Assembly (NCBI GenBank): GCA_037974665.1
Contig: CM075773.1
Span: 34,639,080 to 34,703,079 of the forward strand
DNA length: 64,000 nucleotides
Source of the DNA: Ehretia macrophylla
Lineage: Eukaryota; Streptophyta; Magnoliopsida; Boraginales; Ehretiaceae
Direction of reading: 5' to 3'
The translations under genes were made by a program, and so were the position numbers. Positions 1 through 64,000 of the stretch are shown here, piece after piece. The notes under the pieces were generated by a model. The model was not told the origin of the DNA. It made no database searches and saw only the letters and a program-made list of their open reading frames with translations. The number at the start of each line of letters is the position of its first letter. Position 1 is the stretch's first letter.

Positions 1-353
1 CATATGCACAACAAAATTTTTTTGAGTTCTATGGTATTGGTTACCTGGTTGTCTATAGCAAAATACTCCAAGTTCATCTGCAGGATTCACACCATTAATG
101 AGCATCCTAACAAAATGTAGATGTGCTCAAACACCAAAAGTAGAAGGTACAGAAGAAACTTGAAGAAGAAAGCCACAATAACCTCAGTCAAGGCACCAAT
201 GCGAGGCAAAACAGTTGTATCTTTCTTGATGTGATTAACCAGTTCTCTAGGGACAGATGAACTGAAAAAGACAAATGCCCTGGAAACAAGGAGAAAGAGG
301 GGGAGGAATGAGTGAGTGAGGGAGATAGATAGATAGATAGATAGATAGATAGT

Positions 354-397
<44 letters not shown>

Positions 398-3300
398 TGA
401 ATATTCATGTTCAAATTTAACAAGACTTTCAAAAGATTCTTTTTCTTGCTACTCTTTCACCTCTTCTCTATCTTGGTTTTCCTTTTTCCAGGGGTTGACA
501 ACGTAAGACTCTAGCACCAATCAAATAGAAATTTCTAGAGCATAATGACAAATGATAACCGGACGTACTTTCTGTATAGTGGTGATTTTCCACCCATGTC
601 AGAGAGGAAGATAATAACACTGCAATTCAACAGAAAAGAGCATATGAGATGTATGTGAATATATACATATACATATATGTTAATATCTATATATAGAGAG
701 AGAGAAAGAGCTAAGAAAGAGAATGTTTGATTGTTTGATTGTAACAGACAATGATAAACATTGCAAGCAACAGTAGATAGTCCTCATATTTAAACATCTT
801 AATGAAAAACAGTAAAGAAGTAGTGGCAAATGAAGATGTAGACTCAAAGGAGCCTGTGAGTTTTTGCAAATTAATAAAGGTGACAAGGATATGATCAAGA
901 AAAAGTCATATACAAGTGTGCAAATGTCGGTAAAAAAGCCATTCCATTTTATATACGGTATCCAAAGATGCTTTCGTGCATATATTATGTACAACTACAA
1001 GGTAATAAATTAATGTTTTACTCATTTCAAACCAAACGCAACAGGAAGGAAGAAATTGAGTCCACAGGGTTGTCAAAATGAAGTTATCTCCCTCTCCCTT
1101 CTTCACTTGAAACTAAAGTTAAAAGAATAAAATATGTGGTTACTTCTCTTTGGTAGGCTGAATAAAATATATAGCGTCCATAGTGGGCAATGGCTGTCTT
1201 CGCCTGTGAATATCTTCCACCACTGCAGATACAATTTAAAAAACTTCTTGCCATCAGTAATGACATATCAACAATTAAAGCATTAATGAAAACACTAAAG
1301 CTGGTAACAAGCCATTCGATAGTTTGTGGCGGAAGAAATAGCAAAGTGTAACTCAATCTATCAAAAAGAAAAAGTGAAATACAACTTAGCAAATCATGCT
1401 ATGTGAGTCACTACTAGAATTTAGATATATAGAAAAGTAATAAGGGTTTCTTGCCCTCTATATCATACAATATAGCAACTCATGCCAGGTAGATCACAAA
1501 TAGAATATAGATATAGGCATATAGCTCCCAAGCAATATTTATCTCAATGGGGAACAAGGAAAGTAAAAGAATCTGAGACTGGCATTGTATATCTTACATG
1601 AAACTCCTTCCTCTGTTATATCTGCCATTTTGCATGAATATGACATTACTTTAACAGTAACTTTGTCCATGACAAGCACCTACAAGTAAAGAGAGTCAAA
1701 CTGACAGGTGTACAAGTCAAAGTAGTAAACAAACAGAAAAGTTTCATCAAAAAATAAAAATAAAAAGTATAACGAAAAAACCTCTATTTCCCCCATATCA
1801 ATACTTAGCAAATAAATTAGATACAAATGATCTCTATTAAAAAACTGGCAATGTGTCAGGTAAGAGGAGAAAAGAGACTAGATAGAAGGGCAAAAGAAGT
1901 AGAAAACAACCAATAGAAACATCAACAGCACATACCTTCCAAGTAGATTTGGAGTCCTTTTGCTTGGCTGATCGAAGCATTTCGTACAATAACCCTGCAA
2001 ATCATACATGAAATTATAGAAAGGTCAAACGGAAAACATGTATCCCAGATTTATAAGGAAGCATGATAGCCATTAGTTTAGAGCAATACAAATGAAAAGG
2101 AAAAACTGGATCTTCCAATGAAAATGGACATCCATAATCACTAATTTATAATGAGCATAAAGCTCTGATTGCTACCAACTGCAGATATTATCAGGCCAAA
2201 AGCTTATCACTCTAACGATAAGAGACAGCCAAACTAATTTATAAGGTGCTACAGACTGAAGGATTTCAACAAGCAAGAGATCTTCTCTAATTGAAGAAAA
2301 AAGGTTATTACACGAGTTAAGGAAACCCATTAACAAAATTCCTGTATTTCATATTGTTTAACGAATAGCTCACAAATCATATTCTACTATAAGTTTGTAG
2401 GAATTACAATATGTACTTATAACGATACAGAAAATCCTTAATTCCTCTCTTTAATTGAAAAGTTATGTTTAAGTTCTTTTCTTTTCACATCTATATGTGT
2501 AAATCCTTACTTCACTAGCAGCCACATAAGATTAGAGCCAATTAGTATTGTATGACAAGCCTAATGTCCCAAAGCAAAACCATAACATGTTTATGTATCA
2601 ATCCCTGACTTGTCACAGATCTAACCAAACCAAGATTTATCCCGATAGGTAAAGTCGGCTCTATGGGTCTAACAACGCAACTCATTTTTATTGAGAGTCA
2701 TCTCCTTTGTTAGCTCCGAGTAAGCTCTTGTATGAGAGTCTTCATCCAACTCTTTTGAGACTAATATGTAATATAGTTAAGTACCCTTTGCTTTTTAGTC
2801 ATCATGAAAGCCTATCCGTGTCTTCTTAGACTATCCTTTATACCCAGTATGCACTAGTTATACGACACTGGTGTCACACAGCCAATCAAATTCTCTCCCT
2901 TCAAGTCAAAACTCAATAGTATGCTCCTGTTACTACCTTGTTCAAACATATCCCTAAATTATGACACTCAACAGAGACTATGATTCACTTTATTATTATC
3001 ATGTGCTTAGGCTAAGACTTCCTGATATCCTAATAACACTCCTTGATTATAACTAGAAATACGGATAGATACGGACGCAGACTTCGTCTCGGGTTCAAAT
3101 CTTAGTAACGGCCTCTACGCCAACAGGAATAAGTCTGCTTACACTTCCCTTTCTCACACTATGTACACTTAATTCAACATTTTTAAGATAAGTACGTGAA
3201 TTAACTTCTAGCAGAACACAAATGCACATTCTAGTGGAAAACAACACCTTAAATTCCGATCAACAAGCTATCATCAAACAACCAAATGCTAATATTTCAC

Positions 3301-3650
3301 CCAAAAAAAAAAAATTAAATCAAAATTAATTTATATAAGAAGCTTCAAAACTAAAGCTTTTATAGCATCTTTAATTTGAAAAAAGCATCATTAACACCAA
3401 ATCATAACTTAAATTAATCAATTCAGTTCAGTTCAAACATGGATCAGATCAATATTAGGAATTCAAATATCATTTCACTAAACTAAATCAAATTATTATT
3501 TCACTAAACTAAATCAATTAACAGCAATAATAATAATAAGTAGGTAAAATGAGTTAACGTTTATTTTCACTTACTTTGGCGGCCACTTTGGCGGAAGTAT
3601 TTGTAGTCGCTGCCACCCTGCGACGACGTATCGGAGTCAGACATCGACAT
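1..3650 (-). CDS. KEU: KEULE/SEC1-type Sec1/Munc18 (SM) protein, 5' part only
   Basis: SM proteins bind syntaxins and drive vesicle fusion; KEULE works with KNOLLE at the cell plate in cytokinesis. I assembled seven exons with GT-AG borders and matching phases: 3575-3650, 1936-1994, 1598-1679, 1144-1222, 569-619, 183-279 and 45-77. They give about 160 residues, starting [14 protein letters not shown], then [76 protein letters not shown] and [11 protein letters not shown]. These follow the Arabidopsis KEULE N-terminus as I remember it in order and spacing; a full protein is about 660 residues, so roughly three quarters lies outside the window to the left. The upstream ATG at 3650 is chosen; a second ATG two codons later is also possible. 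Introns hold GATA/TA/GA microsatellites. The N-terminal part alone does not exclude the SEC1A/SEC1B paralogues. Confidence 0.92.
323..398. repeat. Compound microsatellite (GATA)n-(TA)n-(GA)n
   Basis: Seven or so GATA units pass directly into about 13 TA units and then about 9 GA units. The tract lies in the intron between exons 5 and 6 of the KEULE-like gene. It is likely to be length-polymorphic. Confidence 0.9.
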
Positions 3651-3780
3651 GGCGATGTGTTGAGTTGATTTGATCGATCCAACCGTAGAGAGAGAGAGAG
3701 AGAGATGAACTATAAAAGGAAAGGTCAAGTTTGAGAGATGAGAATTAACAGTGCCATTATATATAGAGGTTTGACTCTTC
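3651..3780 (-). promoter_or_regulatory. 5' leader and likely core promoter of the KEULE-like gene
   Basis: Reading leftwards into the gene, there is a TATATATA stretch at about 3757-3766, roughly 110 bases before the ATG, and a second TATA-like TTTTATAG at about 3711-3718. A (GA)n/(CT)n run at 3686-3705 sits in the probable leader; CT-rich leaders are common in plant genes. Transcript ends cannot be seen from sequence alone. Confidence 0.45.
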
Positions 3781-3891
3781 GAAGAGCTCCGTTGACCCCG
3801 AAATTTTTCGTTTTTGCTTTTTTTGCATTTTACTCGTTTTTTATTTTATGTACAGACCGGGTCGTACTAGTAAAATGCAAAAAAAAAAAAA

Positions 3892-3946
3892 GTGGAATTA
3901 TGAATTAAGAGTTCCGCTAAAAATGTGGAATTATGAATTAAGAGTT
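3892..3946. repeat. Short tandem duplication, 33-bp period
   Basis: A 22-base segment beginning GTGGAATTATGAATTAAGAG occurs at 3892-3913 and again at 3925-3946. It lies immediately left of the target-site duplication of the element at 3955-4885. Confidence 0.85.
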
Positions 3947-3954
3947 ATAAGATA

Positions 3955-4885
3955 GGGTTAAATTCACTTTGTATCCTTATTCTATATATATTGTGATATT
4001 TATTATTTTTTATTTTTAAAAACACTCACTTATTAATCCTCTTCTTAACTTTACGTTAAAAAATTAACTGATTGTGTTATTGTTCATATTTTTTGCCAAA
4101 AATACCCCTACTATCTAAACACTCACAAATAACGAAAAACACTCTTCTACACCTCTTTTATCATCAATACCCCGCACATATACCCTTTTTTCAGTATCAA
4201 CATCTATACACAACCTTCAAAAAATACACAGTGAGACACCAAACACACACACATACACAGTGACAACACGCACATAGACATAGTCACATGCAAACACACA
4301 CATATACACAATCACAAACATGTACACACACAAACAGCAAGAACAAAATATGCAAATCTTCGTAAAAGAATGGCAAAATCCTAGTTGATTTTGGATCTTA
4401 TATTGTCTTTCAACATCAAAAAGATTATAATAGAAAATTAAAAACAAAAAACAAAAAATCCACACGCAAACATACCCAAGCCCACGCACACAGTACCACA
4501 CACACATGGTCCGGGCGGTGTGGGGGTAGTGGTCTGTGTGGGTAGGGCTATGGTGGGTAAGGTCCGCGTGGGGTGGGGGTCATCAGATTTTGGGGTTGGG
4601 GTTTTGGTTTAGTCGGGGGAGGGGTTGGGGTTGAGGTAAGGGGTGGGGGTGTGTGGGGTTAAGGTTAGGATTGAGGATGAAAGGTGTAGGGTTTTGTTAT
4701 TTTTTTATTTAACCGTAAATTTGAGTTTATAAATAGTTGATAAGGGTCATTTAGTAATTGTGCTTTTATGGTAACATAATTTAAAATTGACCAAAGGCAA
4801 AGGTTAATAAAGGAGTGTTTTTAAAGGTGAGGTGTAGTAGGTGTCACGACATATATAGAATAGGGGTACAAAGTGGATTTAACCC
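3955..4885. mobile_element. Non-autonomous Mutator-like element with 9-bp TSD
   Basis: The left end starts GGGTTAAATTCACTTTGTA and the right end is its inverse with few changes (TACAAAGTGGATTTAACCC). Similarity between the ends continues for about 100 bases. Both sides carry the identical 9-mer TATAAGATA (3946-3954 and 4886-4894), the TSD size of Mutator-like elements. The interior is AC-rich on one side and G-rich on the other and has no transposase reading frame. It sits about 300 bases upstream of the KEULE-like start codon, so it lies in the promoter region. Family from TIR and TSD only. Confidence 0.85.
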
Positions 4886-4894
4886 TATAAGATA

Positions 4895-7800
4895 TTATTG
4901 TACCACAATTTTATTCCAGTAATAATGAAATAAAATCTTTCTTGTAAGGTTCAACACTCTAAATTATTTTAGAGTTTTGTTATTGACTGATTTGGTACGT
5001 ATATAAGAGCACATCCCGTTGTACCTGAATGTTTACTAGTTGAAGGTCGGGTTTCGCAAAATAATCCAGTGATTGAATTTCGTCAGTTGAATTCTCGCAT
5101 CATAAAAAAATAAAAAAAATAAAAAAAACTTAATTAATAAGAATATGATTCATCCTCTCCTTTATTCAATAATATCAAGGAATTTTTTGACACGTTTAAG
5201 AGAATTATTTAGAAAATGTTTGTTTACTTAGAATTGGAATTAAAGAAATTAATTCAAGTTACTTTCCAACTTGAATTAATTTCTTTCTCCAATTTGAAAT
5301 GGACGAGTAAGATACACAAAATAAAACTGTAAAAGGATGGCAAAACATTGGAGCATCTTTTAGAATAAACTTCATATAATGTTGAAGACTTTTAATAAGG
5401 AAATTATTGCATTTTTTTTTAAAGCTGAATAGTTATTGACAAAAATGGAGTTCAATTGGATGAGCTCTTGGCTCTTGCACTTTTATGGTTTTTTATTTTT
5501 TAATGTTGGAGAGAAAAATTTCGTAATGACTTTGAGTTATAATTTGGTAATGACTATTGTGTCAACCACTGACATAATAGTTCAAAAGGTATAATCCAAC
5601 GATAGTGAAGATAAAATAGATTTTGTGAGGTCACGAATTTGATATTCTCTATTGCTCTGAAGTTCCATCCTTAACTAACCAGATATATGTGTAGACGCGT
5701 ACCGTTATATTCAAAAATTTATCAATTGGTGGTCAAGCTCCACCAGATAAATTTTCACGTTATCAACAAAAATTTGTCACATAATAAGAATTCGGTGAAT
5801 GTTTAGCATTTAAATGTTTTTTTTTTTTCTTTTTTGGACTCGATCAAAAGAATGTCAAATAAGCTTTCGAGCATGAAACATATATATCACCACTTAAAAA
5901 ATTCAGACAATTACAATATAAACAAGTTGTTATGTTATTACTTCTTATTCAACAGCCTCATGATAAATGCCTTTAATTATTACAAAATAAACAAGTTGTT
6001 ATATGTTATCACTTTACTAATTCAAAGTCAAAGGTACATTGATCTGGAAGAGTGTTTGATTTTGATTTACTAACTTTTTCAATGTGTTTACACGTTAAAA
6101 ATAATAGTCAACGAACCTTAGAATAATTTGTCAACACCTGTTTCATGCCTTTAAAACAACATTTTAGCATCCTAAGCTAAATCCCACCCATACCATGAAA
6201 TATGAATCTAACTTGAATGAAATTATACATGAGAATAATTACTTACGTATGAAAATCAAGTATCATTTTGAATGGTTACTTGGCAACCCTAATTGTAATA
6301 GTAGTTGAATGATCCAAAAAATAAAATTTGAGTATTTTGATGAGAAGTAACTCTTGTCAAAACATAATTTAGCGTTTTATATTCATATAAGAAACTCGTA
6401 TGTGTTAGTATACGTTAGATTATACTCAATTTCAGATATTGGTCAAACACAATATTTAGCAATTATACCAAATTAAACCAAACTAAAAGAACGCTAGCCC
6501 ACTTCCTTTTTAGCATTTATATATTCATAAAAATTTTAGGGTTCATATATTCATAAAATTGCTCTTTAGGATGATTTCTGCTCTGGCATTTTCAATTTCC
6601 AAAAAAGGAAGTCTAAAAAAGAGTTAGGAAAGGCAAAGAAAAATGCATCCGAATATTTGGTGAAATGGTTGGGTAGTAACTTATTACAGTCAAAGATTTT
6701 AAATTGAAACTTATGCATTTCGATTACGAATATTATCTGACCTGTTTTTATCTGAAGTATGCGTTAAATAATGTATTACACCACAAGTTTATGACCTTGA
6801 GATAGATCTAATGTATTTTTAACTAAAAAGAGTTTCTCATCATAAACAAAAAGCAAAAAGAAAAGAATTAATTTTTGCTAAACTGTTGACAAGTCCGCCA
6901 GCTAATTTATCCTGCCCGTGCACATGACAACCTCTTTCTCCTTCCTGGAGCAGAATAGCAATTCATACAATTCAACAAATTAATAGACTTTGAAGCATTA
7001 TAAGTTTTATTTTCTTGAATTTGAATCCTGTTATAATATTATAAAAAATATTAATAGTTGTGAACTAATAATACAGTTACAACAAATGTCAATTTTACAA
7101 ACTCTCGATGGTATTGACTCTAAATGCTGCAGTCAGATTGCTAGTCTTGGCCACAAAAGGTATGCAGCCAAACTTATTTTCATAAACAAGGATGACTTTT
7201 CTTGTATTAACAAGGTAATTACACAATGACATAGGTTGAAGCTCCAAATATACTCACAGCTCACAAGAATGATATCCTATCGAGTATATGCTTCCTATGA
7301 AATTCCAAGGAAAACGTTATCTTTCTGTAAGGAAAAAACTTGGTTTGCTATCGGGATATAAACAACTCATATATTAAGAGTAAACTTCACACGTGTAAAA
7401 TCGATTAAAATATGCGTGAGTCAGATATTTCGTTGAGCCAGACCTAATGGCGGAGCCATTTATGGGTCAGGAGGATTGTAACCCCCACTAACCTTAAAAG
7501 TGAAGTTATTAAAGAGTGACTTATTACATAACTTTGTGTATTTTAAAGATATTTTTTGACTGAAAAATCAATTTTGTTACAATTGAAAAGAATTATATAT
7601 ATATATATATGAATACTAAATTGTGTATTTTTAACCTCTACTAAATAATAATCTTAAATCCGTCCCCAAACCAAAGTTTTCCCCACTATAAATACCTAAA
7701 ATCCAATACACACTAGAGAAACTGATTAAAACCATAATTCGAGAAAAAGAAAGAAAAATTAAAACCATCATTGACCAAACGATGAATAAACCAAGGCATT

Positions 7801-8075
7801 GCAAAGATACCAACAACAAATAACAAAACGCCAAACTGTTCTTTTTGACTCAAAGATCCTCAGAATCAAGTAGTTCATATAAAGAGACATTCTCGTTTAA
7901 TAAATGTACATATTGATTATGCGTTGCCATGAGTAAACATCCTCTCATAACATCGTAACGTTATAAACGAGATCCAATAATTATAAATTGTCTACATCAT
8001 TTCATCAAAATTGAATCCGCAATTCACAACTATTAACTTTCGCTATAATATATGAACAGATTCATTCTCGCAATG
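4895..8075. other. Intergenic, no gene recognised
   Basis: AT-rich sequence without a convincing reading frame. The open frames here (for example 5834-6073, 6990-7229 and the reverse frame at 7631-7834) have no recognisable domain and plain AT-rich composition. A short inverted repeat around ACTTGAATTAATTTCTTT lies near 5245-5290. Confidence 0.6.
7448..7675. repeat. Dispersed repeat beginning GGCGGAGCCA, also at 9655-9800
   Basis: The segment starts GGCGGAGCCATTTATGGGTC and ends TTAAATCCGTCCCC, the style of a widespread plant non-autonomous DNA element whose ends read GGCGGAGCC and GGNTCCGCC. The stretch at 9655-9800 shares AGTTGTTAAAGAGTGA-like and TGTTTTTAACC-like blocks in the same order, so both look like relics of one family. 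Ends are too worn for a TSD. Confidence 0.4.
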
Positions 8076-10038
8076 CTACATAGGAGATGGGGTTAAGCCC
8101 TTTCCATTGCTATCATTAGTACAGACATTGCTATTATAGTACCTGCAAATCACCTTGCACTTGACAACATTGTCATAGACATAGAACCCAGGTGTGACCA
8201 TGATTCTTACCATAGCAGGAACCAATTTTCGAGCCTTGTCGCCACCTATTTCTTCCATGTAAATGGAGTCAAACCTCACACCCTTGTCTACTCTAAATAT
8301 AGGTAAGCTAGGATGCAGTGAGGTAGCCAGAAGGTGAACCAACCACACAGCTTTAGATGCACCAAAGAAGGCTTGCAAGACTTGTGCAGGCCAGGGACGG
8401 TTCCAACCCAGCATAGCTACAATCTCACTCATCTTCCTATCACAAAACTTGCTGAAATCTTCACTGAATTGCCTGGTTCCTCTGCTCAAAACTTCCTCCC
8501 ATGTCAGCCCCTGTAATCGCGTAAACGACGCGAAATTCGCCTCACAGCGATCGATTGGATTCAGAATCTGGTATGGAGAACTCTTGAAAAACCCAATGGA
8601 TTCGAAATCTTCGAAAAAAGCCATGTTTAACAGAGCTTCAAGATAAAACAGCAAGCATTTCGGGTTTGCAGATGAAGAAATCTTGATATCATAAGGCCGC
8701 AAAAGCAATGCTATGCGATCAAAGACTTTGTTGCCACCTATTTGCCTTAGCTGAAGAGTCAATGATCTACTTAAAAGCCTTATTGATGATCTTGCTTCAG
8801 AGACTGAAACCAAGAAATGTTCAATCACTTTCTCATCATCACCAACTCTAATACACTTGAAATTCACATGGCTACTGCACAGGTCAAGATTAGACTTTAA
8901 ACTTTGGCAATAAACTTCAAGCTTGTTAAGCTTCTTTTCAAGCTCAGCCATGGCAGACTTTGATCTTGAAACTTCAAGATCAGCTTCATCTCTTCTTCTT
9001 GTTGCTTGTATGAGCTTATGTGAGAGCTCAGCCACTGCAACTTTCCATTGCTCATCTCTAGACATAGTCGATGATTCATCTGTTGATCTTGGACTATTCT
9101 TCACGAAAGAAGAGAAAATGGATTTGAATATACCATTTGGACTAGGCATAGATAGTCTAATATTATTAACTCTGTTGTCCAAAGGAACAACTGAAATCTT
9201 CTCCCTAGTGATCGGCCTGCACTTGTTCCACGACACGGCCCCGCGGTCGCCTCCGGCAACTTCATGGCCGCTTTCTTGCCTCTTTTTTGTCGACCCTTTG
9301 CCTCTGTTGCCAGAAGCATTTTCATTGAAAGGTGTAGGGTAGTGCCTATAGTCGACTTCTTTCATGTCTGCATAGTCACTTGGGGTTGTTTCCATGAAAC
9401 TAATACGCCCTTGAGAGCATTGCTCATCTTCATTGCCTTCTTCAATCTGTAACAACCCATCAAAACATAAAACTTAACGAAAAAAATGGTCAAACATAAA
9501 CTTAATCAAGATATGTTTTCTTTAACATGCAAAAATGTAACCATATACACTGATTTATGCCAAGTTGCTAGGTGCTAATTATGTCTAGGTAAAAATCTTA
9601 GTACAAAATCTGTCACTAAGAAAGAAACAGCTAGGGTGGAACCATTAACAGGCGAGCAGGGATTGATCTCAATATTAACGGAGTTGTTAAAGAGTGAAAA
9701 ATTGATGTAACTCGGACTCCAAAAAAAAAAAAAATTCATATACAAATACTACATTAGGTGTTTTTAACCCTATTGAATCATAATTTTAGATCACTTCCTA
9801 CTAGAAACAGCTCTATTTGATATTTTTCGAATGAGAATATTGTTGGAGAGACAAAGTCTCATCACTACCAAACTCAGACTTTGTAAGGAAGTATGTTGGA
9901 GGGGCGTGTTGGAGATATCAAATTACTAGTATACGTGTACATATACGTATAGGAACATGGATTAGGGGTACTTACAGGAGTGAAATGATGAAGATGGTGA
10001 GGGGAGAGGGAGGATTTGTTGGATGAAGAAGTGGCCAT
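8076..10038 (-). CDS. IRKI: IRK-interacting protein-like (DUF641/GIL1-IRKI family)
   Basis: Family members interact with the leucine-rich receptor kinase IRK of root and shoot apices (IRKI) or act in light-dependent gravitropism (GIL1). Two exons, 9976-10038 and 8076-9446, joined in phase 0 across a 529-base GT-AG intron, give 477 residues. The second exon alone has no ATG near its start; the small first exon supplies MATSSSNKSSLSPHHLHHFT, a typical Ser/His-rich start. Residues about 20-150 are low-complexity and charged. About 155-213 is a coiled coil (ELSHKLIQATRRRDEADLEV). The C-terminal half has the conserved DUF641 blocks: SVSEARSSIRLLSRSL, LLRPYDIKISS, ILNPIDRCEANFASFTRL, FCDRKMSEIVAMLGW, FFGASKAVWLVHLLATSLHP and MVTPGFYVYDNVVKCKV. 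No membrane segment is seen. The second-exon block order matches Arabidopsis IRKI as I recall it better than GIL1. Confidence 0.9.
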
Positions 10039-13000
10039 GATGGGGCATGGACTTTCAATGTCTCATAATTTTGGCATTACACAAAGTAAATAACGAGGAT
10101 AGGAGGAAGAGTTTCTTTTTATCTTTATGTTGTATGAGTGGGTAGTTTGAAAGTTTCATTCACTTTTCACTATCCATCATTTTCTTTAAGGTTGTGTTTT
10201 CGTCGGCTTGTAATCATGGTTTTTGATAGAATTCACAGGTTTTTTTTTTTTGCAGGTGTCTGAAGCAATTTAGCAGCCTGACCAAAGTTTTTTCCCATAG
10301 TCTTCATATGCCCAATGCCGGGTCAGAGTTTATTCCCACGAAGATAGGAAAAAAATTCAACGGTGCATGTTCTATTTTTTTAATTTTTTTTCTAACGAAT
10401 AAACTCACATTAAATAGAATCGGAATAATACTAGACTTTTTTTAAGAGTATAATATATTTAACCGTTTAAATACTTATCAGATTTTTGGAATTTTTTATT
10501 TTTTATTATTTCGTTGTCATTGTGCTATACTTTTCAAATGGAAGAAATTTCCGGAAAGAGACCTTGGTCCACAATTTACGATACTATGAATAATAGTCTA
10601 TAATACTGTATCTACTAAGATTAAGACATAGATGTGATACCAAGAAAATACATATGAACTCACACTAACAAATATAAACGTGTTTACGCTAGCTAACTGA
10701 GAGTTACCTTATATTATCCTTCTCTTTTATTTAAATTTGAGACCAATAATATCACACTTATAAACTAAACAAACAAAAAGAAATTTTCATTTCTCTTTCT
10801 ATATTTCTATCTATAATCCATCATTAAATGTTTTCTTTAAATATTAGAAGCATGTGGTTAGGACAAAAATAGGAAAAAGAAAAAAAAATTACGGGGGGTC
10901 ATATATTTTTTTTTCCCCTTAAAAATGTTATATATATTAAAAAACAATTTAGAGTCCCCGCCCCGCCCTGCCCTTCCCTGCCATGTAGTAGTAAGTCCAA
11001 CCTCTTAAATCTGTTTGTAGGTCCTTCCCAATCCAGGATCATTAAATCACAATACCCTTTGGTCATTTTCTCTCCAACCCAGCACCACCACCACCCCCCC
11101 CCCCCCTCCACCCCCACCCCACCCCACCCCACCCCACCCCACACACACACCCCCATTGCAATGAAGATAGATTTTTGGATTGTCCTTCAGCAGCTAAGCG
11201 TCAACGTTGTGGCTATGTGGCTAAATTCCATCATTTCACATGTTTGCTCTGCAGGTCAATGGCTTTAACTTATTCGCCATCTTCATCAAGCTCCCAATCC
11301 CAAAGACACCGTATGTGTATTTTTGGAAGCATTATTTACATAAGCAGAAAGAAATGGACAAGTGCATGGCATGTGTTGGGATTGTTCAGATATGAACAAA
11401 TGGGTACATGTCCAATTTCAAACTTTGTTACCTTCAATATTGCACGTAAAAAGATGTCGAGTAATTGCTTCTGCAATAAATGCAAAAAGTCCACTACAAA
11501 TGTGATTCTTAATCTTTTAAAGTAGTAATAAATTAATACGGTATCAAAGTTAAAAATATTTAAATTTTGATATAGATAAAACTTCGACTTACTCTTAACA
11601 TGATATTAAAGTTAAAAGTATTTGAATTTTGATATAGATGGAAGTTCGACCTAATTTCATCATATTGATAGAGTTTCACAGTTAAATTTAATCCCATGGC
11701 AAGGCTTGAGCCCCAGCTTGGCCGACTCAGTTTGAGATGCTCGATATGAGAAGATACACTCGAATATGGCAACATGAACTGTTGAATTTTTTTCAAAAGA
11801 CTAGCAGAAATCATGAATGTACCATTGCCCACGATCTTGTCTAGGCTTGTGTTTGACACATGGTAGAGAGGAGGCGAAAGTGTTGTGGGGTGAGTACAAA
11901 TACCTCTCCAAAACGTCGCAAAGCTAATGCATCTTTATATACTCACACTCACATTTCTCTCTATGAAATTATCCTCCAAGTCATATTCATTGAGCCCAGG
12001 CTTAATATTTAACGGTCATTAATATGAACGTCAAAATTTATCCCACAAGATTGAGTCACATTCCTTTTTAAAGGTTAGCTGGAAGTAAATCTTAGCTAGA
12101 ACATTTGTATTTTCACTTTGTTAGGTTCAAGTTTTGCCACAATCACCCCTTTATAAAGAATTTTTTCATGTCCAATGTAAAAATAAAATAATTTTTTCTC
12201 TAATAATTTAACCATTTAGATGAGGTGATAAATTAACAAAAATAACGTATAATTGAAGACATTTTATGAAATCTTCATGTAGCTAGGATTATAAATATGT
12301 TAATATATATATATATATATCTAACATACACTGCCCATGACAGGCAGCATAGGAGTATTACAACATCAATAATAGATCCTAATCAATCTGTGGCTATGGG
12401 AATGTTAAATTGTTAATGTCATCAAGCATTCATTCATTTCTAATTGGGATAGAATTTTTCTTGAGACACTACTACCATAAATAATGTGAACGCAAAAGAA
12501 AAATTTCTCTGAAAAAACATAATAGGCACTAATAACCGATGATAGGGGAAAACATTTATGGACCTACACTAAATTTGATGTACATGTTGTAGAGTTCACA
12601 AAGAAACGTGTAAACTCTATTAAATAAGACTCGTGTCACTATCCGATTATACAAAGGTGATTTGTAAGTAAATTCCGTGGTGTATAAACTTAGAAACATG
12701 TTTTACTCAATTTCATGGAAAAAGTAAGAAGTTGAAGGCTTTTGTCATTGTCAGCAGTAATGAATCTGATGGAACGGAATTGAGGCATTTATTTCTTTAT
12801 CTTAAACCTCAACTACTCATAATAATTTCGCAGATGGTGATCTGCTCTATAGGTGGAAAAAACACAATACCTGCAACTTGCAAGCGAGAGAGAGAGAGAG
12901 AGAGAGTTGGCATGTGAAGTTCATAAATGTGTAGCCATTGTAGATTGTGATTTGCGAATATGTTGAGAAAGTGTTGTTTTTTGGTCCTACATGAACCAAG

Positions 13001-14780
13001 CCAGGACGAATTATTAGGTGCCCACTGATGTGTTACCTGTAAGGAAAACCTTTCGTATGTATGAGTCGTTGAAATTTTTTTGATCAGTTCAAATTGATCA
13101 TTAACCTTAAAAATATGAGATGTGTTTCATATATTGTGAGACTTATTTGTATGTTGATTGATGATTAGTACGGACTAATCAGAGAATTACCCATGAGTCA
13201 TTTGAGTTCGACAGTTTTTTCTTTATCACTCAATCCAATAAGAGGTGTCTCTCCTCCTTATTGAGTTAGGAGCATTGGTCCAACATTCATATCAAGAACG
13301 GTAATATTGTGTTTACTTACTCATTACTCTATGGTATTTTTATAGGGCCAATTACTATTGAAGTTACTAAATTGTTTCCTTAGTCATTTCTTGACTACTT
13401 AATTATTTTTGTCCTAAAACTATCATAAGTTTATGAATTGAATTTCGTTCTAGTAATTTAAATAATTGTTTTGATAAATGAACTAATCAAGCGAAATGTC
13501 ACATGCAATTCACATAATTTTGTAGGGTGAAATTACGATCGGCCTATGAGAAAAAAAAAGTTTTTTAAGATTTGCCACATGTACTTAAAAAAGATTATGA
13601 CAACTAATGTGAAATATAAAAGAAAAAAAAAACTATTGTCTTTCGACATTGATAGGCTTGTTAATTGGGTCTCATGGGAGAGCCTAAGTGGGTTAGGACT
13701 ATGCTCAAATAGAAAGCTCATTTTTGGGACTAAGCCGTCACAAGTTCAAGTTCTCGTATTTACATACGTGAAAATTACATAAGAGGACATAATATTTGAT
13801 TTCTTTTTTTTTTTTTTTTTGAATTCCTTAATCTCTTTGTTAAGGTCAGAACTATTCCTTATTTAAAATTATCTTCCCATGTCGATCCAGTAACAGGGTG
13901 CCCAGTCTCCATGAGTATCAAACTATCCAATATAGTGGCGAATGAAAGAATTTTTTTTATATTTTTTATTTATTTTGATTTAAGAAAAGTTTAAGGTCGT
14001 ACAACGTAATTAGTGAAATTCGAGCTTACAATTTTTTGAATACACAACAAATAACATTACCACTAGATCAAAGCCCTACCGACGAATTTCCTTATACTCT
14101 CAACGGTACAAGGAGCATCTCTATCCAAAATCTTAACCAATCTCAAGTCTGAAAATGTGTAGCCATGACCAGACATTCATATTGATAAGGGTTGAAGTCT
14201 GTTCTGGCCCGAGCTGGGGGAATACCTGCACAAGAAGGGAAGGAATCGTTAGGTTATGACCCACATTTCCCCTCCGTCGTGATAATTAGTCAATATATCC
14301 GAACTCAAATAATCGCAGTAAGTAGAGAGTAATTAATGAGAACGAGTTACCTCTAATGTGAACATTGAATGAGGTATTTATACTAACAATTGATCCGGAC
14401 ATCATTAAATGTTTAATTCGACGGGATACTATAATCGCCTGTTCAAGCTCATTATCCGGCAAACAAAGCTATTACCCAATAATAAAATCTTTATATCTCA
14501 TCCTACATTAAATATTGAGGTCAGGTATCATCTTAAAAGATCAAATACGAATCAAGTCATGTCCCATAAGCGTTCGAATCAAGTTTATACCCATATCACA
14601 TATATTGACCAAAAAAAGAGACGAGACATTCATGGATTACTTCTCTTCAGTATTTTTTTTTTTCTTTTGTCAACTTTTTTTTTTTGGGTCAAATTTTGTC
14701 AAACTTCTCTTTAGTTTTTGCTCATTGCTTACGCGCTTATTGAGACACTTCATCGAACACTTATCGATCAAAACACCAAA
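10039..14780. other. Intergenic, no gene recognised
   Basis: About 4.7 kb without a supported gene. It contains a C-rich tract at 11092-11155, an AT microsatellite near 12303-12321, a GA run at 12887-12905 and several homopolymer T tracts. Open frames at 11059-11525 and 14409-14799 show no domain and overlap each other, so I do not annotate them. Confidence 0.6.
11086..11155. repeat. C-rich low-complexity tract (CACC/CCCCA repeats)
   Basis: CACCACCACC passes into a run of about 14 C, then repeats of CCCCA to about 11145 and an ACACAC end. The opposite strand is strongly G-rich and could fold as G-quadruplexes. Confidence 0.9.
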
Positions 14781-14821
14781 CCACGTGGCACATAGCTAAA
14801 ACTTCACCAAAGTCCACGTGT
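14781..14821 (+). promoter_or_regulatory. Two G-box/ABRE-like elements upstream of IBA57
   Basis: CCACGTGGCA at 14781-14790 and TCCACGTGTC at 14813-14822 both contain the CACGTG core bound by plant bZIP and bHLH factors. They are 33 bases apart and 84-122 bases before the IBA57 start codon. Function is inferred from the motif only. Confidence 0.5.
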
Positions 14822-14903
14822 CAAAAACTCAGTTCACCTCTTATGCCACCATTTTAACCACCATAATCGCCACCCTCCGCCACCTACCACCGCAACCACA
14901 GAA

Positions 14904-17900
14904 ATGCACCGTTTCAAATTCACCACACCTTACTCTCACCTCACCAAACACCTCTTTTCCTCTCTCGAAAACGTGGGCCCCACGGCCTGTCTATTGAAAA
15001 CTCGATCCGTGATCCGGTTCAGCGGACCGGACACGATTAAATTCCTTCAAGGCCTAGTCACCAATGATGTCCGCCGGCTTGGCGAACCGCCCGGTGAGGG
15101 TAATGCTTCTCCGGCCGCAACGCCGAATGCTCCGGTGGTTTCTGTCCCGCCGGTATATGCCGCCTTGCTGACACCTCAAGGAAGGTTTCTGTACGATATG
15201 TTTCTTTACAGGCCGGCCCGGCCCGATGACAAGAAGGATAGTAGCGGGACCGGGCCCGGCCCAAAACCCGCCGAGCTCGAGCTGTTTGCTGATGTTGATG
15301 GGTCTGTGTTGGATGAGCTCTTGCAGACATTAAAGAAGTAAACTTTTTACTGTGGTAGTATTTTATATATGGACATATTAATGAATTAATATGTATATAT
15401 TAATTTATTTCATTATATTGTTGTGATCATTATGCATTCGAATTCGTTTGATAATATTAAGTTAAAATTTTCTGTTAATTTATATATTAATATGAGGTAG
15501 TAAATAGATAAATCTTATGATGAATTAACGTCTTTATTAATTTCTATGAATTTTTTTGGCCTCTATATCCTAGTTGTCTCCAATGTTACAAGTTCGGATA
15601 TGAGACTTTTAAGAGATTAAGTGAAATAAATGTGGTTCGTTAGAAAGTTTGTATGGTAATTCACTAAGTGATATCAAGAGTTGATCAAGATCAGTATATT
15701 AAACTCTTAGACAATCTGGTTTATAGGTGATCCTTAGTTGACAATTTCGGTTCTGCAGGACCCTGTCGTTATGTGGCCGTGAATTTTGGTGCATTGCTTA
15801 TGAATTGTGAGAGTTTGATATGTAACCACTAGGGGAGCTGTAGAACTGGTTGAATATTGAAAGACTAAGTTTCATACTTCTCTTTGAATTTTACGAACAT
15901 GATGGAATTATACGGCTCTAGGAAAAGTCACGTACTCACACTGCACGCTCGCACGTCTTAGAATAGTGATTCTATGTATTACTACCGCAATTATGTAAAC
16001 TGTTGTTTTCAGAGTGCAAATAGCCTTTAACCCCTATAGCAGGCCAATCAAAGACTCTTGTTAAGAAGACTCCATGATTTGTCGCTATAGTTTCATCATA
16101 TGTGTTCAAGGTTATTCGAGGTGAACGATTGTGTAGGATGACTTGAGACCATTGCAATTGTTTGTAACTTTGGTTCTCAGCATTTTGGCTTCTTTAACTT
16201 CAGAAATTGACGGAATCACCTGTTGACGTACGAATATGCTGCCTTAGACAATCTCCTTTTGTTCTCTGCATTCATTTTCCAAATCTTAGGTTAATATATG
16301 GTTTATAATTGTAGTATAATTAATCGTGCTGGTTTCTGTTTTTTTCTTTTTTTCTTAGTGTTTTAGCTAGTAAGAAAGAGATAGAAGAAATGGTCTATCC
16401 TTCTGCAGATTTTCATCAGCTGAACGCTAGCATCAATCTGGATCCTTTTTAAAATTTTGTTTCTGACTACTGTTGATAACTTGTTTCCCCATTTACAGTA
16501 GTCATCTAGATACGATTGATAATTAAGTACAAAATCATGGAAAGATTATCCTGTGATTCCTCTCAACCTAAAGTTTAGAGTCAACTGCATTGCATAGTGA
16601 GAGTTATCATTTTAAGTTTGTTATAATACTATTCGCTGTTTCCTGTCTTCTTGATTGGGTGTATGTTTATTTACGACAGATACCGGTTGAGATCCAAGGT
16701 TGATATTGAATATGTGGCAGAAGAGTTCTCTTGTTGGCAACGGTTTGGTAAGAATCTGGCAGAGAAGTCCTCACATGGAGAGGAACCAGAAGCTGCCGGT
16801 GTTGGCTGGGGTGGTGGAGTTGATCGTGCTGGTGCATCATTTTCACAAGGTAATAGTCAAGGATGGTGCTGGTATAAAGATCCGAGATTGGATTGCCTTG
16901 GATTTAGAGGCATCTTCCCGTCCAACATAGTACGTAAGTTTTGGTAACTTACCTTCTATTCAGTTCTCTTTCTCCTTCCACATTTATCATATGGGCATCT
17001 TAAACTCACATTTTTCCCAAGGACATTCATATTTCCGCATCCTGGCATGGTCTGTACTTAGCCTGGCATTTTTTTTCTTCAATGAATTGAATTATAAGAA
17101 TAATAGTGATAACCTTTCGGATTTGGAAACAAAGTGCTTGTTTTTATATGACATTGACTAGTACTTATCCCTACTATTAATAAAAGAAAAAATAAGAGAC
17201 TATTTTAATTTCTTTTTTTAAATAAAACAAACATACTCTTCCTGTTAAGTCTGAGTTCTATACCTTACAGGAAAAATAAAAATTATTAAAACATATGGGG
17301 CTTACTTCAAATGTATATATGAGCTGGCACCAGATGTTAAAGGCTCAATTAGTTTCCTACTGATATTAGGTTGATCAGCTTATATCTGTTGATTTATTGT
17401 AGCACCCCTTGTTGAGGCGGACAAAGAAACTGATGAAGAAAATTTCCGCTGCTGGAGAGTGGAGAAGGGAGTCGCCGAAGGCTCACTTGAGATCCCAAAA
17501 GGTGCATATTTACTGCTGTTACATTTTATACGTTAGTTTTTCCACATTCCTTATATATTTGATTATTGTATGAGTAGACTTCACTTAGACCTCTAAAAGC
17601 ATGTGATAAGAGGAGAATCTAAATCTTAACAAATATGTCATTCCTTAGTGTACACGAAGAAATTTCTGTGACTATACTTTCCCTCTCCACTTCCTAGTGT
17701 ATCACTTTCTCTATCTCCCATGTTTTCTTTATCTTCCTCCTTTCCCTTGTGAATACTGAGCGGTTATGATTCTTTTCCCCAAATGAAAAAAAAAAAATGG
17801 CACCAATTGAATGCTGATGTTTTCTTTGAGAGAACTGTTGTGGTAGTGAGCCGCATTTATCTCTGAAGTTCTTGTTTTCCTATTCTTATAATGTGATTCC

Positions 17901-18398
17901 ACTCTACCTAGGTGAGGCAATTCCACTCGAATACAATCTTGCTGGCTTAAATGCAATTAGCTTTGACAAAGGGTGCTATGTGGGCCAAGAACTCATTGCT
18001 CGTACACATCACCGCGGGGTTATCCGAAAGCGTTTGCTTCCTGTAAAGTTTTTGGATTCCGGTGGGAAAGGTGAGCTTTCTTGGATACTGACATATGTTA
18101 TCGACCCATGGCTTTGACTTATCATAAAATTTTCCTACTTCCCTTTTCCAAATCAGATGTGGAACAGAAAGTGGCTGCAAAATCAGAAGTAATTGATGCT
18201 GCATCTAAGAAGAAGGTTGGAACTGTCACTACTGCTGTTGGGTCTCGTGGTCTGGGTGTTCTGCGCCTGGAGGAAGCCTTCAAAGCTTCAGGCTCTTTGA
18301 CCATACAAGACCAAGAAGATATCAGGGTTGATGCCATTAGACCAGATTGGTGGCCTACTGAGTGGTTTCTGGATCAACAACAGGCTGCTACTGCTTAG
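14904..18398 (+). CDS. IBA57: IBA57 homologue, mitochondrial Fe-S cluster assembly factor (GcvT/YgfZ family)
   Basis: IBA57 works with ISCA proteins in maturing mitochondrial [4Fe-4S] enzymes and is a folate-binding GcvT-fold protein. Five exons, 14904-15337, 16680-16933, 17403-17501, 17912-18070 and 18157-18398, have GT-AG borders and consistent phases and encode 395 residues, the usual plant length. The N-terminus ([20 protein letters not shown]) is basic and Ser/Thr-rich, as in a mitochondrial presequence. [20 protein letters not shown] opens the GcvT domain. The diagnostic KGCYVGQE motif is at residues 282-289, followed by [15 protein letters not shown], and the protein ends in [13 protein letters not shown] Gly/Pro/Ala-rich loop at about 66-84 and 113-120 is higher in GC than the rest. 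The gene looks intact. Confidence 0.95.
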
Positions 18399-19732
18399 AA
18401 TACCCATTTTTGGGAGATTTTACACAAATATTGTAAATCATGCAGCCTGTTGGCTGTTTTTCCGATGGAAAATAGAGATTGGCAATTTCATAGTGCCAAA
18501 AGCTAGCACAAGATGAAGTTCTTTTCTGATGGCTGATACTTCTCTTGCAGCAATCAAAAACCTTACTGCACACAATTTGTTGTATAACTTTCTGTATTTA
18601 TAGCCGGTTCGACGAGTGGCTGCTGCAACAATGCTGCTTCTGGGGTTAAGATGTTGATCTTGCCGTGCAGCATCACTTCCTCATCTGATACCTGCTTTTC
18701 TGCTGCAGTTACAGAGCTTGATTTGTCATCTGATGGAATTGTATTAATCTCTCCACTATAAAGTATTCACTTTTGGACTCTTGTATTGTATTAGACAGCT
18801 TATTGTCAAACATTTTGGGCTACAAGATGCTGAGAATAATGTTATATCCATGCATGTGTATGTTGGGACAAGGAGTAGAGCACTGAAAAAACCCCACCTT
18901 TTTGCAAAATGAAAATACTATGGAACGGGTAAGGATTTTTTCATACTATCATAACGTTAGTAGAGGGATTTAACAGTTATAAATCTATTTATTTATTTTA
19001 TAATTGTGTTAACAATTTATAATTGTTAGATTTTACTCATTATAACGTAACGTTATGAGTTGATTTATTTTCCTATAAAACATCTTAGTAGGGTTGAATG
19101 GTGTACTTTTTAAAAGAAAATAGAATTAAGGGTCTAAAAATATCATTTTAGAATATAAGAGATCATATTATTATTTTCGTGATTGTTGAAAGATTTTTAG
19201 AGAAATTATACTTTTATAAGTGTTATGATATATACTTATCTCATATAAAAACATCATAAAGTTGAAGATCATTATATAAGATTTGGAGATAGACTTTTTA
19301 GCACCAATTAATTTTATGATAGAATTTTATAATTTTTGATATGGTTAAAGCTTAGCTCCTATATTTTATCTTGTCCATCAAGCATTCATTCACATAGGAT
19401 TTCTCTCTCTTTTGGTCTCGTAGACATAGGATTTATCTTTCTTTTGGTCACGTAGCTCATTATATCTACATCTTCAATCTTGGTTTGCAAATGCAAGGAG
19501 GTCATGCTTGTTGTTCAAGACTACCATGTAAGATACTGAGTTAGTTATTTTTAACACCAATTGATTTTAAATTGGAATTCATAATTCTTAACGTCGATTA
19601 TCAGTGACTGTTTGGAATTGTTTTTGAAAATAAAAAATAAAAAAACTTATTTGACATGAATTGTTTTCGGTAATTATTTTAAAAAATTGTTCTAATAAAT
19701 ATATTATCTAGAACAAGAAAACAAAAACATAT
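18399..19732. other. IBA57 3' region and intergenic AT-rich DNA
   Basis: The probable 3' UTR runs several hundred bases past the stop; AATAAT-type signals near 18833-18840 could serve polyadenylation. The rest is AT-rich with no recognised gene. Confidence 0.5.
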
Positions 19733-19741
19733 TTTAAATTA

Positions 19742-20164
19742 GGGTAAGTAGTGTATTACCTCCCTGTGTTTTACTAAAAATGCACAATACCCTCTTGTGT
19801 TTTAAAAATTAGCTGATTACCCTCCTGTGTTTTGCTAAAAGTGCACAATACCCCTTTGTATTTTAAAAATTAGCTGATTACCCCCCTGTTTTTTGCTAAA
19901 AATAGTTGATTACCCCCTTGTGTTTCATAAAAGTAACTGATTGCCCCCTTATATTTTTTAACAAAAGCGCTAATTTTTAAAAAGCATAGGGGGGTAATTA
20001 GCTACTTTTATAAAATATAAGAGGGTAATCAGCTAATTTTTAAAATATAGGGGGGTATTGTACATTTTTAGCAAAATTTAAGGGAATAATCAGCTAATTT
20101 TTAAAACACAAAGGGGCATTATATATTTTTAACAAAACACAGAGGGGTAATACGCTATTTATCC
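19742..20164. mobile_element. Mutator-type MITE with 9-bp TSD, upstream of the NYN gene
   Basis: Ends are GGGTAAGTAGTGTATTACC and, inverted at the right, GGTAATACGCTATTTATCC. Identical 9-base flanks TTTAAATTA lie at 19733-19741 and 20165-20173. Nearly the whole 423 bases fold back on themselves. Each arm contains repeats of a roughly 60-base unit with TAGCTGATTACCC and TGCACAATACCC blocks. No coding sequence. It ends about 265 bases before the start codon of the NYN gene, so the transcription start may lie at or near its right end. Confidence 0.85.
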
Positions 20165-20429
20165 TTTAAATTATCTATTAAGAAATACAGAAACGGGTTG
20201 GAGAAGTCGTGTTATAAACCCACGCCTCTGCCTCAAAAACGCCCAATAACAAAGACTAAAAAAAGTGCAAAGACTGTGCCTTCACCAACATCAACAGCAA
20301 CACTCGACCACCATTTTCACCAGGTACAACGTTGGCCTAACACTTTGTTCTTTTCATCTTTCCTTAAAATCATACAATGTTGTATTATTATTATTATTCT
20401 GATTCATCAGTGTAAAACATCATCTGGGT

Positions 20430-21599
20430 ATGTTGAAATTCTTGAAAATACACGCTTTTCACTATGAAAATGGACGTATAAAAAAGCTAAAAACCCTAAC
20501 CCCAAGCCATGTAATTTATCAATATCATCATTTTACATCAAAATCTAACTTGGGTTTTGATGTTTTAGACTCATCATTAAGTTTTCCACAAAGGGTTGAT
20601 GAAAACAATGTAGGAATTTTCTGGGATTTGGATAACAAACCCCCAAAATCACATCCCCCTTATGATGCTGCCATTAGGTTAAGAAAGGCAGCTGAACAGT
20701 TCGGGTTCGTTAAGTACAAAATAGCGTATGCTAATCGCCACGCGTTTAGTTATGTGCCCCCTGATATTAGAGAGAAGAGGAGAGAAAGGAGGGCATTGAA
20801 TCAGTTGGAGAATTTGGGGGTGGTTAAGGCGGTTGTGCCGTATGTTTGTAAGGTTTGTGGGAGGAGGTTTTATAATAATGACAAGCTTATTAATCATTTT
20901 AAGCAAATTCACGAGCGTGAGCAGATGAAGAGGTTGAATCAGATTGAGAGTGCGAGGGGGAGTAGGAGGGTGAAGTTGGTTGGGAAGTACGCGATGAAGA
21001 TGGAGAAGTTTAAGAATGCTGCTAGGGATGTTTTGACTCCGAAAGCGGGGTATGGTTTGGGGGATGAGTTGAAGCGCGCAGGGTTTTGGGTGAGGACTGT
21101 GTCGGATAAGCCTCAAGCGGCTGATGTTGCATTGAGGGATCATTTGGTGGATATGATGGATCATAGAAGGATTGGATGTGTGATTCTTGTTTCGGATGAT
21201 TCAGATTTTGTGGGGATTTTGAAAGAGGCGAATTTAAGGTGTTTGAAGACGGTTGTTGTGGGGGATGCTAATGATGGGGCTCTTAAGAGGGTTGCAGATG
21301 CTTCATTTTCTTGGCAGGAGATCATGATGGGGAAAGCTAAGAAGGAAGCTGTATCTGTTGTTGGACGGTGGAAGGACCGAGATGTTTTGAAAAGATTGGA
21401 GTGGACATATGATCCGGAAATAGATGGAAAACGCTATAAATCTGAAATTGAGTCTGATTTGGAGAGTGAGGACTCTGATGTCGAAGGTTTTCTTTCTGGA
21501 GAAGATGATGCTCTTATGCAGAAGGAAGATGCCAGTGCTTGGTGGGAACTAAAATTTGATACTGCAGATGTCAAGAGTCCTGCTAGATCATTGAAATAA
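20430..21599 (+). CDS. NYN-domain (PIN-like) protein with embedded C2H2 zinc finger
   Basis: NYN domains are PIN-like folds related to metal-dependent ribonucleases, so an RNA-processing role in an organelle or the nucleus is likely but unproven. The single-exon 389-residue protein starts at the first ATG of the frame; a possible 5'-UTR intron runs from the CAG/GTACAA donor at 20322 to TTCATCAG at 20410. NVGIFWDLDNKPP at residues 60-72 carries acidic D66 and D68. VILVSDDSDFVGILKEA at 251-267 carries D256, D257 and D259. Between them lies a C2H2 finger, C140-X2-C143-X12-H156-X4-H161. Residues 1-40 are basic and could be a targeting peptide. The tail, about 337-371, is acidic. It resembles the Arabidopsis group annotated as putative endonuclease with C2H2 finger; I do not know a tested function. 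Confidence 0.85.
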   Translation: MLKFLKIHAFHYENGRIKKLKTLTPSHVIYQYHHFTSKSNLGFDVLDSSLSFPQRVDENNVGIFWDLDNKPPKSHPPYDAAIRLRKAAEQFGFVKYKIAYANRHAFSYVPPDIREKRRERRALNQLENLGVVKAVVPYVCKVCGRRFYNNDKLINHFKQIHEREQMKRLNQIESARGSRRVKLVGKYAMKMEKFKNAARDVLTPKAGYGLGDELKRAGFWVRTVSDKPQAADVALRDHLVDMMDHRRIGCVILVSDDSDFVGILKEANLRCLKTVVVGDANDGALKRVADASFSWQEIMMGKAKKEAVSVVGRWKDRDVLKRLEWTYDPEIDGKRYKSEIESDLESEDSDVEGFLSGEDDALMQKEDASAWWELKFDTADVKSPARSLK

Positions 21600-23952
21600 T
21601 GAAACTATGATATCAGTAGGTTGGGATTTGTTCAGATGCGTTGCCCTGTACTCGTCTATTTAACATCTGCAAAGGAGGATGAAACATGGTTATCCATTTT
21701 TCAAGCAGTTCTGGACATAATGATCTTCTAGCTTCTTTTTACAAGCTAAAGAGGAAAACCAGCAAAGAAATACACGCAGAAGATCTGACATGCCACAAGA
21801 TATAAGGTCTTCAAGTGCACTCGCATGTTGCAGTCTTGCTAGAATGACGGGTTCTCTTGAATGAAGAGACAGATGACCGAAGCACGTAATGTTATATTAG
21901 CATGGTATGTAGCTTGGATTACTTTAGCACCAAAGCAGATGGATGTAGCATTTTTCCATTGTCTCTACATTAAAGAAAGTTGAAAAAGAAAGAGAGAGAG
22001 AGAGAGATCGATCTTGGAAACAATTACTGATGAAATTGATGTTTCATCGAAATTATATGAAACTGCTCTTCCTGAAGTATTATTTTCTTGCGATGCAGTG
22101 ATGACAAGTTTTGCTTTTCTTTCGATCATCTCAAGTTAGTTTCTATTACTACAATCATTAATGTTATCACCACATTCAAATTAGAAGCTGGACAAGTTTC
22201 AGGATAGTTTATCATCTTAGCACTAAGAAAACTTTACAGCTTCGTTTCCAGTCCAACGCCAGAGATAAAGCTAATTCCGGCTATGAAAGTATACCACTTA
22301 TTGAGCACCCGAGACCGCATTTTTTTTCTTCTTCCTTGGAGTCGGTCTTTGTAGATCTTGTATAGTTGTATTTGATTAACTTAGACTATGACTCTTTCAC
22401 GCAAGTCTATGTGTTTCAAGGTTCGAAACACCTAGGGCGAATCTGAAACTTTTCTGGAAGAATTCTTGGTCATTTAAGAAGAAAGACAGCATTTTGTTGT
22501 TCCTTTATGAAAATTCTTTAATCAAAAAAGTTCTCGTTCCTTTAATTGACTTGGCAGTGCTAAACTTTTGGAACTATAAGTAACCGTTCCGTCCAAAGAA
22601 CCTTTTGTAGCATTGTTGTTGCGGCATCGTTTGAGCTGAAGTATAAAAGATAATGTTTATATAAAAGGTCCATGAAATTGAAAACCTTGGAACTATCAAC
22701 TTTGCATTGTTTTTTTTCTTGTTCCTTTTCTCTCTTTTCCCATCCTTTTTCTTTTCGCTTACAATGACTAAGGGTGCAAAATATTACAGTGCTTGAAAGA
22801 GTAACTTCATACAACATTTCAAGATTCGTTTGCCTTGGGAGAAATCATGGCAACAATGCTGAACAATGACATAGCAAAGTTGCCAGTTGTACAAGATGGC
22901 TTTACTCTTCCATGGGTGATTTCTACAAGATACTCATATCTAGGTAGCAGGTTGCTATTGGTTCTGGCTGATCGGACCTACCAGTTCTTGCAATATAGTA
23001 GGATTCACATAGTATAGAGAGCCTTTCGGGTCTGACTTGTTCTACTTTGTAACTTTTACCCAATTCAACAATGAAGCAATGGAATTATCACCTCAAGATG
23101 AAAATTCTATAGAATCAGAAGAAAGAAAAAGGCATTCTAAGCTGGACCTCAATCAGGGTTATATTGAGGCCAGCTGCTCTCTACCTCGACAAAGAATGTC
23201 AGTTCCTAAACCAAAGCTAAACTTATTTAATATCTACTAGTGTATACACGTGAAAGAGCCTTTCATTTCGTTTAGAGTGGTTAAAAACGAAAGGATCGGC
23301 GGGTTCTTCAATTTGCTTTCTCCCTCATAGAAGAAATAAGTAAGGTGGTGTACTATATTTTATCCACTTATTGGAACTCGACTTCCAAACCAAAAAGCCC
23401 TACTGTATGCCCAAATCAAATGATTTATAACAATATATTATACAAAATCAAACCAAACTAAACCAAACCAAACTAGTATTGCCATACAAGCCAAGCCTAT
23501 ATGGAGTTCATATTTCCTTTGTCCGGTCGAGAAGGGTTTTATGATTTATTCCATTAGGTGAAGTTGATAATACCAGAGGTGCAATAACTCGTAAAAGTGT
23601 ATATCAACCACAATGTAAACAATTATATTCATCTTCAAAACAAGTAGATGGAGATTCAGAACAAATTCAACCTGGCTGAAAAGGATTTGAACATACAACC
23701 AAAATTTAAAAGTCTTTTATTAACAATAGATCAAGATAGTTATATACCATCAGCAGCAGATACGCAATCTCTACATACAAATAAAAATACTCAGACCTAA
23801 CAGACTGTGGTAGATCAATGCAAATGTCTCAGCCATTGAATCTCAATACATAATGTAAGAGTTCCTAATAACTACTAGCATTGCATAATCAACAGAGTAC
23901 TTAACGATAGACGAAAGAAATGAAGCTTAAATATAAAGGTCTTTTTCGAAAT
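21600..23952. other. 3' regions of two convergent genes and intergenic DNA
   Basis: The NYN gene and the epimerase gene converge here. The first part is probably the NYN 3' UTR (a GA run lies at 21990-22007), and the right end is the epimerase 3' UTR. Reading frames at 22835-23017 and 23037-23240 have no recognised domain and are left out. Confidence 0.5.
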
Positions 23953-25314
23953 TCACCAGGCACTCTTCTTCTTCCCACCATGATAACTACGATACCACTT
24001 GACAAACTTCTTCAGCCCCGTCTCCAAATCTGTTGTCGGCTTATACCCGAGCTCCCTCTGTGCTAAACTAATATTCGCGTGCGTGAACTGAACATCTCCA
24101 TTCCTCGGCAATGGCAACACCTTCTTCTTTGCTTTTACTTTCAACAACTTCTCCAATACACTCACTAGCTTCCCAACAGGTACCGGGCTCGTATTCCCCA
24201 GATTATAAATCCTAAACTGTGCAGCGCCCCTCTTCTTTCCTCCGCTCCCCGTGCTCTTCTTCGCGGTATCTAATGCTGCTAAACAACCCTTCACCACGTC
24301 ATCAATGTAGGTAAAATCTCGCGCTACCGTGCCATGATCAGCCCCTTCAAATATCTTAATCTCTTTTCCCCTCAATATATCCTTTGTGAAAAAATAATAC
24401 GCCATATCGGGCCTTCCCCATGGCCCATAAACTGTGAAGAATCGCAACCCGGTAATCGAAAGCCCGTAAATATGATTATACACATGTGCTATTCCTTCAC
24501 CGGCTTTCTTTGTGGCTGCGTATAAGCTTGCTGGTTGGTCTGTTCGATCCTTTTCAGAAAATGGGACTTTCGAATTCAGCCCGTATACTGAGCTCGACGA
24601 GGCCCAAACAATTATGGGCTGAGGATTCGCAGCTTTGCACGCTTCAAGTAAGTTAACAAAGCCCGCTATGTTGCTGTTTACATACGTTTTCGGGCTCTGA
24701 ATTGCGTATCTCACGCCGGCTTGAGCTGCCAAATGCATGACGTGAGAGAAAGCGACCGTATCGAAGAGTTTACGCAGCAAAACGGCGTCGTTCAAGTCGC
24801 CTTCTATTATATAAACAGCCGATCGTTCAAGGAGGGCCTTTCGGGCCCGTTTAAGCCCAACGTCATAGTAAGAATTGAAATTGTCGAGCCCAACGACACC
24901 GTCTCCGCGGCGTTTGACGGCCGCGGAGACATGGGTACCGACGAAGCCGGCGGCGCCGGTGACGAGAACGGAGAAGCCAGTTTTGGTTCTGGGTTTTGCA
25001 GAGGCCCGAACACGACGTTCCCAGTTCGGGCCAAGTTTCGCATGGCTCGAATAAGAGGGTGATGATGCTGACGTGTCGCTTTGAAGGCCACGTCGGCGGT
25101 TGGCGGAGATGGAGGGTGGGGAGATAAACACAAAGAAGAGGAAGAGGATGAAGAGGAAAAGGAAGGACCATAGAGTTAACCTGGGGAGGAGAGCAGAGGA
25201 TTGCAGCCGTAGACGGTGCAGAGTGTACGGCGGTTTGAATTTTCCGGCAGTGGTGGAAGGAATGGCGTCGAACTGAGACAGTATGGGCTTCAATTGGGCC
25301 ATTTGGGCTCCCAT
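23953..25314 (-). CDS. GAE: UDP-glucuronate 4-epimerase, Golgi type II membrane protein
   Basis: Interconverts UDP-glucuronate and UDP-galacturonate, the donor for pectin synthesis, in the Golgi. The intronless frame gives 453 residues, close to the usual 430-460. A short cytosolic N-terminus (with DAIPSTTAGKFKPPYTLHR) is followed by a membrane anchor at about 44-66 (LWSFLFLFILFLFFVFI) and a stem. The extended SDR domain starts with the NAD-binding TGAAGFVG at 119-126. The catalytic Ser region SSSSVYG is at 239-245 and the YxxxK pair is in YAATK, 265-269. RFFTVYGPWGRPDMAYYFFT and FTYIDDVVKGCLAALDTA are family blocks. The C-terminus is basic (GGKKKSAW). The start is the first in-frame Met; a second Met four codons on is possible. 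The N-terminus resembles Arabidopsis GAE1 as I recall it. It looks fully functional. Confidence 0.95.
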   Translation of the reverse strand: MGAQMAQLKPILSQFDAIPSTTAGKFKPPYTLHRLRLQSSALLPRLTLWSFLFLFILFLFFVFISPPSISANRRRGLQSDTSASSPSYSSHAKLGPNWERRVRASAKPRTKTGFSVLVTGAAGFVGTHVSAAVKRRGDGVVGLDNFNSYYDVGLKRARKALLERSAVYIIEGDLNDAVLLRKLFDTVAFSHVMHLAAQAGVRYAIQSPKTYVNSNIAGFVNLLEACKAANPQPIIVWASSSSVYGLNSKVPFSEKDRTDQPASLYAATKKAGEGIAHVYNHIYGLSITGLRFFTVYGPWGRPDMAYYFFTKDILRGKEIKIFEGADHGTVARDFTYIDDVVKGCLAALDTAKKSTGSGGKKRGAAQFRIYNLGNTSPVPVGKLVSVLEKLLKVKAKKKVLPLPRNGDVQFTHANISLAQRELGYKPTTDLETGLKKFVKWYRSYHGGKKKSAW

Positions 25315-26584
25315 AAGATGAAAACTAAAAGTAAAAGTCTAGTCAAAACCCTCACACCTTTATGCCAACTACTTTTTAAACTTGGTCTTCACACACTCAG
25401 TGTGTAACTGCGTGTGTTTTTCTGGGTATGAATTATAGCTGAATTTTACACTAACACTAACATTTGATTTGTTCTTCCCTTTTTTTTTTCCTCTTGATAT
25501 GTATTTTTTTGGTGTTTCGGCATAACACAAGAGGTTTTTATACGCACCAAGTTTATGGTGACGTGGTGGATTGTGGGACTTAGTTTGTTTTATTTTTATA
25601 TTTTATATCCTCGGAAAACAAAAGATTTGATTATTTATTTATTTATTTATTTTCATTTTTTAATTATTATTTTTGGGTGAGATGATGATAGTTTGACAGT
25701 TAGGAAAATTATAGGCTTTGATTGAAGGTTGTGGATTCTATAATTAACTTTGAGAAAAAAAAGGAAAAAAAAACATTTCTGTAATTAACTGCTGGCTAAT
25801 GTTAATGGAGTGTTTTTATTTGGTAATATCTTGGTTGGCAATGAATAGGATTTTCTATGGAGGGTGAAAAAAGCAATGGCATAATTGATTTTTGAATATT
25901 CTCAGAAAAAAAGATTGAAGTCGATTTTAGGAAAAAAGAAAGGAGTTTTACAAAAAAAAATGATTTCTAAATTATCAGTATTTGGTATTTGTCAGCCATA
26001 AAAAGAAAAGTGATTTGGAAAATAAAATAGCCAACTACACGAATTAGAATATTCTCATAATATATAATATTATGAAGAGATTGAATAGAACTAAATTGCC
26101 TAGGTCATTTTATCGTAAATATTTCATTAATTTACTACTATTAGATCTCTTTTATAATGTTGTGAGAGTATGAAAGTCAACTAAATTGTTAATATGTAGT
26201 TAAATCTTTCCATTTACATTTTCATTCATTTTCTTTTACAAGAAATGAGAACATTGAAAACAGTTCAAATGTTAAACTTACCAAAAAATAAAAAATACTA
26301 TATATTTTTTTAAAAAAATTTGAATATCTATTTGTTTTTAGTTAAAAAAAATTAATAAATCCCCATTAAAAAAATATTCATATAGTTAAAAAATTATGTT
26401 TTAGTTAAAAACTCATGGATCTGCATTTGACACTTATCAAAAACTTACTTTTCCAGTTTTCATTTGTTGATTCTTTTCGCAGTTCATTTTAACAAAAAGC
26501 CTGGCAAAATTCATCAAAAGTTTTCACATTAGCCTTTTAGGTTTTCGTTTTGGCTGAAGAAATGCCTAATGTCAAGCTTGAAAG
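25315..26584. other. Epimerase upstream region and AT-rich intergenic DNA
   Basis: The promoter of the epimerase should lie at its left end, at about 25315-25600. A diverged repeat at 25857-26085 reappears at 37427-37720: both contain TGAATATTCTCAGAAAAAA-like, TTTGGTATTTG and CACGAATT blocks in the same order. No gene recognised. Confidence 0.5.
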
Positions 26585-26593
26585 CAAGTAGTC

Positions 26594-27404
26594 TATTGCT
26601 CATGTCTTTTTGCTGCCTCGATCCTACGATGTCACCTCTGATCTTGATTCTTTTATTGTCTCTGCTCAATCATCTATTGCTGATTATAACAAAAGTGACA
26701 AGTTGTTTTGGTCAACTAGTCCGCATGGTAAATTTAGCCTATTTCATACTTGGAATAAAGTCAGGGAAAGAAGTACATTTGCTACCTAGCCTCGTTGTAT
26801 TTGGTTTAAACAATGTGTGCTAAGGCATTCTTTTATCTCATGGATTATAGTACTTGATCGCATCTCTACCAAATAACGTCTTTGTTGTTGGGGTCTGAAT
26901 GTTAACCTGTTTTGTTTGTTGTGTGGTTTGATGAGTGAATCCAGAGACCACTTTTTCTTTTCCTACCCTTTCTCAATGAAAGTTTGGCTGAAGGGGCTAA
27001 GGTACTTTTGTTGCTCTAACTTTCATTTTGTTTGGGATGAAGTTCTTGAGTAGATGACGAATGTCTGTAAGTCGGATTGCCTCCAATCTTCTATTCTTAA
27101 ATATGTTTTCACGGCTACAATTTACCATGTTTGGTGTGAAAGAAATAAAAGGTTTCATGACAATGTCTCCATTGATGAAGATCGAGTTTTTGAGAAAATT
27201 TGTTTTGTTGTAAAACATAGAGTTAAAAATGTTTTAGACATAGAACAAGTTTTACAAACATCATTCTATGTAATTTTTGAAACTTAGATGACAACCAACT
27301 TGTACATAATTGATTGTAGTTTGGTGTCATGGTAGACTATTGTATTTTTGTTTGAGTTTGTTGAGCTTTATTGAGACACTTGCTAAATTAGCAAAAAAAA
27401 CAAA
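26594..27404 (+). mobile_element. 5'-truncated LINE (L1 type), zf-RVT end of ORF2, with TSD
   Basis: Broken frames encode the C-terminal zinc-binding region typical of plant LINE reverse transcriptases: SDKLFWSTSPHGKFS, FCLLCGLMSESRDHFFF and IYHVWCERNKRFH. In-frame stops (for example near 26797 and 26873) show it is dead. The segment ends in an A-rich tail at 27393-27404. The 9-mer CAAGTAGTC occurs right before it (26585-26593) and right after the tail (27405-27413), a target-site duplication that fixes both ends. Length about 810 bases against 5-6 kb for a full element. Confidence 0.8.
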
Positions 27405-27816
27405 CAAGTAGTCATAATTCTTCTTATATCTACATTTACAATTCAGACTTGCTACTTTACAACTTTACATAATTCAGTTATCATAAATGTTTGTACGTAA
27501 ACAACGACACTAAATAGAAGTATAGGTAGAGTGATCAAGTAACGACTTATTGTAATCGAAAATCTTAAGTTCAAATTTATGTATATCTATCTAGGAAACA
27601 GTACTCATATACTAATAATTTTTGTCAGTGGGATTAAACTAATTTTTTATACTAAAAATATTTTAAAAATATATATATTTTTTCAAAAAAAATTAGGGCA
27701 CCAATAGCTTCATCTAATGTATCCATCACAAATGTTACGTAATTCTTAACTAACTTAGAAACATGGCCTGACATGCTGCTTGGAATGAAGCAAAAGTAGA
27801 AGTACAATATGGAAAA

Positions 27817-28880
27817 GAGATAAAACCTTTTGGTCCCTCAAGTTTTAGAAAATGAATTTTTGGTTCCTCAACTTTTGAAAAGTGACTATTTAGTCTATTT
27901 TTTATGGTAGATTGACGAAAAATATTAACTTTTTATGATTTTTCTATTTTACCATTGGACCCATTTTTTTTTTCTCTTGCATGACATTAAAGACACGTTT
28001 GGGATATCACCAAAAAAAAAAAAAATACCAAAAATCACAAAAAAATTCACAAAATATACCTGTCTAAACCAAAACAAAAAAAAAAAAACAATTTCTACAA
28101 AAATGTCTTCAACATCATCATTCACCACAGTTAGAGAAGAAATAAACGGAACAATTATCAAGGTCAAAAATAGGAGATGTTATTGTGGGTCAAAAACAAA
28201 TGTTCGCATATTTGAATCAAAAGACAATCCATATTAATCAGGCTTAAGCTTAGGATTTTAGCATAAAATGAGTGAGAATGCTTTTTATTTGTGTTATTAT
28301 AACTTATTTTTTGCTATTTTTTCAGTTATTGCAATTATTAAAAAAAATGCATTTTCGGTTAGGCTGTTTTCGACTCTTGTATGAAGCTTGTGATCAAATA
28401 TCATAATCAGGCTTAAACTTAAGGTTTTAGCATAAAATGAGTGAGAATGCTTTTTATTCGTGTTATTATAACATATTTTTTGTCTCTTGATTCAAATATG
28501 CGAACAGTTGCTTTTGATCCACAATAACATTTCCTATTTTCGAACTTGATAATTGTTTTCATTATTTCTTCTCTATCTGTGGTGAATGATAATGTTAAAG
28601 ACATTTTGTAGAAATTGTATTTTTATTTTTGTTTTGGTTTGGACAGATATATTTTGTGAATTTTTTTTATTTTTGGTGATATCCCAAACGTGTCTTTAAT
28701 ATCATGCAGAAGAGAGAAAATTGATCCAAGAGTAAAATAAAAAAATCATAAAAAATTAATATTTTCCATCAATCTACTGTAAAAAAAAAAAAAAGAAAGA
28801 TTAAATAGTCACTTTTCAAAAGTTAAAAGACCAAAATGTTCATTTCTTAAAACTTGAGGGACCAAATTTTTTTTTATCTC
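27817..28880. mobile_element. Long foldback element; both arms carry a half GRF-type zinc finger
   Basis: The left arm (27817-28234) and right arm (28472-28880) are inverted copies about 410 bases long. Both start GAGATAAAA and then TTTGGTCCCTCAAGTTTT from the outside. Each arm contains, reading towards the centre, an ATG and a short frame: on the plus strand at 28103-28237 with MSSTSSFTTVREEI and NRRCYCGSKTNVRIFESKD, on the minus strand at 28604 downwards with MSLTLSFTTDREEI and NRKCYCGSKATVRIFESRD. CxCG followed by VRIFES resembles the first half of a GRF zinc finger. The spacer holds two direct copies of a 77-base unit (28236-28313 and 28405-28481). I found no clean TSD. Probably a Mutator-type element with a captured or native exon. 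Confidence 0.7.
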
Positions 28881-30505
28881 AAGGTAGAAAAGTAAAGAAA
28901 CCCTTTGGATGTGGCTTTCGGGAATAATAATAATAATATAATGATAATAATAATAATGATATAATGATAATAATAAGACTGCTGCTTGTGATGCAGATTT
29001 TGTGGTTAAAGATACACCTATGAAGACACAAACAACGATCACATCATGTGCGGATCCAGCATGCTAGCTGAAATTATGCTAATTTCATGCTTTAAGCGGA
29101 GAAAGGAAACAAAAGGATTGACTCATAATGAGGCAATACATGCCTATATAGTATCAGAAAACTTTTCAAAACGTGTTGCCGTTTTATGTCCTTTTGACAC
29201 ATGTTATTATTGTTACATATAATGGTGACAATTGTATCTTTTTTAATAGACCTCAAATGCAATTTGGACTGTTTTTAAGACAATTTCTTGTACAATTTGC
29301 TATTTTTCTTTCTTTCTCTCTCTCTCAATCTTAGTTTACTTTTTCTTTTTTTGCTAGGTTAACAAGTAATATAGTAAACTTCAAAACAATTACCAAAAAG
29401 GGGTGTATAGATATCCTTTAGCACCAACGAAAGAACTATATTTTCTTTATACTTTTTCTGGTTTCCCATCTTTCACTATGTAGGGCTCTTTATCCTTTGT
29501 CCCTCGCCACCTTCTTTGCATTTATTTCAAGTGGATTGAAAGTCCATTTTGCGTAGCTTGCCAACACTAAATTTATTTGAAGAAAGCTTCACATGTATGT
29601 TGTTTTGCTAGTATAGGGAATATTTGTAGGCTATCTAATTATTTATATAATCATTGAGAAAATTGATAAAAAAAAAAACTATAAGAAATCATAATATACA
29701 AAGATTAATAAGTTAACAGAAACCAACTTGGCAAAACTATGACACCTTCTGTAGCCACTAGGCATTGGGTCTAATTGTATGACTCTCGTTTTATGTGTGA
29801 GAAGTTTCATAATCAATTTTTAGAGTATAAAATATCTTAAGTGATGTAAAATTAATTTAGGTCTTCCTTGAATTAAAAAAGAAAATTATTTTCTCTACAC
29901 TGAAAAGACAACAAATGTACGATCGAACAAGTGTATTATTATTATTATTATTATTATTTTGTTTTTGGGGTCAGTAATAATGTCATCCAACATCGGTTAC
30001 ATCAAAGTTCCTAAGGAGCAAATCTGCAAGTTCCATGGGAGGATCTACCAACCAAAGGGAAGGCCAGACCTATATCTTGCGTGGCTAGTAACCCAATTTG
30101 CCATCGAAGTCACCTTGGTTCTTAGCATTATCAGTAATTCAATCACGGCCAGATGCATTTAGGGGACAGTGAGAGCTGATCCCGAGTCGAAAATCTTTTA
30201 TGAGTAAGTTGAGTTGTATTTTATCGAAAAACCTGCATTTGATAAGTATTTTAGGCTAAAAAATTAATTTAATTTACACACACAAAAAAAAATATACATG
30301 CATATAGGTATTAAATTATAATTTTTTTGTTCTTACTGAACAAAAATAATAAATCCACCCTTGAATTCAATAGATCTTTATCAAATGACCTTGTGACGGT
30401 CATTGAGTCAAGAGAGAACCAATTGAGGTTCCCTTTCTTTTTTTCCCATTTTTGTTTTTAGTGGAACATCGTCAATGACCAATCATAGATTTACAAGGAA
30501 ATTAT
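28881..30505. other. Intergenic, no gene recognised
   Basis: AT-rich, with AAT/ATA microsatellites at 28925-28977 and an (ATT)n run at 29935-29960. A frame at 29959-30162 has no recognised domain. A block near 29770-29875 containing GACTCTCGTTTTATGTGTGA resembles 62290-62395, so a dispersed repeat is likely there. Confidence 0.5.
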
Positions 30506-31450
30506 TGTTAGAGTTAGTGCCTTAAAAGCCAAATCAATTGTAATTTACTAGGACACAAATATTCTATTATATTTCATTTATGGGCAGATTATTTATCTTT
30601 ATTAATGTGTTGATTAATTTAAATAAAGTCCTGAGAATTATATTTGTCAATCTCATTCTTAAGGAGTTAAGAATATGAATAATAGGATTTACTATAAATA
30701 ATTTATTCTAAAATAGTCCCTAACCAGAGGATAAATTAATTGGGTGTTAATTTATCTGGATAGATTAGCATACAGTCTATCATCTAGTTAATATAAGATA
30801 TTAGATAGGATAACGAGTCTCATGTTGTACTGATAGATGTATAAGTGATGATTGAGAATATATCACTGGACTTGACCGATAATATATATCGAATTGCGGG
30901 GATCATCAATAATTCGATATATTATATATAATGTAGAAATATTCTTTTGACCTGAGACACTATATATATCTTGTGTATGGCAGTATGGGATACTACAATT
31001 TGCTAATACTAAAGCCCGATTCTAATCACTGACTGGTATATGTACTCGGTGGTCGTGGTTCCTACATAGGAATATATGCGTGTGCGATATGAAACCATTC
31101 GCTTAGGGGTCCTATGCGATCCATTAATTAAGTAACCGAAAATTCTTGGCCGAGGTTAAATAATAGATGGCGTTCTATTATTTATTTGCGAGTTACTAAA
31201 TTAATTGGATTAGGTCATATGATTAACCAAAAAATATTGACATCCCTATCCACGACTCTAGTTAATCGGGACATTTAAAAAGGAAGGAATTAATTATACA
31301 ATAATTATATATTTGCAGGGTTTGTGCAATTTTACTTCGTCGTTAATTGAGTAGTCGTAATATATTGTAAGGTGTCATTCACGACTTGTGGGATATTAAT
31401 TGAATTAATATTAATATACCATCAAGAAGAACTCCCTCTCCATCGCTGAA
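30506..31450 (+). mobile_element. Copia-like LTR relic (probable solo or partial LTR)
   Basis: The sequence starts TGTTAGAGTTAGTGCC and has the block order I associate with long Copia-type plant LTRs: AGTCCTGAGAATTATATTTG, TATCACTGGACTTGACC, TTCTTTTGACCTGAGACA and AATAGATGGCGTTCTATTAT. No internal coding region adjoins it. The right end is uncertain and I could not confirm a TSD, so age cannot be judged. Confidence 0.5.
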
Positions 31451-31926
31451 AATCTTTAGCTAATCAGGCTTATCTCTTCTTCTCGTGTAAGGCTCAATCA
31501 ATCAAAAACTATCTAACCTACAAGTGAGAGACGTGTTAAACACAATAAATAAATATAATAATCATCTCTCTAGCAGTTTAAACTTTTAGATGAGTTGGTC
31601 ACTTAATAATCTCAAACTAACGCATTGACAAACACTTCTTCCTTGATTACAAACCAATTAAAAATCTTCTCTCTTAAAGAGTACGCTATAATTGTGTCAA
31701 AATTATAATCGAATGATTTTGGTTCAAATAATTTCGATAAATAATAAATCGTTTCAAAAGGACACGAATTCCAAAACTTAAAAGACCCAAAAATAGTAAT
31801 TAAAAATCCATAAGGATAGTTATGGAAATTTGTTGATGAAGTTGGCTTAAATTATGAGAGCTTATAAGCTCAAAAAATTGAAATGAATAAGCTCTTTTTA
31901 AACTTCTACATTCTAGTTTACAATTA

Positions 31927-32295
31927 GGGTAAATTTCACACTTAGTCCCTATTGTTTATAACTTTTTTTAAATTGGTCCTTAATATTCTAAAAAAATCAT
32001 ATTAGTCCCCAATGTTTATAAAGTGATTCAAATTGGTTCTTATTGTTCAAAACTAGCTAATTTAGTCCTTATTATTTTTTATAAAATTTAATCTAGTCCC
32101 TAAATAGAGGTTATGTATAAGGACTTGATTGAATTTTTTAAAAAAATAATAGGGACCAAATTGGTTAAGTTTGAATAATATGGACCATTTTGAATAAGTT
32201 TTATAAACATTAGGGACCACTATGATTTTTTTGAAATATTAGAGACTATATTGAAAAAATATGTAAACAATGGAGACTAAGTGTGAAATTTACCC
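31927..32295. mobile_element. Hairpin MITE, Mutator-like, copy 1
   Basis: Ends are GGGTAAATTTCACACTTAGT and its inverse, and almost all 369 bases pair with themselves, with repeated TTAGTCCCTA and TAGGGACCA-type blocks. Flanks TTTACAATTA (31917-31926) and TTTAGAATTA (32296-32305) are a 10-bp TSD with one mismatch. Related copy at 45466-45867. Confidence 0.8.
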
Positions 32296-32305
32296 TTTAG
32301 AATTA

Positions 32306-33600
32306 CAAGCTATTTTGACAAAATATGAGCTTACCCAAGCACCCTCTATATAAGTTTTAACTCCATTTGGTTTTAAGTCTTATACTCTATTTGACCTAAT
32401 TGTAAAATTTTAGTTTTTGAACTGTAAATCTTTCTTCTGTATAACTTTTATTAGAAGCGCAGTTGAACAAAAATCATTAATTGTTTAGCTTATGTTGGAA
32501 AACGTTGGGTTTTAAAAAATTTTGAGGGTAATATTTAATTTTTAAAAATATGGAGGGGTATATTTGAGAAAGAAAAAGAAAAAGAAAAACAGCTTCCCGT
32601 ATTATGTAAAAATAATTTTGCAAAAACCTTTTTTGAAAAGCTACGATTTGGAGTTTCTTATTTTTTAATTTTTTTTAGCTCAACTTTTACTAAAAACTCT
32701 TTCAAAAATGAAGCAAATATGTTAATTTCAACTTCTAAACTCAAAAAAGATTAAGTGTTTAAAAGTTAGGCCAAATAGAGCTTAATTAATGTTTTAGCCG
32801 TTCAAATTTTGCCAATGGTTCAATTTATCCACTAAACTATTCGAAAGAAAGAAAAACGGAAGCTGCCCCTTTTGTCAAGCTTGCTATCTTAATTTAGTGT
32901 TCAAGATGGAGGTCTTGCGAGTAAAACTCTGAAGCTCAAGTCCGATCCCACCCTTTTATATGATGATCTCTTCATTTGTATGTTGGATTCTTCCTAATCT
33001 ATATTGCTTTGTACTTTCATGAACTTTTTATTTGTATGAGTTCTTTATATTCTCGCCAATCATATATCGTATATTAGTTTATTATTATATATAATTAGTC
33101 AAGAATTGTTTGTTAAATTATACGAGTTCTTTTATTATTGCCAGTCATATATTAATTTTTGAGTGGATCATTTTTTTTTTCTAATTAAGCAATTATATTC
33201 ATTCAAATCAACTCAAAAACATTTACAAGATCAAACCAAAAGGAAACCAAGGTAACAGGAATACCCTTAACCGATACAACAATAAATCTCCTAAGCTCCA
33301 GTTAGTACTAATTTCTCTATTAATTTTTTTTTTTATCATCATAATGCGAACTGTGCCTACAAAAAAATCCAATTTTTCCACCAAACTTTCCAATTTTATC
33401 AATTTTTGAATAAAACCCAATTTACAATTTAGATAATCTTAGTTGCATAATTAAATTACAATAACATTTTATTTATCTAAACTTTCCAATTCATCCAAAA
33501 ATTAAACGCTTGTCAAGATAAACAACACAAACAAGTCGATTAAATAACACTTCTAACTTCAAAGAGAATGCACAAACATAATATATCTTCTTTTTCTTTT
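32306..33600. other. Intergenic, no gene recognised
   Basis: AT-rich DNA with homopolymer runs. A reverse frame at 33223-33420 has no domain. The last few hundred bases before 33668 probably include the 3' UTR of the acyltransferase gene. Confidence 0.5.
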
Positions 33601-33667
33601 TTTTTTTTCAGCAAACACAACATATCATTAATTAACAACTTCTTGCTAATATTGAAACTTCAAATTC

Positions 33668-35531
33668 CTAAAAACTTGGACTAGAAGCAAATGCAAGAAA
33701 TTCCGGGTCATTCTGAAATATGGACATGACTTGCTCTTCCAAAGTAACCAATGCTTCTATTCCATCCAGATTGTCATTATCCATCAACAAGAAAAAATTG
33801 TTATATGGTGCAGCTGCAAAACTCACCCTTATAGGTCTTCCCCATCCAAAATCTATACGGTACGTTGGGAATTTGCAGAAGCTACTGCAAATATACCCAT
33901 TAAAATTCTCATCTTGCATTGTTGTTAACCGTTGAGCGTTTTCAAGAATCGTCGAGACAAGGCCATTTGCATCTATCCCTTTGTATTTCTCGTAATGTAG
34001 TACTTTTTCCCTCCTTATTTCGCTAACTAGTCTAGCGAAATTCACCTCTTTTTCATCACCCGTTGATACGGAAAAGTTTGAAGCAAGATTTCCTGCATAA
34101 TTATTTTGTGTGGCTGCAGGTAGCCGCATCAGTTGGCGCAAGTTCACAATGAAGGCTAACGCAGATGGTTTGAATGATCCAGTGTATACCATGGCTGCGG
34201 ACATGGCACATTTGTAAAGAAGTGCACTCACAACCTCAACTCGGGTAGGGTTCTGCACTCCTACTTGAGCAGCAGCCTTAGCTTTTAGTTCACTTAATTT
34301 CTTGGAATCAAATACATACCTTCTAGTAATACAATGATGCCCTTGTTTCAGATCTGCTGATCCAATTGATAAATCATGTTTAGGGGGTAAGATAGATGCT
34401 CCAATAAAATGTGGAAACGACTTTTCTTCAACATCACTTGATTGACCACGTGCCAGAGCAGCCCAATCATTGATGAAGTTGCATAATGTGTGTCCATCAC
34501 CAAGCTTATGAGCCATGCACACGCTAAGACCTTTTCCCCCACAATCAAAATGGCTAAGTTGAGCAACAACAAGACTAGGTTGATCATCACTGACACTTCT
34601 CCAAGGTAAGCCACTTGGATATACGATATCTTGGGCATTAACGTTATCAGCATTTAGAATTTCAGTCATTGTACAATGTTTGATCCTCGCTTCAATGAAT
34701 GTAGCTCCCGTGTCGCTGCAATTAATGGAGATGTCGTCTTTTAGTTTTCCAGCAAATGGATAGTAAGAGGCCAGAGCTTTTGATAGTGATTCCTCAAGAA
34801 TAGAAGAGGTTTGATCTGTTGGAAATCAAGCTAAAAAATCAAATACAATGCTGGAGCTGAGAAACTTTAAAGATACTAGATTTGAAGAAAATTCAAAGAT
34901 GACAGAAAAGTCCAGATTGTACAACTGGAAGATCTAAGAAGATCAAATTTAGGCAGTAAAGGTTGAATCAAACAACTTAAGCCAGTTCATGTTTAGATTA
35001 CGAAACTAAAAATTCTAAGGATACATTTTAACTATAAATATGAGTTGTATGTAACAATTATAATCAGAGCAAAGCTCCACAAGCAGGAGTAAAAGCTCCA
35101 AATCACAAGAGAGCCATAGAGCTCCAAATCACAAGAGAGCCAAAGAGCTCTAAAACAAGAGTCATGATATATCTATAGAGAATCATGATATCCACAAAAA
35201 AAAAAAAAAAAAGTAGAGATATTCTCCCACAACGTAGAGATATATTCTAACCAAAATCACATCATCAAAAAATAAAAATATACTCTAGTTTCCCATCAAG
35301 AAATGCAAAATTCACAATTCTCCCCATTGTCCAAATTTTAACATGATAACTAGTGTAATTACCTGGGCGTTTATGGTGTGGGTTGGGATAGAAACATGCC
35401 ATGGGCATATACGTGTTTTTCATGAGTTGATCCATTAAAGAGAGCTTGTAATTTCTGAGTGAAGGTGGTGTTAAAACCGAGGGTTTTACCAACTTTTTGG
35501 AAATCAATTGAAGAAACATCGATGAAGCCAT
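33668..35531 (-). CDS. BAHD acyltransferase (vinorine synthase-like clade), paralogue A
   Basis: BAHD enzymes transfer acyl groups from acyl-CoA to alcohols or amines of secondary metabolites in the cytosol; the substrate cannot be read from sequence. Two exons, 35363-35531 and 33668-34815, joined in phase 1, give 438 residues, the normal family size. HXXXD is H159-KLG-D163; DFGWG is at 378-382 (RIDFGWGRPIRV). The start MASSMFLQLISKKLVKPSV is chosen over an ATG six codons upstream because paralogue B starts MASSRLQLISKKLVKPSV. The 547-base intron (34816-35362) consists almost wholly of a solo LTR at 34817-35343; its donor lies in former coding sequence, and its acceptor AG is formed at the LTR/host junction. 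Without splicing the frame would be broken, so the gene is either rescued by splicing or disabled. All motifs are intact and no stop lies in either exon. Confidence 0.88.
34817..35343 (+). mobile_element. Solo LTR forming the intron of BAHD paralogue A
   Basis: Begins TGTTGGAAATCAAGC and ends CCAAATTTTAACA. It is the same LTR as those at 42037-42529 and 43329-43787, in the opposite orientation to that element. Flanks TGATC (34812-34816) and TGATA (35344-35348) look like a 5-bp TSD with one difference. No internal region remains, so it is a solo LTR of a small Copia-like family. Relative to the gene it lies antisense. Confidence 0.85.
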
Positions 35532-35789
35532 TTGCAAACTTTCATCCAAACTTAATTTGCTAACTCATCATGCAAGTGTATAGATGGTCGGAAAACATAT
35601 CCCCCGACAAAGTATCGAAAATTTGGACGGTTCACGAGATTCGCGGACCCACGTCCTCTTCAGTGCAAACAGCTTCACCTAATTTTATTTTATTTTACTT
35701 GGAAAACAAAAAAAATATCATTAAAATACAAAATCAACATCAGTTACAAAGCTCCATCAAACAAAAAAAGCTCAACTAACTCACCCAGT

Positions 35790-36869
35790 TAGGGATAGCA
35801 ACAGTAACCATTTCACCTGAAATCAACGAGTATCTGCCCGATAAAAAAATGATAACAAAAATCGATACGAAATTTATTAAATTTTAAATTTTATAAATAA
35901 TAACTGACGAGTAAACTGATAAGTTTTGATTTTTAATTTTAAAAAAAATCGAAACCCGAAACTCAATTATTAATTAATATATATATATAATAGATATTAT
36001 AACATATTTGTACCTAAACTTCCCTTTCTTTCATACATACATTTATAAACATTCACATAACATTTTCTCTTTCTTAGTCATTCTCCCAACCTTTTCTTTC
36101 TCTCTCTTACTTTACCCTCATAATTTTTCCATTCATTTCCTTATCTTTCTCTTTCTCTAACATTTCAACTCTCTTTCACTCTCTCTTTTTTATTTTTCAC
36201 CTACCCCAATGACCCCATCTCAATTCTAAAATCTAATCCTTTCTCTCTCCACCCCTCTTCTTCTTTCTTTCTAGTTCTTTCACCCAAAAAAAAAAAAGGG
36301 ACAACTTAAAAAAGCTCCATTTTTTCAATTTCACAGTGCAGATTGGCAACGGAGTCGTGAAATCCTAGCTAAGCAAAATATATATACATTATAGACCCAT
36401 AATTTACACTAGATCAGAAAGCTTTGCCAATGTATCTTTTGTGTAGTCTATTCCATTTTATAGATCTAAATTTATTTATTTCATTTTGCTTATATATTTA
36501 TTTTTTAATAGGTAAATTAGTAATTGGTGTTCATTGAAGATCTTTTCAAATTAGTTGATTTTTTACTTGTATTTTGCTATTGGATAAGTCAATATTGAAG
36601 AATTATATTGTATTTATATTTTATTTAAATTTTCTTAATTCTTTTATTTAAATTTTATATTATATGTTGTTGATTATTTCTATGTTTTTAAGTTTATTTT
36701 GTTGTTCCAAATGTTTTTTTATATTTTTTTTAACGTTAATCAGTTTTGGTTCGGATAACCGCGGTTTTTTTAATTTCAATCGGTTTCGGTTTCGGTTTTT
36801 GATTTTGTGAAACAGTTTTGGTTTCGGATATTCCAAAAATCGCAGTTATCCAGACCGTTGCCATCCCTA
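35790..36869. mobile_element. Non-autonomous hAT-like element with 8-bp TSD
   Basis: Left end TAGGGATAGCAAC and right end GTTGCCATCCCTA form hAT-type terminal inverted repeats. Flanks CACCCAGT (35782-35789) and CACCCAGC (36870-36877) are an 8-bp TSD with one mismatch. The 1.08-kb interior is AT-rich with CT-rich patches and has no transposase frame. The element begins about 260 bases upstream of the BAHD-A start codon, so it lies in the promoter region. Confidence 0.8.
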
Positions 36870-36877
36870 CACCCAGC

Positions 36878-38226
36878 TGTCATCTAATACTAAGAGTATT
36901 ATTAGTTGTTGATCTCAACCAGTTTCACCCAATTATTGTCATGTCTAAAATTTGAAATAAATCGATCCAAATTTCGGAATGGATTTGTCCATAATGTTAT
37001 CACGTTATTAGTAAGATCTAACGGTTGAGAATTATTAATATGATTATGATGAAATAATTTTAAAAATTCACAACCGTAAGATCCTATTCATATGTTATGA
37101 TATTATGAAAGGATCCTTACTATTAGTGATGTCCATAAGGGGTGAATAACACCGTACCCATGTGATTTTAAAAGTGCATAACACCCTTATGGTTTAAAAA
37201 CAACCAAATACCTTTTGGTTTTAAAAAGCTAGTACACATCTCCCTTCCGTCAAATAAATCGTTACTTTTAACAGCGTGTGTTCTACACGCGCTCAAGGTC
37301 CAAGTTTTATTGTTTCTTAACAATTTTAGCAATAAAATAAGCATATAAATTGAGCAAAATACTATTTTTTACCAAAAAATAAAAAATTCGAACATTCATT
37401 GATCTTTTTGTAATTCAATTGCCTAATTGATGTTTGAATATTTTCAGAAAAAAACACATATATTGTTTTCCAAAAAATGTAAAATTAATTTGCAGATATT
37501 GATTTCTAAGAGTTGAGACATAAGAATCTAAGAAGGAATATAGAACTATTTTTTTCAAAAATTGAATCAATTTTTGGAAAAAAAAAAGTTATTTGTTAAA
37601 AGTGATTTCTTAATTGCCAATATTTGGTATTTGACAACCATAATAAGAAAAGTAATGTTGAAATTACAATAGTCAGTGACACGAATTTGGATCTTGTCAT
37701 AATATGTAATATTGTGTGGCTGATTTAATAATAATAATTATACCAATCATTTCATACTTGTATCATCAATTTAGAGTAATTCTAGAAATCACTCTATTTT
37801 TTATCACCTCCTAATTGACATGCTTAATTGGCATGTCAACTATATAAATGAATTTTAATTATCTCTCTCTTTTATTAATTTTTTTTTATTTCTCTCTCTC
37901 TTCTTTTATTAAATTTTCTCTCGCTCTCTTTTCTTTTTTCTCTTTTTCTCTCCCATAATTAATGTTTTTTGTCTGTTTTTTTTTGTATATCACTATTACA
38001 TATTTCTCTCTCCTACCATAGTTATCCCTCATGTAGTCATGTTCCTCTTCATATATATGAGTTTTTTCTTTCAGTTGTTATATATATATATATATATAAG
38101 TATGGAAATTACCAATCATATCAAAATTTACACGTTTCAATTTTTTTGCTCTCAAATTAAAATGTTTCAGAAAACTTACCACCGATTCTCTAAATCAAAG
38201 CCGAAAATCTCCTCCCTATCCACCCC
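36878..38226. other. Intergenic, repeat-derived
   Basis: A one-sided MITE-like block at about 37138-37265 (AACACCGTACCC, AACACCCTTATGG) and the diverged repeat at 37427-37720 shared with 25857-26085. CT-rich and AT microsatellite patches at 37864-38100. No gene recognised. Confidence 0.5.
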
Positions 38227-39086
38227 AGATCCAGATCATCTCCTAGTCATTATTATCTCTTAGTGACTAAGAGGTAGATTGTTGAGCATTAGATTCAAAT
38301 GAAAGGATCTGAGTCAGCAATTTTCAAAATATATCCATCAATTTTAAAATAATGATTTCTTACCTTTTTTATCCTTTTTTTTTCTTTCCCTTTTCAATCA
38401 AAATTTAATAATGTAAGTTAAAGACTTCTCTCTTCCATCTCCACACGCATAAACCCAGCAGAACGTTAAAGCTCTATTGTTGAAACTCCATCTAAGCCAC
38501 AAGCACAAACATTATACGACCAATTCTTCTATACTAATCTTGGTTTTGAATAACATTTTCTCTATATTCATATTCCCCAAAAAGAATAGTTATATAGAAA
38601 AGCTTTTTAGAAGAAATAAATTTATTTGTGGTCTTAGTGAGTGACTTGACAAATTTAAACTTCAAGAATTTTATTCAGACATCCTAATTCAACTATTGTT
38701 ACCATCGTTGCGCATCTTCCATTAGAAAAATGTACTTCTAAAACTATATAGATGCAACCACATCTGTCCTTTTACTGGATTTTTGACTTGGCTCGAAATG
38801 GTCCTTGAAATTAATTCATCATAGATGGAGTTTCAACAATGAATATTAATGTTCTATGTGTGAGAGAGAATGGAGATGGAAGAGAGGGAGAAGACGTTTA
38901 CTTATATTATTAAATTTTGATTGAAAAGGGAAAGAAAAAAAAAGATAAAAAGGTAAGAAATCTTAATTTTAAAATTGATTGATATATTTTGAAGATTGAC
39001 GACTTAGATCCTTTCATTGGAATCCAACGTTCAGCAATCCACTCTTAGTCACTAAGAGATAATAATAACTATGAGAGGATCTGGAT
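38227..39086. mobile_element. Second long foldback element
   Basis: The outer ends pair as GATCCAGATC...ATTATTATCTCTTAGTGACT on the left and its inverse on the right. Inverted similarity runs from about 38227-38497 against 38827-39086 and includes a CCCTTTTCAATCAAAATTTA block and, innermost, ATTGTTGAAACTCCATCT. The flanks CCTATCCACCCC (left) and CCTATCAACCCT (right) are similar, consistent with a worn TSD of Mutator size. The unique loop, 38500-38825, has no convincing frame. Confidence 0.65.
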
Positions 39087-40527
39087 CCTATCAACCCTCA
39101 GCCTACAAAACAAAAAAAATCAATCTTTAGGACCAATTCATTTTTAGAGTAATCAACAAATATAATATAACATCTTTAAATTAATAGTGTTGGGACTACT
39201 AAATTCTATTAATTTAGCGAGATATCAATTTATTAATTTATTGAGATATTTTTAGTTTCTTTGGCTTAATATTAAATATATTATATTTATGGTATCTTTT
39301 TAAAAAGTGACTCATATTTTTCAAGCCAATTTGAAAAGACAAATAGAAAAGTCTAATGAGAATAGAAAATAAGAATCTAATTTAGATGGATTAGAACAAG
39401 TTTCTCTAATCTTATAGTCAATTTATTATGTAATTTTTAACTAATTATTAATTTATGAAATATTTGGATCGATAAAATATAAAAAAAATATTTTAAATGT
39501 ATTATTTTATAATTTTATCAAAATTATTAATTTTTTACACTAATCCCAAGTCGGGACTGTGTATTTTTACAATTTAAAAGAGATTATTAATTTAAATAGG
39601 TTTTACTATATTTGTTTACTCTTTCCCAACAATTCACCAACCTTCCCAAGTCATAAAACAACCGAATTTTTCAACAAACCTCATACCAAAAAAAACCCTT
39701 TTCAAATCGTTACACAATTATCAACTTCACCACCATTACCAACTAAAACATGAGGAAAAGCCAAACAAATACCAGCAAACATCACATTATTGAAACCAAA
39801 AGAATCCTTAAACCCATGAAGCATTCGACGCAAATCCACCGATTCTTGTCCAAGGGGTGGTTTTAGTGAGCTTGGTTTTGTTTTTTGCTATGAGAGCTTG
39901 GGGGTTTAGGGTTTTAAGATTTCATGGTTAGTGATTTTGGGGTTCTTGTCCAATGAAATCTTGCACTAAGTTTTTTCCTTTTTTTTTTTTTTTCTCTATC
40001 ATTTGGAGAAATAGTTAAGTAGGGATTATGTATAAATTCTTTTAGGGCGTGATAACGCTATGTATCTTTCTCCATAAATGTTAAGAGGGCGAGGGGAGAT
40101 GATCAAGATTGTGACAATCAAATATTTGGATCAAATTATTGCGACAGCAAAAGAATTGGGTCAAACCATGATTTGCAAATATCCCGGATTATGCTCTCAC
40201 CCGCAAGAAGTCAGGCTCCGCAAGTATATTCCAGCCAAACTTTGCCATAAAAAGGATCATGTAACGTTGTTATGTTGTTACTACAATAGATCTGTCTTGT
40301 TACATTATTATATTATATTGCGTTTTGGTAAAAGTAATCTTAAAAGGGAAATGAGTTAAGATTATAGGAATAAATTACATATGAAATAAAAATTTTCAAA
40401 TAGTTCCAATGTTACACCAAACAGAAAAAGAAAATTGAATTAAGTATAGCATCATATAATCTGGAAAAAGTTTACATGAAAAATACATCTAAAAGACTAA
40501 AAAATTTGCGCTGAATATTGAACTTTT
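39087..40527. other. Intergenic, with a possible coding fragment
   Basis: AT-rich DNA. On the minus strand 39702-39866 there is a frame reading LKPPLGQESVDLRRML, then FGFNNVMFAGICLAFPHVLV, that looks protein-like but matches no family I recognise. A plus-strand frame at 40078-40359 is not recognised either. Confidence 0.4.
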
Positions 40528-41029
40528 TTACGCCAACTGAGGCCGGTTCTGGATTCTAAGACCAAATAAATTCTGAAATAATTTAGGAGCCATGTCAGGA
40601 AGGTCCATTGGCTGTGGTGCCATAAAGTTAACAATCTTTGCATGAACATTATACCTGCACAGATCAATCCTATGCGTTAATTACAGGTGGAAAATACAAA
40701 AAATTTGTTACTTTCCGCTTTATTACTTACCGAATCTTGCGACTCTTTGAGGCACGCCGGTCAACAATTTTCCTTTTCTTTGTCTGCAATCTCTACGTTT
40801 CTAGAAGCTTCTATATGCTTGGTATGTTTGGCAGAGTGACTTGAAGAAAAAATAAAACACCAAGGGCTGCTTCTAACAACCTGAATTCTAAAGGTCCATA
40901 AATCTTATGACAGACAAAAATATTATAAAAATATCCGAGATTGGTGAAACATGAAATCATGTTAGAATGTCTGGCTAACTCAGAAATATATAAAAAGCTG
41001 TAAAAGCACACCCTTTTTGACGTACACGT

Positions 41030-41560
41030 TATATACATTAACAATATAAAGAATTTAAACAATTTTGGATCTTATCAACATTTAGTCCAAATAAAATAAA
41101 GATCATGTAAACAACGGCTTTTCACGACTGAAAGAGGTAATTCCTTTCCTTTAAAAGCTATACGGTTCCATTCCTTCCATAAACTCCAAACGATGACAAG
41201 ATGGACCATACAAATGACTTTTTGTTGTGCTGGGAAGATTTAATCCCACTCTGTGTTCTAATCTCCTCATAATAAGACTTAGAGGCAACCCAATGCATTC
41301 CCACAATATTAAAGGTCATCTACCATAAACATCTAGCCAACTGCATCGAAGAAATAAGTGTTCTCCTAACTCCATATCGTTTTTGCATAAGAGACATCTA
41401 TTCACAACAATTTTTCCTCTTTTCTAAAGATTTTCCAACGTAAAATCTTCCCCCAAGCCACCTCCCGAACAAAGAAACCATGTAATAAGTAAACTCAAGC
41501 TTCAGTCTACATTTTTCTTTTTGGTGAATAGAGGACATGTTCAGGAAATATCCAATTGAC
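41030..41560 (-). mobile_element. LINE relic (zf-RVT region)
   Basis: Minus-strand frames contain NRCLLCKNDMELGEHLFLRC followed by W/LW-type residues, the zinc-binding end of plant LINE ORF2. Several stops interrupt it. It occupies the place where the missing central exons of the AATF copy should be. Ends and TSD could not be fixed. Confidence 0.65.
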
Positions 41561-42036
41561 ATATCCAAGAATATCCAGTTGACATTGTTAACTTCTAAAT
41601 TTAGACATGATTTTCAGTATTCCATTGAAGTCTAATCTCTTAAGTAACACATTCACAAATTTTTAGGCTTGAAACTCAGGAGAAGAGATTGAATGGAAAG
41701 ATTCTTCATAGAACATGAAAGAGACGCCCTTCAGACACCCAAAGATAGGTAAAGGAGAAAAGAAAAAAGCTATTTATCATACCATCTGCAGATTGAGCTG
41801 CAATTGCTGGATTCTTCTCCAGTAATGCCTGCAAAGCCATTCTTAACATAACCAAAACTAAAGCCATTATTATCTACTTGCATATCAATGGACAGAAGCA
41901 TCAATTGCGACAATATTGCTATAAGTTTTACAATATGAAGCTGCTTGGCTGATCATAGCAGCAATAGTAGTAATCATGATAACAAAGTTTTGCAGCAAAA
42001 TTAAGGATCATTAGTATTTCTCCACTCCAATATTAC

Positions 42037-43787
42037 TGTTAAAATTTGGATATAGGGGAAAAATTGTGAATTTTGCATTGATGAGAAAGTGAAGTACATT
42101 TTTATTTTTTGATGATGTGATTTTGGTTAGATTATATCTCCATACTGTGGAAGGATATCTCTACCTTTTTGGTAGATATTATGGTTCTCTATGGATACAT
42201 TATGATTCCTGCTTTGGAGCTCTTTGGCTCTCTTGTGATGTGGAACTCTATGGTTCTTTTTTGTTTTGGAGCTTTTGCTTAGGGTTCAATGATAATAAAC
42301 ACCTCATATTTATAATAAAATTTGTCTCTAGAAATTCTAATTTCATAATCTGAACATGAGCTGGCTTGAATTGTTTGATTTAACCTTTGCTACTTGACTT
42401 TGATCTTCTTAGATCTTCCAGATGTGCAATCTGGACTTTTCAGTCATATTTGAATTTTCTTCAAATCTAGAATCTTTGAAGTTTCTTAACTCTAACATTT
42501 TATTTGATTTTTTAGCTTGATTTTCAATACTCCCCCTCAAGCTAAAAAATCTTTTACTCCATGCTTTGCTTCCTTTATCTTGAACTTGTTCTTGTGAATA
42601 TGAAATCTCTCCCTTTTTTTAAGAAAATGTGATTTTGTGAAATGTTGCAAAAAAACTGAAAATAACTTTTTCTTTTTTAAACAAAAAACACTGAAAGGTG
42701 TTTTAGAAGAAAACTTTCTTTTGGAACATTTTTTTTTTTTTTTGACTGGTTTTGAAAAAGAACCAACCAAAGTTGAGTGTTATGATAAAAAAAAAATAAG
42801 TATGGCTTACGCCTTTTTATTTGTCTGCTTTTGCCTTTGCTTTGCACAACCGTCCAAGCTATTTGCTTTCTTTTTGTTTTATCACCAATTTGTTGGATGT
42901 TACTCTCATCTCTTCTTTCCAACTTTAATTGTGAGGTAGGCCTTCACTTTATTTTTTACCTCAAGTAAAATGTTTTCTTTTTGTCTTGATGAAGACTTTA
43001 TTCAAGACTTCATGAACTTTCTTCAGACCATATACAATTCTACAATGTCTCCTCTGCTCTTCATTAGTAAAGAATTTCTGAAGTTTCTCCAATAGAGAAT
43101 TTTTTAAATACTTTTTGCTGATGCCTTATCCAGGATGTTGCTGTCACCTCTTGCTTGGTGAGAGCTTTTCATTTTCTCACTTGAATTTTTGTTGCTTGAT
43201 TTTTTTATTTTTTATTTTGGTACTCCTTTCTTCATTCCTTTCAGCTTGCTAATTTCTTATGCAGAAGCTTGTTGTGGAAGCTTGTTGATTGACACCCAGT
43301 TGAATGACTCAATTAGACTCTGATACCATGTTAAAATTTGGATATAGGGAAAAAATTGTGAATTTTGCATTGATGAGAAAGTGGAGTACATTTTTATTTT
43401 TTGATGATGTAATTTTGGTTAGAGTATATCTCCATCCTGTGGGAGGATATCTCTACTTTTTTTGTGGATATCATGGTTCTCTATAGATGATTCCTACTTT
43501 GGAGCTCTTTGACTCTCTTTTGTTTGGGAGCTTTTGCTCAGGGTACAATGATAACAAACATCTCATATTTATAATAAATTTGTCTTTAGAATTTCTAATT
43601 TCATAATCTGAACACGAGCTAGCTTGAGTTGTTTGATTCAACCTTTGCTACTTGACTTTGATCTTCTTAGATTTTTCAGTTGTGCAATCTGGACTTTTCA
43701 GTCATATTTGAATTTTCTTCAAATCTAGAATCTTTGAAGTTTTGGAACTCCAACATTTTATTTGATTTTTTGGCTTGATTTCCAACC
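42037..43787 (-). mobile_element. Small non-autonomous LTR retrotransposon (Copia-like, TRIM/LARD type)
   Basis: Two direct LTRs, 42037-42529 and 43329-43787. On the minus strand the upstream LTR ends in TTTTAACA and is followed directly by TGGTATCAGAGTC (43316-43328), a primer-binding site for initiator tRNA-Met. A purine tract TTGAGGGGGAG lies just before the other LTR. Both flanks carry the 5-mer ATTAC (42032-42036 and 43788-43792). The internal region is only about 800 bases and carries no gag or pol coding I can see. The LTRs differ at several tens of positions by eye, so the insertion is not recent. Confidence 0.88.
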
Positions 43788-44235
43788 ATTACCTCTTGAG
43801 TTGTAACTCAAGCATAGAATCCAAGGTTCTCTTGTAACTATCTTTCTCACTGTCTTTCTTTTCTTTTTCATTATAGTTGTCGAAATCGTACGATTTGAGC
43901 TGATTCTTATAAAAAAACAATACGAATCACTGGATGAATAATAATAAAGTTGGCCGAATTGCCCCTTGAATCGTCATTGAGAAACATTAGGAAAATCAGA
44001 ACACCCAAAAGAAAAGCCCAATTTACACAAACTCAAGGGAAAAAAGAAAAGAAAAAAGAAAACCTTAATAACCTTAACAAATCAAGTTTACAAAACTAGA
44101 GAAAAGAAAAAGAGAAGAACCCTTATGTTGCCTGCAAAAACTTGGGCTTGGGGGCGCTGTGCGAGTCTACTTCTCAAAACCTAGTTTTCTTTTCCAGCTT
44201 GTTTGGATTGAGTGATTTGGGTGGGAGGGATTGGT

Positions 44236-44613
44236 TTTAATAAGAAAATTACATAAATGGTTTATTTCACTAAAATTTTAAATTTGTCAATATAGTCTTT
44301 ATTATTTTTTAAAACTTTCAAAATTCATCTTTATGGTTCAATATTGGCAAATTTAGTCTTTATTATTTTTTAGAAAAAACCATTTTACTCCCTATTATTT
44401 CTTAAACAAATTTAATTTAGTCCTGTGCATGACCCTATTTAGGGACTAAATTGAAGTTTTTACAAAAAAATAAAGACTAAATTTGTTAATTTTAAACAAT
44501 AAAGACGATTTGAAACTTTTAAAAAATAATAAGAATTAAATTAATTAATTTTAAAAATATGAATAATTTAAAACTTTGAGATTATAATAGGGGCCATCTG
44601 TGACATTTTCCCT
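44236..44613. mobile_element. Hairpin MITE, related family
   Basis: The left end AAGAAAATTACATAAATGG and the right end, inverted, AAGGGAAAATGTCACAGATGG are alike, and the interior folds back with TTTAGTCTTTATTATTTTT-type blocks. The short flanks both contain TTTAAT. Same design as the elements at 31927 and 45466, with a different end sequence. Confidence 0.55.
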
Positions 44614-45114
44614 TATTTAATCACCCGTTGATTGGATTGGAGGTTTAAGGGTGGAAAAGATTTGGGGTGATTTTTGTATTTGGAATCACCCTAGTTGGGG
44701 TCAAAAGGAGAGAGGGGAAATTTAATGTAGTTTAATGACAAAACTACTCTAAGCTATAAGAAATCTTGTTAAAGATAGTGTTTTTTTGTCGTAAAATAAC
44801 TTATTAGTAGAAAATATTTTTAAAGGAAAATATTTTTTTCGTAAATAGAATATTTTTTAATATTTGATTGTCATACTGAAAAATATTTTATGGTATTTAG
44901 ATTTAATAATGAAAAATTGATTAAAATTATTAATTTTTTAATTTTAAAAAAAATAAGAATGCAAGGTTTTGGGTTGGTTATGTAGGCCTTGAAGAATAAT
45001 AGAAGTTGATGTACCACATTGGTTCGGGTCTAGTTTGTGACGATGTAAGAGAAAAGGGCCCTTTCTTTTTTTTTTTAATAAGCTACTTCCAACAAAACAT
45101 AAGCTTAACCAAGC

Positions 45115-45175
45115 ACCCTTTTTCTTTTTGCTCGGAAAGTAATGACCTTGTATTAATCACAAAAGATGTACAAAA
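45115..45175 (-). mobile_element. Short LINE 3'-end-like fragment
   Basis: Read on the minus strand, the piece has TTTGTGATTAATACAAGGTC and then CGAGC followed by an A-rich tail, the style of plant L1 3' ends. Too short for certainty. Confidence 0.3.
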
Positions 45176-45465
45176 GCAAAGGCACAAAAAGAAACTTCCT
45201 GAGGCAGTTCCACAAAAAGTCTATACAAGCATATACTAATATCTAAGCTCAAAAAAATGTGTAATGACGACTTATGGCGCTGTTGTTCATTTAAAAAAAA
45301 ATGTGTCTCAAATTTTCACTGTTAAAAAGAGAAAAAACACTAATAATTACAACATTGAACAACTATTGGACCAAGTTAGTCGGAATTAACGACACTCACA
45401 TACACGAATCACATAACATATAGGTTTCACATGTAATTTTTCTTTCAACTTGTGGTAATGGCATG

Positions 45466-45867
45466 TATTTAAATTTGACACTTAGTCCCTATTATTTACA
45501 TATTTTTTTCAATGTAATCCCTAATATTTTAAAGGATTCATAGTGACCCCTAATATTTACAAAAGTTATTTAAAATGGTCCTTATTGTTCAAACTTAGCC
45601 AATTTGATCCTTATTATTTTTAAAAAAATTCAATTAAGTCCCTCTGATTTCCTAAAAAGATATAATTCAATCCTTGTATGTGACCCTTATTTGGAGACTA
45701 AATTAAATTTTATGGAAAATAATAGGGACTAAATTGACTAGTTTTGAATAATAGAAACCATTTTAAATCACTTTACAAATATTAAGGACTAATATAATTT
45801 TTTTGAAATATTAAGGACCGACTTAAAAAAAAATATAAATAATAGGGACTAAGTGTGAAATTTACTC
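45466..45867. mobile_element. Hairpin MITE, copy 2 of the 31927 family
   Basis: Ends TTAAATTTGACACTTAGTCC and AAGTGTGAAATTTACTC match the copy at 31927-32295, with the same internal order of TAATCCCTAATATTT, ATGGTCCTTATTGTTCAAAC and the inverse blocks. The ends are worn and a TSD is not clear. Confidence 0.7.
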
Positions 45868-46019
45868 ATATTTTTTTAACATTACCAAAACTAAAAAAAT
45901 GGGAGAGAAAGTAGTTATGATTGATGAAATTAGATATTTGGATCTAACAACTATACATTTTTATAGCTACTAAATCAAATTTTAATAGTGAGATGAATAG
46001 TAATGATGATTCAAATATT

Positions 46020-47499
46020 GGGCAAAAACCATTTTAGTCCCTGAGGTTTTAACTAAAAACCAACTTGGCCTCTCAGTTCTGTCAAAAAACCAAAATGGTC
46101 CCTCCCGTTAAATTATTGGTCCCGTTAGAATTAACCAACTTAAGAGTATTGATGTCATTTTACACTTCAATATAAAAAAAAAAAAATTGAAAGATTGATC
46201 CGATCGACAGTGGCATCCTCACCCCTTTCTTCTCTCTAACGTCAAGTCATACACAAACACACACTTACACGACAAAAGTTTGTTGGGAAACGAACATGTA
46301 CCTTTATTTTTTTTTTTAACCCTCGTCTCTCTTCTCTTGCACAACACAAACACACACTATAACTAAGCTGAACTCTGCTTCATTTACCACAAAAAAAAAT
46401 ATGAAAAAGATTTCGAAACGAATTTGAAGAAAAACATCGATGCCGTTTTGATTCCAATCAAACAGGAAAAAATCCCTGATTTCTTTCACATCTCTCTGTA
46501 TTGTGATTACTTCATCAAGATGAACCTCCGAATATCTATAACTATCCCTAAAACCACAATTGACCTAACTAGATTCGAACAACAGTGTTGTGTTAAATTT
46601 TTTTTAGCTTTTCTTAGTCATCAAGTTTTTTTTCTTGAATTTCTTATCTTTTGCTTAAAACCCAATAAAGAAAATTTAATATTTTTGTGCAACAATTACT
46701 GGTTTTTACATATTTTACCTCTTAGTATCATCATTTGCTCATAATTAACTTACCATTAAGTTTGAAACTTTTTCTATAAATGTCTCTCCTTACAGTTCAT
46801 TTCTTTTGTTCAAGATTCTAGCTTTGGTTATGTATATTTTTGTTTATTTTGTGGATAGTTGAGAATTTTTTGTGATCTTGGTTTGTTTTATATCAAAGCA
46901 ACAGTCTTTTGTTGAATTTTTTTGAACTTGTTTCAGTCACAAATTTTTGGGGTTTTTCTGTTCTTGGTCTTTATAGTTTTGCAGATTGGGAGTTGTTTTA
47001 TGTATTGGTTATGCAGAATGATATTTTAGAAAATAGTAGATTGATGAAGAATGGCTGGTCTTGGATCAATGGAGATCTTGGTGGGGCTGATTTTTCTATT
47101 TATCCTTTCAATTTCGGATGCGTACACCAATTCTACAGATGGTAAAGTTCATTATAGTTATGTATTTGTTAATTCATTTGTTGTTTGATTGACCGAAAAC
47201 TTAGTACATGAAAATAGATTGTGTAATTATGATCGTATGAAATTAATTCTATCCATGACTGGTTTATTCACTGTGAATTGACTAAGATTCTTGCAACGTC
47301 TATCCTTTATTTATTTATTTTTCCATTCAATACATCAGCAACAGAACTAAAGGGCAGGGACATGAAGGTCTTTTCACTTGGTCAACCCTTTGACCGTTAA
47401 CAACACACTAACAGTAAGGACCATTTTAATTTTTTGACAAAACTCAAGAACCAAGTTAATTTTTAATTAAAATCTCAGGGACTAAAATGATTTTTGCCC
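46020..47499. mobile_element. Mutator-like element with long TIRs, probable Pack-MULE
   Basis: Ends GGGCAAAAACCATTTTAGTC and its inverse, with inverted similarity of about 150 bases. Perfect 10-base flanks TTCAAATATT at 46010-46019 and 47500-47509. No transposase frame. The interior is not AT-rich noise: it resembles a gene's 5' end, with a CT-rich leader-like region (46200-46380), a long T-rich intron-like stretch, an acceptor TTATGCAG at about 47012, an ATG at 47051 and a signal-peptide exon ending at 47141 before GTAAAG. Confidence 0.75.
47051..47141 (+). pseudogene. Captured first exon, signal peptide of a receptor-kinase-like gene
   Basis: The frame reads MAGLGSMEILVGLIFLFILS, then ISDAYTNSTD, ending in phase 1 at a GT donor. 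It has a hydrophobic core and a cleavage-site-like SDA. The pattern (signal peptide, then YTN-x-x-D with a phase-1 break) resembles the first exon of STRUBBELIG-family LRR receptor kinases. It lies wholly inside the Mutator-like element, and the rest of the gene is absent. Family is my inference from a short peptide. Confidence 0.4.
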
Positions 47500-47509
47500 T
47501 TCAAATATT

Positions 47510-48041
47510 ACAATAAACATCCGTCAAAGAACAAATCCAGATTCATGTCAAAAAGTATTGAGTGTTGCTGTCACTTTTGGTGCCATTATCGATAGGGCCC
47601 CTATTTAAAAAATAAACAATGTTGTTGTTATTAATATTATTTATTGGAAATGATGAAACGAACATTCAGACCAAAAAAAAAATTGAAATGAATATTTGGT
47701 GTCAATAATTGTACGTGGTGTCTCGTAGCCAACGTTGCAGTCCCGTGTTTCCATCTAATTCCCTAAAGAAATTAAGATAATTTTATTGCGCCAATTACAA
47801 TAACATTTTTGCCTCTCCAAACTTTCAAAGAGATTGACCAAAAGAAAAAAAAAAAACTTTCAAAGAGAAGCAAAAGAAATGCAATTTAAATGCAAACAAC
47901 ACCTCTTACTTCCAAGAGAAAATACAAACTGAAATGTCTTTTAAACTATCAAGGCAGTGTGGTGCGTGTGTCTCACTTCTCACGGTCTAAATACAAACTA
48001 AAGGATCGTTTGAAACAATAATTGGTTCCTAGAGTGTTTGT
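47510..48041. other. 3' side of BAHD paralogue B
   Basis: AT-rich sequence between the Mutator-like element and the acyltransferase stop codon; it should hold the 3' UTR. Nothing else seen. Confidence 0.5.
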
Positions 48042-49367
48042 TCACAATGAGTCCGAACGAGTTGAAGCAAATGCAAGAATCTCTGGGTCACTACGAAATG
48101 TGGACATGACTGGCTCTTCCAAAGATACCAATGCTTCTACTCCATCACCATTCTTATTATCCATCAAAACAGATAAACTCTCATATGGACTAGCAGCTAA
48201 ACTCACCCTTGTAGGCCTTCCAAATCCAAAATCAATATTGTATGTTGGGAATCTACACATGCTGGTAAAACTATGCACCTCGATCTCATCCTTGCCTTTC
48301 GCCATTAACTGTTCAATCGTCGCAAGAGATGCTGAATAAAGATCATTGGTTTTGATCCCTTTGTATTTCTCGAAGAATTGTAGTTTTGCTTTCCTTATTT
48401 CGCTAACCAATCTTGAAAAATCCAACTCTTTCTCGTCCGTTGTTACTACAGGAAATATCGTATTGATATTTCCTACGTAGTTTTGTGTAACGGGCGGCCC
48501 TATTAATGAACGCAAGTTCAAGACTGAAGCTAAAGCAGATGGTTTGAATGATCCCGAGTATGCCTTTGATGCAGCCACGGCAGATCTGTAAAGAAGAGCG
48601 CTCACAACCTCAACACGAGTTGGTTTCACAACTCCTGATTCTGCAGCAGCCTTGGCCCTGAGTTGATCTAACTTTTCAGGATAAAACACATACCTCTTGG
48701 TGATACTATTCTCCCCAGCCTTGAAATCCGCGGCTTCGATTGATAAATCGCCATTAGGGGGCAAAATAGAAGCTCCAATGAACTGTGGAGATGGCTTTTC
48801 ACTTGATTGGCTCGACACAGCAGCCCAATCTTTGACAAAGTTGCATAATGTGTTTGCATCACCTGTGTTGTGTTTCATCAACACACTCACTGCTTTCCCC
48901 CCACAATCAAAATGGTTAAGTTGAGCCATCACAAGACTCTGTTGCTGATCATCTACATGTCCATATCTCCAACCTAAGCTATCAGGGAATACAACTTCAA
49001 ACGCATTGACATTGTCTGCTTTCAGAAACTCAGACATGGGGCATCTGATTCGCGCTTCCATGAATGTAGCTCCCATGTCATTGCAATCAACGGAGATATT
49101 ATCTCTTAGTCTTCCAGCATGTGGGTAGTAATAAGATAGTGTTTTTGATAGTGATTCCTCAAGAGCAGACGATATTTGAGTACTAATGTTGTTGTTATGA
49201 TCTTTGTGTGTATTTTGCTGGTTGGGATAGAAAAGCGCTATAGGCATATATCTCCTATTCAGTAACTGATCGAGTAAAGAAAGCTTATAGTTTCTGAGTG
49301 AAGGTGGTGTTGAAACGGAGGGTTTCACAAGCTTCTTGGAGATCAATTGTAATCTTGAAGAAGCCAT
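48042..49367 (-). CDS. BAHD acyltransferase (vinorine synthase-like clade), paralogue B
   Basis: Intronless frame of 441 residues, the usual BAHD length, starting MASSRLQLISKKLVKPSV. HXXXD is H166-NTG-D170 (LMKHNTGDANTL), the catalytic motif. The second signature reads DFGFG at 379-383 (YNIDFGFGRPTRV) instead of the canonical DFGWG. Other family blocks are SYYYPHAGRLRDN, FDCGGKAVSVLM, PTRVEVVSALLYR and VEALVSLEEPVM. It is similar to paralogue A over its whole length in the same orientation, so the two arose by local duplication; about 12.5 kb of transposon-rich DNA now separates them. Cytosolic enzyme; donor and acceptor unknown. At residues 55-74 it aligns gap-free with the coding sequence of paralogue A that flanks the LTR intron, showing the intron is new there. 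Confidence 0.93.
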   Translation of the reverse strand: MASSRLQLISKKLVKPSVSTPPSLRNYKLSLLDQLLNRRYMPIALFYPNQQNTHKDHNNNISTQISSALEESLSKTLSYYYPHAGRLRDNISVDCNDMGATFMEARIRCPMSEFLKADNVNAFEVVFPDSLGWRYGHVDDQQQSLVMAQLNHFDCGGKAVSVLMKHNTGDANTLCNFVKDWAAVSSQSSEKPSPQFIGASILPPNGDLSIEAADFKAGENSITKRYVFYPEKLDQLRAKAAAESGVVKPTRVEVVSALLYRSAVAASKAYSGSFKPSALASVLNLRSLIGPPVTQNYVGNINTIFPVVTTDEKELDFSRLVSEIRKAKLQFFEKYKGIKTNDLYSASLATIEQLMAKGKDEIEVHSFTSMCRFPTYNIDFGFGRPTRVSLAASPYESLSVLMDNKNGDGVEALVSLEEPVMSTFRSDPEILAFASTRSDSL

Positions 49368-49709
49368 TAATGCAGACTTTAAGAAAAGTGTTTTTTTTTT
49401 TGGTCGAAGAGAAAAGTGTATTTACTACTCCTCACACTGCACTCGTTCGTCTTCTGGCTTTATCATTATATAGCACACCACACCTTCGTTCTTGGTCAAA
49501 TTGTGCACGCTTCGTCACTTTTCTTTTTGGCCAATTTGTTCCTTATTCTAATGATTTGAATAGAATCATTTACGCCCACCAAAGGAGACTCATACAGTCC
49601 GAAAGGTTTATATTAGTCTCTTACAAAAGTGTAAGGTTTATACATTTTTTTTGTTTCATAATCTGACATAAAGTTGTCTCGTAAAAGAAAATGTGGGCCG
49701 GAGACATTT
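49368..49709 (-). promoter_or_regulatory. Upstream region of BAHD paralogue B
   Basis: Contains a TATATA-type box on the minus strand near 49466-49472 (ATTATATAGC on plus), about 100 bases before the start codon. The rest has no motif I would defend. It ends where the tandem duplication begins. Confidence 0.4.
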
Positions 49710-50651
49710 TGTAGACTCTTACTCAGATTTTTGTACACTGTTTTATGTATATACAACTTTTTATTTTGCCAAAAAAAAAAAGATATTGGACTCTCGTATA
49801 GCGTCTTTCTCCGTAATATCGCATTAAACTAAGAAAAAAAAATTAATCCATTGTCCCCATCAAATGAAAACCATGTTTATTTATTTATTTAAAAGAGACC
49901 TAAATCATACACATAATACTTGATCTCAAGAGTTTTTTTTCAATATTGCAAATAAACTTTCTGTGTAGCATAAGAACTTATTTTAGTAAAAATAGTCCAA
50001 ACTCTTATGAAATTTGAATCTTAATCTCATAACTGTTAAGGAGATTAACTAACTATTAGACTATTCACAAATCTCGAACATGTAACTTTCGATCATCCAA
50101 GTATCGTCGGAGTTATTTTAATCCTATTTATATTTTGAAATTAGAGAAAAAAAATAAAATAATTAAATAATAATATATTATAATTAAAAATTAAAATTTT
50201 GAATTACGACTTTAGTATTTTAAAAAAATAATATCTACGTAAGTCCTTGAGAAAAACTAGTACAATAACTAATTACAAAAAAAAAGTTAGTGGTAACTAC
50301 TTTTATAAAAAAAGAAAAAAGAAAAAAAAAAGATGTATTATCGCGATTTTAGCATAACCCATTCCTAGTTCTTGGTCAAAATGTATACACTTTCTTGCGT
50401 TGATCATGAGCCGCCGGCAATTTTATACTCTCTTTTACACTTCTCCTTATTGTAAATGCCAAACTTGCCAGTTCATACGAATGAGTTGTTTAATGAAGTG
50501 TCACACTACGGATTCAAGTAGTTTCATCGTTGAAATAAAAAATAATAGTTTCATCGTTGAAATAAAAAATAATAGTTTCATCGAAATCTAATTATATTTC
50601 TACTTTTTTTTTTGTCAAGAAATTATGTTTCACATAATGGAATCTTGAACT

Positions 50652-51390
50652 ATAAATAATGGATGCTATAGGGCAAATGATAAGATTTAAATTCGGATTC
50701 GATGAGTATTTGATCCGATTATAAACTTATTTAAGAAATTGATAGAGTATTTGTTAGTGTTTGATTTTTATAAGTGGTTATCGATGGGTAGTTCGATAGA
50801 GTTTGGTAATAAAAATTTAAAAAAATTCAAAACTCGAGAACTCGAATAATAATTTAGTAAAAAAAAAATTAATAAAAAATGTTTATATATTTACATACAT
50901 ATACAAATAATATATTATTTAATAAAAGATAATTTTTTAATATTGGTCTAAGATTAATAGTTGTGGGCTATAACCCAACTCTTATTATAAATTGTTAACC
51001 CTCATAGTTTAAGTTCACCTATTCTTTTATCTAATTCAACTAATACAACAACTCAATTGCTAAATAATTTAAATGAGAATGATAATTTACAATTGTGACA
51101 AGTACTTTATGTTCTTTTTTTTTCAGGTTATTTCATATTATTATGGAAAGATGATAACTTCTCAACATAAAGTTTTTGTTAAATGTTTCTATTTAGTTTA
51201 AATTTGTTTATAGACAATAAATTTAATTTAATTTTTCTAATTAATTGTGATTTGTCATTATTTTAGTATTTCTTTTTCATTTCTTTTAAAAACCTTTTAA
51301 GTTTCTTTAAAAATAAATATTTTTTTTATTCATTAACGGGTCGGGTCAAATATCCGTAGATTTTTAAATATTTAACGGGTTAGGGGATGG
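50652..51390. mobile_element. hAT-like relic inside duplication copy 1
   Basis: Starts TAGGGCAAATGATAAG and contains GAGTATTTGATCCGATTATA and, at its right, TTAACGGGTCGGGTCAAATA, the style of plant hAT non-autonomous elements. It corresponds to 58211-58962 in copy 2. The right end is lost here and no transposase is seen. Confidence 0.45.
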
Positions 51391-52614
51391 GTGGGGTGTG
51401 GTGGGGTAAGAGTGAAGTGGGTGAAATTCAGAAAATGTTTTCTTTTCCAAAAGGAAAAAAAATATTTTTTATTCTTTTAAACTAAATTTTTTCTTTGATC
51501 GGAAAATATTTTTCGATTGACCAAATTTTTTGTGTTATCAAATATCGGAATATTCTGAAAATATTTTTCAGAAAAATATTTTACTGCAAACAAATGGAGC
51601 CAAAGTTTGAAAATTTCCTTTGGTTAACTCATTGTTGTTTATTATTAATTTCTTCATGCAACTGGGGGTGGGGTGCTTCTCATTAGTATAAAACGAAAAA
51701 TAGGTGAAATACTATTATAAAACTTTATAAATTACCAGCGTGCTTGTCGGGTTAACTATGCAGATTAGTCTGAATGTTACACAGTTTTCAAATTAGTTCT
51801 CATTGTTTTAAAAAATGCAAATTAATTCTCAATGATTATCAAATGTGGTCAAATTAAGTAACAAGTGCAAACTTGTAAAAGTGTATGTTTCATGGCTGAA
51901 GCAGCTGCAACTACCCAGTAGATTGAGCAATGAAAAAATGCTGTAATAAGTTTTTTTTTAAAAAAAAAAAAAAAGCAGTTGCAGTTAAAAGAAAAATGTC
52001 AAATCTAGAGATAAAAGGAATATAATGAAAACTACCACCATTTCTCTTGCACGAAAAACTAAACTAGTTAACCCCGTAGCAGATTTCTAGATAGAATCTC
52101 AAATGTGCTCTTTTTTCTTTTAGAACGAGATTAGAGAGACGATACTACCCCATGACCATTGGTGAGTAGGCTTAGGGACTACTCATTATTATACTTTTGA
52201 TCTTTTAAACGCCCTTTACACCTTAAAAAGAAAAAAAAAACTACACTTATTTATTTATTTGGTCGGAACACTTATTTCTTCATTTCTATGGGGATAAGAC
52301 AAGAAGGAATTCTAGTTGCGAGCATTTTAGGGGAACACGTCGATCATGACTCATGAGTTTTGGCTTTATTATCTATAGGTAAGTAGTAAGTATCCATTGA
52401 TTTGTACGTGATTGGTTAATTGGGGCTTTTGGCCTTGATATATTAGAAAAACGATCCCTCACGCAGACACCTATAAATATGATGTTTTTCAAAGATCTTA
52501 TTTAGAATTTAATTCTTTGCTCTTACCAGTATTGACTTAGAAGTCAATCACAAATAATCATAAAAAAAGAAAAAAAAATAAAAATTAACTCATTCATATT
52601 TCAATAAATAAATA

Positions 52615-53616
52615 GGATTTATAACTTATTAGGTCCCTTATCTTTGTGGCTATTAATTAGTTGATCATTCATTTTCAAAACGATCATATATTAGTCTCTT
52701 ATCTTTTAAAATTGTGTCACCGTTAGTTCTTATGTCACATTTCTAACGGAAATAGCATGTGTCGTGCATATGGATCATTTTTTCGAGGGCAGTGTGGTCT
52801 TTTCACCTTATTCAGCATGTTTTCCCTATTTTATACCCAATACCCACCCGATTGAAAACCCACAAACATAATCCCTAAATTCCCAAATCCCCAAATCGTT
52901 CCTATAGCTTGCTCGTCAGCCACAATTTCGTCGGCACGATTCCATCTCCATTGTTGCTCATCAACCATGATTCCATCTCCACTGTTGCTTGTCCGCCAAA
53001 TGACCTTAAAGTCCAAATTGTCTGTATGAATTTGAAATCCTTCAATCTGACGTTGGAATCGCTTGCTTGTGGTGGTTGTGGTTGATTCTTTGTTCTCTTT
53101 ATTATTTATTTGAGTAGTTAAAATGCATATCCAAGAGTATGTTATATGTTGTGTTTGACACGGCTTGAACATGGATATAGTCATTCATCATTTGGTGTGA
53201 TTGAAAGAACATTTTATTGCTATTGTTTAGTGTACTTCTGTCGTTGGAGCTGCAATTTCTATCCGTCAAGGCCTTTGAAAATGACTACAAGTTTGAAATT
53301 TCAGCCACGATTTCAAGTTATTCAAATGGGATTTAGGGATTTTGAGTCAATTGAGTATAATGATGAAATTGGGGTCAACGATGGACTTGGCTAAGTGTTA
53401 GACTGGGAAAAAGACGATTATGCCTTGAAAAGACCATATTGCCCTAAAAAAAATGACCCACATGCATGGCACATGCTATTTCCGTTAGAAATGTGACGGA
53501 AGGACTGACGGTGACAGAACTTTGAAAGATAAAAGACTGACATATGGTTATTTTAAAAATGAGATACTAACTAGTCAATAGCTTCAAAGATAAGGGACCT
53601 AATAGGTTATAAACTC
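52615..53616. mobile_element. Mutator-like element with 9-bp TSD and natural empty site
   Basis: Ends GGATTTATAACTTATTAGGT and, inverted, GAGTTTATAACCTATTAGGT, continuing into CCCTTATCTTTG; inverted similarity reaches about 200 bases. AAATAAATA flanks both sides (52606-52614 and 53617-53625). Duplication copy 2 has the uninterrupted site near 61845-61856. The middle, 52820-53400, is less AT-rich than its surroundings and may be captured sequence, but its short frames match nothing I know. Confidence 0.88.
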
Positions 53617-54589
53617 AAATAAATATATCAAATAGTACATTAATACTCTTATATGCATTTAATGAAATAAACGCAATTATTCATGCCATGTAATTAATAA
53701 TTTTAACTTTTAACTAAAATATACACATTAGACATTGTAGCAATATACTGCAAAATTAAGTATTCTCTCATGCATTCAAAAATTTATTTAACTAAAATCG
53801 TAAAAATTTAAACTCTTCCTCAGATTTTTGTACACTCTATTTTATGTATACAACTTTTTATTTTGCCAAAAAAAAAAAAAAACTATTCCGACTCTCATAT
53901 AGCAACTTTCTCCGTAATATCGCATTAAACTAAGAAAAAAAAATTCATTTTCCCCATCAAATGAAAACCATATTTTTAAAAAAAAATTATTTAAAGTCTA
54001 CCTAAGTCATACATATAAGACTTGATATGGAGAACTCTTTTTCAATATTGCAAATAAACTTTTTGTGAAGTATAAGAAGAACTTATTCTAGTAAAAATAG
54101 CTCAAACTCTTATGATATTCGAACTCTTATCTCGCAACTGTTAGAAAAAATAACCAATTATTAGATTATTCTTAAATCTTGAACATATAACTTTCCATCA
54201 TCCAAGTATCGTCGGAGTTATTTTAGTCTTATTTATGTTTTAAAATTAGAGAACAAAGTGAAATAATTAAGTAATAATATATTAATATTAAATATTTAAA
54301 GTTTGAATCACGAATTTAGTGTTTAAAAAATAATAATATCTACGTAAGTCCTTGAGAAAAACTAGTACAATTACTAATTACAAAAAAAGTTAGTGGTAAC
54401 TACTTTTATAAAAAGAAAGAAAGATGTATTATCGCCATTTTAGCATAACCCACTCCTAGTTCTTGGTCAAAATGTGTACACTTTCTCGCGTTGATCATGA
54501 GCCGCCGGTAATTTTATACTCAGTCTTCCACTTCTCCTTATTTTAAATGCCAAACTTGCCAGTTCATACAAATGAGTTGTTTAATTAAT

Positions 54590-55587
54590 GTGTTATTTTT
54601 CTATGCGGTCAAATTTTCTTTCACATCACATCACATCATCAGTTTTTTTTAAAGGAATAAAACAGGAATAGGATTAATATTACGATTTTACCCTTATTAT
54701 ATAAGTAATTGGCCTTTGTTACCCTCCTATGCTGCTTTTACGAAATTAACCTTCTGGACTAACTTGGCATAGGAAACATCAGTCTTTTTTACCTTTCTAC
54801 CCTTGCCCCCACTACCCGAGAATTTGAAACCCCACTCAAATGCAATTTCAACTTTTCATCTTCAATACAAAAACCCTTTTTGCTCTCAACGATGGCCACT
54901 TTGTGACCTTAAACTTAAACGGCTAAACAAGAGAAATAAAAAATAAAATAAAAATAAAAATAAAGAAGAAGAAGAGAATTTCAGGAGAAGCAAACTGTAA
55001 TCCACATTATGCACGTCCATAAGTTGCCCCCTTATATTTGATAAGGCAGACTCGTTATGGAAGTTCGGAGGAACTTCACATCTACAATCGGTATCTTTTA
55101 CTATGAGTCATAGCACTGATACATTGAAGGAATATAAATATAGTTAATTTTTTCCACTTAGTGTACAAGTTTTTTATTCACCTGTTATATATATTGATGA
55201 GCTAGAACATGGATTTTTATCATTAACCAAAGGCGATGAATCATAAGTTTGAGTTTAGAATGTAATATTTTGATGGGTTAATATTAGGTATTTAAGAAAT
55301 AATTTTATTTCCAAACACATGAAAATGTACTAATCTTATGTACGAGGAAATGACATTTTATTCTCAAACACATGCCGGTGTACCCATAAGAGTAAACATT
55401 TTATAATATAACATAGTTATCTTTTTATTATTATAGTATTAAAATTAATTAAGAGTAAACATTAACATAATTGTAATAACATTAACAGGATAAATATTAC
55501 TATTAATAATAATTATCTTAATAATAGACTTAATATTAATAAAAATGAATAATAATTTTTTTAAAAAAATTCTATTATTATTATTAT

Positions 55588-55618
<31 letters not shown>

Positions 55619-58010
55619 CGTCGTCATTTAATAGAAGCAATAGTAGTAGTAGTAGTAGTCATTTAACAAAAAAATTTATCCCCAAACACATGAAAATGTA
55701 TTAACTACCATGTACAGAGGAATGAAAATGTCTTGGGAATATAAATTTTAATTTTATTTCCTTATACTAAGCATGAGAATAATCATAAGTTGGGAATGTC
55801 ATTTTATTCCCAAACGTTTTCCAATGATCTAATCGCTAAAAGTGTTTGTCACTATTTATCTTCAATTCAAATTCTTAATGTGTATGTATGCCCTATCATA
55901 TAATGGATATGAGTTATAACACATGCTATATGTGTTACCAAAATTAGGTGAAAAATGTGTGATACGATCAATATTATAATTATTACATAATTATGTTCGG
56001 TTCTTACTTTAATCTAAATATTAAACACTTATATATCACAGGAAGTATGCAGTGAAACAAGTTCTTAAAATCCATTAAATTTCGGCCTAACACCAACTAT
56101 ACTTCACCCGCTCTCAGTAAAGGGAAGAATCACTATTAATTAATACATTAACAAATACTATTTTTTGCTCACTATCATTGCGCATGGCTCAACACTATTA
56201 GATGAAATCAAAAATATATATATATATATTTACCATAACATATGCACAAGTATGTATATTCTTACGCTCATACATACATCTTTATCATTAATTAATATTA
56301 TGTAACTACTGTTGAAAATTTTGGACCATTAAAATATAAACATATTCCAAATAGTGAAAAAAAAATGGAGCCACAACTCTTTGGCTTATTTAAATGTTGT
56401 GCACAATAATCATATTCATATATGAGTTAGCAATGGACTTTTGTTGTGACACCTTGTAGGCCTAGTTGGCCCAAGTTACATATATACATAAGTCCTTGTC
56501 AAGTTATGCTAATATTTCATGCATGCTCATTTTTATAGGCCCAATTTATGGAATACATGTACATTTTAAAGATTTGGGCTTCATGTAGTAGCATTGTCCT
56601 TTTATTTTTTTAATAAAAGACTAGCCATGACTTAATATTTTTATGAAGAGAGTGGTTTATTGCCACTTCTTAAAACAAAGGCCCATCGAGGATAACCAAA
56701 ACCCTTTTAAACTAGTGTTTACCATTAGCATGTCACATATGCTTAACAACTACTAATTCAACTATACTATTTTGAAGACTTACTAAACATACTTTATTTA
56801 AAATTGAATATGATTTTTTCACTACAATCTTATCTATGTTTAAAATCAATGAAGCAAATTGGAGATTAGGCTATTAGAGAATAATATGATGATTGTTGTC
56901 ATAATCTCGTATTTTTTTGCTTCTCTTATTTTAGAATATGAGATCATGTAATCATAGCATAAAAAGATTATATATGATTATTCATACATTAATTTATTTA
57001 TAATTATAATTGAGTAAAAAAGAAGAGGAGCTAAATGTTAATTGCTCACTCGTGTATTAAAGGGATCTAAATATGATGCTACGCAATTACTTTATTCATA
57101 TTCGTAGATTTTGGTTAAGTGTAGATATTTCCATGCTCATTCGTATATTCCTTTTTTGGTTATTTAAAGGAATCTAGACATGCATATTTGTAGATTTTGA
57201 TATTCATTTCATATTTCTTATCATCATTTTCGATTATTTAAGTTATGTATATATGTATATATGTGTGTGTGTATGTATATATATATATATATATATATTT
57301 TTTTTAAATTTTATATTTTTTAAAATTTAATAATTAATTTTATAGATATGCCAATTTTCACATTATTGTTCACATTAATTTCTCCATTTGTTGTTGTTTG
57401 TTTACTTTATGTTTTGAACAAATGAAAAAAATAAAATATTAAAAATCCCTATATATGACATTTGTTGCACGATAAAAAATTATTATGGCTAATTTATTGA
57501 TACCAATCTGCAAGTTCCTATATTTTTGAAAGATGGTAAAGTAATTTACAATTACATTTTGACAACGATTCACTCATTAATTAAATATTTGGTGTAAGAT
57601 TATAATAATAATAAAAAATATTATCATAAGAACAAATAAAGTTATTTGGTTTGCTGAGACACTCTTGGATTGCATGTAATTTCGCGCTCATGGATTGCAT
57701 GGAATTTGGAGTATCACTGTTACATGGACAAACAAAAATATTAGACGCGAACTTTACATGCGGAACCTAATATGGTCATTTACCAAAGTTGTTTTGTCAT
57801 TACTTGTTTGTCCATTTTAGTCATTTGACATCTATTCTTATTTTTTAAATGCATTAGTTTAAATTTTTGGACACCAACATGGAAGGCTACAAACGTCTTC
57901 TTCGCTCAAAGTGGGGACAAGGTCTTCATTATTGCATGCCACATGTCACGTCACGGATGACTATCTTGTCACATCAATAGTGAACATCCGAATAGAATAG
58001 TTTTCCCTAA
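54590..58010. other. Segment present only in duplication copy 2, no gene
   Basis: AT-rich, without a recognisable frame. Microsatellites: ATT/AGT repeats at 55573-55660, TA at 56216-56230 and 57263-57298. Near 56090-56125 lies CGGCCTAACACCAACTATAC, the only less AT-rich patch. No terminal repeats could be matched at its two ends. Confidence 0.55.
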
Positions 58011-58079
58011 CTAAGTGTCACACTATGGATTCAAGTAGTTTCATCGTTGACCAAAAAAAAAAGTAGTTTAATCTAAATC

Positions 58080-58116
<37 letters not shown>

Positions 58117-58210
58117 TTTTTTGTCAAGAAACAAAGTTTCACATAATGGAATCTTGACCTATAAATAATGGATGCTATAATTTTTTTTTTGGTCGTAAAT
58201 GGATGCTATA

Positions 58211-58962
58211 TGGTAATGAGTAGAATTTAAATTCAAATTTAATAGGTATTTGATCTGATTATAAATTCGTTTACGAAATTAATAAAATATCCGTTAAGAT
58301 TTGATTTTTACAAGTGGTTACCGATAAGTAATTCGACAAGTTTTGATAATAGAAAATTTAAAAAAATTCGAAACCTGATAACCAGATTATTAATTTAGTA
58401 AAAAAAAAAAATTTATAAATTTACATACATATACAAATAATATATTATTTATAAAAATATAATTTTTTAATATTGGTCCAAGATTAATAGTTGTGGGTTA
58501 TAACCCAGCTCTTATTATTATTTTTTTTTCTTTCTAATTTAACTAATACAACCACTCAATTGCTGAATAATTCAAACAAGAATGATAATTTATAATTGTG
58601 TCAAGTACTTTATGTTCTTTTTTCTTCAAGTTATTTTATATTATTATGAAAAGATAATAATTTCTCAGTATAAAGTTTTTGTTGAATGTTTCTATTTAGT
58701 TTAAGTTTGTTTATAGACAATAAATTTAATTTAATTTTTCTAATTCATTATGATTTGTCATTATTTTAGTAGTTTTTTTCAATGCTTTTAAAAATATTTT
58801 AAGTTTTTCTGACATTTTTTTCTATTCATTAACAGGTTTGAGTTTGGTAAGCAAAATCTAAACTTGACGGGTTTCCGTTACAAATTTAATAAAATATAAT
58901 TTAAATGAGTTCAAATTTAATTTTATAAATTTTTACGAGTATTCAACTCGTTACCATTCCTA
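58211..58962. mobile_element. hAT-like relic inside duplication copy 2
   Basis: Starts TATGGTAATGAGTAG and ends CTCGTTACCATTCCTA, an imperfect terminal inverted repeat of hAT style. The interior matches the relic at 50652. No TSD is visible. Confidence 0.45.
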
Positions 58963-59063
58963 ATCTTTCACAGATTTGGACTTTTCATCTCATGAAATTG
59001 CGTGATTGTATATATTTGCTTTTGTTTTAGTGATAAAATATTTGAATTTCTGACAAAAAAAAA

Positions 59064-59123
59064 ATAGTGGTCCTCATATGAATGACCTAACAATAGTGGT
59101 CCTCATATGAATGACCTAACAAT
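59064..59123. repeat. 29-bp tandem repeat, two units
   Basis: TAGTGGTCCTCATATGAATG and the following nine bases are repeated exactly twice. No function apparent. Confidence 0.9.
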
Positions 59124-59151
59124 AACATAGATGGGCACACCTTAACTCTAA

Positions 59152-59277
59152 GACTCCGTTTGTTTGTCGTAAAATAATTTATTTGATTGAAAAATAAAAT
59201 ATTAAAAAATATTTTTTAGTATTTAAATATACAATAAAAAATATGTTTTGACATGAAATTTTTTTTAAAAAATATAC

Positions 59278-59349
<72 letters not shown>

Positions 59350-59607
59350 CCGTGATGGTAGATGGTTGGTGGGGTGTTGTGGGGATAGGATAGGGTAGGG
59401 GTGGGGTGGGGGGGAGAGAAGTGGATGAAATTCGAAAAATGTTTCCTTCTCCCAAAAGACAAAAAAATATTTTTCACTTTTTTAAACTAAAATTTTCTCT
59501 TGACCGGAAAATATTTTTCGATCGATCAAATTTTATGTGTTATCAAACATCGAAATATTTGAAAAATATTTTTGCAAAAAAATATTTTACTGCAAACAAA
59601 TGAAGCC
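59152..59607. mobile_element. Inverted-end element GACTCCGTTTGTTTG, with long TA tract
   Basis: The left end GACTCCGTTTGTTTGTCGTA and the inverted right end GGCTTCATTTGTTTGCAGTA match well. The interior has AAAATATTTTT blocks, a (TA)n run at about 59284-59346 and a G-rich patch. Only the right part exists in duplication copy 1 (to 51612). Similar one-sided blocks lie near 44750 and 63690. TSD unclear. Confidence 0.5.
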
Positions 59608-59712
59608 TAAGATTGAAAATTTCCTTCGCTTTACTCTTTGTTGTTTATTATTAATTTCTTCACGCAACTCTTTTTTTTTTAATTTTTTTTGGGGGTAGGG
59701 GGTGTGTGGGGA

Positions 59713-59736
59713 GGGGGGGGGGGGGGGGGGGGGGGG
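59713..59736. repeat. Poly-G run of about 24 bases
   Basis: An uninterrupted G tract in a GGGGT-rich context. Its exact length may be affected by sequencing error. Confidence 0.8.
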
Positions 59737-60330
59737 TTTAAAGTTGAGAGTTCAAACTCTTATTAACTCCTAATAACTATTATGTTAAAAACTGATTTTG
59801 CTCCTAATTGGTATAAAGGTATAATTATGTGGTTATTCTTCTTTGTTTCGCTGTATTTCAATTTGGTCTTCGTTTTTCCTAAACGCACAATTAGTTCTCA
59901 ATATGTACCTTATGTGACCAATTTCCATTAACAATCCAACTAATATTTAACGAAAAATAGGTGAAATGAACTAATTACTATTATAAAATTTTATAAATTA
60001 CCAGTGTGCTTGTCGGGTTAACTATGCGGATTAGTCCGAATGTTACACTGTTTTTAAATTAATTCTCATTGTTTTAAAAAATGTAAATTAATTCTCAATG
60101 ATTATCAAATGTGGTCAAATTAAGTAAGAAGTGCAAACTTGTAAAAGTGTATGTTTCGTGGATGAAGCAGCTGCAACTACCCAGTAGATTGAGCAATGAC
60201 AAAAATGCAGTAATAAGTTTTGAAAAAAAAAGAGCAGTTGCAGTTAAAAGAAAAATGTCAACTCTAGAGATAAAAGGAAAATAATGAAAACTACCACCAT
60301 TTCTCCTGCACGAAAAACTACACTAGTTAG

Positions 60331-61356
60331 GTCAGTTCTAACAGTTTTTTTATTTTTTTTTCCTTACATATAAAGATTTTGAATACTTTTTTTACATCTA
60401 GGGATTCTTTATTTCAGTTTCACTCCAACAGTTTTTTTACATTTACTCAATCCCTGTTTTTAGGAAATCTCTATTTTAGTTTCACTCCAACAGCTTCTCT
60501 ATTTTACAGATTCTCTATTTTTATTTTATTCTAAAATATTTTCTTGTTTTAATTAAATATATTATTTTAATTCAAACTTTATTATTAAATTTTTTTATAT
60601 TTATATTTGATAATTGTTTATGATGATTTTTAATTTTAATTACTAACTTTTATTGTTTTTTATCTTAAAACCTTTTTAACTTTTTATTTATATTTGTTTA
60701 TTTTTTATGACGAAATAATATAGTGTTTACGAATATATTACAAATAATATCTTCATTTGCATTTCCCATCTAAACAGCCCCCACCCAAACTCACGACAAC
60801 TGTGAGCAAAAATAAAAATCTCACAGCAACAACCCACCACCCTCATCCCTCAGTCATGGCAAGACGCCCCACCCAAATCCCTCACTGACGGCAATAATGG
60901 TAAGTCATAAAGCAGCAATTAATTTTTTTTTTGCAAAAAACAAACTGATTTTTTTTAAAAAAAATTGTTACATGTAGGTTTGATTTCTGATATTTTGTTG
61001 TTGTTTTTTTTTTTTCACAGCTTTGTGTGTGTATTTGCACAAATTGAAAATTTTCTTTTGAAATATGGTGGGAAAAAAAGCACACCAGATCTGTGTTTAT
61101 ATACACAGATCAAATGTGCCTCCAACGATCATATTTCAGACCGTTTGGAGACCTTTTTTTTCAAAGTTGTCAGATGTTTTGGAACTTTAGGGCATAGATT
61201 CAGCATCTCCACATGTGGAGATGTTGAATCTAAGTTGTAGGGATTCTCTACAATGTATGTAGAGAATCCTTAGAGAAATTGTTGGAGACAAAAGTCTCCA
61301 AAAACTTCCTTACATGTAGAAATTTAAAAATTTTAGCTAGATTGTTGGAGACAATC
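60331..61356. mobile_element. Non-autonomous PIF/Harbinger-like element, TTA TSD, natural empty site
   Basis: Ends GGTCAGTTCTAACAG and, inverted, GATTGTCTCCAACA. TTA flanks at 60328-60330 and 61357-61359; duplication copy 1 has the joined site CTAGTTAACCCC near 52065-52076, with a single TTA. The interior repeats a TTTCACTCCAACAG-type block. No transposase frame. Two near-perfect palindromes lie at 61197-61230 and 61241-61269. Confidence 0.85.
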
Positions 61357-61905
61357 TTAACCCCTTCATAGTAGATCTCTAAATAGAATCTCAAATGTAT
61401 TCTTTTTTTTTTTAGAATGACATAAGAGAGACGATACTACCCAGGACTATTACACCTTAAAAAGGAAAAAAAAACTACACTTGATTCTTTTTTTGGTCGG
61501 AACACTTATTTCTTCATTTCTACCAACAATGAGGACATAAGACAAGAAGGAATTCTAGTTGCCAGCATTTTAGTGGAACCCGTTGATCATGACTCATGAG
61601 TTTTGGCTTTATTATCTATAGGTAAGTAGTAAGTATCCATTGATTTGTACGTGATTGGTTAATTGGGGCTTTTGGCCTTGATATATTAGAAAAACGATCC
61701 CTCACGCAGACACCTATAAATATGATGTTTTTCAAAGATCTTATTTAAAATTTAATTCTTTGCTCTTATCAGTATTGACTTAGAAGTCAATCACAAGTAA
61801 TCATAAAAAATGATTTTTTTTTTAACTCATTCATATTCCAATAAATAAATATATCAAATAGTACATTAATACTCTTATATGCATTTAATGAAATAAAACC
61901 AATAT

Positions 61906-64000
61906 AATGATGCACATGTCCCAAGTACAAAAAGTCAACTTGGGCACGCACAAGTCCATATTGAGGAGTCCAAGACTTCAAAATCAGTCAAACATGCCTA
62001 TTTTAGCTTAGTGAAAACATCAACACCCCCAAACACCCTTTGATCTAACGGCATGACATTAGTAGCGTTTGTAAAAGATTATGAGCTCAAATTTTACTAA
62101 CTACATCTATATATATGTATTATTTTAAGCCTCCCTTTGAATAAAAAAAAAAATCAACACCATTAGATATTAGATGTCCCGAGTCAAAGCAAAAGAGCTC
62201 CACATATTAAATAGACCTAAAAGGACCAATTTAAACGTCATCCCGGTTCGAAACTGAACCGTCACAATGACTTAGGCATTTGTTCTAGTAGTATGGTTCT
62301 CGCTTTGTGTGTGAGAGGTTCTGAAATTGATTCTTGATATTTGTAATATTTTTTATATGTGATGTAATGTTAACTTAGAACTCATTTTAAATAAATAAAA
62401 AAGACAATTTCGATGCTTCACATTAATTTTTATTATTTTATTTTGAAAATAAGTACCAAAAGTGACAAGTGACACCATTCTTTTTCGTTTGGGGCTCAAA
62501 CAAATAGATACCGTAAATCAAAGAAAGAGTTATGTGCCCGAACGCTCAAATTCTCCAGAAAGTAATCAAACTGAATTTAGTGGTATATATTAAATACCAA
62601 TCAATAAGAAAGGTGTCAACTTTGGAACTTTTGGCTATCCAATTCGTAACCTTGTGAGTAATGAATGTTTCTTTGTAGCCCACTCGTGCGCTGGGTCTTG
62701 TTTGTGTATATTTGTGAGTAATGAAGGCTTTCTGTTGACCAAAAAAACAAAAAAAAAAAACCGCAACCTTGTTACAATTGTCACGTCATTTTTTATAGGA
62801 AGATTAACAAACTCATAAAACGACGTTTGAGTTGTCTTCGTCATTTCTTTTTTATAGGAAGATTAACAAACTCAAATAACTACGTTTGAGTTGTCTTCCT
62901 GATTAACCCTAAATCAGGAAGTCGAGAGTCTATTATACTCAACCAATTCCTTGCGGGGTAAAATGATTGTATGATATATCAGTACGAAGCAATTGAGCAA
63001 AATTACTGGGCAAATACACTAACCAATTTACAGTAATCTATCAAGATAACATTCCTTCGCTAATCAATCTGCGGAACGATTTGTACTTCGAAAATATGTT
63101 AAAAGCAGTACAACCACGTAGATTGAGTCGTTGCTTGTATATCAACTGTTGGAATAATGTATCGTATTGCGGAGCTAATTCTGGAAGATTAGTTTTTTCT
63201 TTTTCATGTGTTAATGGAATATAATCGACAAACTAGAATTAGATCCGATTCGCGTTGGAAATAAAATAATTTAGTTCAAATAAAGTAAATGAACAAGAAT
63301 AATAAACTGGAATTTAAATAAAAAAACTTGGAATTAAATTATAAATACAATAGTACGATACTGAGGCTTGTAAAGTCACAATATCTTTAAAGTTTTATTG
63401 CGTAGTTACTGTGCTAAACTTTCTACTCTACGAAAACTTTTCAGAATACAACGACTATCTCATTTGCAATAGTAGCACTCTAATTACAAACCTTTAAAAA
63501 GAATTGTGCTAAACTCTCTTAATACAATGCAGTGAAAACTAATACTAAGAATTGTGTAGCCTAACGATGCCTTTTTTCTTTTTATGTACCTAAAGCCTGG
63601 AACTACCTGTTATATATAGGAAAGAATCTGACCAAAAGGAATTGCCATCATAAAGGCAGCAATTATTCACCATAAAACCAATGGAAATCTCCACGTGCTG
63701 TATTTGTTTGCCGTTGAAAAATATTTTACATATTTTTCAGTGTTTGGTAGGATATAAAATTTGGTCAAACGTATAATATTTTTCAGTTAGTAATTGCAAT
63801 TGCTTTTGTTTAATTTTACGGTGTTTGGTAACACCGAAAAATTAGTTAATTGTAAAATATTTTACAATCAACAATTGCTACTAGTACAAAATTTTGTAAA
63901 ATATTTTCATGTCCTATTTATCAATATGTATGGTCTTGGATCATTAATAATGATTTTTCTTTAGAATTCGGCTTTAAGAGAAGAAAATATTTTACGAAAC
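61906..64000. other. Right end, no gene recognised
   Basis: AT-rich. A block at 62290-62395 resembles 29770-29875. A duplicated 55-base unit lies at 62786-62899. The last 300 bases hold TTTGTTTGCCG and AAATATTTTAC blocks of the element family at 59152. The less AT-rich patch at 62930-63200 looks repeat-derived but I cannot name it. Confidence 0.5.
62786..62899. repeat. Tandem duplication of a 55-base unit
   Basis: TTTATAGGAAGATTAACAAA and the following ACGTTTGAGTTGTCTTC occur twice in direct order with small changes. No function apparent. Confidence 0.85.

Follow-up and report, generated by a model that had tools for sequence, protein, structure and literature searches.

The stretch of DNA analysed here (64,000 nucleotides, hereafter the window) lies on contig C10 of a genome of 1.58 Gb in 20 contigs, which is that of a plant by its genes. 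Its minus strand carries two genes of the BAHD acyltransferase family, designated gene A and paralogue B (Table 1). A solo LTR interrupts a coding exon of gene A, which is otherwise open. When the parts on either side of it are joined, they encode 438 residues in frame; without splicing, stop codons are met inside the LTR, soon after exon 1. In an initial annotation the LTR was proposed to serve as the only intron of the gene, and the coordinates given there for the exons, the intron and the LTR, as well as the strand and the 438-residue frame, proved right. Paralogue B is intronless, as was also stated there, and its HKDHNNNISTQISSALEESL matches the joined flanks of gene A without gaps. A GA/CT-rich stretch is found upstream of gene A at 36050-36310.

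Table 1. Features of gene A, its LTR and their relatives (window positions unless a contig is named)
Feature	Position	Strand	Remarks
Exon 1, BAHD gene A	35363-35531	-	56 codons and one base; open from ATG; found by tblastn of paralogue B against the window
Predicted donor, CAG/GTAATT (cut after CAG)	35357-35365	-	8/9 against the consensus MAG/GTAAGT
Predicted intron, gene A	34816-35362	-	547 bases, 527 of them LTR
Former coding sequence, now within the predicted intron	35344-35362	-	19 bases, ending in duplication copy TATCA
Solo LTR, TG...CA	34817-35343	- (own sense = + strand, antisense to gene)	527 bp; defined by genomic copies and ends
Second duplication copy, GATCA	34812-34816	-	its G completes acceptor CAACAG; predicted intron end = 34816
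Exon 2, BAHD gene A	33668-34815	-	HKLGDG and DFGWG; open frame with stop codon; Pfam PF02458
Two-LTR relative of the LTR	42037-43787	-	1,751 bp; ATTAC on both sides; PBS-like and PPT-like sequences; LTR matches
Paralogue B	48042-49367	-	intronless; 441 aa; 59% identical to spliced A; Pfam PF02458
C19 relative (L083 and L084)	C19:24386500-24387000 and C19:24393200-24393500		BAHD; insert of about 6.7 kb

The LTR and Its Genomic Copies

The LTR in gene A is flanked by TATCA and GATCA (in the orientation of the gene), which agree at 4/5 bases and thus represent a 5-bp duplication with one mismatch. The initial annotation had reported a 5-bp duplication; it is present, but the match is incomplete, as the copies given there (TGATC and TGATA) themselves show. 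Between the two copies there is the LTR alone, without an internal part. A genome search using the intron of gene A gave at least 44 matches (40 of 230 candidates were scored). At least 16 of them, besides gene A, start at query positions 14-22 and end at 541-547, the LTR borders being at 20 and 546. The TG...CA borders are common to these other copies, which bears out the identification of a solo LTR.

Copies at 28 loci and the two-LTR element of the window were examined; one locus was gene A itself, and L002 and L077 were the same place. Seventeen end-to-end copies were scored, consisting of gene A, 13 other solo copies and three LTRs of two-LTR elements. All 13 other solo copies have 5/5 duplications, at 10 independent sites when the flanks common to L003, L004 and L006, and likewise to L061 and L062, are taken into account. 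L060, which begins at LTR base 3 and has no duplication by eye, was left out of the scoring. The same LTR sequence is also present at either end of two-LTR elements, such as that in the window. Among the matches listed, the closest copy is on C18 (88% identical, without the first 21 bases) and the closest end-to-end copy is 84% identical. A chance repeat instead of an LTR is ruled out by the shared TG...CA ends and by the family copies with 5-bp duplications.

The frames across the empty sites have 34-99 codons at the 13 other solo copies, as against 454 for gene A. A long frame across the site was found in none of these 13, which may still sit in introns or UTRs. L061 and L062 (on C1, with shared flanks) have a GATCA duplication, and hence the same CAACAG end, without a long frame across the site.

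Orientation of the LTR

Beside the LTRs of the two-LTR element, the plus strand of the window reads CTCTGATACCA and CTCCCCC, which we take to be the reverse complements of a primer site (TGGTATCAGAG) and a purine tract (GGGGGAG). From these PBS-like and PPT-like ends, the sense strand of the family is opposite to gene A and the LTR is therefore antisense there; a sense-oriented LTR in gene A is ruled out by this element. By the same two motifs, the element is presumably copia-like. The internal part of the two-LTR element has partial matches only elsewhere in the genome, where an autonomous partner was not found, and the element therefore looks non-autonomous and TRIM-like. The antisense orientation of the LTR was absent from the initial annotation.

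The own sense strand of the LTR carries TATAAATA, AAATAA and AATAAA. Because of the antisense placing, its AATAAA-type signals are not read in gene A: in the gene sense, the LTR contains none of AATAAA, ATTAAA, AATTAA, AAATAA and AATGAA. It contains one AATATA in that sense, a weak poly(A)-like motif that counts against a clean splicing reading. LTRs often carry promoters. Expression might thus start downstream of the LTR and give a shorter protein from exon 2 alone, which has a frame of 333 aa counted from its first ATG, but TATAAATA of the LTR points away from the gene.

Intron Position among the Relatives

The exon-1 protein of gene A has 76 matches in the genome, including itself, and the exon-2 protein has 111. 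When exon-1 matches were paired with all 111 exon-2 matches on the same strand within a limit of 10 kb, 74 of the 76 had a partner, gene A among them. The gap between the gene parts is 64 bp or less in 69, 187-305 bp in three, 550 bp in gene A and 6,720 bp in a relative on contig C19. The three with gaps of 187-305 bp have no excess of more than 12 bp after allowing for unmatched query residues. Thus, 72/73 other paired relatives have no extra DNA at the intron position, and the other one, on C19, has a different insert at another codon. Uninformative matches are outside this count: 15 exon-2 matches starting near the N-terminus without an exon-1 partner and two exon-1 matches without an exon-2 partner. 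An older intron at the same position, named in the initial annotation among the findings that would speak against intron gain, is ruled out in the paralogues by these 72 relatives. Two marks of an intron gain by transposon insertion are found here: the paralogues have no intron at this position, and the body of the predicted intron is a transposon (527/547 bases). The proposal that the LTR was inserted into a coding exon, at a new intron position and with a splice solution that keeps the frame, is thus supported.

The C19 relative was read over 802 bases at its two broken ends. The coding sequence is interrupted after FETMY, some 14 codons upstream of the end of exon 1 of gene A. The insert has TG...CA ends (starting with TGTAAGAATTTTTT and ending with TTGTCCAACA) and GTATG on both sides. 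It therefore appears to be an LTR element as well, with a 5-bp duplication free of mismatches. Its start differs from that of the LTR of gene A, and both end in CCAACA followed by a G. The gene is broken again downstream: a distance of 576 bp separates residue 203 of one piece from residue 201 of the next, and further on two pieces overlap in different frames. It provides a contrast to gene A, of the same family and with a similar insertion, but decayed. Since C19 ends the uniqueness of gene A as a target and yet supplies this decayed contrast, our confidence in a working intron is unchanged.

The C19 relative also bears on another reading, in which gene A is a young pseudogene: the LTR would have broken the gene, the splice signals would be luck and the frame would not yet have decayed. 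The stops soon after exon 1 on reading through the LTR are in line with it, as are the relatives in the family that have in-frame stops and the one broken by another element, and we rate it slightly higher because of the C19 finding.

Splice Signals

As was proposed initially, the donor of gene A is former coding sequence, in the 19 bases of ex-exon upstream of the LTR. The donor consensus used for scoring is MAG/GTAAGT; that of gene A is without the G at +5, and 5/6 of its intronic bases fit. In the window, 20 donor-like 9-mers on both strands score 8/9 or better. The acceptor reads TTGATTTCCAACAG, with a branch-point-like TTGAT having its A at -24, and T makes up 44.8% of the intron vs 28-29% of the exons. 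That the acceptor consists of the terminal CA of the LTR and a host G is borne out, with the reservation that this G is the base differing between the duplication copies. An upstream AG (TTTTTTAG) lies 15 nt before the acceptor and 8 nt beyond the branch-point-like A; its use would lead to TGA, an early stop. There are 27 in-frame GT-AG pairs, and the strong donor is used by five (among the 25 listed). Of these five, the pair ending at the LTR border is the only one to leave exon 2 complete, and two weaker donors also join the same acceptor in frame.

How often would such a solution be met by chance? LTR insertion was simulated at 19,206 positions in 16 paralogue genes, with the donor sought within 60 nt and in frame. 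A G at the acceptor was found at 3,867 positions. The combination of this G with an in-frame donor scoring 8/9 or better was found at 13 (0.07%), and with one scoring 7/9 or better at 140 (0.73%). A comparable splice solution at only 13/19,206 positions argues against the pseudogene reading.

Splicing could also be partial or regulated, in an exitron-like manner, so that the LTR tunes the output, a reading that overlaps the best explanation given below. The missing G at +5 and the competing AG 15 nt upstream point in this direction; nothing in the DNA requires it, however, and the fit of the other intronic donor bases is against it. We regard it as rather unlikely.

Timing of the Splice Sites

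The initial annotation held that the insertion created a working intron at once, and this part is not supported. A solo LTR is left behind when the two LTRs of a longer insertion later recombine. The first insertion at this site was therefore longer, and the first intron would have been as well. In addition, the donor of gene A lies in CCA GGT AAT, and GGT is found in 0/13 paralogues having a codon there (aligned by eye). Two of the 15 paralogues are without this codon, and GAT or GAC is found in 8/13. Therefore, the donor GT arose on the lineage of gene A, either earlier or later than the insertion. The duplication copies of gene A differ at one base only, the acceptor G, and where paralogues have a codon at this site, it is GAT (L019) or CAT (L022). 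Since the target copies disagree at this G, one of them has mutated since the insertion, and the AG may not be original.

Judging from these bases, later single-base changes may have been needed for the insertion to be spliced. A stepwise gain can be put forward tentatively, although we are inclined to doubt it: the antisense LTR would provide a T-rich 3′ splice region with CA at its end, and single-base changes would then rescue the disrupted gene. In this somewhat doubtful sequence of events, GAT would have become GGT at the donor, and the acceptor G may be another such change. If it were true, the ends of antisense LTRs would be half-finished acceptors that lack a single base to make an intron.

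Constraint and Age

A purpose-written branch-class codon model was applied to 16 genes (gene A and 15 paralogues, with L022 lacking the N-terminus) over 438 codons. Omega was 0.44 on the branch of gene A, 0.48 in the background and 0.30-0.61 on ten paralogue branches tested alike, and omega = 1 on the branch of gene A was rejected (2 x delta lnL 17.4). This branch is long (0.47 substitutions per codon); the greater part of it is therefore probably older than the insertion, and its omega is hardly informative on later time. The nodes near gene A in the 16-gene tree have low support. Exon 1 of gene A alone gave an omega of 0.41 in a weak test (2 x delta lnL 2.0). This exon is open and 64-79% identical to the 20 best other matches, and together with its omega and the direction of TATAAATA this makes expression of exon 2 alone highly improbable.

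In a tree of 18 LTR copies, the terminal branch of gene A is 0.060, and those of the two LTRs of the window element, which date its insertion, are 0.041 and 0.046. Ten of the 18 terminal branches fall at 0.04-0.09, five shorter ones belong to the two flank-sharing groups, and three are longer. The LTR of gene A looks 4-6% diverged. It has 19 private changes (vs 13/17 other copies), 11 of which are C>T or G>A, and in view of these changes methylation may inflate the age, which is an upper bound.

The neutral chance of an open frame, simulated under assumed indel and transition rates, was 0.26 at a divergence of 0.01, 0.07 at 0.02, 0.02 at 0.03, 0.002 at 0.045 and 0.001 at 0.06. Together with the age, this simulation favours, but does not prove, that the gene kept working after the insertion. 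A young pseudogene would be helped by an age below the upper bound of 0.06, as the open frame has a chance of 0.26 at 0.01. Against it, the LTR family looks old by the branches given above, both catalytic motifs are preserved, and the open paralogues have a similar omega. On balance, we consider it unlikely that gene A is a pseudogene.

Proposed Origin of the Intron

The LTR probably became the only intron of gene A, and, as a whole, a working spliced intron is the best explanation and a likely one, judging from the splice signals, the frame and the constraint. An outline of the process would be as follows: a copia-like LTR element was inserted antisense into the stretch coding for a variable loop of an intronless BAHD gene, and recombination between its LTRs would have left the solo LTR whose anatomy is observed. 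The transcript would then be spliced, fully or partly, from the GT 19 bases upstream of the LTR to the AG at the LTR end, which consists of the last base of the LTR and the first base of the target copy. Splicing would remove the whole LTR with five codons. Recognition might be aided by the T-rich antisense LTR (45% T in the intron) and by TTGAT at 24 nt before the acceptor, while the antisense placing would hide the AATAAA-type signals of the LTR. With few residues lost from a loop of variable length, the protein should keep its predicted activity.

The sequence that splicing would remove from the former coding region amounts to 15 nt beyond the 5-nt duplication. The initial estimate of about six residues lost in a variable loop is thus right as to the loop, which varies in the family (it reads FYPNHHHHNQISC in L025 and is longer in L019), but the loss is five codons. 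At the predicted junction, PDQTSS is aligned with PAQTSQ of vinorine synthase (2bgh), with a gap of two residues. The split codon G/AT would give Asp, which is also found at the same place in several paralogues.

Relation to Known Systems

Spliced retroelement insertions have been described in plants before. The mechanism is of a known kind, and the present case is unusually readable. Cases involving waxy, Ds and TRIM are reportedly precedents and are not relied on here. According to the accessible part of the report on ONSEN in Arabidopsis, new insertions of this full-length LTR element in an exon are spliced out as a new intron (PMC12112155). As is predicted for gene A, an LTR element in an exon is removed as an intron, with splice sites suspected in the LTR. 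The ONSEN insertions are, however, full-length, experimentally new and supported by cDNA, whereas the predicted intron of gene A is a solo LTR, old by divergence. Two different gene ids are named for the exonic case in that part of the text (PMC12112155).

A review of intron gain lists, in its available text, 35 transposon-derived events in Oryza, Drosophila, Oikopleura and Zea (PMC3443670). They resemble gene A in that latent splice sites near the ends are usable and the coding sequence is kept or nearly so; the word LTR is absent from that text. The AGGT-duplication model, as given there (PMC3443670), can be rejected for gene A, as its donor is former coding sequence and its acceptor is LTR plus a target base, which have different origins. 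SMART elements in grass genes, in the portion of the account available (PMC3281118), are similar in being small LTR elements that, with their solo LTRs, are found in introns, and 11 genes with possibly altered structure are mentioned. They differ in being mostly insertions into introns that leave the structure unchanged, in their 85-bp LTRs and in their occurrence in grasses (PMC3281118). Introners are also transposon-derived introns, but they form introns in many genes, and none is reported in land plants in the accessible text (PMC9860276). The LTR of gene A would be an intron in one gene, with 0/13 other solo copies in a long frame. An introner-like family has no support here, as the frames of those copies are of 34-99 codons only. 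A recent intron gain in potato is ascribed, in the part of the article available, to tandem duplication (PMC4974935). A solo LTR forming the only intron of a coding gene was not found in the available parts of the intron-gain and solo-LTR literature searched, outside which most subscription journals fell.

Few recent intron gains show their source so clearly. In gene A one can read the element with its ends, the target duplication, the bases of both splice sites and, in dozens of paralogues, the uninterrupted site. The available text of the intron-gain review leaves open why such elements are spliced (PMC3443670). Gene A bears on whether an insertion is enough by itself or point changes are needed later to complete the intron.

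Paralogue B and Neighboring BAHD Genes

HxxxD and DFGWG are motifs of the BAHD family, and both are carried by the protein predicted from spliced gene A. They are altered in paralogue B (HNTGDA and DFGFG), while among 15 other genes compared HK..D is found in 15/15 and DFGWG in 14/15; by these substitutions, the activity of paralogue B may have changed. The region of C10 at 34.5-35.3 Mb, which includes many of L010-L028, is a large array of vinorine synthase-related BAHD genes with both open and broken members.
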